Shown here: one piece after another, positions 1-64,000 of the stretch
Position numbering within the stretch: the stretch's first letter is position 1
Layout: each line of letters starts with the position of its first letter
Assembly: GCF_000746525.1 (NCBI RefSeq)
Contig: NZ_CP009048.1
Location: forward strand, 3,651,501 to 3,715,500
DNA length: 64,000 nt
Source of the DNA: Pseudomonas alkylphenolica
GTDB lineage: Bacteria > Pseudomonadota > Gammaproteobacteria > Pseudomonadales > Pseudomonadaceae
Direction: 5' to 3'
Program-made: the position numbers and the translations under genes
The notes under the pieces: model-generated
The model's input: only the letters and a program-made list of their open reading frames with translations
The model's database searches: none
What the model was told of the DNA's origin: nothing

Positions 1-421
1 AGGCACCGAATGGGAGAATGCCTAATAACGTATATCCAGAAAATACCTGGACGGCCATCGCCAGATCTTTAAATGGTGTAGGGAAGTTCTCAGGATAGAA
101 AAGAACTCCATAGGTAATGATAAGAACAGGTGCAATAAAAGCAGAAAACAAGAGCATCCATATCCCTGCTGCCAGTATCTTCCCTTGCTCAACCATTCCC
201 CGGTTACTGCCGCCCAGTTCCAGATAGGTATCGTTCATCTCCGAAAAATTACGACGCGATGATTGGACCTGCCCGGTGTACACCGGCAGGGGCGAAAAAA
301 ACAGGGTCTCGTTCAGTCCCTTGACCCGTATTTCACCGGCACAGGGCCGCTGACTACGAATGTCCGGCGCAGGTTCAGCGGCAGTGCTTTTGTTTTGGCG
401 TTTGAACAGTTTGCTAAACAT
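1..421 (-). CDS. Second copy of T6SS membrane immunity protein (3' end outside window)
   Basis: About 140 N-terminal residues are visible and the gene runs off the window start. The first ~90 residues are nearly identical to the protein at 722-1909. After that the sequence diverges through two hydrophobic, probably membrane-spanning segments. The ATG at 421 overlaps the TAG of the upstream effector-tail remnant by eight bases, exactly as in the first copy, so the start is well supported. By position it is a duplicated immunity gene of a VasX-like effector (inference). It resembles DUF6708-type proteins found beside T6SS effectors, but that assignment is from memory. The N-terminal identity with a diverged membrane region suggests recombination or selection for a different toxin variant. 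Confidence 0.7.
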   Translation of the reverse strand, partial: MFSKLFKRQNKSTAAEPAPDIRSQRPCAGEIRVKGLNETLFFSPLPVYTGQVQSSRRNFSEMNDTYLELGGSNRGMVEQGKILAAGIWMLLFSAFIAPVLIITYGVLFYPENFPTPFKDLAMAVQVFSGYTLLGILPFGA

Positions 422-640
422 TGGCAGTCGCCAGCTCGTCTCTGAAGACCAGTCTGAAAGGCGCCTTACCCGTTCCCGTGGGCATGCTTTCCACCGCGTC
501 GAGTCGATAGATACCCTCGGTCATGATGGTCACACCATAATCGCGGGTGATGTACAGGTTACGCAGCACAAAAGTGGTGTGATGGAACACATCGCGCTCG
601 GCTTCCAGTTGCAGGGCTGTACCGATCAGGTTGGCACTGG
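414..640 (-). pseudogene. Remnant of T6SS effector C-terminus
   Basis: From about 640 down to the TAG at 414 the translation matches the last ~75 residues of the neighbouring effector, but an internal piece is missing. A segment matching the hydrophobic ANLIG...TALQL helix is joined directly to the EAERDVFHH segment that lies roughly 165 residues further on in the full protein. Both joined sites contain CAACTGG in the intact effector, so this looks like a deletion between 7-base direct repeats. Sequence upstream of 640 does not match the effector and contains a REP-like element. No start or ribosome site is convincing. It is best read as the scar left when the effector-immunity pair was duplicated. 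Confidence 0.65.
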
Positions 641-655
641 CACGGCTGTGCCGGG

Positions 656-683
656 CATCGCCAGCAACGCTGGCTCCTACAAT
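656..683. repeat. REP-like palindrome (P. fluorescens type)
   Basis: A short hairpin with stems CCAGC and GCTGG, followed by GGCTCCTAC. This is the style of REP seen in P. fluorescens-group genomes and differs from the GCGGGGCAAGCCCGC type found elsewhere in this window. It lies between immunity copy 1 and the effector-tail remnant, at the likely edge of the duplicated segment. Confidence 0.4.
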
Positions 684-721
684 AAGTGAGAATCTCAGCA
701 GCCCCGCCCGTTGTAACTCCA

Positions 722-1909
722 TCAATGTAAACCCGCTGTCTTGCAAGCCTCGACAAAGGTCGCACCTTTTTTATCCATCGCCTCTTTGACGATCTGGTTG
801 GCTTTCACCAAGGCCGGGCTGGGCTTTGCCCACTGTTCCGGCGGCAGCGGCTGTGACCATGCCTGCACCTGCTCCGGTAACGTCGGGCGGCCGACTCGAT
901 GGCCCCATTCAGCGAGCAGGTAAGGCATTTTCCAGAACACCAGCACGCGACGGATGTACCAGAAGCGCAAGGGCCATCGGGATCGCTTGGTATAGCCATA
1001 GCGTTCTCGCTCCTCAGCCGTTAAATGCTCCCCGCCTTCATCCAGGCCTCCCATGGCCCGCGCGTCTTCACGTTCGATTTCAAAGGTGTGCAGCCCTTCA
1101 TAGGGCTTGAGTCGATCCCCGGTTGGAATCAACCCCAACACGGCCAGCATCGGGTTCGGCGTATCCACCAACTGCCCGTCTTCCATGTAGTTGCGAATCG
1201 ACGCCCACATCCCGAGCGAATGGGCATCGCTGGGTTGAGGCAGCAGCAGAAACTGCACTTTGTCTTGTTCCTCATCCTCCAGCCCCATGCCCAAGGTGTA
1301 CTGGCGGGTGGCGCCATAGCTGGTGACGCCCTGGGTGTTGCTCACCCAGGCGACCACGCTTTCCCATGGCACGATCAGGACGCGGTGGGTTTTGTCGTCG
1401 ACGTAGCAGACTTCGCGGCGCTGGCGGTTGAAGCGTACAGGGTAGGTTTTGGCCGCCTTGTAGACGCTAGAGACCATGCCGTATAAATAGGCGCCGATCG
1501 GAAGAGTGGAAAGAAGCGACACGCTGATACTAACCTGCAAGAACATATACAAGTCGTGCCAAGGATCACTGAAATTTTCCGGATAGAAGAGCACCCCGCA
1601 CATAATTACCAAGCTTGGCATTATGAAAGCCAAAAATATAGGAATCCAAATACCTGATGCGAGTATTTTCCCTTGCTCAACCATTCCCCGGTTACTACCA
1701 CCCAGCTCTAGGTAGGTCTCGTTCATCTCCGAAAAATTACGACGCGATGATTGGACTTGGCCGGTGTACACCGGCAGGGGCGACAAAAACAGGGTTTCGT
1801 TCAGTCCCTTGACCCGTATTTCACCGGCGCAGGGCCGCTGACTACGAATGTCCGGGGCAGGTTCAGCGGCAGTGCTTTTGTTTTGGCGTTTGAACAGTTT
1901 GCTAAACAT
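722..1909 (-). CDS. T6SS effector-associated membrane immunity protein
   Basis: About 395 residues, directly downstream of the VasX-like effector. The ATG at 1909 overlaps the effector TAG by eight bases, indicating translational coupling. An in-frame ATG at 1927 lies inside the effector and is less likely. The protein has a polar N-terminus, two hydrophobic segments at roughly residues 85-110 and 125-150, and a large soluble C-terminal part rich in Trp and Arg. Position and membrane topology fit an immunity protein that blocks a membrane-active toxin (inference). The family is probably DUF6708-like. A second copy begins at 421. Confidence 0.7.
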   Translation of the reverse strand: MFSKLFKRQNKSTAAEPAPDIRSQRPCAGEIRVKGLNETLFLSPLPVYTGQVQSSRRNFSEMNETYLELGGSNRGMVEQGKILASGIWIPIFLAFIMPSLVIMCGVLFYPENFSDPWHDLYMFLQVSISVSLLSTLPIGAYLYGMVSSVYKAAKTYPVRFNRQRREVCYVDDKTHRVLIVPWESVVAWVSNTQGVTSYGATRQYTLGMGLEDEEQDKVQFLLLPQPSDAHSLGMWASIRNYMEDGQLVDTPNPMLAVLGLIPTGDRLKPYEGLHTFEIEREDARAMGGLDEGGEHLTAEERERYGYTKRSRWPLRFWYIRRVLVFWKMPYLLAEWGHRVGRPTLPEQVQAWSQPLPPEQWAKPSPALVKANQIVKEAMDKKGATFVEACKTAGLH

Positions 1910-4900
1910 TGGCAGTCGCCAGGTCATCTCTGATGAATAACTTGAAAGGAGCCTTGCCCGTTCCGGGAGGCATATTCTCGACCGAGCCCAGTCGATAGGT
2001 GCCCTGAGTCATGATGGTCACACCATAAGAACGGGTGATGTGCAGGTCACGCAGCACAAAAGTGGTGTGATGGAACACATCGCGCTCGGCTTCCAGTTGG
2101 TAGGCGATGGTGAAAGCCAGGGCGAAGATCGAGGTTTGCTCGCAATTATGAATCGGCAGATGCAGCGTCAGTGCTTGTTGTTCTTCACTGACGACGATGA
2201 AACGCGTGGCCCATATCGCGGTGCTTTCGTTCCAGCGCACCGGCGGCAGGGTGGGCCTGTAAGGCTGGTGTATGTAGTTGTCACGGCCCTGTTGGTAGGC
2301 TTGTAGCTGCAACTTGCGCTGGTCCATTTCCTGGGTGCTGATGCCGGGTAGCACCAGTTTCAGGTAGGTTTTTTTGTCATCGCGGATCAGATCGCAAGTC
2401 GGCTTTTGCACGACCTTGGCAAGCTCAGTCCATTCGTCTTGCAGGCTGCGGTGCCTGGATTTGTTGCCCCAGCACTGTTCTCCATCCATACTTGCAGGTC
2501 ATCCAGATTGAAGTAGTTGTACAAGCCTTCACCTGCCAGTTGCAGGGCTGTGCCGATCAGGCCTATCAGGTTGGCACGTGCACCGATAGCCAAAAGCCGT
2601 GGACTGGCCTCCGCCCACGCCAACGCGCGCAGTTCGGTCGGTGTTTTCAGGATGTTCTTGATAATCGAGCCCGTGTGCTTGGCTGCCCAGGTGTTGGTGC
2701 CAACCAATGTCCCATCACCGGTAATTTGCAGCGTGGTAGCAGCGAGCCCCTTGTAATTGCCTTTAGCCAAGGCCTGCCCCCATTGCAGGGAGTGTTTGCC
2801 CAAGTCGATTGATGCTGCTGTGCCACCAAACGCAAATGCCCAAAATCCGGCAATACCGCTCCAACGCCCCAAACGGCTCATAGTGTTTAACTTACCGGCA
2901 GCGCTTTCCATCTGCTCGATATGTGCTTGAAAGACCGTAATAGAAAGTCCTTGCGCAGCTGCAAAGCCAGCTGCGGTCATTCCAATTAGAGACTCGGTGA
3001 AAGCTAAATAATCCCCTAAAGAGCGCTTGTCGTTTTTCAGGAGAGTGATTAGCCCATCAATAAACTTCTGCCCCTGAATAACAAACAGCACCAACGCGAT
3101 CCCATCGCCTTTCGACTTCACCGCCGCTAACAGCGGCTTGTTAAAGGTTCCAGTGGCCCGGAAGTCCCGCGCGGTCCTGGTCATCTCCGTACGCAACTGC
3201 GGGTCCAGGCCATCGATCACCGTGCCAATTTGCGCCGGGCTGTCGCCACCGACGGTCAAGGCGCCCGCCAGCCGCTCTTCCAGGGGCAGCAGTGCGTTTT
3301 TCAGCAGCTGGATCCGCTGGTTATAGGCCGCTTCGCTGCCAGGCATGGCGACACCTGAGGATTGCCGCATCAATTCGCGGTTGCGCAGCCGGTAGGTTTC
3401 CTTGAGTTGACTGCGCAGGTTCATCGATTGCTCGCGGGCCTGATTGAACGCCGCGATTTCTGTTGCTGAGGCCCCGCGTAACGTCAGGCCCTGGCGGGAA
3501 AATTCGCGCAACAGTTGCAGTCGCGCCGGTGCCCCGATGTGGCGAATGTAGCCATTGGGATCAATGTTCTGTCCCTGCCTGAAGGTATCGTGAGCCTTCT
3601 CCAACTGATCAGCTACTTCCAGTTGATGTGCAGGGACGTAGGCCCCTTCCAACATGCTTTGCAAACCCATGAACTGGGTATTCAGCTTGGTGTAGTTAGG
3701 CAGGCGCTCGGTCATCAGGAGGCGGAACTGATTACTCAGCACATTGACGCCGGCCAGACTTTCCGGTGCGGTGAAGGCACTGATGGTGAACTGGCTCAGT
3801 TCAGCCAGTTTCTTGGCCACGTCGGCTTGTGCAGCCAAGGTCAGGGTGTCGAGCCCGGGCACCACCGTCAGCAGGTTGGACTCCAGGTAGGCGGCCAGTT
3901 TTTCCGTGGCTTGTTGATCCGCGCACATCGCTGCTACGCAAACGAACTCGGTTTCCAGGCGGTGCTGGATCTGGGCATCGAGGGTGAAGTCGTAATACCA
4001 GGCGGCACGGTGGAAGTGGCCGGCAGTGAACAGGTTGAGACGATCGTCACGGATGTTCTGCAGGCGCGCATGCCAGTGACTCAGCAGGTTTTGCTCGGTG
4101 ATGACGAAGGCTTCCATCGCGGCGCGATCGACCAGATCGTCGATGCCCCTCTGGCCCAGCTCCTTGCCGTGCAGCGTTTGCCAGCTCTGCACGCTGAGCT
4201 TGTTGATGGTGCGCTGGTGTTTTTCATAAAGCAGCGTGCCCAGGGCATCCTTCATGTCGATGAAGGCCCGGGCATAGACATTGACTTCGGCCGCGCGGCG
4301 CCAGTGCTGATCAGGGCCGAAGATCCCCGGATCCTTGTGGTCGCGACGGACCTTGAGAAATTCGTAGATGCTCGCTTGTTGTGCCTCGCTGGTCTCGTCC
4401 CTCAGCGCCTGGATATCCGCATCCGTTTCGCTCAAGGCCTGCAGACGCGAGTCGTTGACGTCGTACAAGGACTGGATGTAAGCGCCGCTGAGGTACTGGG
4501 CCTGACGCCTGTCATCAGCACTCCACTGCTCGATCCAGTCCGCGACTTTCAGCTGGGCAGCGGCCAGATCGCGCATCACGCCAATGTCGTCGCGCAGCAG
4601 CAGAAACAGGTAATCATTCTGGTAGGCGCCGAGTACCTTACTGGTCAGTGCTTCAATCTCGGTGTCGTGGAACAGCGGCTGGTCTTCCCAGTGGTACGGC
4701 ACTTTCTCCTCAGGGTTGACACCGTCGGGAAAGGCTTTGGACGGCGGCAGTTGGGTGACGCCTGACGCGTCCGGCACCTGGGCGTTTTCTGCCACTTCCG
4801 CCAGCCATTTCTCCACCTGTAATGTGCTCAACAGGTTGGCGCCGCCGTAGAGCGGGCAGGCACTCTGCAGTTCGACACGTTGCATCAAACGCTGGCGCTC

Positions 4901-5353
4901 GTCCCCTGACTTGAGCACTTGCGCGCACTTGAAGGCCGTCCACTGAATTTCGGAGTAACAGGCGTACAAGGTGTGCTGCCGGGTGAAGATCAAATGCGGT
5001 TCGCCCACCGACGTGGTACGCGTATCGGCGGTCACCTCGTTGCTGTTCCACAGCAGCTTGCTGATCTCGGCGTTTTCGACACGGTATTCGTGCAGGTAGC
5101 CGGTGTTGGCATCGATGATGTACAGGTAACCATCGCGCAGCAGGCGGATGCCCAGCGGCTGGCTCTTGATCTTGAACGGCAGGGTCAGCTCGGCGGTCGG
5201 ATCGAGGTGTTCAACCAGTCCGTAACGCAGCGGTAGCAACTGCAGCTTCTTGTTCATCAAGGGGCACACGCCGATGGGAGAGCGTATGTCCTTGACACTT
5301 TTGGCCATGGCGGCGGTATTGGCGCTGATTTTCGGCGGTCGTTGCACAGTCAT
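1902..5353 (-). pseudogene. VasX-like T6SS effector (BTH_I2691 type), frameshifted
   Basis: Reading starts with an ATG at 5353 that overlaps the adaptor's TGA (ATGA). The N-terminal ~200 residues, with GVCPL, LPLRYG and LRDGYLYII motifs, are typical of the VasX N-terminal region that loads onto VgrG. Residues ~740-930 hold several hydrophobic stretches consistent with a pore-forming domain. Near 2474 the frame breaks: frame 1 ends ENS and continues as a nonsense tail to 2387, while the conserved continuation (CWGNKS...LQDEW) lies in the other frame and ends at 1902. Reading the T at 2474 twice restores one protein of about 1,150 residues. A one-base deletion is the simplest explanation; assembly error is possible. 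Confidence 0.8.
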
Positions 5354-6222
5354 GGCTGGCTTCCTTGTCGTTGATCGGCGCGAAGCTCAGCCAGTTCGGC
5401 CGCAAGCTTTACTCGGGCCAAAAGAGCATCCGGTCTCGATTTCGTCAGCAAGTGAGCGATGTCTGGATGGTCAGTCAGCGGTTGTCCGGCCAGATAGCCG
5501 AAAACGTTCGCGTAGAAGCTAAGCTCCTGGTCTGAGCAGAAGCCTTGTTGATAGGCCTGTTCCGTCATGTTCTGCACATACGACCGCTGTGCAGTCGGTG
5601 CTAGGGTCGCCAGCAAATCCGGAAAGTACTTGTGCAAGTGCTCAATCAAACCCGAGACGGCGTTGCGAAACTCCACGCTTCCCAACGCGGTGAGTTCCTG
5701 GTCGGTCAATCGATACGTCGCGGGCTCGGCAATGGCCTGATGGGGGCGCGCGTGTTGCCGCCAGACGCCCTCGACGCCATCCGGCAAACAGACATGCGTG
5801 ACAGGACCGAACCAGCGCGCGCTGCGGTCTTGCACCGCAATGCTGAACAACTGATGCATGACCGCTGGATCGGCAATGCGTGGCATGACGTCCACGCCGT
5901 CTACCTGTTCAACACAGAGCAAGTGGCGCCAATGCTCACAGAGCTTGTGCACATCGGCACTACTGAAAAGCAAATAGCCCCATTCGAGGGCGGCGTGTTC
6001 CTGAAAGTACGCCAGCAGCGGATCATGAAGGCCGTTGAGCGCGATCAAACAGGGGGAAATGTCTAACAACTCATGCCAGCGCGTATTCAAGTACAGGTTG
6101 TAAGCAGGATTGCCCCATGGGTGCAGGCGTTGCACCAGATCCGGCACGCTGACACCATCCAGTAGTAAGTAAGCAGGCGTCGCCCAGGGCAAATCGTGTG
6201 GCAGTGGCGGCAATTCAAGCAT
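5350..6222 (-). CDS. DUF4123 T6SS effector chaperone/adaptor
   Basis: About 290 residues lying between vgrG and the effector, the standard place for DUF4123 (TAP/TEC) proteins that help load a specific effector on its cognate VgrG. The N-terminal segment (WATPAYLLLDGVSVPDL, LYLNTRW, SPCLIAL) is typical of the family. The ATG at 6222 overlaps the vgrG stop by eight bases, and the stop overlaps the effector start in ATGA, so the three genes form a tightly coupled unit. A longer reading from 6264 would begin inside vgrG and is rejected. Confidence 0.88.
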   Translation of the reverse strand: MLELPPLPHDLPWATPAYLLLDGVSVPDLVQRLHPWGNPAYNLYLNTRWHELLDISPCLIALNGLHDPLLAYFQEHAALEWGYLLFSSADVHKLCEHWRHLLCVEQVDGVDVMPRIADPAVMHQLFSIAVQDRSARWFGPVTHVCLPDGVEGVWRQHARPHQAIAEPATYRLTDQELTALGSVEFRNAVSGLIEHLHKYFPDLLATLAPTAQRSYVQNMTEQAYQQGFCSDQELSFYANVFGYLAGQPLTDHPDIAHLLTKSRPDALLARVKLAAELAELRADQRQGSQP

Positions 6223-8237
6223 CGGTTTGTTCCCCTTGCTGTATAGCGGCTTGGCAAACCACACAGACCGGCTTTTTGGCCAGCAAAGCCTTGCGCTGCG
6301 TCAGGGGCAGCACCGGCGCGTGAAGCGCAGCCAGTTCAGTTGGCACGGCTTGTTGGAGCACAGCACCGGGCACGGGTGTCCCGCCGATTTGAATGTCGGT
6401 GCTGCTGAAAATACCGCCCGGACCCATCACGATGTGCTGGCCGCCAGCGCTCAAGGTGATGCTGGCGCCGGCATCGAGAATCACATTGGCTGTTGTTTTG
6501 AGGTGGACCTGTTGGCCGGCCTCGATCGCCACCGTATGCCCGACCCGGGTATGGCTGCTGCTGGCAACCTGCAGGTAGTCGTTGGCCTTGAGTTCGACCT
6601 TGCGGTCCGCCTTAACGGTGCGCTGGTCTTCGGCTTCCAGCACCGCAATGCTGTTGCCCTTGATGGTTTCCCGGCGTTCGTTACCGACCTCCAGCTGACT
6701 GTCGTTCTCGATTTTTTGCTCCATGTCGCGCTGGGCACGCAGGTAAATCAGCTCCTGGCCAGCCCGGTCTTCAATCGACAGTTCGTTGTAGGCCGGCCAC
6801 TGGGCGGGGCGAGCTGCGGCTGCGCAACACGGTTTTGGTTTTGTTCGTGGGCAACGGGTACGGCACCGCCGTGCGGGTATTGGGCACACAGCCAGTAATC
6901 AACGGCTGGTCAGGGTCACCTTCCAGATAGGTCACCACCACTTCCATACCGATGCGCGGGATGGTCACCGCGCCGAAGCCCTCCCCGGCCCAGCTGGAGG
7001 ACACCCGCAGCCAGCAACTGCTCTTGTCGCTGTTCAGCTCGGCGCGGTCCCAATGGAACTCGACTTTGACCCGGCCATGCTCATCGCAGAAAATTTCTTC
7101 GCCTTCAGGCCCGGTGACACGGGCGGTCTGGCTGACCAGCACGGATTTGCGGGTGACCAGCGGTGGCCGATAGAACACGTCCCAGGGAATCGCACTGAAG
7201 CTATTGCGGTAACCCTGGCTGAAGCCGTCTGCGGATGGGTTGTCGCTGCCGGCCGACTCCCCCAGCACCTGCGGCTGCTTGCCTTCGTGGCTCACGCTGA
7301 GCAGCAACCACAAGTCGTTGCACGCTTTACGCGGGTGCTCGCGCAGGTCGAAGAAATGGCCGCTGCGCAGTTCAGGCTGATCGCTTTTGCCTTCGGCCAA
7401 CCGGTAGTCGCTGCGATGCCGTTCCAGGGCTTGACGGGCAAGCTGCCTGCCGCGCTCTTCGGTTTCGATCGCCGTGGGGTAGCGGTAGTCTTCAAGTGCC
7501 GGAGTGAACTCGGCGGTGAAGCGACTTTCCAGCAATCGGCTTGGGCGTTTCAGGTCATAGTCGCGCCGGGTGACGGTACTGGTCCGCGTACTGAAACGCT
7601 GGGAGAACTGGCTGACAACTGGATGATCGGCCACCAGACCGGCGCCTTGCTGATACGGGGTTGCCCCCAGTTTGGGAAAATAGGTCTGAGCGTCGGTGAA
7701 CACCAGGTGGTGACCCTCCGGGCTGTGCTGGTGGTGCCAGGCAATGCCTTCTTCACTGCACAACCTTCGAACTAGATCGAGGTCGGATTCACCATACTGA
7801 GTGCAGTACTCGCGCGCGGGACAGGGGCTGACATGGAAGCTAAAGGCATCGGCCTGGATGCCGTGGCCCTGCAGCACCTGAGCGATAATCTGCGGCACCG
7901 TCAGCTGCTGGAAAATTCGTTGGTTGTGGCTGAACTGCAAGTAATGCAGGGCCGGGACCAGGGTCAGCTGATAGCGGGTCAGGCGTGTGCCGGGCTCCTC
8001 CACCCGAACGTCTTCGATGCGGCCATGCAGCCCTTCCCCGTTCAAGCCGAAGCGCAGAAACGCCGGCTGGCTGAGCAGGCTTTCCAGATCGAAGTCAGGG
8101 TATTCACTGACCAGCGCGATCTTGATCGCATACAAGCAACTGATGGTTTCGGTACCGTCAAACGCCAGCACCTTGAAATCATTGCGAACCTCGGGGATCA
8201 GCAACTCGAACTGCACACTATTGGCCGGTGCGAACAT
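6215..8237 (-). pseudogene. vgrG: VgrG spike protein of T6SS, frameshifted
   Basis: Starts at ATG 8237 behind AAGGA, with the usual VgrG opening (FELLIPEVRNDFKVLAFDGTE). The gp27-like part, the gp5 OB-fold (GRVKVEFHWDR, SCWLRVSSSWAG, GAVTIPRIGMEVVV) and the repeat-rich needle tip follow in order. After LRSRSSP the frame is lost near 6791: the conserved YNELSIEDRAG continues only in another frame, as if one C had been inserted in GGCCGGCC. Repaired length would be ~670 residues. The C-terminal tail ends with a CVVC motif. No core T6SS genes are nearby, so this is an orphan vgrG island. Confidence 0.85.
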
Positions 8238-8420
8238 GCGTTTGTCCTTAAACGGGGGAAGAGAAACCACGCTATGCCCACGCGATATCGCGCCTGAGCG
8301 GGCGTAAACACCCGGAAAAGCTACCAAGAGCGACAAAAAATAGATGTCAGACGCTTCCTAAACTGCATCTGTATTTTCTGGTCTTCAGTTGACTGGTTCA
8401 CTCAAGCCCACCCCACACCC

Positions 8421-8437
8421 GTCAACCCAAAGTTGAC
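8421..8437. promoter_or_regulatory. Inverted repeat upstream of XRE-PAS regulator
   Basis: GTCAAC and GTTGAC arms separated by five bases, 50 bases before the start at 8487. A second short palindrome, GTATAC, follows at 8445. This fits an operator for autoregulation by the XRE-type gene downstream, but there is no direct evidence of binding. Confidence 0.35.
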
Positions 8438-8486
8438 AGCTTAGGTATACTGACAGGCTCTTGGCCCCGATCAGGACACCTGCCCC

Positions 8487-9569
8487 ATGTTGGAAAACAG
8501 TTTCGCCTTCCGCCTCAAGGAGCTGCTCGAGCATCACAAGCTGACCCTGCAAGCCGTGGGCACGGCCTTGGGGATCTCGCGCACCGCGGTGCACAAATGG
8601 ACCCGCGGCGGCGAAATCGACTACGACAACCTGCGCAAGCTGGCTGACTTTCTCCAGGTCAACTGGATCTGGCTGCGCTACGGCGAAGAGGCCCTGCAGA
8701 ACATCCAGCAGCCGCAGGTGGTCGAGCTGCCGATGACCGACCTGCGCCGGCGCTACACCGCTGAAATCATGGAAAGCGAAACACGCATGAAGCTGGCCCA
8801 GGAAGGTGCGCGCATCGTCACCTGGGAGTGGAACCTGATCAGCGACGAGGTCACCTACTCGCCCAATGTCGAGCAGGTCTATGGCTGGCCGGTGCATCGC
8901 AACGAAGACTTCTGGGCCCACCTGCCAGCCGAAGACGTCGCGCAGATGCAGGCCATGTATGCGCAGGCGGTGGCCGACGGCAGTGGTTGCGAATGCGATT
9001 TCCGTATCACTCGCCCCGATGGCGAACTGCGCTGGATTTCCTCCCGCGCCACGGTCGTACGCGACAGCGCCGGACGCTCGGTGAAAATGGTCGGTATCAG
9101 CATGGACAACACCGAACGCCAGGTCGCCGAGCAAGCGCTGCGCAACAGCGAAGAGCGTTTTCGCGCAATCTTCGAACTGGCCTGGGGCGCCCTCGCCTAC
9201 ATCGACCCTGACGGCAGCTGGCAGCGGGTCAACAACAGCCTGTGCGAGCTGCTCGGCTACCGCCCTGAAGAGCTCTACGCCACGACCTTCCAGCAGATCA
9301 CCCACCCCGACGATCTGGCGGCCAACCTGCAACTGCTGCAACGCATGCTGGCTGGTGAAACCGAGCGCTATGAGGTGGAGAAACGGGTGCGCCACAAAAA
9401 CGGTGAGTACATCTGGGTACGCGCCCGCACTTCGCTGCAGCGCCGGGCCGACGGTGAGCCGGAACACCTGATCAGCGTGTTCGAAGACATCAGCGCCGAA
9501 CGCCAGGAGCACGAACGGCTGCAGGCCCACATTGCCGGTCTCGAAGCCAGGTTGGCGCAACGCGCCTGA
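8487..9569 (+). CDS. XRE-family regulator with two PAS domains
   Basis: 360 residues. Residues ~5-60 form a helix-turn-helix of the Cro/C1 type (LKELLEHHKLTLQAVGTALG, SRTAVHKW). They are followed by two PAS/PAC modules at roughly 95-215 and 225-345; the second has a clear SEERFRAIFE entry and an HKNGEYIWVRAR core. The C-terminus is a short coiled coil. There is no kinase, GGDEF or other output domain, so DNA binding is the only apparent output and the PAS domains probably sense a small ligand or redox state (inference). Single gene behind a possible operator at 8421. Confidence 0.8.
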   Translation: MLENSFAFRLKELLEHHKLTLQAVGTALGISRTAVHKWTRGGEIDYDNLRKLADFLQVNWIWLRYGEEALQNIQQPQVVELPMTDLRRRYTAEIMESETRMKLAQEGARIVTWEWNLISDEVTYSPNVEQVYGWPVHRNEDFWAHLPAEDVAQMQAMYAQAVADGSGCECDFRITRPDGELRWISSRATVVRDSAGRSVKMVGISMDNTERQVAEQALRNSEERFRAIFELAWGALAYIDPDGSWQRVNNSLCELLGYRPEELYATTFQQITHPDDLAANLQLLQRMLAGETERYEVEKRVRHKNGEYIWVRARTSLQRRADGEPEHLISVFEDISAERQEHERLQAHIAGLEARLAQRA

Positions 9570-9599
9570 GTCACTTCACGTTGATTGGGAGCGTAATGG

Positions 9600-10298
9600 A
9601 TGCTGCCAGGTTCCTCCTATCTTTCGGCCCGGTCCCTGCGCGTGGCCAGGTTGCGCGGCAAGGTCGGGCTGTATTTTGTCGCCGCCTTGTCGGTGCTGGC
9701 CGGCATGACCGATGCCATTGGTTTTATGGCCACCGGTGATTTCGTCTCGTTCATGAGCGGCAACACCACACGCCTGGCGGTATCGCTGGGTGAAGGTGAG
9801 TTCGCTCTGGTGCTGCGTATTGGTGTGGTGCTGCTGGCCTTTGTGCTGGGTAACGCCCTCGGCGTGGTAATTGCCCGCCTCACTGGCCGGCGCCCTTGGC
9901 CGCTGTTGTCGATCATCGCCGCCCTGCTGGCGCTGGCCGGCCTGTTGCCGCTGAGCTGGCAATTGCCAGCGTTGGTCGCGGCCGTTACGGCCATGGGCAT
10001 GATCAACGCCGTGGTCGAAGAAGTGAACGGTTTGCCAATCGGCCTGACCTACGTCACCGGCGCGCTATCGCGCTTTGGTCGCGGACTTGGCCGCGCGCTG
10101 CTGGGCGAACGCCGGCACGGCTGGCGGGTGCAGTTGATTCCCTGGACCGGGATGTTCGTCGGTGCCATTGCCGGGGTCTTGCTGGAGCAGGTCTTCGACC
10201 TGGCCGCCCTGCTGTTCAGCGCCCTGCTCGCTGCCGCCCTGGGGTTGATCTCGTTGAAGATCCCCCGGCGCTGGCAGCTCGGGTACATGCCTCGCTAG
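9600..10298 (+). CDS. YoaK family membrane protein (DUF1275)
   Basis: 232 residues with about six hydrophobic segments. It shows the family signature of a first helix followed by AGMTDAIGF and SFMSGNTTRLA, then GLTYVTGALSRFG in the second half. YoaK/DUF1275 proteins are inner-membrane proteins of unknown transport function. The gene starts 30 bases after the PAS regulator stops, on the same strand, and may share its transcript. It ends three bases before the convergent lipoprotein gene. Confidence 0.85.
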   Translation: MLPGSSYLSARSLRVARLRGKVGLYFVAALSVLAGMTDAIGFMATGDFVSFMSGNTTRLAVSLGEGEFALVLRIGVVLLAFVLGNALGVVIARLTGRRPWPLLSIIAALLALAGLLPLSWQLPALVAAVTAMGMINAVVEEVNGLPIGLTYVTGALSRFGRGLGRALLGERRHGWRVQLIPWTGMFVGAIAGVLLEQVFDLAALLFSALLAAALGLISLKIPRRWQLGYMPR

Positions 10299-10301
10299 TG
10301 T

Positions 10302-10652
10302 TTACAGGCAGGTGGCCAACGCCGCCATACGACGCAGGGCGACACTGTCGTCCTTCTTGGCGTAGTAGCTGACAGCGGTGTTTGCGCCTTGCGACTGGAT
10401 ATCCGCGAAGGACTCCGCTTCACGCGTATAGACCGTGAAGCCACCCTGCTTGCCCGGTTCCAGGTAGCCACTGGCGTCGACGCCAAACACCGCCTCGTCC
10501 TGCCAGCCGAACTGGATGCACTGGGCAACGCGGTCGGCGGGTTTGCTCGAGGTGAAGCTTTTGTTCGGTGCCTGGGTCCGTGCCGCTTCCATGGCCGAAG
10601 AGGCACAACCGGCCAACAGTGCTGCAGCGACCATCGCCATTACTACCCGCAT
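10302..10652 (-). CDS. Small lipoprotein
   Basis: 116 residues starting at ATG 10652. The N-terminus is a lipoprotein signal ending in LLAGCAS, so it should be lipidated on Cys17. The rest has two further Cys residues (AQCIQF and the C-terminal ATCL) and no recognised domain. A start twelve codons upstream would put a charged stretch before the signal and is less likely. Function unknown; convergent with the YoaK gene. Confidence 0.7.
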   Translation of the reverse strand: MRVVMAMVAAALLAGCASSAMEAARTQAPNKSFTSSKPADRVAQCIQFGWQDEAVFGVDASGYLEPGKQGGFTVYTREAESFADIQSQGANTAVSYYAKKDDSVALRRMAALATCL

Positions 10653-10712
10653 GACACACCCTCGTCGGAAAAAAGCCGACTTTATCATTGCCGGGCCGCC
10701 AACACCCGCGCC

Positions 10713-11534
10713 TCACACCGTGGCGACGATAAATGTGCGTTTGAATGGAAACAGGGTGCGCCCGTCATCCTCGACAGGGTAGTGACTGTGCAACAACTTC
10801 AGGTATTTGTTGAGAAAGGCTTCGCGCTCGAATTCGTTCAAAGCGCTAAGCACCGGCCGCAAAGCCGACACCTTGACCCAGTCGAAAATCGGCGAATTGC
10901 CTTCGACCACCTGCAGGTGCTCGGTTTCCCAGATATCCAGCTCACGGGTCAGCGGTGCCAGCAAGCGGTAATAGCTGTCCAGCGACAGCACATTGCGCGA
11001 AGCCATGAATTTGCGCAGCGCCAGAGTACCCAGAGGCAGGCCGCTAGGCCCGGGTTCGCTCAAGGCGCGCAGCATCAGCAAGTACCAGGGTGCATCGCGC
11101 CAGTTGGGCATGTGCACAGCCAGACAACCACCCGCCTGCAGTTGTGCCAGCAACCGTGGCAGCAGGCTTTCGTGGTCTTCGATAAAGTGCAGCACTGCAG
11201 CGGCAAACAACAGATTGGCCGGTTTTTCCGCTTGCCACTGGCTGACATCCGCGTTCAGCCAGTTGACTTTGATGGGCAAGGCTATCGCCTCTTGCAGCAT
11301 CTCAATGGAGCTGTCGACACCGAACAGTTCGGCCCGCGGCCAGCGTTCGGCTAACAACCGTGTGGCGATGCCAGTGCCACAGCCCAAGTCATAGATGCAC
11401 TCAGGCTTCTCCAAGGGTAGGCGGTTCAGCAGCTCAAACACCGGCCGCTCACGCAGGCGGGCAAATTGCTGATAGCTTTTCGGATCCCATACGGTATTGC
11501 CGCCGGGCACGGTGGTGCAGTGTTTAGCGATCAT
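10713..11534 (-). CDS. SAM-dependent methyltransferase, trans-aconitate methyltransferase-like
   Basis: About 273 residues from ATG 11534, preceded by AAGGAAGG. Motif I (YDLGCGTGIATRLLAERWP) and an acidic SAM-binding residue in LFGVDSS are intact, followed by ADVSQW and a hydrophobic FAAAVLHFIED strand. The overall plan resembles Tam (trans-aconitate 2-methyltransferase), but the substrate cannot be read from sequence. It lies 22 bases after the DUF1641 gene on the same strand and may be co-transcribed with the oxidoreductase pair. Confidence 0.75.
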   Translation of the reverse strand: MIAKHCTTVPGGNTVWDPKSYQQFARLRERPVFELLNRLPLEKPECIYDLGCGTGIATRLLAERWPRAELFGVDSSIEMLQEAIALPIKVNWLNADVSQWQAEKPANLLFAAAVLHFIEDHESLLPRLLAQLQAGGCLAVHMPNWRDAPWYLLMLRALSEPGPSGLPLGTLALRKFMASRNVLSLDSYYRLLAPLTRELDIWETEHLQVVEGNSPIFDWVKVSALRPVLSALNEFEREAFLNKYLKLLHSHYPVEDDGRTLFPFKRTFIVATV

Positions 11535-11556
11535 CTCAGCCTTCCTTTGCCTACGA

Positions 11557-11922
11557 TCAATCCTGGTGTCCAATGGCATTCAATACCCTGAGCACCAGGG
11601 CAAACCCACGACGGGTTTGCGGTTCTCGTAGTAGCAACAGCAGGCCATACAAACTTGGGGGTGTGGTTTCCTGACGGGTCTGGGCTTTGGCCAGGCGAAT
11701 GGCGTTGCCAAGGTTCCAGGACAAGGCCGTGGCTTGTTCAAACTGCACCGAGAGTTTTTCGACCATGGCCGCATCGAGCAGGTCGACCAGATCGGACAGC
11801 AATGATGCCAGATCGACCAGGTTGTCCAGGCGACCACCATCGAGCAGCGGTTGCAGTTTGTTCAAGAAGGCCTCAAGGCCGGGGTTTTCGCCCTGCAGGG
11901 CGAGCGTATCGGTCACTTCCAT
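11557..11922 (-). CDS. DUF1641 protein, partner of sulfide:quinone reductase-like protein
   Basis: About 121 residues, mostly helical. ATG 11922 follows a strong GGAGGAG site, so it is preferred to the in-frame ATG at 11952 that overlaps the upstream stop. The family is typically encoded beside SQR-like or formate-dehydrogenase-like flavoproteins and has been suggested as an accessory subunit; its biochemical role is not established. Here it directly follows such a flavoprotein. Confidence 0.7.
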   Translation of the reverse strand: MEVTDTLALQGENPGLEAFLNKLQPLLDGGRLDNLVDLASLLSDLVDLLDAAMVEKLSVQFEQATALSWNLGNAIRLAKAQTRQETTPPSLYGLLLLLREPQTRRGFALVLRVLNAIGHQD

Positions 11923-11948
11923 GTCAGTCAGCTCCTCCCGGTGTCGGG

Positions 11949-13139
11949 TCACAGCATCCCGCGCGCAACGGCCCAGTACAGGCCGCGGTTGAATCCATTC
12001 CTGAGCAGGCCGCCGAGTTTGGTCGGCGGCGTCGGCAGCACATCGTGGCGGTAGTCGTAGGTCAGCGGCATACCGGCGTTCAGGCCCATCTGCGCGGCGG
12101 CCTGGACCTTGCCGTCATACACCGCCACTGTGGTACCCAGGCGGATCTCGCCGGCAATGTTGTCAGCAATCACTGGTGCCTGGTTGTGGCAGGCACCCCC
12201 GGCCTTGCTGACAGGCAGATCGACGGTGTCGCCGATCACATACACCCCATCCAGACCATAAACCTGCAAGGTTTCGTGATTGGTCGGCAGCCAGCCTTCC
12301 TGGTTAGCTGCCTGCGACACGCCACTTTCCCGCACCGCATCCACCGCGCGGATCGGCGGCGTGGCCATGAGGATGTCGTAGGGTTGTGCATCCCCTTCTT
12401 CCGAGTAGGCGATGCGTTGGTCAGGATCGACCTTGCCGAGGGTGAAGCCGCGCTGAAACTGAATGTTCTTCTGGGCAAAGATGCCCAGCAGGATCTCGCC
12501 GGTAGGACGCTGCAAGAACAGGCAATTGCGCAGCAGCTGTGCGGTGGTCGGGTAGGTATAGATGATCTCGACCTTGTCACGCACACCGCGGCGGCGCAGG
12601 TAGTCATCGAGCATTAACGTGGTTTCCACCGGCGCGATACCACACTGATGGGGCACGTTGGGCGTTTGCGGGAAGGACACGGTAATGAAGATCCGCCCCT
12701 TCTCGATGCTGGCCAGACGTTGCGCCAGCTGACGCGCCGGTTCGTACTGGTAGAAATGATCACCGCCCTGCTGCAGCCCTTCGATACGTTCGGGTGCCGG
12801 CACGCATCCGGTGGCGATTACCAGAAAGTCATAGCCAAAGCGTTTGCCGGAACGGGTATGCAGCGTTTGACCGGCGAAATCGAAGCGGGTGACTTCCTGC
12901 ACCTGAAAGTCGATTTCCGGGCGCAGCAATGAACGTTCGGGGCGCTTCAGTTCCTCCTTGAAGAACTGGTTGAAGGCCACGTACATGAAGGCTGGTTTGT
13001 AGTAATGATCAGGCGAATTGGACAGCAGCGTAATACGCACCTGATCGCGCAGAATCTCCGGATAGAGTTTGCCGACCAGTTGATTGGCGAGCATGGTGCC
13101 GCCGACCCCGCCACCGACGATGAGAATATGGTTTGCCAT
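11949..13139 (-). CDS. NAD(P)/FAD-dependent oxidoreductase, sulfide:quinone oxidoreductase-like
   Basis: 396 residues from ATG 13139. The N-terminal Rossmann motif is HILIVGGGVGGTMLAN. A second dinucleotide region contains FLVIATGC, and a C-terminal GVYVIGDTVDLP binds FAD. Family members oxidise sulfide to polysulfide with electrons passed to quinone at the membrane. Cys residues in FLVIATGCVPAP, PHQCGIAPVE and GGACHNQAP are candidates for the redox centre. It heads a minus-strand unit with DUF1641 and a methyltransferase and is divergent from the SRAP gene across a 17-base palindrome. Confidence 0.78.
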   Translation of the reverse strand: MANHILIVGGGVGGTMLANQLVGKLYPEILRDQVRITLLSNSPDHYYKPAFMYVAFNQFFKEELKRPERSLLRPEIDFQVQEVTRFDFAGQTLHTRSGKRFGYDFLVIATGCVPAPERIEGLQQGGDHFYQYEPARQLAQRLASIEKGRIFITVSFPQTPNVPHQCGIAPVETTLMLDDYLRRRGVRDKVEIIYTYPTTAQLLRNCLFLQRPTGEILLGIFAQKNIQFQRGFTLGKVDPDQRIAYSEEGDAQPYDILMATPPIRAVDAVRESGVSQAANQEGWLPTNHETLQVYGLDGVYVIGDTVDLPVSKAGGACHNQAPVIADNIAGEIRLGTTVAVYDGKVQAAAQMGLNAGMPLTYDYRHDVLPTPPTKLGGLLRNGFNRGLYWAVARGML

Positions 13140-13267
13140 ACGCACGCTTCCTTGCGAACAAAGCTCTGCCGCGTCGAAGTCTATAGTTGGAGAAGCTGCG
13201 GTGATATGCCAATAACCCTTGGCTATATAGGTTAATTCGTTTTCCTTGAATTTCGCCGAAGATGACC

Positions 13268-13284
13268 TCTGATACCGTATCAGA
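13268..13284. promoter_or_regulatory. 17-bp palindrome between divergent genes
   Basis: TCTGATACCGTATCAGA, eight-base arms around a single C, 22 bases before the SRAP start and about 130 bases from the oxidoreductase start. Symmetry and place suggest a regulator binding site. It lacks the CTG-N10-CAG form of a LexA box. Confidence 0.4.
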
Positions 13285-13306
13285 TGACAAATAAAGGCCA
13301 CATTGC

Positions 13307-13987
13307 ATGTGCGGAAGACTCAGCCAGTACCGTGGCATTCACGATTTCGTCGACGCCCTGAGCATGCCCGGTGCCCTGGCCAATGAAGTCGGCGATCAGC
13401 CTTTGGCGCACTACAATGTTGCCCCCAGCACTAACGTCGCCGTCCTGTCCGCGCAGCGTGCCCATTGGTTGCGTTGGGGCTGGCGCCCGCACTGGGCCCA
13501 TGACCGGGCAGCACCGATCAATGCGCGGGTGGAGAAAGTCGCGCATTCACCGTTCTTCCGGGCGATCTGGGGGCACCGGTTGATCGTACCGATTGATGGC
13601 TGGTTCGAATGGGTCGATGAAGGCGAAGCAAAAAAACAGCCCTACTATATTCATCGCCGCGATGGCCTGCCGGCGTTCTGCGCCGGCATTGGCCAATGGG
13701 GAGTGGCCGAGGACGATGGCTTTGTCATCATCACCGCCGACAGCGTCGGTGGCATGGTTGATATCCATGACCGCAGGCCGGTGGTGCTCGCGCCGGCCCT
13801 GGCCCGGGATTGGTTGAACCCTGATTGCGACAAGGGCCAGGCTGAACAGATGGTGCTCAACCTGGGTGAGCCGGCAGAGGCCTTCAATTGGTACCGTGTC
13901 GACAAGGCCGTGGGCAATGTGCGCAACCAGGGCGCCAACCTCATCGGTAGGAGCGGCGGTGCGGCGACCCGACTTGCCCCGCGATAA
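13307..13987 (+). CDS. yedK: SRAP protein, YedK/HMCES-type abasic-site DNA crosslinker
   Basis: 226 residues. The catalytic Cys2 (MCGRL) is exposed after Met removal. The other conserved residues are present: Asn72 in NARVEK, Glu101 in GWFEW and His154 in IHDRRPVVL. Proteins of this family form a thiazolidine crosslink with abasic sites in single-stranded DNA and so shield them during replication. The start ATG is fixed by the need for Cys at position 2. No SOS box is visible upstream despite the family's common SOS label. Confidence 0.9.
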   Translation: MCGRLSQYRGIHDFVDALSMPGALANEVGDQPLAHYNVAPSTNVAVLSAQRAHWLRWGWRPHWAHDRAAPINARVEKVAHSPFFRAIWGHRLIVPIDGWFEWVDEGEAKKQPYYIHRRDGLPAFCAGIGQWGVAEDDGFVIITADSVGGMVDIHDRRPVVLAPALARDWLNPDCDKGQAEQMVLNLGEPAEAFNWYRVDKAVGNVRNQGANLIGRSGGAATRLAPR

Positions 13988-14004
13988 GGCCACCGGCGCC
14001 TTCA

Positions 14005-14030
14005 ATCGCGGGGCAAGCCCGCTCCCACCC
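14005..14030. repeat. REP element (single)
   Basis: One copy of the GCGGGGCAAGCCCGC palindrome with the CTCCCACC tail, in the gap after the SRAP gene. The same unit recurs at 19455, 20269, 28672, 33073 and 42256. Confidence 0.75.
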
Positions 14031-14098
14031 TGTGTAAATCAATGAACCACCCTCCACTTTCTGCCAAACTTCCAGCCTTCAAGGATCGGGAAGACTGC

Positions 14099-15928
14099 AT
14101 GAACCACGAATTGCTCTGGGTGCTCGGCCTGCTGTTTACCAGCGTGGTCTTGTTCATCGCCAACAAGCCACGCATGGATGTGGTCGCCCTGCTGGTGATC
14201 GTGGCCTTACCACTGACCGGTATCCTCAGCGTCCAGGAAGCCCTGGCCGGCTTCAGCGACCCCAACGTGGTGCTGATCGCCGCGCTGTTCGTGATCGGCG
14301 AGGGGCTGGTGCGCACCGGCATTGCCTACCGCATCGGCGAATGGATGGCCGACCGTGCCGGCAACAGCGAAGTGCGCCTGCTGGTGCTGTTGATGGTCTG
14401 TGTGGCCGGGTTGGGCTCGGTGATGAGCTCCACCGGGGTGGTGGCCATTTTCATTCCGGTGGTGCTGAGCATCGCCGCGCGCATGAAGGTCTCGCCCAGC
14501 CGGTTGATGATGCCGCTGAGTTTTGCCGGTTTGATCAGCGGCATGCTCAGCCTGGTCGCCACACCGCCCAACGTGGTGGTGCACAGTGAGCTGGTGCGCC
14601 ACGGCCAAAGCGGTTTCAGCTTTTTCAGCTTTACCCCGTTTGGCCTGGTGATCCTCGCGCTCGGCGTCGGCTACATGCTGCTGACCCGCCACTGGCTCAG
14701 CGGTGAAGTGCGCAAGGACGGCAGCCCGCAAACCCGCCGCACCCTGCTTGACCTGATCATCGACTACAAACTCGCCGGCCGTGAACGACGCCTGCGGGTG
14801 CGCCCGGACTCGCCCTTGATCGGCCACAGCCTCAGTGAGTTGAAGTTGCGCACCGTGCATGGTGCCAATGTGGTCGGCATCGAACGTCAGCACAAGTTCA
14901 CCACCCGGGTCATCAGCCCCGACTCCAGCACCACGGTGCATGAGGGTGATGTGCTGCTGCTCGATCTGTTTGCCCCCCGCGACGATCTGCGCAGCCTGTG
15001 CCAGACCATGAAACTCGAACCCCTGCACTTCAAGGCCGCCTATTTCATCGACCAGTCCCACGCCGTGGGCATGGCCGAAGTGGCGGTGGTGCCCGGCTCG
15101 CAGCTGATCGGTAAAAGCGTGCTGGAGCTGAACTTTCGCAGCCGCTGGGACCTTAACGTGGTCGGCCTGCGCCGCGGCCAGAACGCGATTGAAGAACAGT
15201 TGGTGGAAGAGAAGCTCAAGCTTGGCGACACCCTGTTGGTGATCGGCCCGTGGAAGTCGGTGCGCCAGTTGCAAGCGCAGCCCAAGGACTTTCTGGTGTT
15301 GAGCCTGCCGGCGGAAGTCGACAATGTCGCCCCGGCCCTGAACCAGGCGCCCTATGCCCTGATCAGCCTGGCGGTGATGGTCGGCCTGATGATCAGCGGC
15401 GTGGTACCCAATGTCATCGCTGCGCTGATCGCCTGCCTGCTGATGGGCGCCGGACGCTGCATCGACATGAACAGCGCCTACCGCGCGATCCACTGGCAGA
15501 GCCTGGTACTGATCGTCGGCATGCTGCCGTTTGCCCTGGCCTTGCAGAAAACCGGCGGGATCGCCATCGCAGTGAATGTGCTGGTGCAGTTGCTCGGCGA
15601 GGCCGGGCCTTACCTGATCCTCGCCTGCCTGTTCGCCATTACCGCGATCATCGGTCTGTTCATTTCCAACACGGCTACAGCGGTACTGATGGCCCCGGTG
15701 GCGATCAGTACCGCTGAACAGCTGGGCGCCTCGCCCTACCCCTTCGCCATGATCGTCGCCCTGGCGGCTTCTGCGGCATTCATGACACCGGTTTCGTCAC
15801 CCGTGAACACCCTGGTGCTCGGCCCCGGTCAATACCGCTTTGCCGATTTCGTCAAAATCGGCGTGCCCTTCACCTTGCTGGTGATGGTGGTCAGCGTGTT
15901 CATGGTGCCGTGGATTTTTGCCCTGTGA
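14099..15928 (+). CDS. SLC13-family permease with two RCK_C domains
   Basis: 609 residues from ATG 14099. The N-terminal half has about six transmembrane helices. Two soluble TrkA-C (RCK_C) domains follow at roughly residues 220-305 and 310-390, then a second membrane half with [15 protein letters not shown] and [16 protein letters not shown]. This is the plan of DASS/SLC13-like anion transporters (sulfate, dicarboxylate or related) with regulatory insertions. Substrate is not predictable. An in-frame ATG at 14042 lies close to the REP and is less likely. The 3' end overlaps the convergent DUF3313 gene by 29 bases. Confidence 0.82.
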
Positions 15929-16607
15929 ACGCAGCGGCGTTTTGCTGCTTGAGGGCCACGGCGGCATTGCGCCAATCCTGCGCCCAGCCATCGAGCACCA
16001 GCTTGAGGTTCTCGGCGGTCATCACCTGATCGTCGTTCTCCAGCGGCAGGCCGGTGCCTTTGCGCACCACTTCGGCGACCACAGTGCGACTGCCGCCATC
16101 GAGGAATGCCGCTTCGGTGGCAATCACGCTGTCCAGGTCACGGATGCCGACGGCGCTGCTGACCCCTGCGGCTACCAGGGTCACTGGCAGATACTCATAG
16201 AAATGCAGTGACTGGGTGTGTGCGCTGACCGAGGTGATTGCCGGGCGTACGATCAAGGTGTTTGGCCCTGGCTGCTCGACCAGGTTCAGCACCTTGCCCA
16301 GTTCGCGTTTAAGCGCCGCATCGTAGTAGATGGTTATCGCCTTCAGGGTTGTCTCGGGGATCTGCGCGCTGGCCTTGGGTTGCGGGTAGAACTGGCTTGG
16401 TGCGATGTACACCTGGCTGTAACGCTCCATGCGCAGTTTCGGGCTGACCCAACGCAGCACCGACTCACCCGATGCAGTCTTGTGCTCGCTCAACTGGTCA
16501 TAGTTGCGCAGAAAGCCGGAATACTCCTTGGGCGATACCCTGCTCTGGCTGCAGCCAACCATTAACAGCGACAGGCACAGTACCGGGGCAGAAATCAGTT
16601 TACGCAT
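15900..16607 (-). CDS. DUF3313 lipoprotein
   Basis: 235 residues with a lipoprotein signal (LLMVGCSQ, lipidated Cys19) and the DUF3313 opening ([11 protein letters not shown]). The middle contains YDAALKREL and the motif ADxxxxxL-like region is replaced here by [12 protein letters not shown]. Function of the family is unknown; members are secreted lipoproteins. It overlaps the gene upstream (16600-16923) by eight bases, so the two are probably translated together. Confidence 0.75.
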
Positions 16608-16923
16608 GACGAGTGTTCCCGGCCTGGTGGCGGATGGCCCTGGGGGCAGTACCGGAGCGATCGACTTGCAGCTGACCGTTGGCCATGATCCAGTGCACCA
16701 GTTCTGACAACGACACTTTGTAGCTGTATTCCATCCATTGGCTGTTGCTGGGGCTGTACCGCTCGAAGTAATGGCTCAGAATCACGTGTGTACCCTCGCG
16801 GCACAGGCCCAGGCGAGAGTCCTGGTAGCTGAGCAGCGCGTTGCGCCACAGATCCTGGGTGCGCAGGTCGAGGGTCAGGGATTGGCTGCAGTCAAGGCCG
16901 TCGATTGGAGGTTGTGCCGGCAT
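16600..16923 (-). CDS. Conserved hypothetical protein
   Basis: 107 residues, soluble, with no signal peptide and no recognised motif. It contains LCREGTHVILSHYFERYSP and a C-terminal segment rich in Arg/His. The 3' end overlaps the lipoprotein gene by eight bases. Transcribed away from the response-regulator gene across a 160-base gap. Function unknown. Confidence 0.55.
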   Translation of the reverse strand: MPAQPPIDGLDCSQSLTLDLRTQDLWRNALLSYQDSRLGLCREGTHVILSHYFERYSPSNSQWMEYSYKVSLSELVHWIMANGQLQVDRSGTAPRAIRHQAGNTRHA

Positions 16924-17087
16924 GGAAGATTCCCTTGGTTTGGTCTGCCGACAGGATCGCCCAGGGCCTTTGCTGGCTGATGTCCGCTTTGTGTCGCGAA
17001 TGCAGCTTTATTACATGATTGAAATATGTGACCGACGCAGCAGAATAGTTTTAGATACGCACTTTTGACGCCCCACTGGACCTGATC

Positions 17088-17798
17088 GTGAGCAGACTGC
17101 TGATCGTCGATGACGATGTGGAAATTTGTGCCCTGCTGAAGAAGTTCTTTGTCATGCATGGCTACGAAGTCGACCTGGCCGCCAATGGCACGGCGATGTG
17201 GGCGGCTATCGAAAAACAACGTCCGGACACCATCATCCTCGACCTGATGCTGCCCGGCGAAAGCGGCCTGAACCTGTGCCAGAAACTGCGCAGCAGCACC
17301 GGCATCCCGATCATCATGCTCACTGCAATGGACGAGCTGAGCGACCGTATTGTCGGTCTGGAACTGGGCGCTGACGACTACGTGGGCAAGCCCTTCGACG
17401 CCCGCGAACTGCTGGCCCGCTTGCGTGCCGTGCAACGCCGCGCCGGCGAGCAGCTGCGCAGCCTCGGTGAAGATACCCGGCCGCTGATCCGTTTCGACGA
17501 CTGGCAGCTCGATGTCACCCGCCGTGAACTGCGCACCCCGCAAGGGGTGATGGTGCCGTTGTCGGCGGGTGAATTCGATTTGCTTCTGGTGTTTCTCGAA
17601 CACCCGCAGCGCATCCTCACCCGCGAGCAGTTGATCGACCTGGCCCGTGGCCAGGGCCATGAAGCCTATGACCGCAGCATCGACGTGCAGGTCAGCCGCC
17701 TGCGCCGCAAGATCGAGCCGGACAGCAAGCGCCCGGCGCTTATCCGCACCGTGCGCAACGGTGGCTATCTGTTCGACGCCAAGGTCAGCCGCACATGA
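17088..17798 (+). CDS. OmpR-family response regulator
   Basis: 236 residues. The receiver domain has the acidic pair at Asp8-10, phospho-acceptor Asp52 (ILDLMLPG), Thr in MLTAMD and Lys in VGKPFD. The C-terminal winged helix contains SAGEFDLL, LTREQL and the RSIDVQVSRLRRKIE recognition region. It overlaps the kinase gene downstream by four bases (ATGA), so they form one two-component operon. The signal is unknown; the pair resembles OmpR/EnvZ- or RstAB-type systems in layout. Confidence 0.9.
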   Translation: MSRLLIVDDDVEICALLKKFFVMHGYEVDLAANGTAMWAAIEKQRPDTIILDLMLPGESGLNLCQKLRSSTGIPIIMLTAMDELSDRIVGLELGADDYVGKPFDARELLARLRAVQRRAGEQLRSLGEDTRPLIRFDDWQLDVTRRELRTPQGVMVPLSAGEFDLLLVFLEHPQRILTREQLIDLARGQGHEAYDRSIDVQVSRLRRKIEPDSKRPALIRTVRNGGYLFDAKVSRT

Positions 17799-19135
17799 TC
17801 CGCCTGGGCCTGCACCACGACGGCATCAGCCGGCGCATCGCACTGACCATCATTGCCGCCATGCTGATCTCGGTGGCGCTGAACATCCTGTTCGTGCAAC
17901 TGGCCGGGGTCTGGGCGCGACCGCCGCTGGAGAAAACCGGCCTGCTTGAACAGATCGCCGTCACCGCACGGGTACTGGAAGCCGCGCCAGCCGACAAGCG
18001 CATGCAACTGGCAAACGCGGCGAGCAACCCGATGCTGCATGTGCAGTGGAGCGCCCAACGTGACGCCCTCGCCTTGCCCGGTCCGGGTGAACAGGTAGCC
18101 CCGCAGGCGGTGCCGGCTCTGACGCAACTGCTGGCCACTGTTCCGCTGCGGCTGGAAGTCTACCAACCCGCCGACTGGCCGGCCGACAACCCCGACGCGC
18201 ACTACAAACTGGTCATGCAACTGGCCGACCAGAGCTGGCTGGCGTTCACCCCGCCTTATCGCAGTTGGGGCCTGAGCACCGGGATGCGCTTTACCATCAT
18301 CGGTATCCTGGCACTGATTGCCGCGTTGCTGGTGGCCTGGATCGGTACCCGTCAACTGGCCGGCCCGCTGCAGCGTTTCGCCCGTGCCGCTAGGCGTTTT
18401 GGCAGCGACCTGCGCGCCCCGCCGATTCGCCTGGAGGGCCCCCATGAGCTGCGCCAGGCCATTACGGCGTTCAACACCATGCAGGCGCAGATCCAGCACT
18501 TCGTCGCCGAACGAACGCAAATGCTCGCGGCCATTTCCCATGACCTGCGCGCGCCACTGACGCGTATGCGCTTGCGTGGCGAGTTCATCGAAGATGCCGA
18601 GCAACAGCGCAAGCTGTTCCGTGACGTGGATGAAATGCAGAGCATGATCAATGCTGCGCTTGGCTTCTTCCGCGACGAAACCCACCTGGAAACGGCCACA
18701 CCTTTCGACCTGGCCGAGCTGCTGCAAACCCTGGTCGATGATTACCGCGACCAGCAAATTGACGTGGATTTCGAAGGGCCGGCGAACCTGGTGTATCTCG
18801 GTCGACCGCTGGGCTTGAAGCGCGCAGTAACGAACTTGATAGAGAACGCCGTCAAGTACGCCCAGCCACCGTCGATTCGCCTGAGCAGTAATGCCCGCAG
18901 CCTGTTCATCGAGGTGCGTGATCATGGCCCGGGGATTCCGGATGCGGCGCTGGAGGACGTATTTGTGCCGTTCTTTCGCCTGGAAAGCTCGCGCAATCGC
19001 GACACCGGTGGCGTCGGTCTGGGCTTGCCGTCGGCGCGTACGGCGATTCGTGAACAAGGCGGTGAGTTGACCCTGCGCAACGCGCCTGACGGCGGGTTGC
19101 TGGCGAGAATCGTATTGCCGCGGGTCAATGACTGA
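17795..19135 (+). CDS. Two-component sensor histidine kinase
   Basis: 446 residues. Two membrane segments (about 13-35 and 165-190) flank a periplasmic domain of ~130 residues, then a HAMP linker. The dimerisation box is ISHDLRAPLTRMR with the phospho-accepting His. The ATP-binding domain has NLIENAVKYA (N box), DHGPGIPD (G1) and GGVGLGLPSA (G2). It follows its response regulator with a four-base overlap and is closed by a strong terminator at 19210. The sensed signal cannot be inferred. Confidence 0.9.
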   Translation: MIRLGLHHDGISRRIALTIIAAMLISVALNILFVQLAGVWARPPLEKTGLLEQIAVTARVLEAAPADKRMQLANAASNPMLHVQWSAQRDALALPGPGEQVAPQAVPALTQLLATVPLRLEVYQPADWPADNPDAHYKLVMQLADQSWLAFTPPYRSWGLSTGMRFTIIGILALIAALLVAWIGTRQLAGPLQRFARAARRFGSDLRAPPIRLEGPHELRQAITAFNTMQAQIQHFVAERTQMLAAISHDLRAPLTRMRLRGEFIEDAEQQRKLFRDVDEMQSMINAALGFFRDETHLETATPFDLAELLQTLVDDYRDQQIDVDFEGPANLVYLGRPLGLKRAVTNLIENAVKYAQPPSIRLSSNARSLFIEVRDHGPGIPDAALEDVFVPFFRLESSRNRDTGGVGLGLPSARTAIREQGGELTLRNAPDGGLLARIVLPRVND

Positions 19136-19209
19136 CCGCAAAAACCGTTAACGCCCACTTAACAGCAGACCTCTACATTAGGGTTTCTTCCCTTCAGAAC
19201 GTCGACTTT

Positions 19210-19237
19210 GGCTCACCTCGTGTGAGCCTTTTTTTTT
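19210..19237 (+). terminator. Rho-independent terminator of the two-component operon
   Basis: GGCTCAC and GTGAGCC arms around CTCGT, followed by nine T residues, 75 bases after the kinase stop. Confidence 0.85.
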
Positions 19238-19249
19238 GGGTTTTAGGCG

Positions 19250-19877
19250 GTGAGCTTATCCATTTGATGTAGCGCCGCTGCTGGCCCCTTCCGCCCTTAC
19301 GGCGGCAAAACCGCTGGCTCCTACATACGGCCCTACGCTGCGCACCAGCCCCCTCCAGACACCTACGCTCAGCCTCCTGAAGTCGCGAAGTTACGGGTAG
19401 CGCCTATACGGGCGTATCTTCGAAATCAGATGTTGGTGGCGGCAGGCTGATGCTATCGCGGGGCAAGCCCGCTCCCACCGGGTTAATTGGTCTCCCGGTG
19501 GGAGCGGGCTTGCCCCGCGATATCGACCTGCCAGTTACCTCGCATCGCGGGAAAATCCCGCTTCAAAGCCTTGCTCTTGCTCTTCATGCACGCAAGTGCA
19601 GGCGCCGCGGACTGCGACTTCAGAAGGCTGAGTGGAGGTGCCTGTAGGGGCCAGTGCGTAGCACCTTCGGCGTAGCCGAAGAGCGCGAGCCGTAGACTTG
19701 GCGAAGCAAGTCGTAGGCCGCGTGGCCCCGGAAGGTGCTGGAGCGAAGGGACCCGGAGCGCAGCGTAGGGCCGGATGCAGGAGCGAGCGGTTTTGCCTAC
19801 TTTTTCCAAGAAAAAAGTAGGCCGCCGTAAAGGCGGAAGGGGCCGACAGCAGCACCACACAAAATGGATAAGCTCAC
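19250..19877. repeat. Long inverted repeat with REP core, copy 1
   Basis: The ends are inverted copies of GTGAGCTTATCCATTT. Inside come inverted GGCCCCTTCCGCC blocks, the TACGGCGGC motif, AGTAGG tracts, and blocks around CTCAGCC and GAAGTCGC. The centre is a perfect 28-base REP doublet. The left arm lacks ~130 bases present in copy 2 (28335-30356). The right-hand end homology extends to about 19935. Reading frames inside it are not genes; they recur in both copies and change with indels. It separates the two-component operon from a lipoprotein gene. Confidence 0.8.
19455..19521. repeat. REP doublet at the centre of long inverted repeat 1
   Basis: Two REP units facing each other, perfect 28-base arms starting ATCGCGGGGCAAGC, separated by an 11-base spacer (TTAATTGGTCT). 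Copy 2 has the same doublet with one base changed in the spacer. Confidence 0.85.
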
Positions 19878-20016
19878 AGCCTCAACATCCCAACCCAAGG
19901 ACTCCCCAGAATTCCGCAAAGAAACTTTCCTTGCCTTGAGCATTCCGGAAACAAAACCCCGAACGGCTGGTCTGAGCCTGTACCCTCCCTACCGCTGTGC
20001 GGATCAAGGAACCACA

Positions 20017-20262
20017 GTGCTGAAACATCTGACCCGCTTCGCCGTGATCACCACGGTACTGGCCACCGCCGGTTGCTACTACCACGACTACGACCGCGAC
20101 GATCATCGCTGGGACCGCGACCACCGCTACTCCCGCGATTGGGACGACGACCGCGATGACCGCGACCATCGCAAGTACAACAAACGCTATCGCGACGACG
20201 ACCGCTATCGTTACTACGACAACGACCGCCGTCGCGACCGGGATGATGATGACGACGATTAA
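20017..20262 (+). CDS. Small lipoprotein with an Asp/Arg/Tyr-rich tail
   Basis: 81 residues from GTG 20017, six bases after AAGGA. The N-terminus (FAVITTVLATAGCYY) is a lipoprotein signal with Cys about 18 residues in. The rest is built almost only of Asp, Arg, Tyr, His and Trp, ending in a run of six Asp. Such low-complexity acidic/basic tails may bind metal or the cell wall, but no function is known. A longer reading from 19864 begins within the repeat and is rejected. Downstream is a REP pair. Confidence 0.6.
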   Translation: MLKHLTRFAVITTVLATAGCYYHDYDRDDHRWDRDHRYSRDWDDDRDDRDHRKYNKRYRDDDRYRYYDNDRRRDRDDDDDD

Positions 20263-20268
20263 CCGCCT

Positions 20269-20340
20269 GTGGGAGCGGGCTTGACCCGCGATGCGATGTG
20301 ACTGTAACTCCGCAATCGCGGGGCAAGCCCATTCCCACCG
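20269..20340. repeat. REP doublet, imperfect
   Basis: Two REP units facing each other with spacer around 20293-20312. One arm has TTGACCCGC in place of TTGCCCCGC and the other ATTCCCACC in place of CTCCCACC. It lies between the convergent lipoprotein and haem-receptor genes. Confidence 0.7.
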
Positions 20341-20356
20341 ACAGCACCGGCCTGGA

Positions 20357-22585
20357 TCAGATTTCCCAGATCACGTTGACCGCTGCATAACGCCCTGGCT
20401 GGGTCAAACGGCCCAGGCCAGCGGCATCTTCATCACGCCCCTGAACGTCACCCCAGTTCCAGTACTTCTTGTCGGTGACGTTGAACAGGCCGCCGTTGAT
20501 CGACACTTGCTCGGTGACCTGCCACCAGGCGTTGAGGTCGAGAACGCCATAGCCCGGGGCCTCGAACTGACGGTCGATCAGCAAATCGGCATCGCCGGTA
20601 TGGTCGACGCGGTCCTTGGCTTGCACCAGGGTCCAGGTCAGCTGCCCACCATAAATACCACTCGGGGCATCGTAACCCAGGCCAATGACCGCCTTGAGCG
20701 GATCGACGCTATTGAGTGCCTGACCGGTTTCTTCATCCTTGCCACGGGCATAGGCAATCGAACCCAGCGCACGGGTACCGGCAGGCATGAAGGCGTCGAG
20801 CTTGATGTCACCTTTGGCTTCGGCGCCACGGATGGTGACCTTGCCCAGGTTACGGGGCTGGAAGGTCAGCAGGCCGGTGCCGTTAGGGTCCGGCACTGTA
20901 TCGGTGGCAATGAAGTCCTTGTACTTGTTGTAGAACAGCGCAATACCGAAGCTGCCCAGGTCATAACGACCGCGCAAGCCGAATTCATAGCTGTCGCTGG
21001 TTTCCGGCTTCAGGTCCGGGTTGCCGATCTGCTGGTAACCGAACTGCGGGTTGCTGAACTCACCGTACATGTTCACCGGGCTCGGCGCGCGGAAGCCGGC
21101 GGCGTATTGCCCGTACACGCTTTCATGCTCGGTCAGCTGATAGGTGACGGCGAATTTTGGCGAGATGTGGTCATCGGTGATGCGTGACGGATCGGTTTCC
21201 GCCGGCAGCCCGTTGAGGAATTCGTCGGTGACGTGCGGAGTCTGACGGTAGTAGTCGTAACGCAGGCCTGGCAGCAGGGTCCAGCGGCCGATCTCGATGT
21301 TGTCCTGAACGAACAGACCCAAGGACTCGCTGGTCGGATCCGGGAAGTCGCTGACCGGGAAGTTTTCAGTGGCCGGTACGGTGGCGCCGGTGTCGAGGCG
21401 AACCTCTTTGCCGGTACGCAGGTTACTGGCCTCGATGCGTTTGAGCTCGGCACCGTAGATCATGTGATGACGGCTGTCGCCGACGGTAAACTGCTTGTCC
21501 GCCTGGGTGTTCAGGCTCCACAGACGCTCGTCGTACTGCGAGTCACGCGTACGCACGCGGTTGACCCGCGAGACGGTCTGGCGCTGTTGCAGGGTTTTCT
21601 GCTTGTTGCTGCTTTCCTGGTAGTTGAGCTGCCATTTCAGCTGGTCGGCCAGCAGGCTGTCGAGGCTCAGGGTGTGCTCGAGGCTGTAGCGGTCACGGTC
21701 AATGCTGTCCTTCGATTGCGAACCGAGGATGGCCGGGCTGGTGAGGGTGGCCCGTGAAGTGATGTCGCTCAGCAGGTTGCTGTTGGCGTCGTCCTGATAG
21801 CGCTCGTAGGTGAACTGCAGGCGGTCGCCGTCGGCATAGTCCCAACCCAGCTTCGCCAGCAGGTTCTCGGTGGTGTAGTCGAGCGGGTTGGCCTCTTCTC
21901 GCGAGCTGCCGACGCCGCCGTTGCCACCCCAGGTGTCGGTGGACTGACCGTCACGACGGCCCAGGTGCAACAAACCGTCTACAGTGCCGCTGCGCCCGGC
22001 GAAGGTGGCGCTGCGCTGCCAGCTGTCATCGCTGCCGTCGTAGCCAGTCTTGAATCGTGCGTAAGTGTCGTCGCCCTCTTCGAGGTAGTCGGCGGCATCC
22101 TTGGTCAGGAAGCTGACCGCACCACCGATCGCATCGCTGCCGTACAGCGAAGACGCCGGGCCGCGGATGATTTCCACCTGTTTGATGGTGTCGAGGTCGA
22201 CGTAGTTGCTGCGCACATCCTGGAACGGGCTGAAGAAGTTGCTTTGCGGGACCCGCACGCCATCCACCTGGGTCAGCACGCGGTTGCCGTCGATGCCGCG
22301 GATGTTGGCACCCGACAGACCGAAGCGACTGCCGGTACCACTGACCGAAACACCCGGCTCGTAGCGCACCAGATCCTTGAGGTTCTTGTCGTTGTGCTGA
22401 TCGATTTCACGTTCGTTGTGCACCGACACCGTGCTGGGCACCTGCAGCAGGGTTTGCTCGGTACGCGTCGCGGTCACGCTGACGGTATCGAACTGGGTAA
22501 CGGGCTCGGCAGCCAGGGCCAGCGATGGCGAGAGCAGCAGCAAGGCAAGCCAGGAACGCTGGGGAAATGGCGGGCGGATCGACAT
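20357..22585 (-). CDS. phuR: TonB-dependent outer-membrane haem/haemoglobin receptor
   Basis: 742 residues with a signal peptide (LLLLSPSLALA). A TonB-box-like segment (FDTVSVTATR) is followed by the plug domain with RYEPGVSVSG, NIRGIDGNRVL and IIRGPASSLYGSDAIGGAV, and a ~600-residue beta barrel with the conserved FRAPSPVNMYGEF region. The C-terminus ends in aromatic/hydrophobic residues (YAAVNVIWEI) as expected for barrel insertion. The FRAP...NPDLKPETS motifs are typical of haem receptors of the PhuR/HasR-like class. Divergent from tonB-phuSTUVW across two Fur-like sites, so iron-repressed expression is likely. Confidence 0.88.
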   Translation of the reverse strand: MSIRPPFPQRSWLALLLLSPSLALAAEPVTQFDTVSVTATRTEQTLLQVPSTVSVHNEREIDQHNDKNLKDLVRYEPGVSVSGTGSRFGLSGANIRGIDGNRVLTQVDGVRVPQSNFFSPFQDVRSNYVDLDTIKQVEIIRGPASSLYGSDAIGGAVSFLTKDAADYLEEGDDTYARFKTGYDGSDDSWQRSATFAGRSGTVDGLLHLGRRDGQSTDTWGGNGGVGSSREEANPLDYTTENLLAKLGWDYADGDRLQFTYERYQDDANSNLLSDITSRATLTSPAILGSQSKDSIDRDRYSLEHTLSLDSLLADQLKWQLNYQESSNKQKTLQQRQTVSRVNRVRTRDSQYDERLWSLNTQADKQFTVGDSRHHMIYGAELKRIEASNLRTGKEVRLDTGATVPATENFPVSDFPDPTSESLGLFVQDNIEIGRWTLLPGLRYDYYRQTPHVTDEFLNGLPAETDPSRITDDHISPKFAVTYQLTEHESVYGQYAAGFRAPSPVNMYGEFSNPQFGYQQIGNPDLKPETSDSYEFGLRGRYDLGSFGIALFYNKYKDFIATDTVPDPNGTGLLTFQPRNLGKVTIRGAEAKGDIKLDAFMPAGTRALGSIAYARGKDEETGQALNSVDPLKAVIGLGYDAPSGIYGGQLTWTLVQAKDRVDHTGDADLLIDRQFEAPGYGVLDLNAWWQVTEQVSINGGLFNVTDKKYWNWGDVQGRDEDAAGLGRLTQPGRYAAVNVIWEI

Positions 22586-22698
22586 CTAACTGACTCCTGA
22601 TGGTCAGGCCCGATGCGTTAACCGTCGGGGCTGACAGGGATGTGTTGGATTTTGTTTTGGGCTCAGCAATGCCCCTTTCTGTGAAGGGCCCTTTACTG

Positions 22699-22717
22699 TA
22701 AATGATTCTCAGCAGCA
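22699..22717. promoter_or_regulatory. Possible Fur box 1
   Basis: TGTAAATGATTCTCAGCAG resembles the Fur consensus core AATGATTCTCA. It lies ~115 bases before the receptor start in the divergent haem promoter region. Confidence 0.5.
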
Positions 22718-22750
22718 TTGGCGGCGACGATAACCAGCTTGACTTACAAA

Positions 22751-22770
22751 TGCAAATTATTACCATGCGC
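22751..22770. promoter_or_regulatory. Possible Fur box 2
   Basis: TGCAAATTATTACCATGCGC matches several positions of the Fur consensus, including ATTATTACCAT. It lies 30 bases before the tonB start at 22800. Confidence 0.5.
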
Positions 22771-22799
22771 ATTCATATTTCAATAAGAACTAGACCTGC

Positions 22800-23531
22800 A
22801 TGAAACACCCTTGGGGCTACCTGGTGCTGTCGGTTGCGCTGCATGTCAGCGCGGGCTGGCTATTGCACTCGCTACGGGCAACGCCCGAGCCCCTGGCGTG
22901 GCAAGCGCCGATGGCCATTCAACTGGTCAGCCTGGCGCAAGCCGTCGAGCCTGCACCTGCACAGTCTGCTCGCCCGCACGCACCACCACCTCAAGCCGCA
23001 GCGCCAGCGCCGGCACCGCTGAAAGCGCCAGTGCTGCCGAAGCCGGTGCCCCCAGCCGCCAAGCCGCTGCCGGTAAAAACCCAGCCTGCAATCGTCAAGT
23101 CAGCGCCCGCGCCACGCCCCGAGCCACGCGCCAGCCGGACCGCCGTTGCTTCGGCAGCATCGCGCCAAATCACCAGCAATCCGGTATCGGCACCGGCAAA
23201 CAGCCCCAGCACGCCCGCCCCTGCTGCGCCGCCCGTCTTGTCAGTGGTCAGCCTGCGCCCCAGTTTTGTCAGCCCTCCGCCGCCACCTCGCTACCCGTCG
23301 CAGGCCCGTCGCCGCAACCAGCAAGGGATCGTCCGCGTCGAGGTGTGCCTGGACGAGCACGGCAAGCAACTCAAACTCACGCTGGTGCGCTCGTCGGGGG
23401 TGACAAGCCTTGATCAGGCCGCCCTCGAAGCCGTGACCCAGTGGCGCTTTCGTCCCGAAATAGTCGATGGCCGGGCCGTGCCCAGCCGTGTGGAAATACC
23501 AATAGAATTCGCCCTTACGGCGAACCGATGA
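22800..23531 (+). CDS. tonB: TonB-family energy transducer dedicated to haem uptake
   Basis: 243 residues. One N-terminal membrane anchor (GYLVLSVALHVSAGWLL) is followed by a long Pro/Ala/Lys-rich periplasmic spacer. The C-terminal TonB domain begins at about residue 160 (PPPRYPSQARRRNQQG) and contains VEVCLDEHGK, SSGVTSLDQAALEAV and WRFRPE. TonB links the inner-membrane proton motive force to outer-membrane receptors. Placing tonB first in the phuSTUVW transcript, divergent from the receptor, suggests it serves that receptor. ExbB/ExbD are not in the window. Confidence 0.88.
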   Translation: MKHPWGYLVLSVALHVSAGWLLHSLRATPEPLAWQAPMAIQLVSLAQAVEPAPAQSARPHAPPPQAAAPAPAPLKAPVLPKPVPPAAKPLPVKTQPAIVKSAPAPRPEPRASRTAVASAASRQITSNPVSAPANSPSTPAPAAPPVLSVVSLRPSFVSPPPPPRYPSQARRRNQQGIVRVEVCLDEHGKQLKLTLVRSSGVTSLDQAALEAVTQWRFRPEIVDGRAVPSRVEIPIEFALTANR

Positions 23532-23548
23532 CCCTGAAGGAGTTCACC

Positions 23549-24619
23549 ATGACCGCCCCAACGCTCGCCCTGGCTGCCGGACCTGAGCTTTACCAGCAGT
23601 GGCAACAACTGCGCACCGAGCAATCGGGCCTGCGCGCCCGCGATGCTGCCGCCAAGCTCGGTGTCAGCGAAGCCGAACTGACCGCCAGCCGCCTGGGCGT
23701 CGATACTGTGCGTCTGCGCCCGGAATGGAAAACGCTGCTGCCTGCACTGGGCGAGCTGGGTTACATCATGGCGCTGACCCGCAACGAACACTGCGTGCAT
23801 GAACGCAAAGGCGTGTATCACGAGGTGACCATCATGGGCAGCGGCCAGATGGGCATGGTGCTGTCACCGGACATCGACCTGCGCCTGTTCCTCAGCGGCT
23901 GGGCCAGTGTGTTTGCCGTCGACGAAAACACTGCACGCGGACCGCAGCGCAGCATCCAGATTTTCGACCGCCAAGGCACCGCCGTGCACAAGGTGTTCCT
24001 CACCGCCACCAGCGAACAAGCCGCCTGGGCGCCTTTGGTTGAACGTTTCCGTGCCGAAGAACAAAGCGTCGAACTGGACCTGCAACCGCTGCCAGCCGCC
24101 AAAGCCCCGCGTGCGGACAGCGAAGTCGATGCCGACAAGCTGCGCACTGAGTGGTCCGCCCTGCAGGACACTCACGACTTCTTCGCCCTGCTCAAGCGCA
24201 ATGATGTAGCGCGCACCCAGGCTTTGCGCCTGGCAGGTCATCAATGGGCTGAACCGCTGGCCACCGTCGAGCTGACCAACCTGATTGAAGAAGCCGGCAA
24301 GCGTGAAGTACCGATCATGGTGTTCGTCGGTAACCAGCACTGCATCCAGATTCACTCGGGCCCGGTCAGCAACCTGCGCTGGATGGACACCTGGTTCAAC
24401 GTCCTCGATCCTGCGTTCAACCTGCACCTGAAAACCACCGGCATCACCGAACTGTGGCGTGTACGCAAGCCAAGTGTCGACGGCATCGTCACCAGCTACG
24501 AGGGCTTCGACGCCAACGGCGAACTGGTCATCCAGCTGTTTGGTGTGCGCAAACCAGGTGTGCCGGAGCGAGACGACTGGCGTACTCTGGCAGAATCCGC
24601 GACTCCGATGACCGTCTAA
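23549..24619 (+). CDS. phuS: Haem-degrading/trafficking factor PhuS (HmuS family)
   Basis: About 356 residues from ATG 23549, which has AAGGAG six bases upstream; longer frames read into tonB. It shows the duplicated HemS fold: GYIMALTRNEHCVHERKGVY in the first half and EVPIMVFVGNQHCIQIHSGPV in the second. The conserved His in the ...HSGP region is the usual haem ligand. PhuS binds cytoplasmic haem and passes it to haem oxygenase. Second gene of the haem operon. Confidence 0.9.
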   Translation: MTAPTLALAAGPELYQQWQQLRTEQSGLRARDAAAKLGVSEAELTASRLGVDTVRLRPEWKTLLPALGELGYIMALTRNEHCVHERKGVYHEVTIMGSGQMGMVLSPDIDLRLFLSGWASVFAVDENTARGPQRSIQIFDRQGTAVHKVFLTATSEQAAWAPLVERFRAEEQSVELDLQPLPAAKAPRADSEVDADKLRTEWSALQDTHDFFALLKRNDVARTQALRLAGHQWAEPLATVELTNLIEEAGKREVPIMVFVGNQHCIQIHSGPVSNLRWMDTWFNVLDPAFNLHLKTTGITELWRVRKPSVDGIVTSYEGFDANGELVIQLFGVRKPGVPERDDWRTLAESATPMTV

Positions 24620-24631
24620 GGAAGCACCTAG

Positions 24632-25519
24632 ATGCGTAAGAAAATCCTCCTGGCCTGCGCTGCTGTGCTGTTCAGCCAGCTGGCCAGTGCCAGCGATGCC
24701 CTGCCCCAGCGCTGGGTGAGCGCTGGCGGTGCGTTCAGCGAATGGGTCGTAGCCCTGGGCGGCGAAAGCAAGCTGGTCGGTGTCGACAGCACCAGCCAGT
24801 ACCCGCGCTCGTTGCACAACCTGCCCGCCATCGGTTACCAGCGCGCGCTGGCGGCCGAGGGCATTCTGGCCCTGCGTCCGGACATTCTGGTCGGCAGTAA
24901 TGAAATGGGGCCGCCGCCTGTTCTGGAACAACTCAAGGCGTCGGGTGTACGCATCGAGCTGCTGTCGGCCAAGGCCGATGTGCCCGCCTTGCAACAAAAC
25001 CTGACAACGCTGGGCCAATTGCTGGGCCAGCAGACCCAGGCACAGGCCCTGCTGAGCAACTACCAGCAGCGTCTGCAACAGCAGGCCGCCGTGGTCAAAC
25101 AGGCCCGTCAACAGCACCCGGCGCCACGGGTATTGCTATTGCTCAGTCATTCCGGGGGCAACCTGCAGGTGGCTGGCAAGGACACCCTGGCGGCCTGGAT
25201 GATCGAGCAAGCCGGTGGCCAAAGCCTGGGCGAACACACTGGCTACAAGCCAGTGTCCAGCGAAGCCATGCTGGCCCTCGATCCGCAAGTCATTCTCCTG
25301 GCCGGTAGTCGTCTGCAAGGCGACGCAGCACGTACCGCGCTGCTTGAGCAGAACCCGGTACTGGCGCAAACCCAGGCCGGTCGTGACGGTCGTGTGCTGG
25401 TGATCGACCCGACCCTGCTGGTGGGTGGCCTTGGTCCGCGGGTGCCGGATACCCTGGCGACGCTGACCGCAGCCTTCTATCCGCACGCCAAGACGCTGAG
25501 CGCCGAGGCTGGCCAATGA
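24632..25519 (+). CDS. phuT: Periplasmic haem-binding protein PhuT
   Basis: 295 residues with a signal peptide (ILLACAAVLFSQLASA). Two lobes of a class III binding protein are visible: RWVSAGGAFSEWVVALGGESKLVGVD at the N-terminus, and the LLLLSHSGGNLQVAGKDTLA region later. TSQYP carries the Tyr expected as haem ligand in PhuT/ShuT. It delivers haem to the PhuUV transporter. The stop overlaps the permease ATG by four bases. Confidence 0.9.
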   Translation: MRKKILLACAAVLFSQLASASDALPQRWVSAGGAFSEWVVALGGESKLVGVDSTSQYPRSLHNLPAIGYQRALAAEGILALRPDILVGSNEMGPPPVLEQLKASGVRIELLSAKADVPALQQNLTTLGQLLGQQTQAQALLSNYQQRLQQQAAVVKQARQQHPAPRVLLLLSHSGGNLQVAGKDTLAAWMIEQAGGQSLGEHTGYKPVSSEAMLALDPQVILLAGSRLQGDAARTALLEQNPVLAQTQAGRDGRVLVIDPTLLVGGLGPRVPDTLATLTAAFYPHAKTLSAEAGQ

Positions 25520-26553
25520 CGGCAATTGTCCGACCGCGGCCGATGCTGCTCGCTCTGGGACTGGTGCTGGTGTTGGTGGTCTGGCTGTCGCTGGCCCTCG
25601 GGCCGGTCAGCCTGCCCTTGGGCGAAACACTGAAGGCCGGGTTACGTCTGATCGGTCTGCCGCTGGAAGGCGACGCCACACAACAGGCAGACCTGATCCT
25701 CGGTCAGATCCGCATGCCGCGCACGCTGCTTGGCATTGCTGTCGGCGCGGTGCTGGCGTTGTCCGGGGTAGCCATGCAGGGGTTGTTCCGCAACCCCTTG
25801 GCCGACCCGGGCCTGGTCGGCGTATCGGGCGGCGCAGCGCTGGGGGCGGCCATCGCCATCGTCGGCGGTAGTCTGGTCGGCGGACTGCCGGCGGCCATCG
25901 AGCCTTATGTGCTGTCGGTGTGCGCCTTCGCTGGCGGCCTGATCGTCACGGCCATCGTTTACCGCTTCGGGCGCAGCAATGGCCAGACCAACGTCGCCAC
26001 CATGTTGCTGGCCGGTGTGGCGATGACCGCCATGGCCGGTGCCGGGGTGGGTCTGTTCACCTACCTGGCCGATGACGCCACCCTGCGCACCCTGACCTTC
26101 TGGAACCTGGGCAGCCTCAACGGCGCCAGTTACCAACGCTTATGGCCGTTATTGATCGTGGCCGTAGCGGTTGCCTTGTGGTTGCCGCGCCGCGCCGCTG
26201 CACTCAACGCGCTGCTGCTGGGTGAATCGGAGGCACGTCACCTGGGCTTCGACGTCGAACGGATCAAACTGGAGCTGGTGTTGTGCACCGCCCTGGGCGT
26301 CGGTGCCGCGGTTGCGGCAGCGGGGTTGATCGGCTTCATCGGCCTGGTGGTACCGCATCTGATGCGCTTGCTGGTCGGCCCGGACCATCGGGTGCTGCTG
26401 CCCGCGTCGTTGCTGGCTGGCGCGGGTCTGTTGCTGTTGGCCGATCTGATTGCACGCCTGCTGTTGGCACCTGCCGAGTTGCCGATCGGCATCGTCACGG
26501 CACTGATTGGCGCGCCGTTCTTCCTCTTTTTGCTGGTACGGGGGCGCACCTGA
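25516..26553 (+). CDS. phuU: Haem ABC transporter permease PhuU
   Basis: 345 residues of the FecCD/BtuC permease family with about ten membrane segments. Family signatures include [40 protein letters not shown] and [20 protein letters not shown]. It forms the inner-membrane channel with PhuV. The start overlaps phuT by four bases and the last base of the stop is the first of the phuV ATG. Confidence 0.92.
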
Positions 26554-27320
26554 TGCTTGAAGCAGACAACCTGCTGGTACGCCGCGGCCATCGCACGGTA
26601 CTGGCCAATATCGACATTCAGTTGCCCCCTGGGCAAGTGCTCGGCGTTCTCGGCCCTAACGGCGCAGGCAAGAGCACCCTGCTGGCAGCGCTGTGCGGTG
26701 AGTTACCGCTCACCGAAGGCAATGTCAGCCTTGATCAACGCAAGCTTGCCGACTGGCCCGGCCAGGAGCGTGCCAAGCGCCTGGCGGTGCTGCCGCAGAG
26801 CTCAAGCCTGAACTTCGCCTTTCCGGTCAATGAGGTGGTCGGCATGGGGCGCCTGCCCCACGCCAGCGGTCGCGTGCGCGATGCCGAAATCGTCACCGAA
26901 GCGCTGGCGGCGGCTGACGCCTTGCACCTGGCGCAACGCAGCTACCTGGCGCTGTCCGGTGGTGAGCGGCAACGCGTGCACCTGGCCCGGGTACTGGCCC
27001 AGCTCTGGCCCGGCGCCGAGGGCCAGACGCTGCTGCTCGACGAACCGACATCGATGCTCGACCCGTTGCATCAACACACCATTTTGCAAGCGGTGCGTGA
27101 CTTCGCCGAACGTGGCGCGGCGGTGATGGTGATCCTCCACGACCTCAATCTGGCGGCGCGCTACTGCGATCAACTGCTGTTGCTGCAAGACGGCCTGCCT
27201 CACGCCTATGGCCCACCGTCAGAGGTGCTGACCGCCGATGCACTGGCGGCGGTGTATGGACTGCAAGTGCTCATTCACCAACACCCGGAACGCGGCCACC
27301 CGTTGATCATCGCGCGCTGA
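26553..27320 (+). CDS. phuV: Haem ABC transporter ATP-binding protein PhuV
   Basis: 255 residues from ATG 26553, overlapping the permease stop. Walker A is [12 protein letters not shown], the signature motif [15 protein letters not shown], Walker [12 protein letters not shown] and the switch His is in [13 protein letters not shown] frame open further upstream translates permease DNA and is not used. It powers haem import through PhuU. Confidence 0.92.
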
Positions 27321-27375
27321 AACCGCCCCCTCATCCTGCCGTGATCGAGGGGTAACTCTTTAGCAAGGAATCCCG

Positions 27376-28260
27376 ATGCGCCTTCTGTTGCTCTGCCTGG
27401 TCAGCCTGTTGGCGGCCTGCCAAACCCGAGACGTACTGCCACCACCGGCCCCGATCGCGCCACAGGGGCGCGATCACGCTGATCTTGGGGTGATCCGCGA
27501 ACTGGCCAGCGGCCGGACCCTGACCCCACCAGAGCTGGTTCAGCGCCTGGCCGCCGCGCCACGGGTGCTGGTCGGCGAACAACACGACAACCCTGATCAC
27601 CACGCCCTGCAACTGTGGCTGCTGCGCGAGCTGGCCGGCCAACGGCCGCAAGGCAGCTTGCTGATGGAAATGCTCAACCCGGAGCAGCAGGACAAGGTCG
27701 ATGCAGCGCAAGCCACGACCCGTGCCGGGCAACCGCCGAGCGATGCGTTCCAGGCACTGGCCTGGCAGGCCAACTGGGACTGGGGTGTCTACGGCGCGCT
27801 GGTCACCTATGCCCTGCGCCAGCCGTATCCGTTGCTCTCGGCCAACCTGAATCGCTCGCAGATCATGCAGATCTACAAACAGCGGCCAGTGCTCGAAGGT
27901 GCAGCGTCCACCCGTCCTGAAGTGCAAGCCACGCTGCTCGAGGATATCCGCGAGTCGCATTGCGGCTTGCTGCCCGAATCGCAGATGCCAGCGATGCTCG
28001 CTGTGCAGCAGCAGCGCGACCGGCGCATGGCCGAAAGCCTGTTGGCCGCACCCACGCCTGCCGTGTTGCTGGCCGGGGCCTTCCATGTACGCAAGGATCT
28101 GGGGGTGCCGCTGCACTTGAGCGATCTGGGTGCGGGCGAAGGTAACCAGGTGCTGATTCTGGCTGAGGTGGGCAAGAAGGTGACTGCCGAAAGTGCTGAT
28201 TATGTGTGGTACACGGCGGCACAACCGGTTCAGGATCATTGCGCCAAACTGCGTCGTTGA
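27376..28260 (+). CDS. phuW: ChaN-family haem-binding lipoprotein PhuW
   Basis: 294 residues with lipoprotein signal (SLLAACQT, Cys15). Contains the ChaN/DUF399 core: RVLVGEQHDNPDHHALQL, SLLMEML, and the AFHVRKDLGVP segment near the end. In P. aeruginosa the corresponding last gene of the phu operon is phuW. Fifty-five bases after phuV, so probably the final gene of the haem transcript. The exact role in haem uptake is not established. Confidence 0.85.
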   Translation: MRLLLLCLVSLLAACQTRDVLPPPAPIAPQGRDHADLGVIRELASGRTLTPPELVQRLAAAPRVLVGEQHDNPDHHALQLWLLRELAGQRPQGSLLMEMLNPEQQDKVDAAQATTRAGQPPSDAFQALAWQANWDWGVYGALVTYALRQPYPLLSANLNRSQIMQIYKQRPVLEGAASTRPEVQATLLEDIRESHCGLLPESQMPAMLAVQQQRDRRMAESLLAAPTPAVLLAGAFHVRKDLGVPLHLSDLGAGEGNQVLILAEVGKKVTAESADYVWYTAAQPVQDHCAKLRR

Positions 28261-28671
28261 CTTGGATGCCTGTACTCCTTTTTTGAGGTTCTTCGCGGAA
28301 TCCCGGGGGTATGATCGTTGGGTTGGGTTGTTGAGGCTGTGAGCTTATCCATTTGATGTGGCGACGCTGCCGGCCCCTTCCGCCTTTACGGCGGCCTACT
28401 TTCCTCTTGGGGAAAGTAGGCAAAGCCGCCTGCTCCTGCATACGGCCCTACGCTGCGCTTCGGGTCCCTTCGCTACGGTGCCTTCCAGGGGCATCGCGGC
28501 CTACGACTTGCTTCGCCAAGTCTACGGCTCGCGAACTTCGGCTAAGGCCGAAGGGTGCTACGCACCAGCCCCCTCCAGACACCTACGCTCAGCCTCCTGA
28601 AGTCGCAAAGTTACGGGTGGCGCCTGTGCTGACGCATCTTCGAAATCTGATTCTGGCGGAGCCAGGATGTC

Positions 28672-28738
28672 ATCGCGGGGCAAGCCCGCTCCCACCGGGT
28701 TAATTGATCTCCCGGTGGGAGCGGGCTTGCCCCGCGAT
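28672..28738. repeat. REP doublet at the centre of long inverted repeat 2
   Basis: Perfect 28-base inverted arms as in copy 1, with spacer TTAATTGATCT. Confidence 0.85.
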
Positions 28739-29077
28739 ATCGACCCGCCAGTTACATCGCATCGCGGGAAAATCCCGCTTCAACGTGTTGCTCTTGATCT
28801 TCATACACGCAATTTCAGGCGCCGCGGATTGCGACTTCAGAAGGCTGAGCGTAGGTGCCTGTAGGGGCCAGTGCGTAGCACCTTCAGCGTAGCCGAAGAG
28901 CGCGAGCCGTAGACTTGGCGAAGCAAGTCGTAGGCCGCGTGGCCCCGGAAGGTGCCGGAGCGAAGGGACCCGGAGCGCAGCGTAGGGCCGGATGCAGGAG
29001 CGAGCGGTTTTGCTGGAACTGTCCCATGACAACGGACGCCAAGAAGCGATACTTACATCGCTAACTTGGAGGTTCCC

Positions 29078-29371
29078 ATGTACCCACCAAATCGCCGTAG
29101 CTACACCGACGAATTCAAGGCCCAAGCTGTTGCACTGGCTGAAACGGTCGGCAGAACCGAAGCCGCTCGTCAGCTAGAGATGTCTGTTAAGACGCTGGAT
29201 AACTGGGTCGATGCGTCACGCAAAGGTCTTCCGTTGAGTTCACCGGAGCGTCAACCTGTTACCAAGGAGAGCAGCGAGCTGGCGCGATTACGGGCCGAGA
29301 ATGCTGAACTCAAAATGGAGCGTGAAATCCTAAAAAAGGCGGCGGTATTCTTTGCCAAAGAGTCCAGGTGA
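29078..29371 (+). CDS. IS3-family transposase OrfA
   Basis: 97 residues from ATG 29078, five bases after GGAGG. The helix-turn-helix (YTDEFKAQAVALAETVGRTEAARQLEMS) is followed by a leucine-zipper-like coiled coil (ELARLRAENAELKMEREILKKA). OrfA binds the terminal repeats. The codons CTA AAA AAG at 29330-29338 hold an A AAA AAG slippery heptamer in the right phase for a -1 shift that would fuse OrfA to OrfB. Its stop overlaps the orfB GTG by four bases. Confidence 0.92.
   Translation: MYPPNRRSYTDEFKAQAVALAETVGRTEAARQLEMSVKTLDNWVDASRKGLPLSSPERQPVTKESSELARLRAENAELKMEREILKKAAVFFAKESR
29332..29338 (+). promoter_or_regulatory. Slippery heptamer for programmed -1 frameshift
   Basis: AAAAAAG read as A AAA AAG in orfA. 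A -1 shift here continues without a stop for ten codons into the GTG of orfB at 29368, giving an OrfAB fusion transposase as in other IS3-family elements. Confidence 0.75.
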
Positions 29372-30228
29372 GATACGCCTTCGTCGCTAAAGAGCGGGCT
29401 CAGTTCCCGGTGCGTTTGTTGTGCCGGGTGTTGGGCGTGTCAGCTTCAGGATTTTACGATTACCTAAACCGCCCGGTTCGCCCAGATCCAGACAAACAGA
29501 TTCGAATTGATCTGCGCAGGATCCATGCCGCCAGTCGAAGCACCTATGGGCGGCCACGGTTGGTCGAGGCATTGCGTCAGATACCTCATCGAGTCGGCCA
29601 CAAACGGGTTACGCGGCTGATGCACGAGGAAGGTATCCATGGCAAACCCAAGGCTCGCTTCCGGCCCCAGACCACGGACAGTCGCCACTTCCAGCCTGTC
29701 GCACGCAATGTGCTTGACCGTCAGTTTTCGGTACAGAGCGCCAATCCAGCCTGGGTGAGCGACATCACCTACATTTCAACCCGAGAAGGCTGGCTGTACC
29801 TGGCGGTGGTCTTAAGCATCCAGACCCGCCAGGTGCTGGGCTACAGCTTGGCGGACAGGATGCCGGATGATTTGGTTGAGCGCGCATTTATCAACGCTTG
29901 GAACGCCAGTTTGGGGCCTTCTGGGGTTGTGTTCCATTCCGACCAGGGACGCCAATATACGAGCAGCAAATTTCGCCAAGCATTGGCCGAAAAAGGCTTT
30001 ACGCAGAGCATGAGCCGCAAAGGAAACTGCTGGGACAATGCCGTCGCTGAAAGCTTTTTCGCTACGCTTAAGAAGGAAGAAGCAAGCGGGGTCTATCAGA
30101 GCAAGAGGCTAGCTTATGGGGCAATCGCGAGCTACATCCATGGTTTCTACAACAGCAGTCGGCTGCATTCGGCGTTGGGTTATCGTTCACCGAACGCTTA
30201 TGCAAAGGGCTTGAGGCGGAATCCTTAA
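29368..30228 (+). CDS. IS3-family transposase OrfB (DDE catalytic domain)
   Basis: 286 residues with a GTG start overlapping the orfA stop (GTGA). The HTH_21 region (SRSTYGRPRLVEAL, VTRLMHEEGIHG) precedes the rve catalytic core. The DDE residues are Asp in WVSDITYI, Asp in FHSDQGRQY and Glu in DNAVAESFFATLK, all intact, so the element may be active. Confidence 0.93.
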   Translation: MRYAFVAKERAQFPVRLLCRVLGVSASGFYDYLNRPVRPDPDKQIRIDLRRIHAASRSTYGRPRLVEALRQIPHRVGHKRVTRLMHEEGIHGKPKARFRPQTTDSRHFQPVARNVLDRQFSVQSANPAWVSDITYISTREGWLYLAVVLSIQTRQVLGYSLADRMPDDLVERAFINAWNASLGPSGVVFHSDQGRQYTSSKFRQALAEKGFTQSMSRKGNCWDNAVAESFFATLKKEEASGVYQSKRLAYGAIASYIHGFYNSSRLHSALGYRSPNAYAKGLRRNP

Positions 30229-30436
30229 CACCCAGCTTCTTGGCGTCCGTTGCCAAGGGACAGTTCCATGCCTACTTTTTCCAAGAAAAAAGTAGGCCGC
30301 CGTAAAGGCGGAAGGGGCCACCAGCGTCACCACACAAAATGGATAAGCTCACAGCCCCAGCACCCCACTCCCAGAATCATCCCTCAGGATTCCGTGAAGA
30401 GCCTGTTTTGAGGGGTATTGGCATAATGAAAAACGC

Positions 30437-31165
30437 TCAGCCCAGCAAAGCCCGCGGCCAACCGAGAATCTCCTTCGGACGCGGCGGCGCATAGGTGCGA
30501 ACCTTGGAGGTGCTCAGCTTCAAGCGCACCAGCGACTCGGCCAACGCCACCGCCGCCGTCACGCCATCCACCACCGGCACACCGGTCCGCGCCTGGATGC
30601 GCTCATCCAGCCCGACCATGCCGCCACAACCGAGACAAATGACCTCGGCCTTGTCGATACGCACCGCCTCCTCCGCCTGAGCCACAACCGCCCCGATTGC
30701 CCGCTCGGGATCTTCTTCGAGCTCCAGCACCGCCAGGCCACTGGCACGCACCGAGGCACAGCGGCTGTCCAACCCGGCCAGTTTGAGGCGATCCTCGATC
30801 AGCGGCACAGTGCGATCCAGGGTAGTCACCACCGAGTAGCTATGCCCCAGCAGCATGGCCACGCTGGCAGCCGCTTCGGTGATGTCCACCACCGGCACAT
30901 TGAGCAGCTCCTGCAAACCTTCACGGCCATGTTCACCGTAACCGGCCTGGATCACCGCATCATAGGGCTGATCGTAGCTGAGCACCCGCTCCATCACGGC
31001 AATTGCTGCCAGGTAACTCTCGAAGTTGCCCTCCACCGACTCGGCGCCGAAACGCGGGGTCAGACCGACGATTTCAGTACCCGGAGACGCCACGCTGCGC
31101 GCCTGGCGGGCAATGGCTTCGGTGATCGACACGGTGGTGTTGACGTTGACTACCAGTATTCTCAT
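30437..31165 (-). CDS. Aspartate/glutamate (hydantoin) racemase-family protein
   Basis: 242 residues of the hydantoin/allantoin racemase type (Asp_Glu_race). It opens with RILVVNVNTT and has LTPRFGAESVEG and TLDRTVPLIEDRL. The second catalytic Cys is present in VICLGCGGMVGL. The usual first Cys, in an ACFGDPG-type motif of classical members, is replaced by AGYGEHG, so the two-base Cys/Cys mechanism may not apply. It is 24 bases downstream of the NCS1 transporter gene and probably in its operon. The substrate is likely an amino-acid-like or cyclic amide compound (inference). Confidence 0.75.
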   Translation of the reverse strand: MRILVVNVNTTVSITEAIARQARSVASPGTEIVGLTPRFGAESVEGNFESYLAAIAVMERVLSYDQPYDAVIQAGYGEHGREGLQELLNVPVVDITEAAASVAMLLGHSYSVVTTLDRTVPLIEDRLKLAGLDSRCASVRASGLAVLELEEDPERAIGAVVAQAEEAVRIDKAEVICLGCGGMVGLDERIQARTGVPVVDGVTAAVALAESLVRLKLSTSKVRTYAPPRPKEILGWPRALLG

Positions 31166-31189
31166 GACTCGGTTCCTTGTGCGTGACGC

Positions 31190-32719
31190 TCAGTGCTGGG
31201 CGCTGTCGACGGCAAAGTGCTCGCCGGAACAGTCCACGTAATGTTTTTTGCGATCGGAAATCAGGTAGTACACGCCACCGGCAATGGCCGCGCCGAACAG
31301 CCAGGAGAACGGTGTCAGCTCGCTGAATGCCGGTACCAGGGCCAGCAGGACTGCGGCGATGGCCGAGGGCACCAGGGCGGCGATGGCCTTGTAGTTGACC
31401 CCACGGGTGTAGTGATAAGTGCCGCAGGCCGCCTCGCTGTAGAGGTCCGGGACGTGCACCTGGGCTTTGCGGATCAGCCAGTAGTCGACCATGATGATCC
31501 CGTACAGCGGGCCCAGCAGCGCCCCCAGGCCGGAGAGGAAGTAGACGATCACCAGCGGGCTGTTATAAAGGTTCCAGGGCAGGATCAGCACCGCCAGGGT
31601 GGCGCTGATCAGGCCGGCGCGACGGAAGTTCAGGCGGCTCGGGGCCAGGCTTGAAAGGACGAAGGCCGGGGCGACGAAGTTGGCCATGATGTTCACCGCC
31701 ACGGTGACGATCAGGAACGCCAGGCAGCCGAGTACCAGGAAGGTCTTGTCGGGAATCGCGGCAATGATCTGGGTCGGGCTGTCGATGACTGTGCCATCGA
31801 TGCTGAACTGCGCACCGGACAGCACGAAGCTGATCACCGCGAACACCAGAATGTTCACCGGCAGGCCCCAGAAGTTGCCGACGCGGATGGTCTTTCGGCA
31901 CGGCGAAGAACGCGCGAAGTCACAGAAGTTGAGAATCAGCGTGCCGTAAATCGCCAGCCACAGCGCGCCGCCGGCGAAGATCTGCGTCCACATCTTCACC
32001 CCGGTCAACGGTTCACCCACCGACCAGGCCAGGTTGCCATCCACCCGCAGATACATCCACACCGCCAGCACCAGCACGGTTGAAAGGATCACCGGGCCGG
32101 CAAAGGATTCGTACTTGCGCACCATCTCCATGCCGAAGGTCAGAATCACCAGCTGCACGAACCAAATGGCGACGAAGCTGGCCCAGCCCAGGCTTGAGAG
32201 ACCGAGGATGGCGTTGTGATCGAAGCTTGCCAGCGACGGCCAGATCGCCACCAACAACACCCGCAACACCACCGAAGCCAGGTAGGTCTGGATGCCGAAC
32301 CAGGCGATGGCGATCACCGCACGGATGATCGCTGGCAGTTGCGCACCGTAGATACCGAAGCTCATGCGGCTGATTACCGGGAACGGTACTCCGGTTTTCT
32401 GCCCCATGTAGCCGGACAGGTTCATGAAGAAGTACACCAGCGCCGCACCGACGGCCAGGGCCGCGAGCATCTGCCAGCCGGACAGGCCGAGAGCGAACAG
32501 GCCCATGGCAAACGAATAGTTGGCGATGTTGTGCACATCGTTGGTCCACAAGGCGAAGATGCTGTAACCGCCCCAGCGCCGTCCGGCGGCTTTGGTCGGG
32601 GCAAGGTCGGCATTGTGCAGCCTGGGGCTTAAGCTGGCATGCCCGGACACCTGCGCAGAGATGGCAGGGTCAGGTGACAGGTACGCGGTATCCAGAGGTT
32701 TGGAAGTATCCAATTGCAT
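31190..32719 (-). CDS. NCS1-family nucleobase/hydantoin symporter
   Basis: 509 residues with about twelve membrane helices. NCS1 signatures include FALWTNDVHNIANYSFAMGLF, the helix 3 region SRMSFGIYGAQLP, and NFCDFARSSP in the middle. The family imports purines, pyrimidines, allantoin or benzyl-hydantoin with Na+ or H+. First gene of a minus-strand pair with the racemase. The operator-like palindrome at 32812 lies ~95 bases upstream of its start, facing the GntR gene. Confidence 0.85.
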   Translation of the reverse strand: MQLDTSKPLDTAYLSPDPAISAQVSGHASLSPRLHNADLAPTKAAGRRWGGYSIFALWTNDVHNIANYSFAMGLFALGLSGWQMLAALAVGAALVYFFMNLSGYMGQKTGVPFPVISRMSFGIYGAQLPAIIRAVIAIAWFGIQTYLASVVLRVLLVAIWPSLASFDHNAILGLSSLGWASFVAIWFVQLVILTFGMEMVRKYESFAGPVILSTVLVLAVWMYLRVDGNLAWSVGEPLTGVKMWTQIFAGGALWLAIYGTLILNFCDFARSSPCRKTIRVGNFWGLPVNILVFAVISFVLSGAQFSIDGTVIDSPTQIIAAIPDKTFLVLGCLAFLIVTVAVNIMANFVAPAFVLSSLAPSRLNFRRAGLISATLAVLILPWNLYNSPLVIVYFLSGLGALLGPLYGIIMVDYWLIRKAQVHVPDLYSEAACGTYHYTRGVNYKAIAALVPSAIAAVLLALVPAFSELTPFSWLFGAAIAGGVYYLISDRKKHYVDCSGEHFAVDSAQH

Positions 32720-32811
32720 GTTCCCCGGGCTCCTGCTGCAGCGCCTGTGGTGCTACAGCAAATTATTGTTGGATTTGAGAGTTGGGACCGCTGTCGGCGC
32801 CTGGACGCCGA

Positions 32812-32832
32812 TGCATACAAAAATTGTATGCA
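32812..32832. promoter_or_regulatory. Perfect palindrome, probable GntR/FCD operator
   Basis: Arms TGCATACAA and TTGTATGCA around AAA, in the gap between the divergent NCS1 transporter and GntR genes. FCD-type GntR regulators commonly bind TTGTATACAA-like sites. A weaker related stretch (GTATACAATTATT) occurs at about 33041. The rest of 32720-33212 holds an AT-rich segment and a REP pair but no gene. Confidence 0.6.
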
Positions 32833-33072
32833 ATTTTCGTATTACGATTTTCGAGGAACAATATGTGTGCCAAAGGACGGGCAAGTGAATCGCCGCATTA
32901 CTTGACCATTTGAATTAACTAATTGATTTATAAAAATTTAAATTTTTAGAAAGTCACACTGAAGAGCCAATTTATTTGACCGAATGGTCAGCGTGCAAAG
33001 TGACAAGAATGAGAACACGGGTAACAGAAGTAGGTAGCGCGTATACAATTATTCGATACCAATGCACACACT

Positions 33073-33128
33073 ATTGCGGGGCAAGCCCGCTCCTACAGAT
33101 CCCGGTGGGAGCGGGCTTGCCCCGCGAT
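33073..33128. repeat. REP doublet
   Basis: Two facing REP units with only a short spacer. The left unit has CTCCTACAG and the right GGTGGGAGC. It sits 85 bases before the GntR start. Confidence 0.75.
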
Positions 33129-33212
33129 AGGCCTGATCATTTTCACCATGAAACTTTTGGTCACCGCACATTTCCGGCATGCTGGCGCAATCAAGGAATC
33201 ACGGAGCTGGTA

Positions 33213-33902
33213 ATGACGGAAAAACTCCCCGCATCGACCGTAGAGCGCGTCTACCTGGGGGTCCACGAGGCAATCAGAAAACGCACCCTGCGCCCCGGCA
33301 TGAAACTGGGCGAGTCCTCGCTTGCGGAGCTGTTCAAGGTCAGCCGCACGTCGGTACGCGCCGCACTCAAGCAGCTGGAAGGCGACGGGCTGGTGTCCAC
33401 CGAGCTGAACAAGGGCGCCTGGGTCTCGCTGCCCAGCGATGAAGACATCCGTTCAGTGTTCGAAACCCGGCGCCTGATCGAGATCGGCATTGTCACCGAG
33501 CTCTGCCGCCGCGCCGACAAGAGCCTGCTACAGCCCCTGCGTCTGCATGTGGCACAAGAAGAAGCGGCGGCCGATGCCGGTGATCACGCGCGCTACGTCA
33601 ATCTGCTCGGTGAATTCCACCTGCGCCTCGCTGAAGTGCTGGACAACCCGGTGCTTCTGGACTGGTTCCGCAAGCTGATCGAGCGCGGCTCGCTGTATGC
33701 CTCGACCCTCGATGACGAACGCCATGAAGCCTGCCGCGGCAATGAGCACCTGCGCCTGATCGAGTTCCTCGAAGCCGGCGATCAGGCCGCCGCCATCGAA
33801 CTGGTGTGCACTCACCTGAGCGGCATTGAAGAGGCGATCCTCAAAGCCACCCACAATCTGAAGGCCGACTATCACCCGCTCAAGCACCTGATCGGCGGCT
33901 GA
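33213..33902 (+). CDS. GntR-family (FCD) transcriptional regulator
   Basis: 229 residues from ATG 33213. The winged helix at residues ~10-75 has SSLAELFKVSRTSVRAALKQLEGDGLV. The FCD ligand domain follows, with FETRRLIEIGIV, the HLRLAEVLDN motif and EHLRLIEFLEAGD, whose His and Asp residues usually bind a metal near the effector. An in-frame ATG at 32976 would translate the REP and is rejected. It sits between the transporter/racemase unit and the amidohydrolase and most likely controls both. Confidence 0.85.
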   Translation: MTEKLPASTVERVYLGVHEAIRKRTLRPGMKLGESSLAELFKVSRTSVRAALKQLEGDGLVSTELNKGAWVSLPSDEDIRSVFETRRLIEIGIVTELCRRADKSLLQPLRLHVAQEEAAADAGDHARYVNLLGEFHLRLAEVLDNPVLLDWFRKLIERGSLYASTLDDERHEACRGNEHLRLIEFLEAGDQAAAIELVCTHLSGIEEAILKATHNLKADYHPLKHLIGG

Positions 33903-34004
33903 AACAAGGGCATTCACGAATCCACTGCTATCGATCCCGATATTTAATTGGCCGATACCCCGGCACTTTTATAGGGTGTGCGGCCTCCACCAAGAGGTCG
34001 TGAA

Positions 34005-35204
34005 ATGTTTGATCGTGTATTCGTCAATGCCGTCGCTGCCGACGGCAGTCCGCTGTCCCTGGCCGTCGCCGATGGCCGTATCGCTCGCCTGGGCGCTGAT
34101 CTGGGCGCCATTGAAGGTGTGGAGCGCATCGACCTGGGCGGGCAACTGCTGCTGCCGGGATTCATCGACGGCCATATCCACCTGGACAAGAGTTTTGTCG
34201 GCGACCGCTGGCATCCGCATCAGCCGGTCGGCAGCCTGCGTGAACGCCTGGCCGTGGAAAAACGTGAACTGGCCCTGGCGCCGTCAATGGTCGAACGTGC
34301 CGATGCGCTGATCAGCCAGGCGGTGTCATTCGGTACGGTAGCGATGCGCAGCCATGTCGATGTCGATGCCACTACCGGCTTGAGCAACCTGCACGCAGTG
34401 ATGCAGGCGCGAGAGAAGTGGCGCGGTATCGTCGACATTGAACTGGTGGCCTTCCCCCAGGCCGGGGTGATGTCCTGCCCGGGCACGGCCGATGTGCTGG
34501 AGGCCGCCATACGCGAGGGTGCCGAAGTCATTGGCGGTATCGACCCGACGACGCTCGATGGCGATGCCGAAGGTCAGCTGGATGTGGTGTTCGGGATCGC
34601 CGAACGTCACGGGGTAAAGGTCGACATTCACCTGCACGAGCCGGGTTTGCAAGGGGTCGAGCAACTGCAGCGGATCGCCGCCCGCACCTGCGCCGCGGGC
34701 CTGCAAGGGCGCGTGAGTGTCAGCCATGCCTATGCCCTGGGCCAAGTGCCTGAGGATGTGCTTGAGCGCATTGGCGCCACCCTCGCGAACGCCGGGGTGT
34801 CGATCCTCACCAACGCCCCGGGCGATCACGCCTTCCCGCCGATCCTGCGCCTGCGCGCCGCCGGGGTGAATGTATTCGCCGGTAACGACAATATTCGCGA
34901 TGCCTGGTGGCCTTACGGCAACGCCGACATGCTCCAGCGGGCGATGCTGATCGGCTACCGCTCGGGTTTCTACAGCGATGAAGAGCTGAATGTGGCCCTG
35001 ACCATGGCCACGTCGGCGGGCGCCGCCGTGATGGAGAAAAGCGACTATGGGCTGAAGGTCGGCAACGAAGCGACCTTCATTGTCATCAAGGCAGCCAATG
35101 CCGCGGCCGCCGTCGCTGCGGCCCCTGCCGAGCGGCGCATGGTCCGCCGTGGCGAGCTGCAGGCCGCACCGGTTGGCCTGCAATTTGACATCCAGCGGGC
35201 CTAG
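34005..35204 (+). CDS. Cytosine deaminase-like amidohydrolase
   Basis: 399 residues from ATG 34005. Metal ligands expected for this superfamily are visible: FIDGHIHLDKS (HxH), MRSHVDVD, DIHLHEPG (third His), VSHAYALG, and Asp in FAGNDNIRDAWWP. The arrangement is that of the CodA/N-isopropylammelide hydrolase branch, which opens or deaminates N-heterocycles. Linked with an NCS1 importer and a racemase, it suggests uptake and breakdown of a cyclic amide or nucleobase-like compound; the substrate is unknown. Confidence 0.82.
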   Translation: MFDRVFVNAVAADGSPLSLAVADGRIARLGADLGAIEGVERIDLGGQLLLPGFIDGHIHLDKSFVGDRWHPHQPVGSLRERLAVEKRELALAPSMVERADALISQAVSFGTVAMRSHVDVDATTGLSNLHAVMQAREKWRGIVDIELVAFPQAGVMSCPGTADVLEAAIREGAEVIGGIDPTTLDGDAEGQLDVVFGIAERHGVKVDIHLHEPGLQGVEQLQRIAARTCAAGLQGRVSVSHAYALGQVPEDVLERIGATLANAGVSILTNAPGDHAFPPILRLRAAGVNVFAGNDNIRDAWWPYGNADMLQRAMLIGYRSGFYSDEELNVALTMATSAGAAVMEKSDYGLKVGNEATFIVIKAANAAAAVAAAPAERRMVRRGELQAAPVGLQFDIQRA

Positions 35205-35229
35205 CGAAAACCTGCTCGGCAAAGCCAGA

Positions 35230-35264
35230 CATCCCGCCGCGCGTGTCGCTGGCGGGATGCTTTT
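35230..35264 (+). terminator. Rho-independent terminator after the amidohydrolase
   Basis: CATCCCGCC and GGCGGGATG arms followed by CTTTTG, 26 bases past the stop and just before the convergent phosphatase gene. Confidence 0.75.
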
Positions 35265-35270
35265 GTGTCA

Positions 35271-36107
35271 TCAGCTGGCCGGTTTCCAGCCGCCCCGCTC
35301 CGCCGCCTCGCGAAACTTGGCCCGGTTGGCCGGCGTGTCGGCTGGCTCCGACTCACCGAAAATGGCTTTGAGCCAATGGCCGTCGGTGGGGTTGGGGAAG
35401 ATGATGTACTGGCTGCCGAACTTGTCGCGGCTGTCGTCCACCTGCTGCGCCCGCTTGTCGACACTGTCGAGATAGAAGCTGCGCTCGAAGTCGTTGAGGT
35501 TGTCACCCAACTTCAGCAACACGTTGTATTGCCCGGCGATTTTTTGTTGCGCAGGTTCCTTGTTCGAGCTCTCGCGCAGAATGGTCACATGGGCCTCGTC
35601 GGCGTAGGGCACCTTGTATTTGCGCAGGTTGTTCAGGGCGTACTCATAGGTCTTGTCGCCCTGCTCACGGCTGGACACGTAGAAGATTTCCACGCCACGG
35701 GACTTGGCATACTCCAGAAACTCGAGGGCACCTGGGGTAGGCGTCGGGCCATTGTCAGCCACCCACCGGTCCCAGACCGCATCATCAAAGAACTCCTTGC
35801 CCTGGGCGATCAGAAAACCCCAGTAGGTATTGCTGCTGAGGATGGTGTCGTCGATATCGCTGATGATCGCCGGTTTCTTGTCTCCCGGTTTCTGATTGGC
35901 CAATGCCTGGTCCAGGCGTGCCTTGGCGACGTTGAAACCTTGATAGTACAACGCGCGGAACTCCGCGGCAGTCTGGCGCCAGGCCACTGCATCGACCAAC
36001 AGGTTGGAGGGTACGGCGCCAGACTCTGCACTTGCAGGCTGGGCATTGACCATGGGCGCGGCCAGCAACAGAAGCGCCAGGGAGATCGCATTTTTGAAAT
36101 GGGGCAT
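35271..36107 (-). CDS. HAD acid phosphatase, 5'-nucleotidase lipoprotein e(P4)-like
   Basis: 278 residues from ATG 36107. The start is a cleavable signal (SLALLLLAAPMVNA) without a lipobox Cys. The HAD motif I is IISDIDDTIL (catalytic DxD), motif II is FYVSSRE, and the acidic motif IV is LKLGDNLNDF. The family removes phosphate from nucleotides in the periplasm, for example to allow nicotinamide or nucleoside uptake. A longer upstream frame is improbable because it precedes the signal peptide. Confidence 0.85.
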   Translation of the reverse strand: MPHFKNAISLALLLLAAPMVNAQPASAESGAVPSNLLVDAVAWRQTAAEFRALYYQGFNVAKARLDQALANQKPGDKKPAIISDIDDTILSSNTYWGFLIAQGKEFFDDAVWDRWVADNGPTPTPGALEFLEYAKSRGVEIFYVSSREQGDKTYEYALNNLRKYKVPYADEAHVTILRESSNKEPAQQKIAGQYNVLLKLGDNLNDFERSFYLDSVDKRAQQVDDSRDKFGSQYIIFPNPTDGHWLKAIFGESEPADTPANRAKFREAAERGGWKPAS

Positions 36108-36333
36108 TGGATGACTTTCCTTGTAATCTACCGCTCTTGAGTGGCGGCAGTTGCGGTACTGATACCTCAGGCCTTGAGCCCCCCGCAATCGAAGCGACGC
36201 GCAGGCACAACAATGTGACGCACCCACGCATTTTGTCTGACCCGATGACGGCAGCAGACTGCTGGCAAAGTACCATCTGCTCGGCTAGCATGCCGCGGAA
36301 AACCGGCGCAAGGCCGCATGGAGAGCGATACGA

Positions 36334-37545
36334 GTGCTGCTGAGCATCCCGACCCTATTGATGGTGGCCGTGTTCATTTTCGGCCTGATGGGCCTGTTGA
36401 CCCTGCACGCCTGGAGCCGCGGCGTACGCGAGCAAACCCTCGGCTACCTGGGGAGCATGCTGATACTTGCCGCCCTCGGCGCAACCCTGGTGAGCCTGCG
36501 TGGCCAGGCCCCCAACTTCATTTCCCTGGTGCTGGGCAATATCGTCCTGCTGCTGGGGGCAGCGCTGAACTGGACCGCCATGCGTGTGTTCGGCGGTCGT
36601 CCCGCGCACCTGCCAGGCATATTCGCCGGCGCGCTGTTCTGGTCGTTATGGGGGCTGATGCCAGGCTTCTACGGCGACCTTGGCCTGCGCGTGACCCTGT
36701 ATTCGCTGCTCACTGCCGTCTATGGCGGCCTGTCAGTGTTCGAGTTGTGGCGCAACCGCAAGCGCCTGGAAGTGGCTTACCTGCCTGCGCTGCTACTGAC
36801 CCTGGCGCACACTGGCTTTTACGCCGTGCGCAGCTTCGCCGACCAAGGCGTATCCTTGGAGCATGCGCTTGCCAGCACTGGCCACGGCACGATTTTTTTC
36901 GCTTTCCTGCTGTTCGAATCAATGCTCTACGCCATCGGCATCGCCTATGTCACCCTGGCCATGGTGCGCGAACGCACCGAGCTGAAATTCAAGGCTGCCG
37001 CCTATACCGACCCGCTGACCGGCATCGGCAACCGTCGCGCATTCATGTCGCGTGGCGCGCAGTTGCTGGCGGACTGTGCCCGCCGCGGCGAGCCGGCGGC
37101 CCTGTTGCTGTGCGACCTGGATCACTTCAAACGGCTCAACGATGCCTACGGTCACCAGACCGGTGACCAGGCGCTGATCGCCTTCAGTCAGGTCGCCAGC
37201 CAGAGCATTCGCCAGGCAGATGTGTTCGCTCGCATCGGCGGTGAAGAGTTCGCCTGCCTGCTCGGCAACGCTGATGAACACGAGGCACTGCGGATCGCCC
37301 AACGCATCTGCAACAGCTTTCACGCCTTGCCGCTGCTGGACGCCGGCGTACTGAGCGTCAGCATCGGCATCGTTGCCGGCAATGCCGGCGAGCATGAGCT
37401 TTCACGCCTGCTGTCGATGGCCGACAACGCGCTGTATGCGGCCAAGGACCAAGGCCGTAACCGTGTGCAGCTGTACCAGGGTGCTTTCAGTGCTCCCGAG
37501 TCAACCAGTCCAGCAACCACAACCCCGCCGGCCCTGGTGGGCTGA
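36334..37545 (+). CDS. Membrane diguanylate cyclase (GGDEF)
   Basis: 403 residues from GTG 36334, preceded by GGAGAG. About six or seven N-terminal membrane segments (residues 5-205) lead into a GGDEF domain. The active site is GGEEF at ~302-306. An RQAD inhibitory I-site lies nine residues before it, so product feedback by c-di-GMP is expected. DPLTGIGNRRAF begins the domain. The C-terminal ~20 residues overlap the convergent LysR gene by 59 bases. Confidence 0.88.
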   Translation: MLLSIPTLLMVAVFIFGLMGLLTLHAWSRGVREQTLGYLGSMLILAALGATLVSLRGQAPNFISLVLGNIVLLLGAALNWTAMRVFGGRPAHLPGIFAGALFWSLWGLMPGFYGDLGLRVTLYSLLTAVYGGLSVFELWRNRKRLEVAYLPALLLTLAHTGFYAVRSFADQGVSLEHALASTGHGTIFFAFLLFESMLYAIGIAYVTLAMVRERTELKFKAAAYTDPLTGIGNRRAFMSRGAQLLADCARRGEPAALLLCDLDHFKRLNDAYGHQTGDQALIAFSQVASQSIRQADVFARIGGEEFACLLGNADEHEALRIAQRICNSFHALPLLDAGVLSVSIGIVAGNAGEHELSRLLSMADNALYAAKDQGRNRVQLYQGAFSAPESTSPATTTPPALVG

Positions 37546-38347
37546 GTCGCGACCAGGCAGCATCCACGGCAATCGGACGCGGCCATCCACCCAGCACCAG
37601 CTCTACCAACTGGCCGTGGCCATACTGCTGCACCAGACCGTGCGGCAACTCGGCCCAGCCGAAACCTTGCTCGGTCATTTCCAGCAGCAACAGGTAATCC
37701 GGCGCCGACCAGACTCGCCCCTGCGGTTTGTTCTCGCTGTCGGCATAGGTATTGAGGTACAGCTGGCGATGGCTGGCCAGGTGCGCCTGGGTCGGTTGCT
37801 GCAGTGCTGCCAGCGGGTGTCCGCTGGCAACGAAAATGCCCATCTGCGCTTGCCCGGGCAATCTGCGCACGCCGATATCCGGCGGGTAATGCGCTTGCGC
37901 CGCCAGCAACCCCAGGTGCGCGCGGCCGCTTTGCAGCAGGCTCAAGACATCCCCCCCTTCAGCGATCATGCATTCAAGTTCGATATCCTGGTAGCGCTGC
38001 TCGAACTGGTGCATCACCTGATTGTCCGGGGTGAGCTGATACATGTCCGAGAGGACGATGGTCAGCCGCGGTTCGACGTTATCGGCCAGGCGGATGCTCA
38101 GCTCGTCGAGTCGTTCGCTGGCGGCAAGGATCTCCTGGACGTGCCCGAGCACCTTGCGCCCGGCTTCGGTCAGCACCGGGTGACGAGCCTGGCGATCGAA
38201 CAGGCTGACGCCCAGGTCGGCCTCAAGGTTGGAGATCGCGGCACTGATGGTCGACTGGCTTTTGCGCAACTTGCGCGCCGCTGCCGAGAAGGAGCCAAGG
38301 GCGACGGCTTCGACAAAGGCGTGTAGGGCTTCGGGGGAATAGCGCAT
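37487..38347 (-). CDS. LysR-family transcriptional regulator
   Basis: 286 residues from ATG 38347. The HTH is ALHAFVEAVALGSFSAAARKLRKSQSTISAAI, followed by a LysR substrate domain. It is divergent from the PACE efflux gene with 94 bases between them, the usual layout for LysR control of a neighbouring efflux gene as in AceR/AceI. Longer upstream frames run across the PACE gene and are rejected. The 3' end overlaps the diguanylate cyclase gene. Confidence 0.87.
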   Translation of the reverse strand: MRYSPEALHAFVEAVALGSFSAAARKLRKSQSTISAAISNLEADLGVSLFDRQARHPVLTEAGRKVLGHVQEILAASERLDELSIRLADNVEPRLTIVLSDMYQLTPDNQVMHQFEQRYQDIELECMIAEGGDVLSLLQSGRAHLGLLAAQAHYPPDIGVRRLPGQAQMGIFVASGHPLAALQQPTQAHLASHRQLYLNTYADSENKPQGRVWSAPDYLLLLEMTEQGFGWAELPHGLVQQYGHGQLVELVLGGWPRPIAVDAAWSRLSPPGPAGLWLLDWLTREH

Positions 38348-38441
38348 TGGTCTATCGCTTTTATCGATGGAATACATTTTTAACATAAGCAAAAAAGCGA
38401 TGACAATCACCTCGTCGAATCCAATCGTTCCAGGTGATGTC

Positions 38442-38891
38442 ATGCGTGTTTCCAACAAATCCTTCGTCGAGCGTATCGTCCACGCCGTAGGCTTCGAGGC
38501 CATTGCCGTGCTGATCTGTGCCCCGCTCGGCGCCTGGCTGCTCAATCGCTCGATGCTCGAAGTCGGCACCCTGGCCGTGGTGCTGTCGACCGTGGCGATG
38601 CTCTGGAACATGCTCTACAACAGCGTGTTCGACCGGCTCTGGCCGGCTGAGCGGGTCAAGCGCAGCGTCAAGGTACGGGCCCTGCATGCCAGCGGCTTCG
38701 AGATCGGTTTTGTGGTGATCGGTGTGCCTATCGCCGCGCTGATGCTCAACCTGTCGCTGGTGCAGGCGTTCATGCTGGAGATCGGTTTCTTCGTCTTCAT
38801 GCTGCCGTACACCATGGCCTACAACTGGGCCTATGACCTGCTGCGTCAGCGGCTGCTCAACGCCCGCACCAGCCCGCTGCAAGTGCAATGA
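38442..38891 (+). CDS. PACE-family multidrug/biocide efflux transporter
   Basis: 149 residues and four helices in two repeated bacterial transmembrane pair domains. VERIVHAVGFEAIAVLICAPLGAWLL opens repeat one; the second holds GFEIGFVVIGVPIAALML. The internal MLWNMLYNSVFDRLW and PYTMAYNWAYDL segments are typical. PACE proteins such as AceI export chlorhexidine or short diamines. The LysR gene upstream probably regulates it. Translation from 38367 would start inside the shared promoter. Confidence 0.87.
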   Translation: MRVSNKSFVERIVHAVGFEAIAVLICAPLGAWLLNRSMLEVGTLAVVLSTVAMLWNMLYNSVFDRLWPAERVKRSVKVRALHASGFEIGFVVIGVPIAALMLNLSLVQAFMLEIGFFVFMLPYTMAYNWAYDLLRQRLLNARTSPLQVQ

Positions 38892-38933
38892 GCGTTGCCG
38901 CGGGCAACGCCTTTAAATCCATGGGGGCTTGGA

Positions 38934-38989
38934 CTCGTGAAATTTATCTGGTAGTTTTTCATGAAAATATACCAATAAAAATTCACGAG
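38934..38989. promoter_or_regulatory. 56-bp nested dyad upstream of the puu-like operon
   Basis: The outer arms CTCGTGAA and TTCACGAG and the inner palindrome TTTTCATGAAAA (38956-38967) share exactly one centre. TGG/CCA and TTT/AAA pairs in between also match. Read as half-sites this gives four copies of TTCAYGA. It ends eight bases before the puuB-like start and probably binds the PuuR-like regulator encoded in the operon. Confidence 0.65.
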
Positions 38990-38996
38990 ACCCGCC

Positions 38997-40286
38997 ATGT
39001 TCAAGCAATCCGCCCAGCATGTCGCCAGCTACTACGCCCGCACCTACCCCGGTGCCATCCCGCTGCGCCCTACCCTGCATGAGCGCCTGGACACCGAGGT
39101 GCTGATCATCGGTGCCGGCTTCAGTGGTTTGCATACGGCCGTGCGTCTGGCGCTGGCGGGCAAGCGGGTGACATTGCTGGAGGCCAGCCGTGTGGCCTGG
39201 GCGGCCTCGGGGCGCAATGGCGGGCAGGCGCTGCTGGGCTGGTCGTGCGACATGCCGCCACTGGAAAAGCATCTCGGTATGGAACGCACGCGCCGTTTGT
39301 GGGACAGCATGTGCTGGGCCGCCCACGAGATGCGTGAACTTCCTGAACGCCATGGTTTCGATATCGACTACCGTCCCGGCAGCCTGTGGACCGCCGTGCT
39401 GCCCCGGCGCGTCGGCATGCTGCGCGAAGCCCAACGCGAAGCCAGCGAAAAATGGGGATACAACGAGCTGCAACTGATCGAGCGTGAAGCCTTGCCGGAG
39501 TGGATCGACAGCCCACGTTACCAGGCCGCGCTGTACGACCCGCAAGGTGCGCACCTCAACCCGTTGAAACTGGCCCAAGGCCTGGCATCGGCGATTGAAG
39601 AGGCCGGTGGACGCCTGTACGAACAGACCCGCGTACTCGATTACCGTGAAACCGCCAATGGCTTCGTTGCCCGCACCGAACACGGCGAGGTGCGCAGCGA
39701 TGTCCTGGTCCTGGCTTGCAATGCCTACATCGACAAGCTTGACCGACAACTGTCGCGGCGCCTGCTGCCAGTGGGCTCCTACCAGGTGGCGACTGTGCCC
39801 CTGGACCCCGCCTTCGCACGTTCGTTGCTGCCCCGAAACAGCTGCGTGATCGACAACCAGTTCGTACCGGATTATTTCCGCCTGACCCCTGATCACCGCT
39901 TGTTGTTTGGCGGTGGCTGCACCTATCTGGGCGGCATTCCCCAAGACGTTGCCGCCGCCACCCGCCCGGTGCTGGAACGCGCCTTCCCGCAGTTGCGCGG
40001 GGTTGCCATCGAGCATGCCTGGGGCGGGCATCTGGATTGCAGCCTGCGGCGTACCCCGGACATTGGCCGCAGCGGTCAACGCTACTGGTTGCAGGGTTTC
40101 TCCGGGCATGGCGTACTGCCGACCCTGGCCGGCGCCCGCGCCGTCAGCGATGCCATTCTCGGCGACAACGATTTGCTGGCGTTGTACCAGGCCATCGACA
40201 ACGGCCGCTTCCCCGGCGGCGATCTGCTCGCCGCCCCGCTGGAAGCCGCGGCCAAGGCCTGGTACCGCCTGCGCGACAACCTTTGA
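38997..40286 (+). CDS. puuB: FAD-dependent gamma-glutamylputrescine oxidase-like protein
   Basis: 429 residues. The DAO-type FAD motif is VLIIGAGFSGLHTAVRLALAGKRVTLLEA, followed by ASGRNGGQALLGW, the usual substrate-channel signature. FGGGCTYLGG and WLQGFSGHGVLPT complete the C-terminal flavin contact. The family oxidises gamma-glutamylated amines to aldehydes. First gene of a puuB-puuR-puuA unit behind a large dyad. The aldehyde dehydrogenase (PuuC) and hydrolase (PuuD) are not in the window. Confidence 0.85.
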   Translation: MFKQSAQHVASYYARTYPGAIPLRPTLHERLDTEVLIIGAGFSGLHTAVRLALAGKRVTLLEASRVAWAASGRNGGQALLGWSCDMPPLEKHLGMERTRRLWDSMCWAAHEMRELPERHGFDIDYRPGSLWTAVLPRRVGMLREAQREASEKWGYNELQLIEREALPEWIDSPRYQAALYDPQGAHLNPLKLAQGLASAIEEAGGRLYEQTRVLDYRETANGFVARTEHGEVRSDVLVLACNAYIDKLDRQLSRRLLPVGSYQVATVPLDPAFARSLLPRNSCVIDNQFVPDYFRLTPDHRLLFGGGCTYLGGIPQDVAAATRPVLERAFPQLRGVAIEHAWGGHLDCSLRRTPDIGRSGQRYWLQGFSGHGVLPTLAGARAVSDAILGDNDLLALYQAIDNGRFPGGDLLAAPLEAAAKAWYRLRDNL

Positions 40287-40298
40287 GAGGACAGCACC

Positions 40299-40856
40299 AT
40301 GGACATGCAGGATGAAATCGAAGGCCTGGCGATCCTGATCCGTGACCTGCGCAAGCACCGCAACCTGACCCTGGGCGAACTGGCCCAGCGCATTGATCGC
40401 TCGGTGGGCTTTCTGTCCCAGGTCGAACGTGGCCTGTCGCGCCCCACCGTGGCCGACCTGACCGCCATCAGCGAAACCCTGGATGTGCCCACCACCTATT
40501 TCTACAACCTGAGCAAACCACGCGAAGTGGACTGGGTCACCCGCCCAGGAGAGCGGCGCACGCTCTACTACGCCGGGGGTATCACCGACGTGCTGGTCTC
40601 GCCCAAGCTCACCGGCAGTTTCTCCATGCTCGAAAGTCACCTGGCCCCCGGTGCCACCAGCGGCGAAGGCCACTTGAACGACAGCTCCGAGCAAGGCGGC
40701 TTTGTCCTCGAAGGGCAATTGAGCCTGTGGCTCGATGACAGTGAAGAACCGGTGACCCTGGGTCCCAACGACAGCTTCCAGCTCCCGCCGCACAGCCAGT
40801 TTCGTTACGCCAACCTCACCGAGCAACCGACACGGGTGCTCTGGGTATTCCGTTGA
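40299..40856 (+). CDS. puuR: XRE-cupin regulator, PuuR-like
   Basis: 185 residues. The N-terminal helix-turn-helix (NLTLGELAQRIDRSVGFLSQVERGLSRPTVADL) is followed by a C-terminal cupin (GEGHLNDSSEQGGFVLEGQL, DSFQLPPHSQFRYAN) that should bind the effector. PuuR represses polyamine catabolism genes and is released by putrescine. Lying 12 bases after puuB and just before puuA, it probably controls its own operon through the dyad at 38934. Confidence 0.85.
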   Translation: MDMQDEIEGLAILIRDLRKHRNLTLGELAQRIDRSVGFLSQVERGLSRPTVADLTAISETLDVPTTYFYNLSKPREVDWVTRPGERRTLYYAGGITDVLVSPKLTGSFSMLESHLAPGATSGEGHLNDSSEQGGFVLEGQLSLWLDDSEEPVTLGPNDSFQLPPHSQFRYANLTEQPTRVLWVFR

Positions 40857-40879
40857 ACCACGCTGCAGGATCGCAATCG

Positions 40880-42232
40880 ATGACAACAACAAAAAGCTTT
40901 CCCGATCTGCTCACTGAAGTCCGTGACTTTCGCACTCGATTCCCCGAGGTGCGCTATGTCGACCTGATCAGCCTGGACATTCCCGGGCACTTCTATGGCA
41001 AGCGCTACCCGATCGACATGCTCGAGAAGGTCGCCGCCGGCAGCCCCTTGAAGCTGCCGCAGAACTGCGTGCTGCTGGGCGTCCAGGGCGGTCTGTTTCC
41101 GATCGGCGACTACTGCTTCCACGATGGCGACCCGGATGCGCCACGGCGCCTGATCCCCGGCACGCTCAAACCGGTGCGCTGGGAGAACCAGCCGCTGGGG
41201 CAGATGCTGATCAGCTCCGACGGCACCCACGCGCCCATCGAGTTCGAACCGCGGGAAGTGCTCGCCCAGGTCCTGCAGCGTCTGCAGCGTCGCGGCATTC
41301 GCCCGGTAGTCGCGTTCGAGCTGGAGTTCTACCTGTTCGACCGCAGCCTCAAGGAAGGTCTGCCACAGTTTCCCCGCGACCCGTTCAGCGATGACCCCGA
41401 CGACCAGCCGAACATGCACATCGAGCGTCTGTCACGTTACTCCGACGTACTGCGCGAGATGGTCGAGGCTGCCAATGAACAAGGCGTGGACGCTAACGTC
41501 ATCACTGCCGAACTTGGCCCTGGTCAGTTCGAGATCAACTTCGGCCACTGCGACGACGGCCTGCGCGCTGCCGACTGGGCCGCACTGTTCTGCCGCAGCA
41601 CCCGTGGCGTGGCACTCAAGCACGGCATGCGCGCCAGCTTCATGAGCAAGCCTTACCTGGAGGCACCGGGCAGCGGCATGCATGTGCATGTCAGCCTGTA
41701 TGACCAGGACGGCAACAACCTGCTCGCCGCCGATGAGCAGCGCCCGTTGCGCCATGCCGTGGCCGGCTGCCTGGAACTGCTGCCCAGCTGCATGCCGATC
41801 TTCGCCGCCAACCACAATGCGATGCGTCGCTACGGCGCCATGGTCAATGCGGCCAGCCGCGCCAGCTGGGGTTTTGAGGACCGTGACGCGTGCATTCGCA
41901 TCCCCGAATCCGACCCGCGCAACCTGCGTATCGAACATCGCCTGGCCGGTGCCGATGCCAACCCGTACCTGGTCCTGGCCGCGATCCTCAGCGGCATGGA
42001 ACATGGCCTGGATGCCGCCCGGGAGCCCATCGCGCCGCTCAACGAAGATCGCAGCAGTGGCATCGAATTTCCCAAGGACATGCTCAGTGCCGTCAGTGCC
42101 ATGCGCCAGCACCCGGTAGTCAACCAGAGCCTGGGCAGTGAATTCGTGATGGTCTATTGCGAGAACAAGCGTCAGGACCATCTGGCGTTCATGCAGGACA
42201 TCAGCGCCCGGGAGTACCGCTGGTTCCTTTGA
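40880..42232 (+). CDS. puuA: Glutamine synthetase family, gamma-glutamylpolyamine synthetase-like
   Basis: 450 residues from ATG 40880, with AGGATCG upstream; a TTG at 40853 is possible but overlaps the previous stop. The GS catalytic features are FELEFYLFD (Glu metal ligands), GPGQFEINF, SGMHVHVSLYD, and FAANHNAMRRYGAMVNAASRASWG near the ATP site. RIEHRLAGADANPYL follows. It likely adds glutamate to putrescine or a related amine, feeding PuuB. Confidence 0.85.
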   Translation: MTTTKSFPDLLTEVRDFRTRFPEVRYVDLISLDIPGHFYGKRYPIDMLEKVAAGSPLKLPQNCVLLGVQGGLFPIGDYCFHDGDPDAPRRLIPGTLKPVRWENQPLGQMLISSDGTHAPIEFEPREVLAQVLQRLQRRGIRPVVAFELEFYLFDRSLKEGLPQFPRDPFSDDPDDQPNMHIERLSRYSDVLREMVEAANEQGVDANVITAELGPGQFEINFGHCDDGLRAADWAALFCRSTRGVALKHGMRASFMSKPYLEAPGSGMHVHVSLYDQDGNNLLAADEQRPLRHAVAGCLELLPSCMPIFAANHNAMRRYGAMVNAASRASWGFEDRDACIRIPESDPRNLRIEHRLAGADANPYLVLAAILSGMEHGLDAAREPIAPLNEDRSSGIEFPKDMLSAVSAMRQHPVVNQSLGSEFVMVYCENKRQDHLAFMQDISAREYRWFL

Positions 42233-42255
42233 TGCAGTCTTGAATGGGCAGCGCC

Positions 42256-42391
42256 CTGTGGGAGCGGGCCTTGCCCCGCGATCTGCCGCGAAGCGGCAGC
42301 GAATCCAGCCGATGCGGTGTAGCAGCTGCACCGCGTGCTGAGGTTTACGGCTGCTTTGCAGCCGATCGCGGGGCAAGGCCCGCTCCCACAG
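42256..42391. repeat. REP doublet with a hairpin-rich spacer
   Basis: Facing REP units GTGGGAGCGGGCCTTGCC and its complement, with a doubled C (GGGCCTTGCC) compared with the other copies. The ~80-base spacer contains further small palindromes, including GCCGCGAAGCGGC and GGCTGCTTTGCAGCC. Between convergent puuA and VOC genes. Confidence 0.75.
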
Positions 42392-42396
42392 TCCCC

Positions 42397-42813
42397 CTAT
42401 CGCCACCCCAGATCTTCAGCAAATCGCAGCAAATACCCATCCGGATCAAGCACCAGAAAATTCCGCTGCCCCCGGTGCTGATCATTGCTACGGTACCAAC
42501 GCTCCTCAACCGCCTGTCTAAGGGTGTAACCTGCCCGCTCCAGAGCGCCTGCCAACGCCAAGGCATCGGGGCATTCGATGGACAGGTTCATCCCACGGCC
42601 AAACGGCGGCTCCAATGGCCCAACACGCCAGGGCGAGTCCGTGTGCCAGTCTTGCTCGAGCATGATCTGGCTGTTGCCGAAGGACAGAAAGGCAAACTTG
42701 TCCTCCGCGCGGTCGTACTCAACCTTGAAGCCCAACACGTCGCAGTAAAAGCGTAGGCTTTGCCCGAGGTCGGAAACGATCAGTTCCGGGACCAGGGCGT
42801 TCATCTTGAACAT
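42397..42813 (-). CDS. VOC (glyoxalase/bleomycin resistance) family protein
   Basis: 138 residues, a single VOC domain: LIVSDLGQSLRFYCDVLGFKVE in the first beta-alpha unit and FLVLDPDGYLLRFAEDLG at the end, with a conserved Glu in IMLEQD. The start may be the ATG at 42813 or at 42804. Function (glyoxalase, dioxygenase or drug binding) is not predictable. Divergent from the yghU gene. Confidence 0.82.
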   Translation of the reverse strand: MFKMNALVPELIVSDLGQSLRFYCDVLGFKVEYDRAEDKFAFLSFGNSQIMLEQDWHTDSPWRVGPLEPPFGRGMNLSIECPDALALAGALERAGYTLRQAVEERWYRSNDQHRGQRNFLVLDPDGYLLRFAEDLGWR

Positions 42814-42885
42814 GTACTGCTTCCTTTCAGTTATTTGCGAGCCAATCTATCTACAAATCGTTGAGCAAACCAGGAAATTGACCCA

Positions 42886-43725
42886 ATGAGCAAAGCACCC
42901 TATACCCCGCCCAAGGTCTGGACGCATGACGCCCCGTCGGGTGGTGAATTCGCCAACATCAACCGGCCAGTCGCCGGGCCGACCCATGACAAGGTACTAC
43001 CGGTCGGCAAGCATCCCTTGCAGCTTTATTCATTGGCCACCCCCAATGGCGTGAAGGTCACCATCCTGCTCGAAGAACTGCTGGCGCTCGGGGTTAGCGC
43101 CGCCGAGTACGACGCCTGGCTGATCCGCATTGGCGAAGGCGATCAGTTCTCCAGCGGCTTTGTCGAGATCAACCCCAACTCGAAGATACCGGCCTTGCTG
43201 GACCGTAGCGTGGAGCCGGCCATTCGCGTGTTTGAGTCCGGTTCGATCCTGCTGTACCTGGCAGAAAAATTCGGCCATTTCCTGCCCTCCGACCCCGCTG
43301 GGCGTACGGAAACCTTGAACTGGCTGTTCTGGCAAATGGGCTCGGCACCTTACCTTGGTGGCGGCTTCGGACATTTCTATGCATACGCGCCAGAGAAGTT
43401 CGAGTACCCGATCAACCGCTTCACCATGGAAGCGAAACGCCAACTCGATGTGCTTGATCGCCGCCTCAGCGAAAACCGCTATCTGGCGGGTGACAGCTAC
43501 ACCATTGCCGATATTGCCGTCTGGCCGTGGTACGGCCAGCTGGTGCGGGGCAACCTGTATTCGGCGGGTGAGTTCCTCAATGTGCAGCAATACACCCACG
43601 TGCAACGCTGGGCAGAAGAGATCGCCAAACGCCCTGCGGTACTGCGTGGGCAACGGGTAAACCGGACCTGGGGAGATGAGGAAACCCAGGTGCCGGAGCG
43701 GCATCAGGCAGCGGATCTGGACTGA
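42886..43725 (+). CDS. yghU: Glutathione-dependent disulfide-bond oxidoreductase YghU
   Basis: 279 residues with a thioredoxin-like GST N-domain (LQLYSLATPNGVKVTILLEELL) and a helical C-domain with YTIADIAVWPWYGQL. The YghU/YfcG Nu-class signature TPNG...VTILLEE is present. The N-terminal ~45 residues (PPKVWTHDAPSGGEFANINRP) are the extension specific to YghU. These proteins reduce disulfides using two bound glutathione molecules. Confidence 0.9.
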   Translation: MSKAPYTPPKVWTHDAPSGGEFANINRPVAGPTHDKVLPVGKHPLQLYSLATPNGVKVTILLEELLALGVSAAEYDAWLIRIGEGDQFSSGFVEINPNSKIPALLDRSVEPAIRVFESGSILLYLAEKFGHFLPSDPAGRTETLNWLFWQMGSAPYLGGGFGHFYAYAPEKFEYPINRFTMEAKRQLDVLDRRLSENRYLAGDSYTIADIAVWPWYGQLVRGNLYSAGEFLNVQQYTHVQRWAEEIAKRPAVLRGQRVNRTWGDEETQVPERHQAADLD

Positions 43726-43977
43726 TTCTCGATCAGCCGGAGGGGAGATGTTCACCCATAACCAGAAATGGGGAACTCCCCCCACCCACCTACAAAACCG
43801 GCTTAGCGCCCTTTACAGGGCCTGCATACAAGCCATTGAATAAAAACTGCTTTTTCTTCGATAACCCTCGACCCTCCAAGTTGGTGCGCTTTTTGCCCCT
43901 GCCATTACAAAGTGGCAGTTTGACACTCATATGGCATCGCAGCAGCACCCAACCGGGTACGGAACGAGGTTACCGCT

Positions 43978-47394
<3,417 letters not shown>

Positions 47395-47435
47395 TAACCG
47401 TCGCTGATCCTACACACCTTCAGGAGGTAACAGGC

Positions 47436-48428
47436 ATGGGCTGGAAAACTTCGAAAATACTCAGCCGCTTGCTGCTCCTTACGCTGTGCAGCGCGCAGTG
47501 GTCATTGGCGGCCGTCAGTGAAAGTGCCCCGGCCCAGCAATGGGGCCGGGACTACTTTCCCAACACCCCGCTGATTAACCAGGACGGTCAGCCAGTACGG
47601 TTTTTTGATGACCTGATCAAAGACAAGGTGGTGGCCATCAACTTCATCTTCACCACCTGTACCGACTCGTGCCCGTTGGAAACCGCGCGCCTGCGACAAG
47701 TGCAGAAACTGCTCGGCGAACGCGTGGGGCACGATGTGTTCTTCTACTCGATCAGTATCGATCCAGAAACCGATACCCCGGAAGTGCTCAAACACTATGC
47801 CGAGAAATTCAAGATTGGCCCCGGCTGGCAGTTTCTGACCGGTAACAAAGACGACATCACCCTGTTGCGACAAAAGCTCGGCCTGTTCATCAAGGGTGTC
47901 GATGACGGACAAACCAAAGACCATAACCTCAGCCTGATTATTGGTAATCAAAGCACCGGGCGCTGGATGAAGGCTTCCCCGATGGAAAACCCCTATGTGC
48001 TGGCCGACCGCCTGGGCAAAAGCCTGCACAACTGGAAGCTGGCCAGTGCCAACACCAACGACTATGCCGAAGCCCCCAGCGTGCGCCAGCCCAGCGTCGG
48101 CGAACAGATCTATCGGACGCGCTGCTCTTCCTGTCACACGCTCGGCGATACCGAGCACGCCGGGATGCGCAGCATCGGCCCGGATTTGCTCGGCGTCACC
48201 CGCCAGCGCGACCCTGCCTGGCTTACCCGCTGGATCAAAGAACCAGATGTGATGCTGGCAGAGAAGGATCCGCTGGCCATGTTGTTGTATGAGCAATACA
48301 ACCGCCTGGCGATGCCCAACCTGCGTTTGGGCGATGTCGAGATCTCTGCCTTGCTGACATACCTGGAAGAAGAGACCGAACGCCTACAGCCGCAGGCGCC
48401 TGTCAGTACTTCGCAAGCAAGTAACTAA
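47436..48428 (+). CDS. SCO1/SenC copper chaperone fused to cytochrome c
   Basis: 330 residues from ATG 47436, behind a near-perfect AGGAGGT site. A signal peptide is followed by a thioredoxin-like SCO domain with the copper Cys pair in FTTCTDSCPLE and the His ligand in TKDHNLSLI. A C-terminal c-type cytochrome domain follows with CSSCHT at about residue 228 and a later Met ligand. SCO delivers copper or reduces thiols; the haem may pass electrons. Forty bases after the multicopper oxidase, so probably co-transcribed to mature it. Confidence 0.88.
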   Translation: MGWKTSKILSRLLLLTLCSAQWSLAAVSESAPAQQWGRDYFPNTPLINQDGQPVRFFDDLIKDKVVAINFIFTTCTDSCPLETARLRQVQKLLGERVGHDVFFYSISIDPETDTPEVLKHYAEKFKIGPGWQFLTGNKDDITLLRQKLGLFIKGVDDGQTKDHNLSLIIGNQSTGRWMKASPMENPYVLADRLGKSLHNWKLASANTNDYAEAPSVRQPSVGEQIYRTRCSSCHTLGDTEHAGMRSIGPDLLGVTRQRDPAWLTRWIKEPDVMLAEKDPLAMLLYEQYNRLAMPNLRLGDVEISALLTYLEEETERLQPQAPVSTSQASN

Positions 48429-48443
48429 CAAAGGAGTTCAGCC

Positions 48444-48917
48444 ATGATTAACCGTCTATTGCTGCTTTGCACACTGCTCGCCAGTAGCACCCTGTGTTTT
48501 GCGCATGACTATCAGGTCGGCGAGTTGCAGATCTCTCAACCATGGTCGCGTGAGCTGCCCGTCGACCTTCCTGGCGGCTCGGCTTATTTCACCGTGCACA
48601 ATCAAGGGAGCGAAACGGATCGCCTGATCGCGGTCAGCAGCCCTCGTGCGCAAACATCCAGACTGCATACCCAATCCAGCAATGACGGCATGATGAACAT
48701 GCAGCATGTTGCCGGCATGGACATTCCTGCGCATACCGAGGTGACGTTCCAACCCGGTGCCAACCATGTGATGTTGTCGGGAATGGAACAACCACTGAAA
48801 GCCGGCGAGCAGTTCCCGCTGACGCTGGAGTTCGAAAAGGCAGGCACGATTGAAGTGCTGGTCAAGGTTCTGCCGGCCGACGCACAGGCCAGTCAAGACA
48901 CCGCTCACGTTCACTGA
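48444..48917 (+). CDS. Periplasmic PCu(A)C copper chaperone
   Basis: 157 residues with a signal peptide ending in CFAHD. The copper-binding pattern is present as MNMQHVAGMD followed by NHVMLSGM, with His/Met ligands spaced as in H(M)X10MX21HXM. Delivers Cu(I) to SCO proteins or oxidases. Fifteen bases after the SCO gene; third gene of the copper cluster. Confidence 0.88.
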   Translation: MINRLLLLCTLLASSTLCFAHDYQVGELQISQPWSRELPVDLPGGSAYFTVHNQGSETDRLIAVSSPRAQTSRLHTQSSNDGMMNMQHVAGMDIPAHTEVTFQPGANHVMLSGMEQPLKAGEQFPLTLEFEKAGTIEVLVKVLPADAQASQDTAHVH

Positions 48918-48925
48918 TTGCCTGG

Positions 48926-49345
48926 TTAGCCGCTGGCCAGGGCCAAGAACCGGACGACCCAATAAACGGCAATCGCCAGCTGTACAGCGAACGCGGCAAA
49001 CCGGCAAAAGACCGCCGCAACACTTTGAGAAGCCAGATGAATGCACGACTGAATCAGTCGCGCGACAAGAAACGTGTAGGCCAGTGGGTCGGTGATCGCT
49101 GTTTGCCCGGTGAGCAAGGCCAGTACCAGCAGGCCAGCAAAAATCGGCAGCCCTTCCACACAGTTCGCGTGCGCCCGCGCCAGGCGCTGCATGAAGGGAG
49201 AAAGCGTGGCGTTGTCCGGGGTAAATTGATTGGCCGGCACACCTTTGAACAGCACGAGATAACCTCGCAGCAGCTCCATCAGAACGAGTAGCGCCAACGC
49301 CCACGCAATGAATCCGGCCAACACGATCGCACTTGGACTTGTCAT
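48926..49345 (-). CDS. MAPEG family membrane protein
   Basis: 139 residues from ATG 49345, behind GAGGGAAG. Four hydrophobic helices and the MAPEG pattern RARAHANCVEGLPIF-like (LARAHANCVEGLPIFAGLL) are visible. Family members are trimeric membrane glutathione transferases or related proteins of unknown role. It is 17 bases after the gene at 49363 and convergent with the copper cluster. Confidence 0.8.
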   Translation of the reverse strand: MTSPSAIVLAGFIAWALALLVLMELLRGYLVLFKGVPANQFTPDNATLSPFMQRLARAHANCVEGLPIFAGLLVLALLTGQTAITDPLAYTFLVARLIQSCIHLASQSVAAVFCRFAAFAVQLAIAVYWVVRFLALASG

Positions 49346-49362
49346 CGGACTTCCCTCAATGA

Positions 49363-49938
49363 TCACTGACGATCCCGCCAGCGATCCGAATCGTAGACAT
49401 ACGAGTCGCCAAGGATACTGTCGTAGCGAATCAGCAGGCGTAATCGCCCCTTGCCAATAGCCATGACCGCCGCTGGCTCATGGTCTTCCAGCATCACTGT
49501 CGTGGTGTTGAATTTTTTACCCGGCGCAATGAATTCGCCGACGATGAACAATTCGGCATGTTGTTCATAGGGAATATCCCCGAGCAACATGCTGCTGGCC
49601 GCTTCGAGCAGATCCGGCCCCTCACCCTGCAGTTGCGTGCCGTCGACCCAGAGGGACACTTCACGAATGATGGCCGGCCCCAGCCCATTGTTTTCCAGGG
49701 TGAAACAGTAGGACCTGGTCTTGACGTCGGTGCTGCTCCAGGCAGACAGGTGTGGTGTTGCCATCCGTCGATTGTGCCGCTCTTGCATCTTTCTTTGCCT
49801 GGCACTGAAGCGTATGGCGATACAGGCGACGAACACCGAAGCAAACGCTGCCAAGGCCGTCAACAGCGTTGACACCTCGGACAACCAGCCTTCCTGGGCC
49901 GTTACGACGTACACCACATAATCCTGTATAGGTTCCAT
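49363..49938 (-). CDS. Hypothetical membrane-anchored protein
   Basis: 191 residues from ATG 49938. One N-terminal hydrophobic segment (STLLTALAAFASVFVACIAI) is followed by a basic stretch and a soluble domain rich in beta-strands (VSLWVDGTQLQ, IAPGKKFNTTTVML). No family is recognised. It may be co-transcribed with the MAPEG gene downstream. Confidence 0.55.
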   Translation of the reverse strand: MEPIQDYVVYVVTAQEGWLSEVSTLLTALAAFASVFVACIAIRFSARQRKMQERHNRRMATPHLSAWSSTDVKTRSYCFTLENNGLGPAIIREVSLWVDGTQLQGEGPDLLEAASSMLLGDIPYEQHAELFIVGEFIAPGKKFNTTTVMLEDHEPAAVMAIGKGRLRLLIRYDSILGDSYVYDSDRWRDRQ

Positions 49939-50042
49939 GTGGCCCATCCCGGCGCTGTCGTAACCTCAGACTCGCGCGCTTACCGTTGCCTGAACAAGCA
50001 TAGCAAGACGTCGGTAGCGCATCGGCCAGTGCTGGGGCTGGC

Positions 50043-50324
50043 CTATTTAAGCTTGCGGCGAATACCCTGAATGCCAATCAACGGGATCACGGCAGCGCCA
50101 ATCACCAGCCACCAATCGGCATTGTCTCGAGTGAATGTTTCAACGGCAGCCAGATACAGGCCAACTGCTGTAGTACAGCTGCATGCGACAATCAGTACCA
50201 GCCATTTAACGCCGGTCATCGGCCCGAACAATGCATTTCGATGAGCAAAGCACAGCAACCAGAAGTACATCCAGATCACTGCACCGCTCATGTAAAAACC
50301 CAGGACCAACAGGTCCCCCACCAT
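50043..50324 (-). CDS. Small hypothetical membrane protein
   Basis: 93 residues from ATG 50324, which has GGAG five bases upstream; an ATG at 50339 is an alternative. Three hydrophobic segments (VIWMYFWLLCFA, WLVLIVACSCTTAVGLYL, WLVIGAAVIPLIGI) make an inner-membrane protein likely. No family recognised. Divergent from osmE. Confidence 0.5.
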   Translation of the reverse strand: MVGDLLVLGFYMSGAVIWMYFWLLCFAHRNALFGPMTGVKWLVLIVACSCTTAVGLYLAAVETFTRDNADWWLVIGAAVIPLIGIQGIRRKLK

Positions 50325-50444
50325 CCCTGCTCCGTGCATTTGAATCTCTCGCCCGCAAATTTGGCGCGCCTTGCGGCACTCGGCTTTACTTTAACTGATG
50401 TGCCCAGGCGTTTCTTTACGATGCTCACTTCCGGGAGCACTGCC

Positions 50445-50807
50445 ATGAACAAAGCTATCTTCGCGCTGGTCGCCATGCTATCGGCAGCAAGTGGCTGCGC
50501 TACTGACGCCTATGTCTATCGTGACCAGCCACTGGTTGCAAAGGTCGAGACAGGCATGGACAAAGAACGGGTCCAGAACATTGGCGGCAAGCCACTATCA
50601 GAAACCCAGCGTACCGTGGTACCCGGTACCTGTTTCGACTATATGCTCACCCAAGCCGGCAAAAAGCAGCCTTACCATGTCAGCTTCGATGGCGCGGGGA
50701 AAGTGGACCACACAAGTTTCATGACCTGCGCAGAATGGAGCCGCGCCCAGCAGAAGTCCAGGGAAGCGCCCAGCAACATGGGGGGCTACGGAGGATCGGG
50801 TTATTAG
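50445..50807 (+). CDS. osmE: OsmE-family osmotically inducible lipoprotein
   Basis: 120 residues from ATG 50445, behind GGGAG. Lipoprotein signal (LSAASGCATD), then the OsmE/SmpA core: VETGMDKERVQNIGGKPL, GTCFDYMLTQ, YHVSFDGAGKVDHTSFMTCAEWS, and a Gly-rich end. The family is a small outer-membrane lipoprotein induced by osmotic stress, often under RpoS. A longer frame from 50241 has no support. Confidence 0.85.
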   Translation: MNKAIFALVAMLSAASGCATDAYVYRDQPLVAKVETGMDKERVQNIGGKPLSETQRTVVPGTCFDYMLTQAGKKQPYHVSFDGAGKVDHTSFMTCAEWSRAQQKSREAPSNMGGYGGSGY

Positions 50808-50840
50808 CGCTGCTGTGCCAACATCAGGCTTCAACTACAA

Positions 50841-50865
50841 GCGAGCCCGCCAAGTGCGGGCTCGC
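50841..50865. terminator. Perfect hairpin between convergent osmE and kinase genes
   Basis: Ten-base arms GCGAGCCCGC and GCGGGCTCGC around CAAGT. No clear T-run follows on either strand, so it may stop transcription weakly or act as a barrier between the two units. Confidence 0.5.
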
Positions 50866-50901
50866 ATTGATCTGCCGAAACCAAGGTTTAACCGCAAGTT
50901 C

Positions 50902-52350
50902 TCAGCTCGCAACCTTGAAGCACAGACAAACACTGGTCCCCGCCTGCTCCTGGCTACTGAGACTGACCTCCCCGCCAAAGCGCTCCATGATCTGCTTGAC
51001 CATAATCAAACCGATTCCCAGCCCGCCCAGTTTGGTGGTGTAGAACGACTTGAAGGCCATCATTTCCTGCTGGCGGGTCATGCCTTTACCGCTGTCGTTG
51101 ATCGAGAGATAGAGCTTTTGCCCGTCTGCAGACAGGCTGGTGCTGATCGCCAGCCGGCCGCCATCGGGCATTGCTTCAATAGCATTGGCAATCACGCTGT
51201 TGAGCACCTGTGCAAGCAACAGTTGGTGACTCACCACCAGCGGCGTGGGCCCGGAATCAAACGCTACCTGGACTTTCGAGTAGGCTATCTGCTGCTCAAA
51301 GGCACTCAATACCGAATGAACCGCGCCGACCAGGTCAACCTGTTCCGACTCGCCGCGCAACGGTCGCAAACACAGCAGCAAATCCCTTACCCAGATCGAC
51401 ATGCGGTCAACCTGACTGACGATATCGGCAATATTTTTCGCGGCCGGTTGCCCCTCCATACTTTGCGCAAGCTCGGCGCTGGTGCGGATGCTTGCCAACG
51501 GGTTACGCATGCTATGCGCGACTGCGGTCGACATTTCCACCAGGCCGCCGTAGGTCTTGTTGGCCACCAGTTGATTCTGCTGGGAGGCCAGTAACTTCGA
51601 TGCGCGCCAGACGATCCAGAACAGCCCGAAGTAAATGCCCAGCCCGCCCAGCGCCGTGGCCATCCAGATCAAGCGAAAGCCCCGATTGACCCGCTCGATC
51701 AAGTCCACCGGTTCTTTATAAATTTCCACCATCGCCAGAACATTGCCTTGTTCGTCAATCAGCGGAATGTAGTTCTCGATAAAGAACTCCTGTGGAGGGT
51801 GGATAAACTGCTGCTCGATCCGCCCATCCTCAACTTCGTTATACCTCGCCGAAACGCGGCCCCTGGAGGTAAAAGCGGCCTCAAGTGCGGCATCCCCCAC
51901 AATCTTGCGCCCCACCAATATCGGATTGGTTGACCAGACAACCACCCTGTCGGGCGAATAGATGGTTGCCAACAGAATGTCCGGAAGGTGGGCGAGATGG
52001 TCGAGAAACTCGGAACGTGCACGCCCCCGGTTAAGCGCTGTTTCCTCGTTCAACATGCCATACACCGATGGCGCCAGCACCGCCCCCATCTGCATGCCCG
52101 AGAGGTCGTGATGGCGGATTTCGCCGACCGCCACCGCCTGAATGAACTGAGCCGACAACAGCGCATCGCGCTCGAGGCTTTCGTTCATCAGAAAACGCGT
52201 CGACAGCGAGCCGAGGCCAATGGCAACGGCGCCAATGATGAGAAAGCTGATGACCGAGAACCAACGCAACAGATCGAACTGCTCAGCGGAATCGCTTGAT
52301 GTAACGCTTCGAACAGGAAAGTATCTGGACCAGAATGACGCTGCATTCAT
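50902..52350 (-). CDS. Orphan sensor histidine kinase
   Basis: 482 residues. Two membrane segments (~30-55 and ~225-250) flank a periplasmic sensing region. The kinase part has AVAHSMRNPLASIRTS with the phospho-accepting His, NAIEAMPDGG (N box), NDSGKGMTRQ (G1) and GGLGIGLIMVKQIM (G2). No response regulator is adjacent, so its partner is elsewhere. The HPK4-like NPLASIR core suggests NtrB-type architecture. Signal unknown. Confidence 0.85.
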   Translation of the reverse strand: MNAASFWSRYFPVRSVTSSDSAEQFDLLRWFSVISFLIIGAVAIGLGSLSTRFLMNESLERDALLSAQFIQAVAVGEIRHHDLSGMQMGAVLAPSVYGMLNEETALNRGRARSEFLDHLAHLPDILLATIYSPDRVVVWSTNPILVGRKIVGDAALEAAFTSRGRVSARYNEVEDGRIEQQFIHPPQEFFIENYIPLIDEQGNVLAMVEIYKEPVDLIERVNRGFRLIWMATALGGLGIYFGLFWIVWRASKLLASQQNQLVANKTYGGLVEMSTAVAHSMRNPLASIRTSAELAQSMEGQPAAKNIADIVSQVDRMSIWVRDLLLCLRPLRGESEQVDLVGAVHSVLSAFEQQIAYSKVQVAFDSGPTPLVVSHQLLLAQVLNSVIANAIEAMPDGGRLAISTSLSADGQKLYLSINDSGKGMTRQQEMMAFKSFYTTKLGGLGIGLIMVKQIMERFGGEVSLSSQEQAGTSVCLCFKVAS

Positions 52351-52518
52351 AAAAGAGACTCGCCAAGTGTAAACAGCAACGATTACAACGTCCTTGATAG
52401 TCGGCGGTCCAGACAGACACCAACGCTATCTACACTTTAGCCGTACATTTCAGTGGCATCGACCAGTCCAGTGGAATGAATTGCCCTCTCCAGCCTGTAA
52501 AAAGAAGTGGTCCGGCTC

Positions 52519-52965
52519 CTAGTCCAGAGCGCCATTGAGCACTTCGTAAATAATGCCTGTCGCAATAGCGACCAGAATCAGATCCGTCCCGGCTTGCTGC
52601 CACTCGTAGCCATCGTAACGCGGCAGATGCCCCAACAGCCTGCCATCGAGCTTCTTCGCGATTCCAGGTGGCAAAGGCTTCCCTCGGGCTAAGTTCTTCT
52701 GGATGCCAGGAGGCAACGCAGCCCCAGGGCTCCAATAGTCACGGTAGCTCGTCAGCACACTGAGCACGCTGCCACGGTCAATGCTAGGCCCATGGCTCCA
52801 GTCGGAGGCCTTCTCTTTGCCCTGGCCGCTGTGGCCCTGGGCTTTTTGCGAATTACCCTTGCCGTTCCCTTGGCCATTTCCACCCGGGTCGGCCAACGCA
52901 CCAGCAGATCCTGCTACGAGTGCGAGGCTGGTAAGTACCGCTATCACTGACTTGGGTCTGAACAT
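52519..52965 (-). CDS. CigR/RcnB-like secreted protein
   Basis: 148 residues with signal peptide (LALVAGSAGALA). A Gly/Lys/Gln/Asn-rich linker is followed by the domain LPPGIQKNLARGKPLPPGIAKKL, which is characteristic of CigR-type (RcnB family) proteins, and a C-terminal helix (DLILVAIATGIIYEVLNGAL). Role in Pseudomonas unknown; RcnB is periplasmic and involved in metal homeostasis in E. coli. Confidence 0.75.
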   Translation of the reverse strand: MFRPKSVIAVLTSLALVAGSAGALADPGGNGQGNGKGNSQKAQGHSGQGKEKASDWSHGPSIDRGSVLSVLTSYRDYWSPGAALPPGIQKNLARGKPLPPGIAKKLDGRLLGHLPRYDGYEWQQAGTDLILVAIATGIIYEVLNGALD

Positions 52966-53080
52966 TTACGTTCTCTCGGAAAGGGAATGTTCCCTGCAAT
53001 GTAGATGATACTGACTAGAAAAGTTCACTCCCAGGCAAATGCCGAAGCATCAGCAATAGTCTCTTATCGCCAGGCATGAA

Positions 53081-53102
53081 AGCCCAGCGCGAAGGCTGGG
53101 CT
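53081..53102 (-). terminator. Terminator of the small gene at 53107
   Basis: AGCCCAGC and GCTGGGCT arms around GCGAAG, five bases after the stop, with only a short T stretch on the minus strand. Near-identical in sequence to the hairpins at 53416 and 55904. Confidence 0.55.
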
Positions 53103-53106
53103 GAGG

Positions 53107-53298
53107 TTATTTTCTGTTTTCCATCATCTTGTCGGCAAGCGCCTTGGCCCGTTCAATCAGCAGATTTTGCCTGTCTTCGTGAGTGGCTCCTCCTACAACC
53201 GGTGCAGTCAGATTGCTTTCCGCAATCAACGCAGCGCAGAAGTACTGATCCCAAACGGCTTGCGCCGGCGACGGTTGATTCAGCTGGTCGGTATCCAT
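53107..53298 (-). CDS. Small hypothetical protein
   Basis: 63 residues from ATG 53298, behind AGAAGGAG. Soluble and helical (DRQNLLIERAKALADKMME) with one Cys. No family recognised. A terminator hairpin follows directly. Confidence 0.55.
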   Translation of the reverse strand: MDTDQLNQPSPAQAVWDQYFCAALIAESNLTAPVVGGATHEDRQNLLIERAKALADKMMENRK

Positions 53299-53415
53299 GT
53301 GCGGCTCCTTCTGATGAGGTAGCACTGCTATTTTACGCCTGGATTGCGAGTAACCCGCGGTGCTGGAGATAGTCGGCGAACTGTGCGGGGTTCGGGAATT
53401 GAGGGCGTCAGATGT

Positions 53416-53439
53416 AAAAAGCCCAGCGCGGGGCCGGGC
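53416..53439 (-). terminator. Terminator of the Gly-rich protein gene
   Basis: On the minus strand, GCCCGGC and GCTGGGC arms around CCCGC (one mismatch), followed by five T residues. Confidence 0.7.
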
Positions 53440-53486
53440 TTCAATGAAGTGTTCAGATCGACATGGCTACTCAAGAGCCAAAGGTA

Positions 53487-53924
53487 TCACCGGTCATTTT
53501 TCGAGGACGATCTGACCGCGTTGCTCAGCCCTTTCGCATTGTGATCACCCGGTGTGGTAGATGATACTGCGGTTGACTTGGACAAGCCGCGGGTGTCCTT
53601 GGAATGAGCAATGCCGGAAGTGGCGGTACCATGGCCATTATCGTCGTTGCGATTGCTGCCGTAGTGGTTACCACTTACGCCGTGATCTCGCGTCGCCTTA
53701 CCGGAATGATCGCCTGCAAAACCGCCACCATTGCTTTTACCACCATGGCCGCCATTTCCTGCGCCCATGCCGCCACCATGTCCACCGCCATTTCCACCAC
53801 CGTGGCCACCACCGCCCCCGTTACCCTTTGCATACGCTGAGCCGATAGGAGAAATATCGGCCGGCAACAGCGCTGTAGTTCCCAGCAGAAATGCACAGGC
53901 AAGCACGGCCATGGTTTTCTTCAT
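53487..53924 (-). CDS. Gly/His-rich secreted protein
   Basis: 145 residues with a signal peptide (VLACAFLLGTTALLPA). Residues ~33-70 are a low-complexity GGGHGG region; the rest is rich in Ser, Asn, His and Asp. No known fold. Such tails may bind metal or form a matrix, but nothing here proves it. A terminator follows. Confidence 0.6.
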   Translation of the reverse strand: MKKTMAVLACAFLLGTTALLPADISPIGSAYAKGNGGGGGHGGGNGGGHGGGMGAGNGGHGGKSNGGGFAGDHSGKATRDHGVSGNHYGSNRNDDNGHGTATSGIAHSKDTRGLSKSTAVSSTTPGDHNAKGLSNAVRSSSKNDR

Positions 53925-54457
53925 TTTTTGTACGGCTCCACAGGTAGGATTGAGTATCAGCTAAGACCTGCCACACCCCATGAAGTTCTTGAGCTGCCGA
54001 CGAAATGCACTATTCGAAAACCGCAGATCAGCTGCCTGCAAATTCCGAAGCTACCCGCATAAGATCAAACACTTGTTAATCATTACCTCGCTTAGCTAAA
54101 AACAAACTAACTCACCGTCCGAAATCCCAATCTTCAAGCACATTAGCGAGCATAATGTTTGGCCATTGAGCTGCTCACACACCGTCCTCTCGGGGCGATA
54201 ACTTAGTCGCACTTCCAGCTATAAGCATTGGAGAATATATTTTGCACGCTTGAAATAGCGGTGCGTTCCGTGGCTACTAATGCCCACTCAATTCAATCAT
54301 CAACAATTGAGTTGAGCGGGCGAGATTCTACTTTTGCTGTCGTGTGCATGAGGTCATTAGTAAGCGTGTGCAACAAGGGTTGGCGAACAACGGGGGCACT
54401 GGCCAAGCGCCGCGCGTACCCCTGTATAAAACTGTACTCACGCACAGGAAGACGATC
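53925..54457. other. Gene-free AT-rich gap
   Basis: About 530 bases between the Gly-rich gene and the universal stress gene. Frames here are short and have no ribosome sites or family-like content. The region should hold the divergent promoters for both genes; I see no clear operator or repeat. Confidence 0.5.
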
Positions 54458-55399
54458 ATGCACACAGTTCGCAGCAGCTTGGTGGTGGTGGATTCGCATA
54501 AGTCCACGGATCAGATCCTGAACCGAGCCAGAATGATTGCCAGTGCTACTCAGTCGCACTTGCACCTGTTGGTTTGTTGCAAAGGCAATCATCACTCTGC
54601 CTACTTGAACGACATGCAGAGTTCTATGGAAAATGAGGGCTATAGCATCAGCGTTCAACAGGCCTGGCATGGCAGCTCACACAAAACCATCATCGCCGCT
54701 CAACAAGCGCAAGGCTGCGGACTTGTAATCACCCAGCACCTACCCGATAAGCCACTGATGAAGCCACTTCTCACCCCTGAGGACTGGAAACTACTGCGGT
54801 ACTGCCCCAGCCCGGTGCTCATGGTAAAAACAGCCAGGCCCTGGACCGGTAGCACCATTCTTGCGGCCGTCGATGTCGGTAATAATGACGTGGAGCATCG
54901 GGTCCTTCATTCTGGCATTGTCAGCCACGGATACGACATCGCGCAACTGGCCGGCGGCGCTCTACACATGATGAGCGCCCACCCCTACCCCATGCTCTCG
55001 GCGAGCGACCCGATGTTTCAAATCAAAGAGAGCATTCAGGCTTTCTATAGCGAGCAATGCAAGAAGTTCCAGGCCGAATTCCACATCAGCGACGAACACC
55101 TGCATATCGAGGAAGGCCCGGCAGAGGTGCTCATCCCGTACTTGGCGCACAAACTCGAAGCGGCGCTAACGGTGATCGGCAGCGTAGCCCGTACCGGACT
55201 CAGCGGCGCCTTGATCGGCAACACCGCCGAAATGATTCTGGACACACTCGACTGCGACATACTGGTACTCAAACCGGACGACATTATCACTCACCTGGAA
55301 GAACTGGCTGCCCCACCGTCAAGTCTATCGGCCGATATTGCCGCGTCCTCCTGGCCCTATAACCATCACAATCATCATCACCATCGTCGAGATTCGTAG
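54458..55399 (+). CDS. Universal stress protein, tandem Usp domains
   Basis: 313 residues from ATG 54458, behind CAGGAAG. Two Usp domains: residues ~1-128 (SSLVVVDSHKSTDQILNRARMIA) and ~130-280 (STILAAVDVGNN), the second with an ATP-loop-like GSVARTGLSGALIGNTAE. This is the layout of UspE. The last 13 residues form an unusual His-rich tail (YNHHNHHHHRRDS). UspE-type proteins act in stationary-phase and anaerobic stress. Confidence 0.85.
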   Translation: MHTVRSSLVVVDSHKSTDQILNRARMIASATQSHLHLLVCCKGNHHSAYLNDMQSSMENEGYSISVQQAWHGSSHKTIIAAQQAQGCGLVITQHLPDKPLMKPLLTPEDWKLLRYCPSPVLMVKTARPWTGSTILAAVDVGNNDVEHRVLHSGIVSHGYDIAQLAGGALHMMSAHPYPMLSASDPMFQIKESIQAFYSEQCKKFQAEFHISDEHLHIEEGPAEVLIPYLAHKLEAALTVIGSVARTGLSGALIGNTAEMILDTLDCDILVLKPDDIITHLEELAAPPSSLSADIAASSWPYNHHNHHHHRRDS

Positions 55400-55423
55400 C
55401 CGTAAGTTAACGTTCCCGGTCTG

Positions 55424-55822
55424 TCAGCTAGCTTTCCGCCACTCAACGGCAACAGCAATACCCGCCAGCAAGATAGCCAGCGTGTATGCAAAAAGGCCGA
55501 GATTAACCCCCAGGATCATTTTCTCTGAGCCGTCCGAGAGCACCATCGAACCACCGTATCCATCCCGGAGCCAGTAAGCCATCAAGAACCCACCGGTTAC
55601 GAACACAGTGAGCAGGCTCGCCAGTTTGAGGTTATCTTTGCCCCACACAAGCCAGACACTGAAAGCGCCAAGCGCCGTGTTCGTAAATAACTGCCAAGTT
55701 TCATGCAGCCGAGCGTGTGGCGCCCAAGCCTGGTTGAAAACATGAGTGTCGTTGATCTCAAGGACCGGTACGACCACGGCGTAAAAGACGATTCCAACTG
55801 TCACCAACAGCTTCGCAAGCAT
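55424..55822 (-). CDS. Hypothetical four-helix membrane protein
   Basis: 132 residues from ATG 55822, immediately behind AGGAGG. Four hydrophobic helices with LLVTVGIVFYAVVVPVLEIND and a HETWQLFTNTALG loop. No family recognised with confidence. Convergent with the Usp gene. Confidence 0.6.
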   Translation of the reverse strand: MLAKLLVTVGIVFYAVVVPVLEINDTHVFNQAWAPHARLHETWQLFTNTALGAFSVWLVWGKDNLKLASLLTVFVTGGFLMAYWLRDGYGGSMVLSDGSEKMILGVNLGLFAYTLAILLAGIAVAVEWRKAS

Positions 55823-55903
55823 ACGCAACCTCCTTGTTCGTGATTTGGGCGTTATCTGCCCTTCCCAGCACTGTAGCGTGGTGTTCACAGGTGATCCAGA
55901 TAC

Positions 55904-55928
55904 AAAAAGCCCAGCGCGGGGCTGGGCT
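55904..55928 (-). terminator. Terminator of the lipoprotein gene at 56035
   Basis: GCCCAGC and GCTGGGC arms around CCCGC, then five T residues on the minus strand. It lies 107 bases after the stop of the lipoprotein frame, but only seven bases after the end of a second open frame (55935-56183). Confidence 0.7.
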
Positions 55929-56034
55929 TCTCGGCTACTGCTGGCGCACGCCTAAAATGGTGGCGCCCGCTACGCCCATGAACGGATTCAACCATGCCCT
56001 CCTGTTGCCTTCGTAAGTTATCTCTAACCACAAC

Positions 56035-56403
56035 TTATGTTCTTGAACACACATACGCGGCATCGAGAAGCCTTCCATGGTCATACCAGGCATCTCTTTG
56101 GTAGGCGGAATATTGATACTGACTCCCGGAACCGTAGACCTCAACAAGGCCACTTGCTTTATCTGGGTTGGTATTTTCAACAAATAGCTTGAGCGAGTTG
56201 TTCTCCTTTACCACGTACGTACTTGAACTCCCTCGAAGTTCATCTTGAACGCACACCATATAATCTGGCGGACTCTTCGCGATAGTACCAGAGATATGAT
56301 CATGGCCAATGCGGACATCAGGATTCTGGGCGCAACCAGCCAGGAAAAAAGTCATCAAAAAAGACACTGCCACTCCACGGATGACCGACCTTGAGCTCTT
56401 CAT
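56035..56403 (-). CDS. Small lipoprotein
   Basis: 122 residues from ATG 56403, behind GGAGGTG. Lipoprotein signal SFLMTFFLAGCAQ with lipidated Cys at about residue 24. The mature part has SPPDYMVCVQDEL and ends in DAAYVCSRT, so one disulfide is possible. No family recognised. A second reading frame stays open from 56183 to 55935, right up to the terminator, so a frameshift near the 3' end cannot be excluded. Confidence 0.6.
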   Translation of the reverse strand: MKSSRSVIRGVAVSFLMTFFLAGCAQNPDVRIGHDHISGTIAKSPPDYMVCVQDELRGSSSTYVVKENNSLKLFVENTNPDKASGLVEVYGSGSQYQYSAYQRDAWYDHGRLLDAAYVCSRT

Positions 56404-56573
56404 GCGACACCTCCGACCACCCCCGTTAAAAACCATGGATAGTTTCGGATGAGAAAAGCCCTTTTTAATTATAGCCACACTGAATATCGAGACACTGCAT
56501 CACCTGCAAATACTAGCCCCGTTGGAAACAGGAAAGTATTCTAGTTAGCTATATTTACTACTCTGAATCTGAA

Positions 56574-56933
56574 TTAGGTAGGAGGAGGTTGAATGAAACA
56601 AGTCATCAGCATGAGCCAGGCGCGGCGTTGCTCGTCCATCTGATGGATCAGTTGCCACATCTCTTTGTTCGCGTCGTGACGTTTCTTCAGACGCTTTTGG
56701 GTCAACTGCCCTTTGCCCATCAGCTTGAACAGCTCGGTGTGGTAGTGAACGAAAAGCACAACGGGCGGGATGGGGCCGCCTCGGCCCGTTTTCACCGACC
56801 AGTCGACGAGGTCATCTCGACCCTTTACGGCCGACTCCTTCACCATTTTTGCCATCGCTCTTCGGTGTTGGTATCGGCTTTGAACCCAGATTCCGGCAAA
56901 CGAGCTTGCTGAACCTACTAATGCCCCAATCAA
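56574..56933 (-). CDS. Hypothetical membrane protein, possibly frameshifted at its N-terminus
   Basis: About 119 residues with one membrane segment (LIGALVGSASSFAGIWV) and a basic helical remainder. The only available start in frame is TTG at 56933. A better start, ATG 56991 with MAKSSFHQERV, lies in another frame, and removing one A near 56958 would join the two. That suggests a frameshifted gene, in keeping with the decayed state of this region. Function unknown. Confidence 0.4.
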   Translation of the reverse strand: MIGALVGSASSFAGIWVQSRYQHRRAMAKMVKESAVKGRDDLVDWSVKTGRGGPIPPVVLFVHYHTELFKLMGKGQLTQKRLKKRHDANKEMWQLIHQMDEQRRAWLMLMTCFIQPPPT

Positions 56934-57339
56934 ACCAACGGCCCAGGCTTCTATAAATCACTCTTTCTTGATGGAAGCTAGATTTTGCCATCACGCGGCC
57001 GCCAGCAGGAAAACCCTAAATCTCCCCACATCTCAAGCCCGCGTTAGACCCTTTTTCAGAAGCTTCAACCTGCCCGACTTAGACGAATGTACCTGAAGGC
57101 AATAAGAGCCAGATTTGGCAACGCCATGATTGCGAGCATCCCCCAAATACCTACTACACCAGCACCATAAAGGCCTCAGCCTACAGCAGCTGGCAGATAT
57201 TGGAGCAGCACACCTGGTGACGACCATTTTCCCTTGGCTTTCATTCTATATCCCTGGATGGCTTCATAAATTCACACTCAGTGTACAGCCCGCCGACATG
57301 CGCGGGCGAGGATCTGCCGCCATACGCGGCGTGGAGCCC

Positions 57340-57560
57340 ATCCCATGGAAACCGAAATTCTCTCGGAGAAAGGACTGGCCGAGCTGACCGTCTACAAGGC
57401 CAGGGGCTATCGAGGGTGACTACCTGATTGTCAGCGATAGAGGAAAAGGATGTCAGCCTCAATGCTGCGCAACCGTTGGGACGACGCGAGAGACCTTGCC
57501 AAATCGGCTGCACTGGAGGATGGCGATTGCCTGCTCGCAACCCGGACCAGTTCGTCTCCC
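57340..57560 (+). pseudogene. Integrase fragment (remnant A)
   Basis: Degenerate copy of part of the integrase at 59590-59870. Stretches such as ATGTCAGCCTCAATGCTGCG, CGTTGGGACGACGC and GGCGATTGCCTGCTCG align base for base with the second copy, but the frame is broken and both ends are lost. It merges directly into the LexA box and coiled-coil gene that follow. Confidence 0.6.
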
Positions 57561-57589
57561 CGAGCTGGCCAGATTCACCCTGCCCCGAA

Positions 57590-57609
57590 TACTGTACATT
57601 CAAACAGTA
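57590..57609 (+). promoter_or_regulatory. LexA (SOS) box A
   Basis: TACTGTACATTCAAACAGTA fits the CTG-N10-CAG LexA pattern with TA on both sides. It ends 15 bases before the ATG of the coiled-coil gene at 57625. Confidence 0.7.
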
Positions 57610-57624
57610 TCAGCAGGTGACATC

Positions 57625-57870
57625 ATGATCATCGACGACGACAGCTTTTCGCTGGACATGCCCACGCCCATGGAGATGCTTGAGCAACACGCACTCCTCC
57701 TCCAGGGAGAGAATGAGCAGCTGCAGCACGACCTCTCCCGGGCACGGAAGAACATTGAGAAGCTGGTGGTGATCAACCTCGGTCAGGCCGAGCAGGTCGC
57801 GCAATTGAACGGCAGGGTCAAGCAGCTCACTCGGGACCTATCCAGCGCTACGTGGAAATCACGGACCTGA
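57625..57870 (+). CDS. Small SOS-box-linked coiled-coil protein, copy A (3' frameshift)
   Basis: 81 residues as read, nearly all coiled coil (LLLQGENEQLQHDLSRARKNIEKL, QVAQLNGRVKQLTRDL). It is a clear paralogue of 60437-60742: the openings MIIDDDSFSLDMPTPMEML and MIIEDDSFALGLPTPVEML match almost residue for residue. Near 57851 the frame slips: a second frame gives YVEITDLKSQQ, which aligns with VENTELTNR of copy B and would end at 57905. Function unknown; the LexA box suggests DNA-damage control. Confidence 0.6.
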   Translation: MIIDDDSFSLDMPTPMEMLEQHALLLQGENEQLQHDLSRARKNIEKLVVINLGQAEQVAQLNGRVKQLTRDLSSATWKSRT

Positions 57871-57893
57871 AGAGTCAACAGCTGACTGGCCGC

Positions 57894-58004
57894 TCATCCA
57901 CCTGAGGCGGCACGGCCTTTGGACTCGTTGTATCGGTAGAGCGCACCCATCGCCTGCCGCGTCAGCGGCTCACCAGCGGCGATCTTTTCGTTCAGGTCAT
58001 CCAT
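57894..58004 (-). CDS. Small ORF, 36 residues
   Basis: ATG 58004 is preceded by CAGGGAGC. The peptide starts MDDLNEKIAAGEPLTRQAM and ends in YNESKGRAASGG. Short and helical with good codon use, and of the kind seen in phage or island DNA. No family recognised. Confidence 0.4.
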   Translation of the reverse strand: MDDLNEKIAAGEPLTRQAMGALYRYNESKGRAASGG

Positions 58005-58460
58005 GATTCAGCTCCCTGTTAATTGGTCAGGGCAGTATAGGTCGCCTCGCAGACAGTACCAACCGTGCAAATTTGGTCGACAGCCCGCGAGAGAAAATGG
58101 CGGAAATTTACTATTAGCACAGTGCATCTCTTATAAAAAATAGAAGCTCATAAAGAGTATCGTCACCCTTAGATTTATCGCGAAATACTGGAAATTTCGC
58201 TCGACGCACTCCCCCATTAAAGCGCAAAGTGAAACTTCTCCGACTCTTCGAATAAGAAATAAATTGTAACAAAGACCTCTTGAAATATTCTAAACACCAA
58301 GAAACCAACATTTACTGCGCAAAAATGAGAAACCTTGCCTTTTATAGCTGGATGGAAACCCAGTTCATTAAAGCCCCACCCAATGGTAACGTATGCTTTC
58401 GCATTGCTCAGCACAAGAAACAACATGAGCAAACTTGTTGGTTGAATAAAGGATTAACGA
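58005..58460. other. AT-rich gap without a confident gene
   Basis: Lower GC than its surroundings. A minus-strand frame (58217-58432) would encode a hydrophobic 71-residue peptide, but it lacks a ribosome site. I see no repeat or RNA gene here. Confidence 0.4.
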
Positions 58461-58769
58461 ATGACTATCGAGCGAGAGATTTTCTCGGCCCTTATCGCGC
58501 AGAACGCTTTCCAAGGTGAAAAGCCGAGCGTACAAAGCTACGCCCAGCTAGCCGTCGACAAGGGATTTAGAGCGCTTTCGTCAAGGCAACAGGCAGTGGT
58601 AAGCCCCTTCCTGCAAAAAAAATGCGAGGGTATGAAAAAACCAAATGAAAAACATAACAACTGCCAAAATATTATAGGCGGTCGTGAATTGGTTACAGCC
58701 CTTGAGAAGTCCGAGCATTACAAAGGATGGCGCTGCGAGAGCTGCCGAAGCGCATCTGAAAAACAATAA
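58461..58769 (+). CDS. Small Cys-containing hypothetical protein of accessory type
   Basis: 102 residues from ATG 58461, behind AAGGATT. Opens MTIEREIFSALIAQNAFQGE. Four Cys residues are placed as KKCEG, NNCQN and WRCESCRS, which could bind zinc. Lower GC than the core genes and set among integrase remnants, so probably acquired. No function known. Confidence 0.55.
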   Translation: MTIEREIFSALIAQNAFQGEKPSVQSYAQLAVDKGFRALSSRQQAVVSPFLQKKCEGMKKPNEKHNNCQNIIGGRELVTALEKSEHYKGWRCESCRSASEKQ

Positions 58770-58856
58770 AGGGCTCCAAAGAGAGCAATAACCTAAAAAC
58801 CTATAAAAACAACCAGAAAAATTACTATTGCTCTCGCTACTCCTGAACGTTATTGC

Positions 58857-58894
58857 AGCAGGCCACCACAGGCCTGCTCGCAGGTCTTTTTTTT
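58857..58894 (+). terminator. Rho-independent terminator
   Basis: AGCAGGCC and GGCCTGCT arms around ACCACA, then CGCAGGTC and eight T residues. About 90 bases after the Cys-containing small gene. Confidence 0.75.
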
Positions 58895-59019
58895 CTTTAG
58901 GCCCTGATCAATACCCCCATCAAATCGCCGCTCACTCGTCACGCACTTGAGCACTTCGGAAAAATTTTGCACTTCGCAGCCGAATCCTTCTGCGTGTCTA
59001 ATTTTTTAAGGAGAAAACA

Positions 59020-59151
59020 GTGCCCATATATCAAATAGCACTGCTGGTTGTTTTCGGTATCGCCACACTCTGGTGGGGCTACCGATTGGATAAGAAGAAC
59101 CGTCAAAAAGAGTTGGCCGAAAAAAGACAAAGCGAAACCCGAGCCTCCTAG
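59020..59151 (+). CDS. Small single-span membrane protein
   Basis: 43 residues from GTG 59020, behind AAGGAG. Residues 2-20 are hydrophobic (IALLVVFGIATLWWGY), followed by a highly charged helix (LDKKNRQKELAEKRQ). Typical size and layout of small bacterial membrane proteins. Stop TAG at 59149. No family recognised. Confidence 0.5.
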   Translation: MPIYQIALLVVFGIATLWWGYRLDKKNRQKELAEKRQSETRAS

Positions 59152-59211
59152 GGTCGCTGGCAGACATCCCTGATACACGTCTGCACCGCCCTCAAGGCTG
59201 CTTGGTCGGCG

Positions 59212-60029
59212 ATGAGGTCTCTCCGTAAATCGAGAACAGCTTGTCCAGTTTCTCGACTGAGTTCGACGGTTCCTGCATCACCCAGGCTGGTGCTACCGGG
59301 CACGTCGCCGCCAATCGATGCGCTCACGCCAGCAATGATTGCGCAGTACCGCGACGCCAGATCAGCGAAAGTACGGGCGAATCGCGAGATCGCCACCCTC
59401 TCACACGTATTCAACATGGCCAGGGAATGGGGGCTGACGGCAAAGGAGAACCCGTGCCAAGGCGTTCGCAAGAACAAAGAGATGCCTCGCGACTTCTACG
59501 CCAATGATGCGGTATGGGGCGCGGTGTATCGGAAGTCAGTGCCGGAATTGAAGGACGCTATGGGACAGGCCAGCGTCCTGCGGACGTACTGGTGATGAGG
59601 AAGGACGATATCGAGGGCGGCTATCTGGTTGTGCAGCAGAACAAGACACACAAGAAGCCGCGCATCATGCTCACGGTGGACGGCATAGATAACAGCCTGG
59701 GCAAGCTGATCAAACAGATGGCCGCGCGGAACCAGGGGCACAGCTCCAGCTATCTGATAGTCAGTGGGCGAGGTAAGCGCATGTCTGCGTCGATGCTGCG
59801 CAATCGCTGGGACGAGGCTCGGGCGCTGGCCAGATCGGCAGCGATGGAGGAAGGCGACAGTCTCTTGGCATCTCGAATTACACAGTTCCAGTTCCGAGAC
59901 ATCCGCCCGAAAGCAGCATCCGAAATCAAGGACATCGAGGACGTCAGCCTGCTCTTGGGCCATACCAAGGGCGATATCACCGAACGGGTCTATCGCCGAG
60001 TTGGGGCTATCGCAAAACCGTCAAAATAA
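59212..60029 (+). pseudogene. Tyrosine recombinase (phage-type integrase), broken
   Basis: Family-like sequence starts near 59290 (IDALTPAMIAQYRDAR...NREIATLSHVFNMAREWG, the core-binding domain). Near 59560 the frame is lost by what looks like a deletion of ~15-18 bases before TGQRPADVL. The catalytic domain continues in another frame to 60029 with QFRDIRPKAASE (Arg) and LLGHTKGDITERVYRR (His and Tyr). The extreme N-terminus is not recognisable. It faces the tRNA-Ser fragment 100 bases away, as integrases often do. Confidence 0.75.
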
Positions 60030-60095
60030 GAAAAGTTTCGGAACTCTTAGGCTTTTGCCTAAGTTTGGCAGGGGCTTTTCTCGCCCCCATAAACG

Positions 60096-60120
60096 CAAAA
60101 AGCCCTGAATAATCAGGGCT
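60096..60120 (-). terminator. Terminator following the tRNA-Ser fragment
   Basis: AGCCCTGA and TCAGGGCT arms around a 4-base loop, then five T residues on the minus strand. It lies directly downstream of the tRNA 3' end at 60128. Confidence 0.75.
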
Positions 60121-60127
60121 TTGAATA

Positions 60128-60189
60128 TGGCGGAAGCGTAGAGATTCGAACTCTAGGATAGTTGCCCATCGACGGTTTTCAAGACCGGT
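60128..60189 (-). tRNA. Partial tRNA-Ser (UGA), 3' part only
   Basis: Reading the minus strand from 60189: anticodon loop CTTGAAA (anticodon TGA), a long class II variable arm (CGATGGGCAACTATC), a T arm with GTTCGAATC, and the acceptor 3' strand ending CGCTTCCGCCA. The expected 5' acceptor strand (GGAAGCG) and D arm are absent upstream; sequence diverges at the anticodon stem. This is best explained as the 3' duplication (att site) made by an integrated element, with the intact gene elsewhere. Confidence 0.6.
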
Positions 60190-60227
60190 ACGAAGACGCC
60201 AGCCCGCTGCACCCTTGCACCACATTT

Positions 60228-60304
60228 CAGTTCCAAAACTTTCAAGTTACCGCCCGGCTACAGGCCGCATTCTGCCACGGTACGTGCCTTGAGTTTTGGA
60301 ACTG
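60228..60304. repeat. 13-base inverted repeat with 51-base spacer
   Basis: CAGTTCCAAAACT (60228-60240) and AGTTTTGGAACTG (60292-60304) are perfect complements. They lie just beyond the tRNA fragment and may be part of an old attachment site, but there is no further evidence. Confidence 0.45.
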
Positions 60305-60401
60305 ATTTTCACCCTTCCTCCGGCGTCCTGCCGACCGAACACAATCCCCCTCCCCCCTACAGTTCGTCACCCTGAGGTGGTCAGAATTACCCTACCTCGA
60401 T

Positions 60402-60421
60402 TACTGTATACCCAAACAGTA
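60402..60421 (+). promoter_or_regulatory. LexA (SOS) box B
   Basis: TACTGTATACCCAAACAGTA: CTG-N10-CAG with TA on both sides, very close to the LexA consensus. It ends 15 bases before the ATG at 60437, the same distance as box A. Confidence 0.8.
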
Positions 60422-60436
60422 TTTGCAGGTGACACC

Positions 60437-60742
60437 ATGATCATCGAAGACGACAGCTTCGCGCTGGGCCTGCCCACGCCTGTTGAAATGTTGCGCCAGC
60501 ATGCGCGCCTGGTCGAAGCAGAGTGTGAGCAGTTGCGGCATGAGCTCGACCGGGCCAAGGAGAACATCGAGAAGCTGGTAACCATCCATCAGGCCCAGGC
60601 CGCCGAGATCGCCAAGCTCAACGCCAGGATCGAGCGCATGACCTGGGAGTTGTCCGATGCCCTGGTAGAAAACACCGAACTGACCAATCGAAATATTGGG
60701 GGCTGCCCTGCCACCTGGGGCGCAATGCCGCCGAAGGGTTAG
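60437..60742 (+). CDS. Small SOS-box-linked coiled-coil protein, copy B
   Basis: 101 residues. An acidic N-terminal segment (MIIEDDSFALGLPTPVEML) is followed by a long coiled coil (HARLVEAECEQLRHELDRAKENIEKL, IAKLNARIERMTWELSDAL) and a short Gly/Pro end. Paralogue of 57625-57870, with matching sequence upstream through the LexA box. No known domain. Expression is likely induced by DNA damage (inference from the box). Confidence 0.65.
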   Translation: MIIEDDSFALGLPTPVEMLRQHARLVEAECEQLRHELDRAKENIEKLVTIHQAQAAEIAKLNARIERMTWELSDALVENTELTNRNIGGCPATWGAMPPKG

Positions 60743-60879
60743 CCCGTAGTGCAGCGTGCAGGCCCGCCGAGCGACCGCAACTGATACTCAGTAACAGTCT
60801 GGTAAGCAACTTAGTCTTCAGGCGCAAGCGCTCGATTTTCGAAGCCTAGTAGGCTGAAGGCATATTGGGGCAAAGATGA

Positions 60880-60893
60880 GAATCGTCTGATTC
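60880..60893 (+). promoter_or_regulatory. Motif shared by the two pilin upstream regions (site 1)
   Basis: GAATCGTCTGATTC, a palindrome with GTCT centre. The 13-base core AGAATCGTCTGAT recurs at 61999 before the intact pilin. Candidate binding site for the fimbrial response regulator. Confidence 0.45.
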
Positions 60894-60939
60894 TAGCTCA
60901 CACTGGAGGTAGGTAACCTCACCTCCTCATTCCAGCCGT

Positions 60940-61146
60940 ATGGATTGCCATGAGTCAAAATATTTCGGAATTAACGCAGGGCAAGCAAGCGGCATTGCGT
61001 TACAAATAGTGGATGGCAACCAAACGCCCTTGGGATTCGACAGAAATTCGGGAATGACACAGGTGTTTACAAACAGCATCGAAAATATAGGTAACGATGA
61101 TCCCCCCTTAAAGCCGCCTACTACAGAACCCCTGATCAACACCTGA
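60940..61146 (+). pseudogene. Relic of a fimbrial subunit gene
   Basis: The reading YFGINAGQASGIALQIVDGNQTP has the NAGQASGIALQI-DGN pattern common in the C-terminal half of type 1-like pilins (compare VGIALLDSNGALIDL in the pilin at 62091). There is no signal peptide, Cys pair or C-terminal beta-strand, so it is a fragment. AT-richer than the intact pilin gene. Confidence 0.5.
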
Positions 61147-61328
61147 CTCCCGGCACGGCCAACTCGAGTCTAACGTTCATAATTACCTACTTATAGAACG
61201 CACCTAACGGAACTACCAGTTAATCTAATTTTCTCTACGAAATCAACGAGAGGCGCCCGAATCGACGAGGCACGCATCACCCCAATGCCTCCTGGTACAT
61301 TGAGGCAACACAGCTATCAGGACTATTT

Positions 61329-61874
61329 ATGCAAAAAATCAAAATAATTATTGCTGACGATCATCCCGTTGTCCTCCTCGGTTTGCGCGAACTCATCAAA
61401 CACGACGAACGATTTCTAGTGGTCGGTGAAGCCCTAGGCTCGGCGGAATTGATAGCACTACTCAATCAGAAACAGGTCGACTTACTCATCACCGATTATC
61501 ACATGCCAACCGACTCGCCGCACGGAGATGGACTAAAACTCATCGACTATATCAGGAGACATTTCCCACAGTTGCAAATATTAGTCTTAACAATCCTATC
61601 GCACCGCTTAATTATCGAAAACTTGCATAGAGTGGGCGTAGTCGGCGTGATTCGAAAAAGCCAACTACAGACAGAGATCTTAAATGCGCTTGAAGCGGTT
61701 GTGAAAAAAGCACCTTATATAGCCTCAGACCCAATTAAACAACCAGTTTTAGAGGACTTGTCACCCAAAGAGCTTGAAGTATCACGTGTGCTCATGCTTG
61801 GAAATAGAGTCAAGGACGTCGCTAGCAGTCGAAACCGCAGCGCCAAGACCATTAGCACCCAAAAAGCTCGATAA
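61329..61874 (+). CDS. LuxR-type response regulator truncated in its DNA-binding helix
   Basis: 181 residues. Receiver domain intact: IIADDHPVVLLGL, phospho-acceptor Asp in LLITDYHMP, Thr in LVLTIL and Lys in GVIRKSQL. The LuxR helix-turn-helix begins (LSPKELEVSRVLMLGNRVKDVA) but stops at TAA after SAKTISTQKAR. One frame on, MRKLDFHSD then a TAA where Gln is expected, then ELFVYRL, show the lost tail to about 61945. Hence a frameshift plus a nonsense change. BvgA/FimZ-like; its position suggests it once controlled the fimbrial operon. Confidence 0.7.
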   Translation: MQKIKIIIADDHPVVLLGLRELIKHDERFLVVGEALGSAELIALLNQKQVDLLITDYHMPTDSPHGDGLKLIDYIRRHFPQLQILVLTILSHRLIIENLHRVGVVGVIRKSQLQTEILNALEAVVKKAPYIASDPIKQPVLEDLSPKELEVSRVLMLGNRVKDVASSRNRSAKTISTQKAR

Positions 61875-61998
61875 TGCGTAAGCTTGACTTCCACAGTGAC
61901 TAAGAATTATTCGTATACCGCCTTAGGGTCGACATTTCTATCTGAACCATCAGTAAGCCGCGACTAATGCAGACCACCAACGCCCATCAGCCACTATA

Positions 61999-62011
61999 AG
62001 AATCGTCTGAT
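61999..62011 (+). promoter_or_regulatory. Motif shared by the two pilin upstream regions (site 2)
   Basis: AGAATCGTCTGAT, the same 13 bases as at 60879-60891, 79 bases before the pilin ATG. The rest of 61875-62090 holds the dead tail of the regulator and the pilin promoter. Confidence 0.45.
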
Positions 62012-62090
62012 GTCCAGGGCAAATCCTTCCCCCTAACCTGTATTGGCATTTTCATGCAGCACTTTTCAACCAATACAAATGGACATCACT

Positions 62091-62693
62091 ATGAAGAAGT
62101 TCTCACTGGCCCTTATCACCCTGTCCGTACTTGCAGCTTCAGGGGCTGCCCTGGCTGCAGACCCGACGCCTGTTCCTGTTCAAGGTGGCAGCGGCAAGAT
62201 CACCTTCACCGGCGTGATCAACAACGACGCCTGCTCGGTTGACGGCGCCAACGCCGACCGAGTGATTTCCGTCGATATGGGCACTGTGTCGATCAAGGAC
62301 ATGGGCACCGCCGAAAGCCCATCCTCGGGCCGTGTAACCGGTAAAGACTTCAACCTCAATGTCAACTGCAACCTGGGCACCAAAGTCTCGATGATCTTTG
62401 ACGCTGCCAGCGGCGGTTCGGGCCTGGTCACCGGCAAGAAAGTCCTGGCCCTGACCAAAGGCACCGGCACTGCGGCCAACGTCGGTATCGCCCTGCTCGA
62501 CAGCAACGGCGCGCTGATCGACCTGAGCTCGAAAACCACCGCCAAGATCCAGAGCGGCATGCACGGTACCGGCGCTGTCGGTGGTGACGCGATCCTCAAC
62601 TTCTCCGCCGCCTACGTCACCACTGGCGCTGCGGGCACCGCCACCGCCGGTCGCGGTGACGCCACCCTGCCGTTCATTCTGCAATACGAATAA
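62091..62693 (+). CDS. Major fimbrial subunit (chaperone-usher pilin)
   Basis: 200 residues from ATG 62091. Signal peptide (LALITLSVLAASGAALAA), then FTGVINNDACSVDG and the second Cys in NVNCNLG, which form the pilin disulfide. The C-terminus ends in a beta-strand with penultimate Tyr (LPFILQYE), the strand taken up by the chaperone. Gly/Thr/Ala-rich as expected for a type 1-like fimbrial subunit. First gene of the operon; a stable hairpin follows. Confidence 0.9.
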   Translation: MKKFSLALITLSVLAASGAALAADPTPVPVQGGSGKITFTGVINNDACSVDGANADRVISVDMGTVSIKDMGTAESPSSGRVTGKDFNLNVNCNLGTKVSMIFDAASGGSGLVTGKKVLALTKGTGTAANVGIALLDSNGALIDLSSKTTAKIQSGMHGTGAVGGDAILNFSAAYVTTGAAGTATAGRGDATLPFILQYE

Positions 62694-62717
62694 CGCGTAG
62701 CGCCTGAACTGCTATGT

Positions 62718-62737
62718 GCGAGGCCGCCCGGCCTCGC
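62718..62737 (+). promoter_or_regulatory. Intercistronic hairpin between pilin and chaperone
   Basis: GCGAGGCC and GGCCTCGC arms around GCCC, without a T-run. Such hairpins after the pilin gene usually stabilise its message or reduce read-through so pilin exceeds chaperone and usher. Confidence 0.6.
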
Positions 62738-62780
62738 CATTGACGCTGAATCAAAAGCCCTGAATCAAACGGTACACACC

Positions 62781-63524
62781 ATGTTGCGTCGTTCTTTTCC
62801 CGCATGCCTAGGGTTGCTCGGCATGCTCATGGCCGGCCAGGCCATGGCCAGTATTTCATTGAGTGCCACGCGTATTGTCTTTGATGGCAACCACAAGGAA
62901 GCCAACGTCACCGTGCGCAATGGCAACCAGGATGTGCTGATTCAATCCTGGGTCGACAACAACGATACCCAGCGCAGCGTGCCCTTTGCCGTCACCCCGC
63001 CACTGGCACGGGTGTTCGCCCGTGAACAGCAATTACTGCGGGTGCTGTACGAAGGCACGGGCATGCCCGCCGACAAAGAGTCGGTGGTCTGGCTCAACGT
63101 ACAGGAAATCCCTCAGGCTGCGGCGGCGGCCAACACCTTGCAGTTGGCTGTGCGCCAGCGCATCAAGATTTTCTTCCGCCCCGCCGGCTTGCCAGGCAAT
63201 GCCCTGCTGGCGCCGACCGAACTGCAATGGCAACTGCTTCGCCAAAGCGGCAAGCCCCTGTTGCAGGTCAATAATCCGAGCCTGTATCACGTGTCGATGG
63301 CGGATATAAAACTTGAGGCGGGCAAACACAGCGAGCTGGCCGTGGATTCGACCATGGTGGCGCCCGGTGAAGTAAAAACGTTCCCGGTTAAAACGCTAAG
63401 CGCCGACAACAACGTGCGCCTGATGTTCTACAGCATCAATGACTACGGTGCGCAAAGTCAGTACACCGCGACACTGTCCAGCGGCCACGCAAGTACTGCT
63501 GCCGAAGCGCCGACGAAACAATAA
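62781..63524 (+). CDS. Periplasmic fimbrial chaperone
   Basis: 247 residues with a signal ending in GQAMAS. Chaperone features: LSATRIVFDG (conserved Arg), NVTVRN, PFAVTPPLARV, RVLYEG, VVWLNVQEIP and QRIKIFFRP (conserved Lys). Of the FGS (FimC/PapD-like) class. Caps pilin subunits and delivers them to the usher downstream. Confidence 0.92.
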   Translation: MLRRSFPACLGLLGMLMAGQAMASISLSATRIVFDGNHKEANVTVRNGNQDVLIQSWVDNNDTQRSVPFAVTPPLARVFAREQQLLRVLYEGTGMPADKESVVWLNVQEIPQAAAAANTLQLAVRQRIKIFFRPAGLPGNALLAPTELQWQLLRQSGKPLLQVNNPSLYHVSMADIKLEAGKHSELAVDSTMVAPGEVKTFPVKTLSADNNVRLMFYSINDYGAQSQYTATLSSGHASTAAEAPTKQ

Positions 63525-63610
63525 CGATTGAGGCCGAGGCTTTAATCCTGCGCGTGATTGCGCCCCTCGCCGCGCCCAGTCGTCATTGACGATGATACAG
63601 GTTCCTTTGC

Positions 63611-64000
63611 ATGTCTTTTTCTTCCGGTAACAGGCCAACTCATTGCGCCGGCCAACGCCTGCGCGCCCACTCTGTAACGGCCAGCCTGTTGAAGTTGAGC
63701 GCCCTGTCGCTGGCGGTAGTTGCCGCGCTGCCGGCCCTGGCCGAACAGCACGCCAGCGATGCGCAACAACTGGAAGCCTTCAACACCACCTTTTTGCAAG
63801 GCGCGCCGTCGTCGGTTGACCTGCAACTGTTGCTGTCGGCCAACAGCGTACTGCCGGGCAATTACCGGGTCGACCTGTACAGCAACGAAGTGCTGGTGGG
63901 CCGGCGTGACGTCGACTTCAACCGCAACCCGGCCACCGGCCGTGTCGAGCCCTGCCTGACCCTGGAACTGCTGCAACAGCTGGGCATCGACATGAACAAG
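63611..64000 (+). CDS. Outer-membrane fimbrial usher (5' part, runs off window)
   Basis: 130 residues visible from ATG 63611. A long N-terminal signal (LLKLSALSLAVVAALPALA) is followed by the usher N-domain: FNTTFLQGA, VDLQLL, LPGNYRVDLYSNEVLVGRRDVDF and PCLTLELLQQLGID, all typical of FimD/PapC. It lies 86 bases after the chaperone. The barrel and C-terminal domains are outside the window. Confidence 0.92.
   Translation, partial: MSFSSGNRPTHCAGQRLRAHSVTASLLKLSALSLAVVAALPALAEQHASDAQQLEAFNTTFLQGAPSSVDLQLLLSANSVLPGNYRVDLYSNEVLVGRRDVDFNRNPATGRVEPCLTLELLQQLGIDMNK

Follow-up and report, generated by a model that had tools for sequence, protein, structure and literature searches.

In the consulted part of PMC3121763, the prophage genes named as LexA-controlled encode antirepressors and homologues of DinI, all from enteric phages. 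SRAP genes, in turn, are noted in lysogenic phages in the sections of PMC3765255 at hand, where a damage-sensor role is suggested. Here, we analyzed a 64,000-nucleotide stretch of Pseudomonas DNA (the window) that holds two paralogous coiled-coil genes (table 1). On the best explanation as a whole, which we regard as reasonably probable, both descend from a prophage gene of Pseudomonas and have decayed. The gene is not described in the literature titles and abstract openings that were screened.

Table 1. Features of the two coiled-coil loci in the window
Feature	Position	Strand	Basis or remark
Integrase fragment, 37 residues, tail of upstream decayed element	57444..57554	+	blastx, 73% to the 59514-60029 integrase; DNA repeat D2
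LexA-type box 1, TACTGTACATTCAAACAGTA	57590..57609	+	exact consensus TACTGT-N8-ACAGTA
Coiled-coil gene 1, 81 aa	57625..57870	+	family profile match, E 4.7e-27
Integrase, N-terminal portion, separate frame	59212..59595	+	PF24624 Int_N, E 5e-6
Integrase, catalytic portion	59514..60029	+	PF00589 Phage_integrase, E 2.6e-11
tRNA-Ser(TGA) 3' part, attachment-site copy	60128..60187 (approximate, gapped alignment)	-	between integrase and gene 2
LexA-type box 2, TACTGTATACCCAAACAGTA	60402..60421	+	exact consensus TACTGT-N8-ACAGTA
Coiled-coil gene 2, 101 aa	60437..60742	+	paralogue of gene 1

The original prediction held that each gene lies 15 bases past a LexA box and that homology between the copies runs from before the box into the protein, and both statements stand. 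The ATG codons at 57625 and 60437 are each 15 nt past an exact box; the DNA homology starts at 57548 and 60360 and extends over 296 nt (72% identity). The proteins are 53% identical, the frame of gene 1 being shifted relative to gene 2 from about codon 75, in the C-terminal part. Against two near relatives, gene 2 gives dN/dS values of 0.20 and 0.28. The two boxes are the only exact TACTGTN8ACAGTA matches in the window and the only ones scoring at least 13/20; with up to three mismatches the window holds 11 matches, both boxes included, against 8.9 expected, which is chance level. The 5.76-Mb genome as a whole has four exact matches to the pattern and none to a reversed control pattern, the other two boxes lying 16 nt before a UmuD-like ORF and a radical-SAM-like ORF.

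An integrase or integrase fragment ahead of each gene, in a mobile-element setting, had also been foreseen, and both are present. The two longer integrase frames overlap and represent one integrase split over 59212-60029, whose catalytic portion shares 56% identity with the integrase that precedes a relative (L131). The tRNA-Ser(TGA) piece, absent from the original prediction, matches over 112 bases (96%) the region of a complete tRNA-Ser(TGA) 13.5 kb further on; ARAGORN found no complete tRNA in the window. The order of features and the repeats look like a decayed tandem array at tRNA-Ser(TGA), whose history would be that related elements piled up there and later decayed, each junction placing the integrase end of one element beside the coiled-coil end of the next. 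The succession of integrase, att site and gene agrees with tandem elements that share an attachment site, and such stacking would be why an integrase followed by a coiled-coil gene is seen twice in the window. In another genome (G007) the gene has 90% identity to gene 2. There, a repeat separates the upstream integrase from the gene, and the other repeat copy lies past another integrase at a distance of about 43 kb, as two elements with a common att site would be expected to show. Of 72 named-genome relatives, 11 have a tRNA-Ser(TGA) or tRNA-Leu(TAA) gene 173-553 nt ahead of them in the same orientation.

The proposal of a repeated module of recombinase plus coiled-coil gene survives in part. 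The order recurs in the window and at two further loci, L038 and L041, where the integrase adjoins the gene (77 and 417 nt); yet eight integrase seeds detected a same-strand integrase-like ORF in the 1.5 kb ahead of the gene at 9 of 122 long loci. We rejected a fixed module, since most loci showed either no upstream integrase or one that apparently belongs to a neighboring element; tandem prophages can imitate an "integrase module". The original prediction asked whether an integrase always accompanies the gene; it does not, and in viral records usually lies near the far end.

In prophages that have decayed less, the gene lies near the end opposite the integrase, a short way from the attachment site, and is directed inward so that it faces lysis, tail, or portal genes. 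By our own tally, the integrase is at the opposite record end in 38 of 49 viral records, the ends of which need not be att sites, and these far-end integrases occur in both orientations. A convergent phage gene cluster lies within 6 kb at 78/80 viral loci and 22/42 other loci, nine clusters being counted, seven by scans (one of them a phage family of unknown function) and two named by reading. Since none of the counted clusters was present at 20 of the 42 genome and phage loci, some copies are not at the end of a standard prophage; some of these 20 hold ORFs that read as serine-recombinase-like. In PseuP_222 the order is integrase, coiled-coil gene, annotated SRAP, and then convergent methylase, endolysin, and tail genes. 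The carrier phages are, by reading, lambda-like and P2-like.

LexA-type control is supported at the level of sequence. Among distinct relatives, counted as different proteins from long loci that include 120 nt of upstream sequence, 100 of 107 follow a box, versus 16 of 1717 other ORFs at the same loci; these control ORFs are the longest ones, picked mechanically, and their starts may be misplaced. An earlier tally of 132/142 had counted some places twice. The box-to-start gap is 14-16 nt in 70 of the 100 boxed relatives. Among Pseudomonas relatives the box is nearly always present, with 68/72 in named genomes and 5/5 of the phage-collection members checked. Within the window's genus, 131 of 398 genomes contain a match to the family profile. 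In the order sample, profile A1 matched 3 of 293 genomes, namely two of the same genus and a weak match in a 575-aa frame, and profile A4 added one same-genus genome (G113); the class sample gave 3 of 274, the window's own genome and two weak matches in 258-aa and 1171-aa frames, and the plasmids searched held no match. As sampled, the family therefore appears limited to the genus, with nothing convincing beyond, although relatives may be missed because the outside-genus searches score 11-16 candidates per genome.

Downstream, an SRAP gene is a commoner partner than an integrase. An SRAP/YedK (abasic-site) gene directly follows on the same strand in 69/123 relatives (71 under a wider limit) and in 25 of the 72 from named genomes; its identity is given by PF02586 (E 1.6e-45 and 7.7e-47) and a YedK structure (E 8.9e-50). 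Viral loci over-represent this SRAP-linked subfamily, since a five-member alignment drawn from one subfamily retrieved 303 matches, of which the best 80 were taken; as for genome loci L036-L075, these 40 stretches come from the head of the match list. The SRAP start lies 17-32 nt past the coiled-coil stop in 64 of 71 cases, and a CTG-N10-CAG box of its own was found in the preceding 80 nt in 0/70 (those with the MCGR start found). The coiled-coil gene is often first in a putative operon with a gene for this YedK/HMCES-type abasic-site protein. The partnership is not general, because neither gene in the window has an SRAP (PF02586) directly behind it and a directly following SRAP is absent in 52-54 of 123 relatives, most of which are still boxed; locus L033 ends inside the coiled-coil gene and cannot show an SRAP. 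Profile scans revealed a broken SRAP 6.3 kb past gene 2, outside the window but on the same strand and in the same mobile stretch, which fits the operon reading, and an intact SRAP ORF within the window (13307-13987), amid ordinary-looking chromosomal genes.

As to the protein, the expected coiled coil holds as a coiled-coil-like product. One long helix is predicted over residues 15-88, in a model (pTM 0.52) whose first 10 residues are of low confidence (mean pLDDT 53), and a hydrophobic period of 3.53 was reached by 6 of 2000 shuffles. That no known family would be recognized also agrees with our searches: Pfam, NCBIfam, and PHROG scans gave no fitting family, their weak matches being typical of coiled coils, and a sequence search of solved structures gave coiled-coil-type matches only (best E 5.9e-4). 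The fold search with the model gave no match in PDB up to E 10 and three in BFVD (E 5.8-8.0). In PADLOC the matches were weak and concerned long coiled-coil proteins (best E 6.9e-5, gene 2), and the suggested role in phage defense is unsupported. Family members are deposited as "defense against restriction protein A" (VW-6S and PseuP_224, the latter ORF being, in our reading, a piece spanning the record end) and as "minor tail protein" (PseuP_222). Pfam scans of the VW-6S and PseuP_222 members and a PHROG scan of the VW-6S member do not support the DarA or minor tail names; two names in phage records thus stand without profile support.

The box, its spacing, the position and order of the genes, and the genus limit as sampled are seen in the sequences; LexA binding and damage induction are inferred. 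The gene would be silenced by host LexA and turned on once DNA damage destroys LexA. We lean towards a LexA-repressed prophage SOS protein that would act on the host or its DNA-damage machinery and not on the phage repressor. Such a protein would act at an early stage of prophage exit, on a target that these phages have in common; candidates are the RecA, LexA, or replication machinery of the host, or else abasic or single-stranded DNA in partnership with SRAP. Differently built Pseudomonas prophages probably induce the same protein upon host DNA damage. More tentatively, it is possible that this is a genus-specific SOS effector, a helical protein common to unrelated temperate phages of Pseudomonas and often coupled to an SRAP that shields abasic sites. 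It would load or steer SRAP (or RecA/LexA) on damaged single-stranded DNA, whether that of the host or that of the departing prophage; if so, co-resident prophages would make the same helper on leaving.

A LexA-controlled antirepressor of the Tum or GfoA/GftA kind would instead bind the phage repressor and so trigger induction upon SOS. Coliphage 186 has a similar layout, with a LexA box at 29044-29063, the tum start at 29082 (an 18-nt gap), orf97 second, and a place near the genome end. An S24 protein was undetected in 23 of 50 records, and such phages might need an SOS trigger; it was, however, detected in 27, bearing in mind that a missing S24 match is not a missing cleavable repressor, that S24 matches may not be repressors, and that records may be incomplete. 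Closely similar coiled-coil proteins occur in records with and without an S24 protein (best matches 73-94% identity, with 17 S24-less records kept, one of them compared across 62 residues only, and six of under 36 kb each left out), even if such identity between phages could reflect recent cassette exchange. According to the consulted part of PMC3121763, Tum and GfoA/GftA bind their cognate repressor. Moreover, Tum shows no similarity to the family profile (E 0.23) and has a DinI domain (E 1.8e-17), while DinI (PF06183) is absent from the 13 families listed for gene 1 and the best 25 of 26 for gene 2. The S24 proteins in 27/50 records, the dissimilarity to Tum, and the likeness of coiled-coil proteins from records with and without an S24 match lowered this reading, which we consider unlikely.

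The neighborhood of the att site invites another role, that of a recombination accessory (a directionality factor or excision regulator), expressed upon SOS so that the element can leave. In the phage circle, as deduced from record ends, attP would separate the gene from the integrase in many phages; the upstream tRNA genes and the 77-nt spacing at L038 point the same way. Directionality factors are usually specific to one integrase, yet the same protein type accompanies far-end integrases in both orientations and occurs at tRNA-Ser, tRNA-Leu, and a non-tRNA repeat, and its model contains no DNA-binding fold, which makes such a role quite improbable. Finally, the product might matter little, the gene serving as a leader or translational relay that puts SRAP under LexA, with solo copies as relics. 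The unboxed SRAP closely following the coiled-coil stop suits a relay, and the broken SRAP near gene 2 is compatible with a relic; against this stand the many boxed copies without adjacent SRAP, the conservation of the N-terminal half, and dN/dS values of 0.11-0.28 between three close copies without adjacent SRAP. We judge a mere relay very improbable.

About a third of the sampled same-genus genomes hold this family, which has no name yet and follows a LexA box of great regularity; this raises the question of how prophages use an abasic-site protein together with a helical partner in the SOS response. Among known systems, the coliphage 186 p95 SOS operon (tum-orf97) is alike in having a LexA box just before a small first gene, a second gene next, and a location near one genome end; in contrast, its Tum is a DinI-domain antirepressor without sequence similarity to the coiled-coil family, and orf97 gives no SRAP match. 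The Gifsy dinI-antirepressor loci, as presented in the consulted part of PMC3121763, are likewise small LexA-controlled prophage genes needed at induction, but include a DinI-like gene where a helical protein without DinI match is found here. The word "coiled" does not occur in the text of PMC3765255 at hand, and the partners described there are translesion polymerases, ImuA/B, Ku, ligase, and helicase; nonetheless, those SRAP/YedK operons resemble the present one in holding an SRAP gene within an SOS-linked operon.

The two paralogous coiled-coil genes of the window, gene 1 and gene 2, start 15 nt behind LexA-type boxes, as originally predicted, and their homology (72% identical DNA over 296 nt) opens ahead of the box; the reading frame of gene 1 departs from that of gene 2 near codon 75, and comparison of gene 2 with two close relatives yields dN/dS values of 0.20 and 0.28. 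The exact box occurs at four places in the entire 5.76-Mb genome, and a reversed control pattern at none. The remaining two lie 16 nt ahead of a UmuD-like and a radical-SAM-like ORF; the latter type we take to be a member of the P. aeruginosa LexA regulon, of which no report was found in the literature. When distinct proteins of long loci with 120 nt upstream are counted, a box precedes 100 of 107 relatives versus 16 of 1717 other ORFs of the same loci, with a gap of 14-16 nt to the start codon in 70 of the 100. The box also precedes 68 of the 72 relatives in named genomes, and all five phage-collection members checked carry it. Before gene 1, gene 2 and their relatives alike, these boxes are predicted LexA sites, judged from sequence. 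Between the two window modules, an ORF of 102 aa (58461-58769) matches phrog_12178 (E 3.9e-27), a PHROG family of unknown function.

Within the genus, 131 of 398 sampled genomes match a family profile built from 49 members. A class-wide sample gave three matches in 274, namely the window's own genome and two weak ones inside long frames, and an order-wide sample, searched with a smaller profile, three in 293, two being of the same genus. All 72 genome loci found by pattern scan are titled Pseudomonas; in the phage collection the window protein matches three records and a member of the SRAP-linked subfamily four, and plasmids gave no family match. Family libraries returned weak, coiled-coil-type matches only for both window proteins, so the earlier statement that no known family could be recognised stands, and fold searches with the protein model gave nothing usable. 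AlphaFold (mean pLDDT 85.7, pTM 0.52) predicts a single helix at residues 15-88, most of it at high confidence, behind ten residues of low confidence (mean 53) that include a short helix at 7-10. Residues 15-85 show a coiled-coil-like hydrophobic period of 3.53, at a power that 6 of 2000 shuffles reach; conservation is higher in the first 50 residues than in the rest. Among the members listed, those of loci L029, L079, L083, L084, L089, L124 and L126 end in -TIV, perhaps a binding or degradation tail.

A recurrent partner is an SRAP (YedK/HMCES-type) gene: 69 of 123 relatives have one on their own strand no more than 400 nt downstream, made up of 61 of 80 viral loci (the best 80 of 303, in which the SRAP-linked subfamily is over-represented) and 8 of 43 others. 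A wider distance limit brings the total to 71, and in named genomes SRAP lies downstream in 25 of 72. The assignment is to PF02586, which two members match at E 1.6e-45 and 7.7e-47; YedK structures are matched as well (best E 8.9e-50). In YedK/HMCES the cysteine following Met links to abasic sites; the prophage proteins open with MCGR in 70 of 71 cases and VCGR in the remaining one. From coiled-coil stop to SRAP start there are 17-32 nt in 64 of the 71 and 270-297 nt in six, and none of 70 SRAP genes has a CTG-N10-CAG box within the preceding 80 nt. In phage PseuP_222 an integrase is followed by the family gene, which bears the deposited name 'minor tail protein', by an 'SOS response associated peptidase' and by convergent genes. 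No SRAP directly follows gene 1 or gene 2; a broken copy lies 6.3 kb behind gene 2, past fimbrial genes. An intact SRAP ORF elsewhere in the window stands among ordinary-looking genes, with no LexA-type box or coiled-coil gene beside it, and is probably a chromosomal copy.

Coordinates of the features discussed (window positions unless a genome or an extracted locus, L, is named; L165 is the window's own genome, running past the window end)
Feature	Position	Strand	Remarks
Gene 1	57625-57870	+	81 aa; start 15 nt after exact TACTGT-N8-ACAGTA box
Gene 2	60437-60742	+	101 aa; start 15 nt after exact TACTGT-N8-ACAGTA box
Intact SRAP ORF	13307-13987		226 aa; MCGR start; prophage SRAP profile E 1.7e-112
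Broken SRAP	genome 3718529-3719187 = L165 6530-7188	same as gene 2	three pieces, two frames
Chaperone-usher fimbrial operon	62043-64000 + L165 1544-6475		by reading; between tRNA-Ser piece and complete tRNA, within mobile stretch
UmuD-like ORF	L248 1501-1962		exact LexA-type box 16 nt before; named by reading of translation
Radical-SAM-like ORF	L247 1501-2598		exact LexA-type box 16 nt before; named by reading of translation
Split PseuP_224 gene	L033 8001-8132 + L035 4989-5183		far piece deposited as 'defense against restriction protein A'

An integrase or integrase fragment does precede both window genes, but the repeated integrase and coiled-coil module once proposed from this is only partly borne out across the family. 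An integrase match is present in 42 of 49 viral records, and 38 of the 49 have one no more than 3.5 kb from the far end (26 outward, 12 inward); the coiled-coil gene starts less than 9 kb from the near end in 48, these being record ends, which need not be att sites. In 11 of the 72 named loci a complete tRNA-Ser(TGA) or tRNA-Leu(TAA) precedes the gene on its own strand, 173-553 nt away, and 15 of the 72 have a tRNA of any kind within 2.5 kb. From these record-end positions and upstream tRNA genes, we infer that the family usually resides near an attachment site, at the end opposite the integrase. Downstream clusters on the opposite strand match spanin, tail J, tail fibre, portal, endolysin, DNA methyltransferase and a phage family of unknown function; once two more clusters, identified by reading, are included, 78 of 80 viral loci (best 80 of 303) and 22 of 42 genome or phage loci have one or more of them within 6 kb. 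L140 (1-204) and further viral loci carry a small ORF, about 70 aa long, that matches phrog_12397 (E 1.8e-35), a family of unknown function; its cluster occurs in 32 loci and precedes the coiled-coil gene, in the same orientation, 27 times. By reading, the PseuP_224 record seems to open within the coiled-coil gene, splitting it over both ends, and two variants place an integrase 77 nt ahead of the gene (L038 7319-9182) or a serine-recombinase-like ORF upstream (L072 9484-11235).

How integrases come to precede the window genes is suggested by a sampled genome, G007. Its family gene shares 90% identity with gene 2, and an integrase lies 285 nt upstream of it. A sequence located between the two has another copy (89%, 36 columns) immediately following a second integrase some 43 kb off, the two integrases sharing 77% identical DNA over 146 nt; a third integrase match lies at 36353-36778 of the contig. 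This layout fits a tandem arrangement, in which the integrase end of one element, an att core and the coiled-coil end of the next would follow one another. Locus L131 has two integrases, one ahead of the coiled-coil gene and the second 27 nt from the far record end. Between the second window integrase and gene 2 sits the 3' part of tRNA-Ser(TGA); in the same genome the complete tRNA gene (3725242-3725329) directly follows a third ORF of integrase type, which shares 44% identity with the window integrase over 170 residues. The intervening 13.5 kb hold the fimbrial operon and a spanin-like ORF (both by reading) and the broken SRAP; the region behind the tRNA piece recurs there at 74% (3720089-3720240), perhaps the trace of one more element. 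Repeats and gene order point to a probable array of tandem prophages, in which the integrase fragment and gene 1 would mark another junction in a later state of decay. Between the tRNA piece and the complete tRNA also lies a response-regulator ORF (61329-61874; PF00072, E 9.1e-19), which may be truncated, since a LuxR-type domain is matched in part only (positions 3-38 of 57).

By layout, the closest working model is the p95 operon of phage 186, with a LexA box, an 18-nt gap, tum and orf97, in which Tum is an antirepressor (phage 186 annotation; PMC3121763). Two results speak against a Tum-like role for the family protein. An S24 protein is found in 27 of 50 records, its frames, mostly 220-340 aa, fitting putative repressors rather than UmuD; and where an S24 match is lacking (17 records, each of 36 kb or more), the coiled-coil proteins are 73-94% identical (best matches) to those of S24-bearing records. 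Were the protein tied to the repressor of its own phage, such similarity would not be expected, which disfavours the Tum-like role; a target common to these phages fits better. Such a shared target would be the SOS or replication machinery of the host, or damaged DNA acted on jointly with SRAP, a specific form that we put forward tentatively and would, on balance, not expect to hold.

In open-licence papers we found no description of the family, of its SRAP coupling or of sharing across phages, which does not prove their absence. Overall, as far as this literature shows, what is new is the family itself, its link to SRAP and its presence in Pseudomonas phages of different build; the arrangement as such is of a known kind, the LexA-controlled accessory operon of temperate phages.
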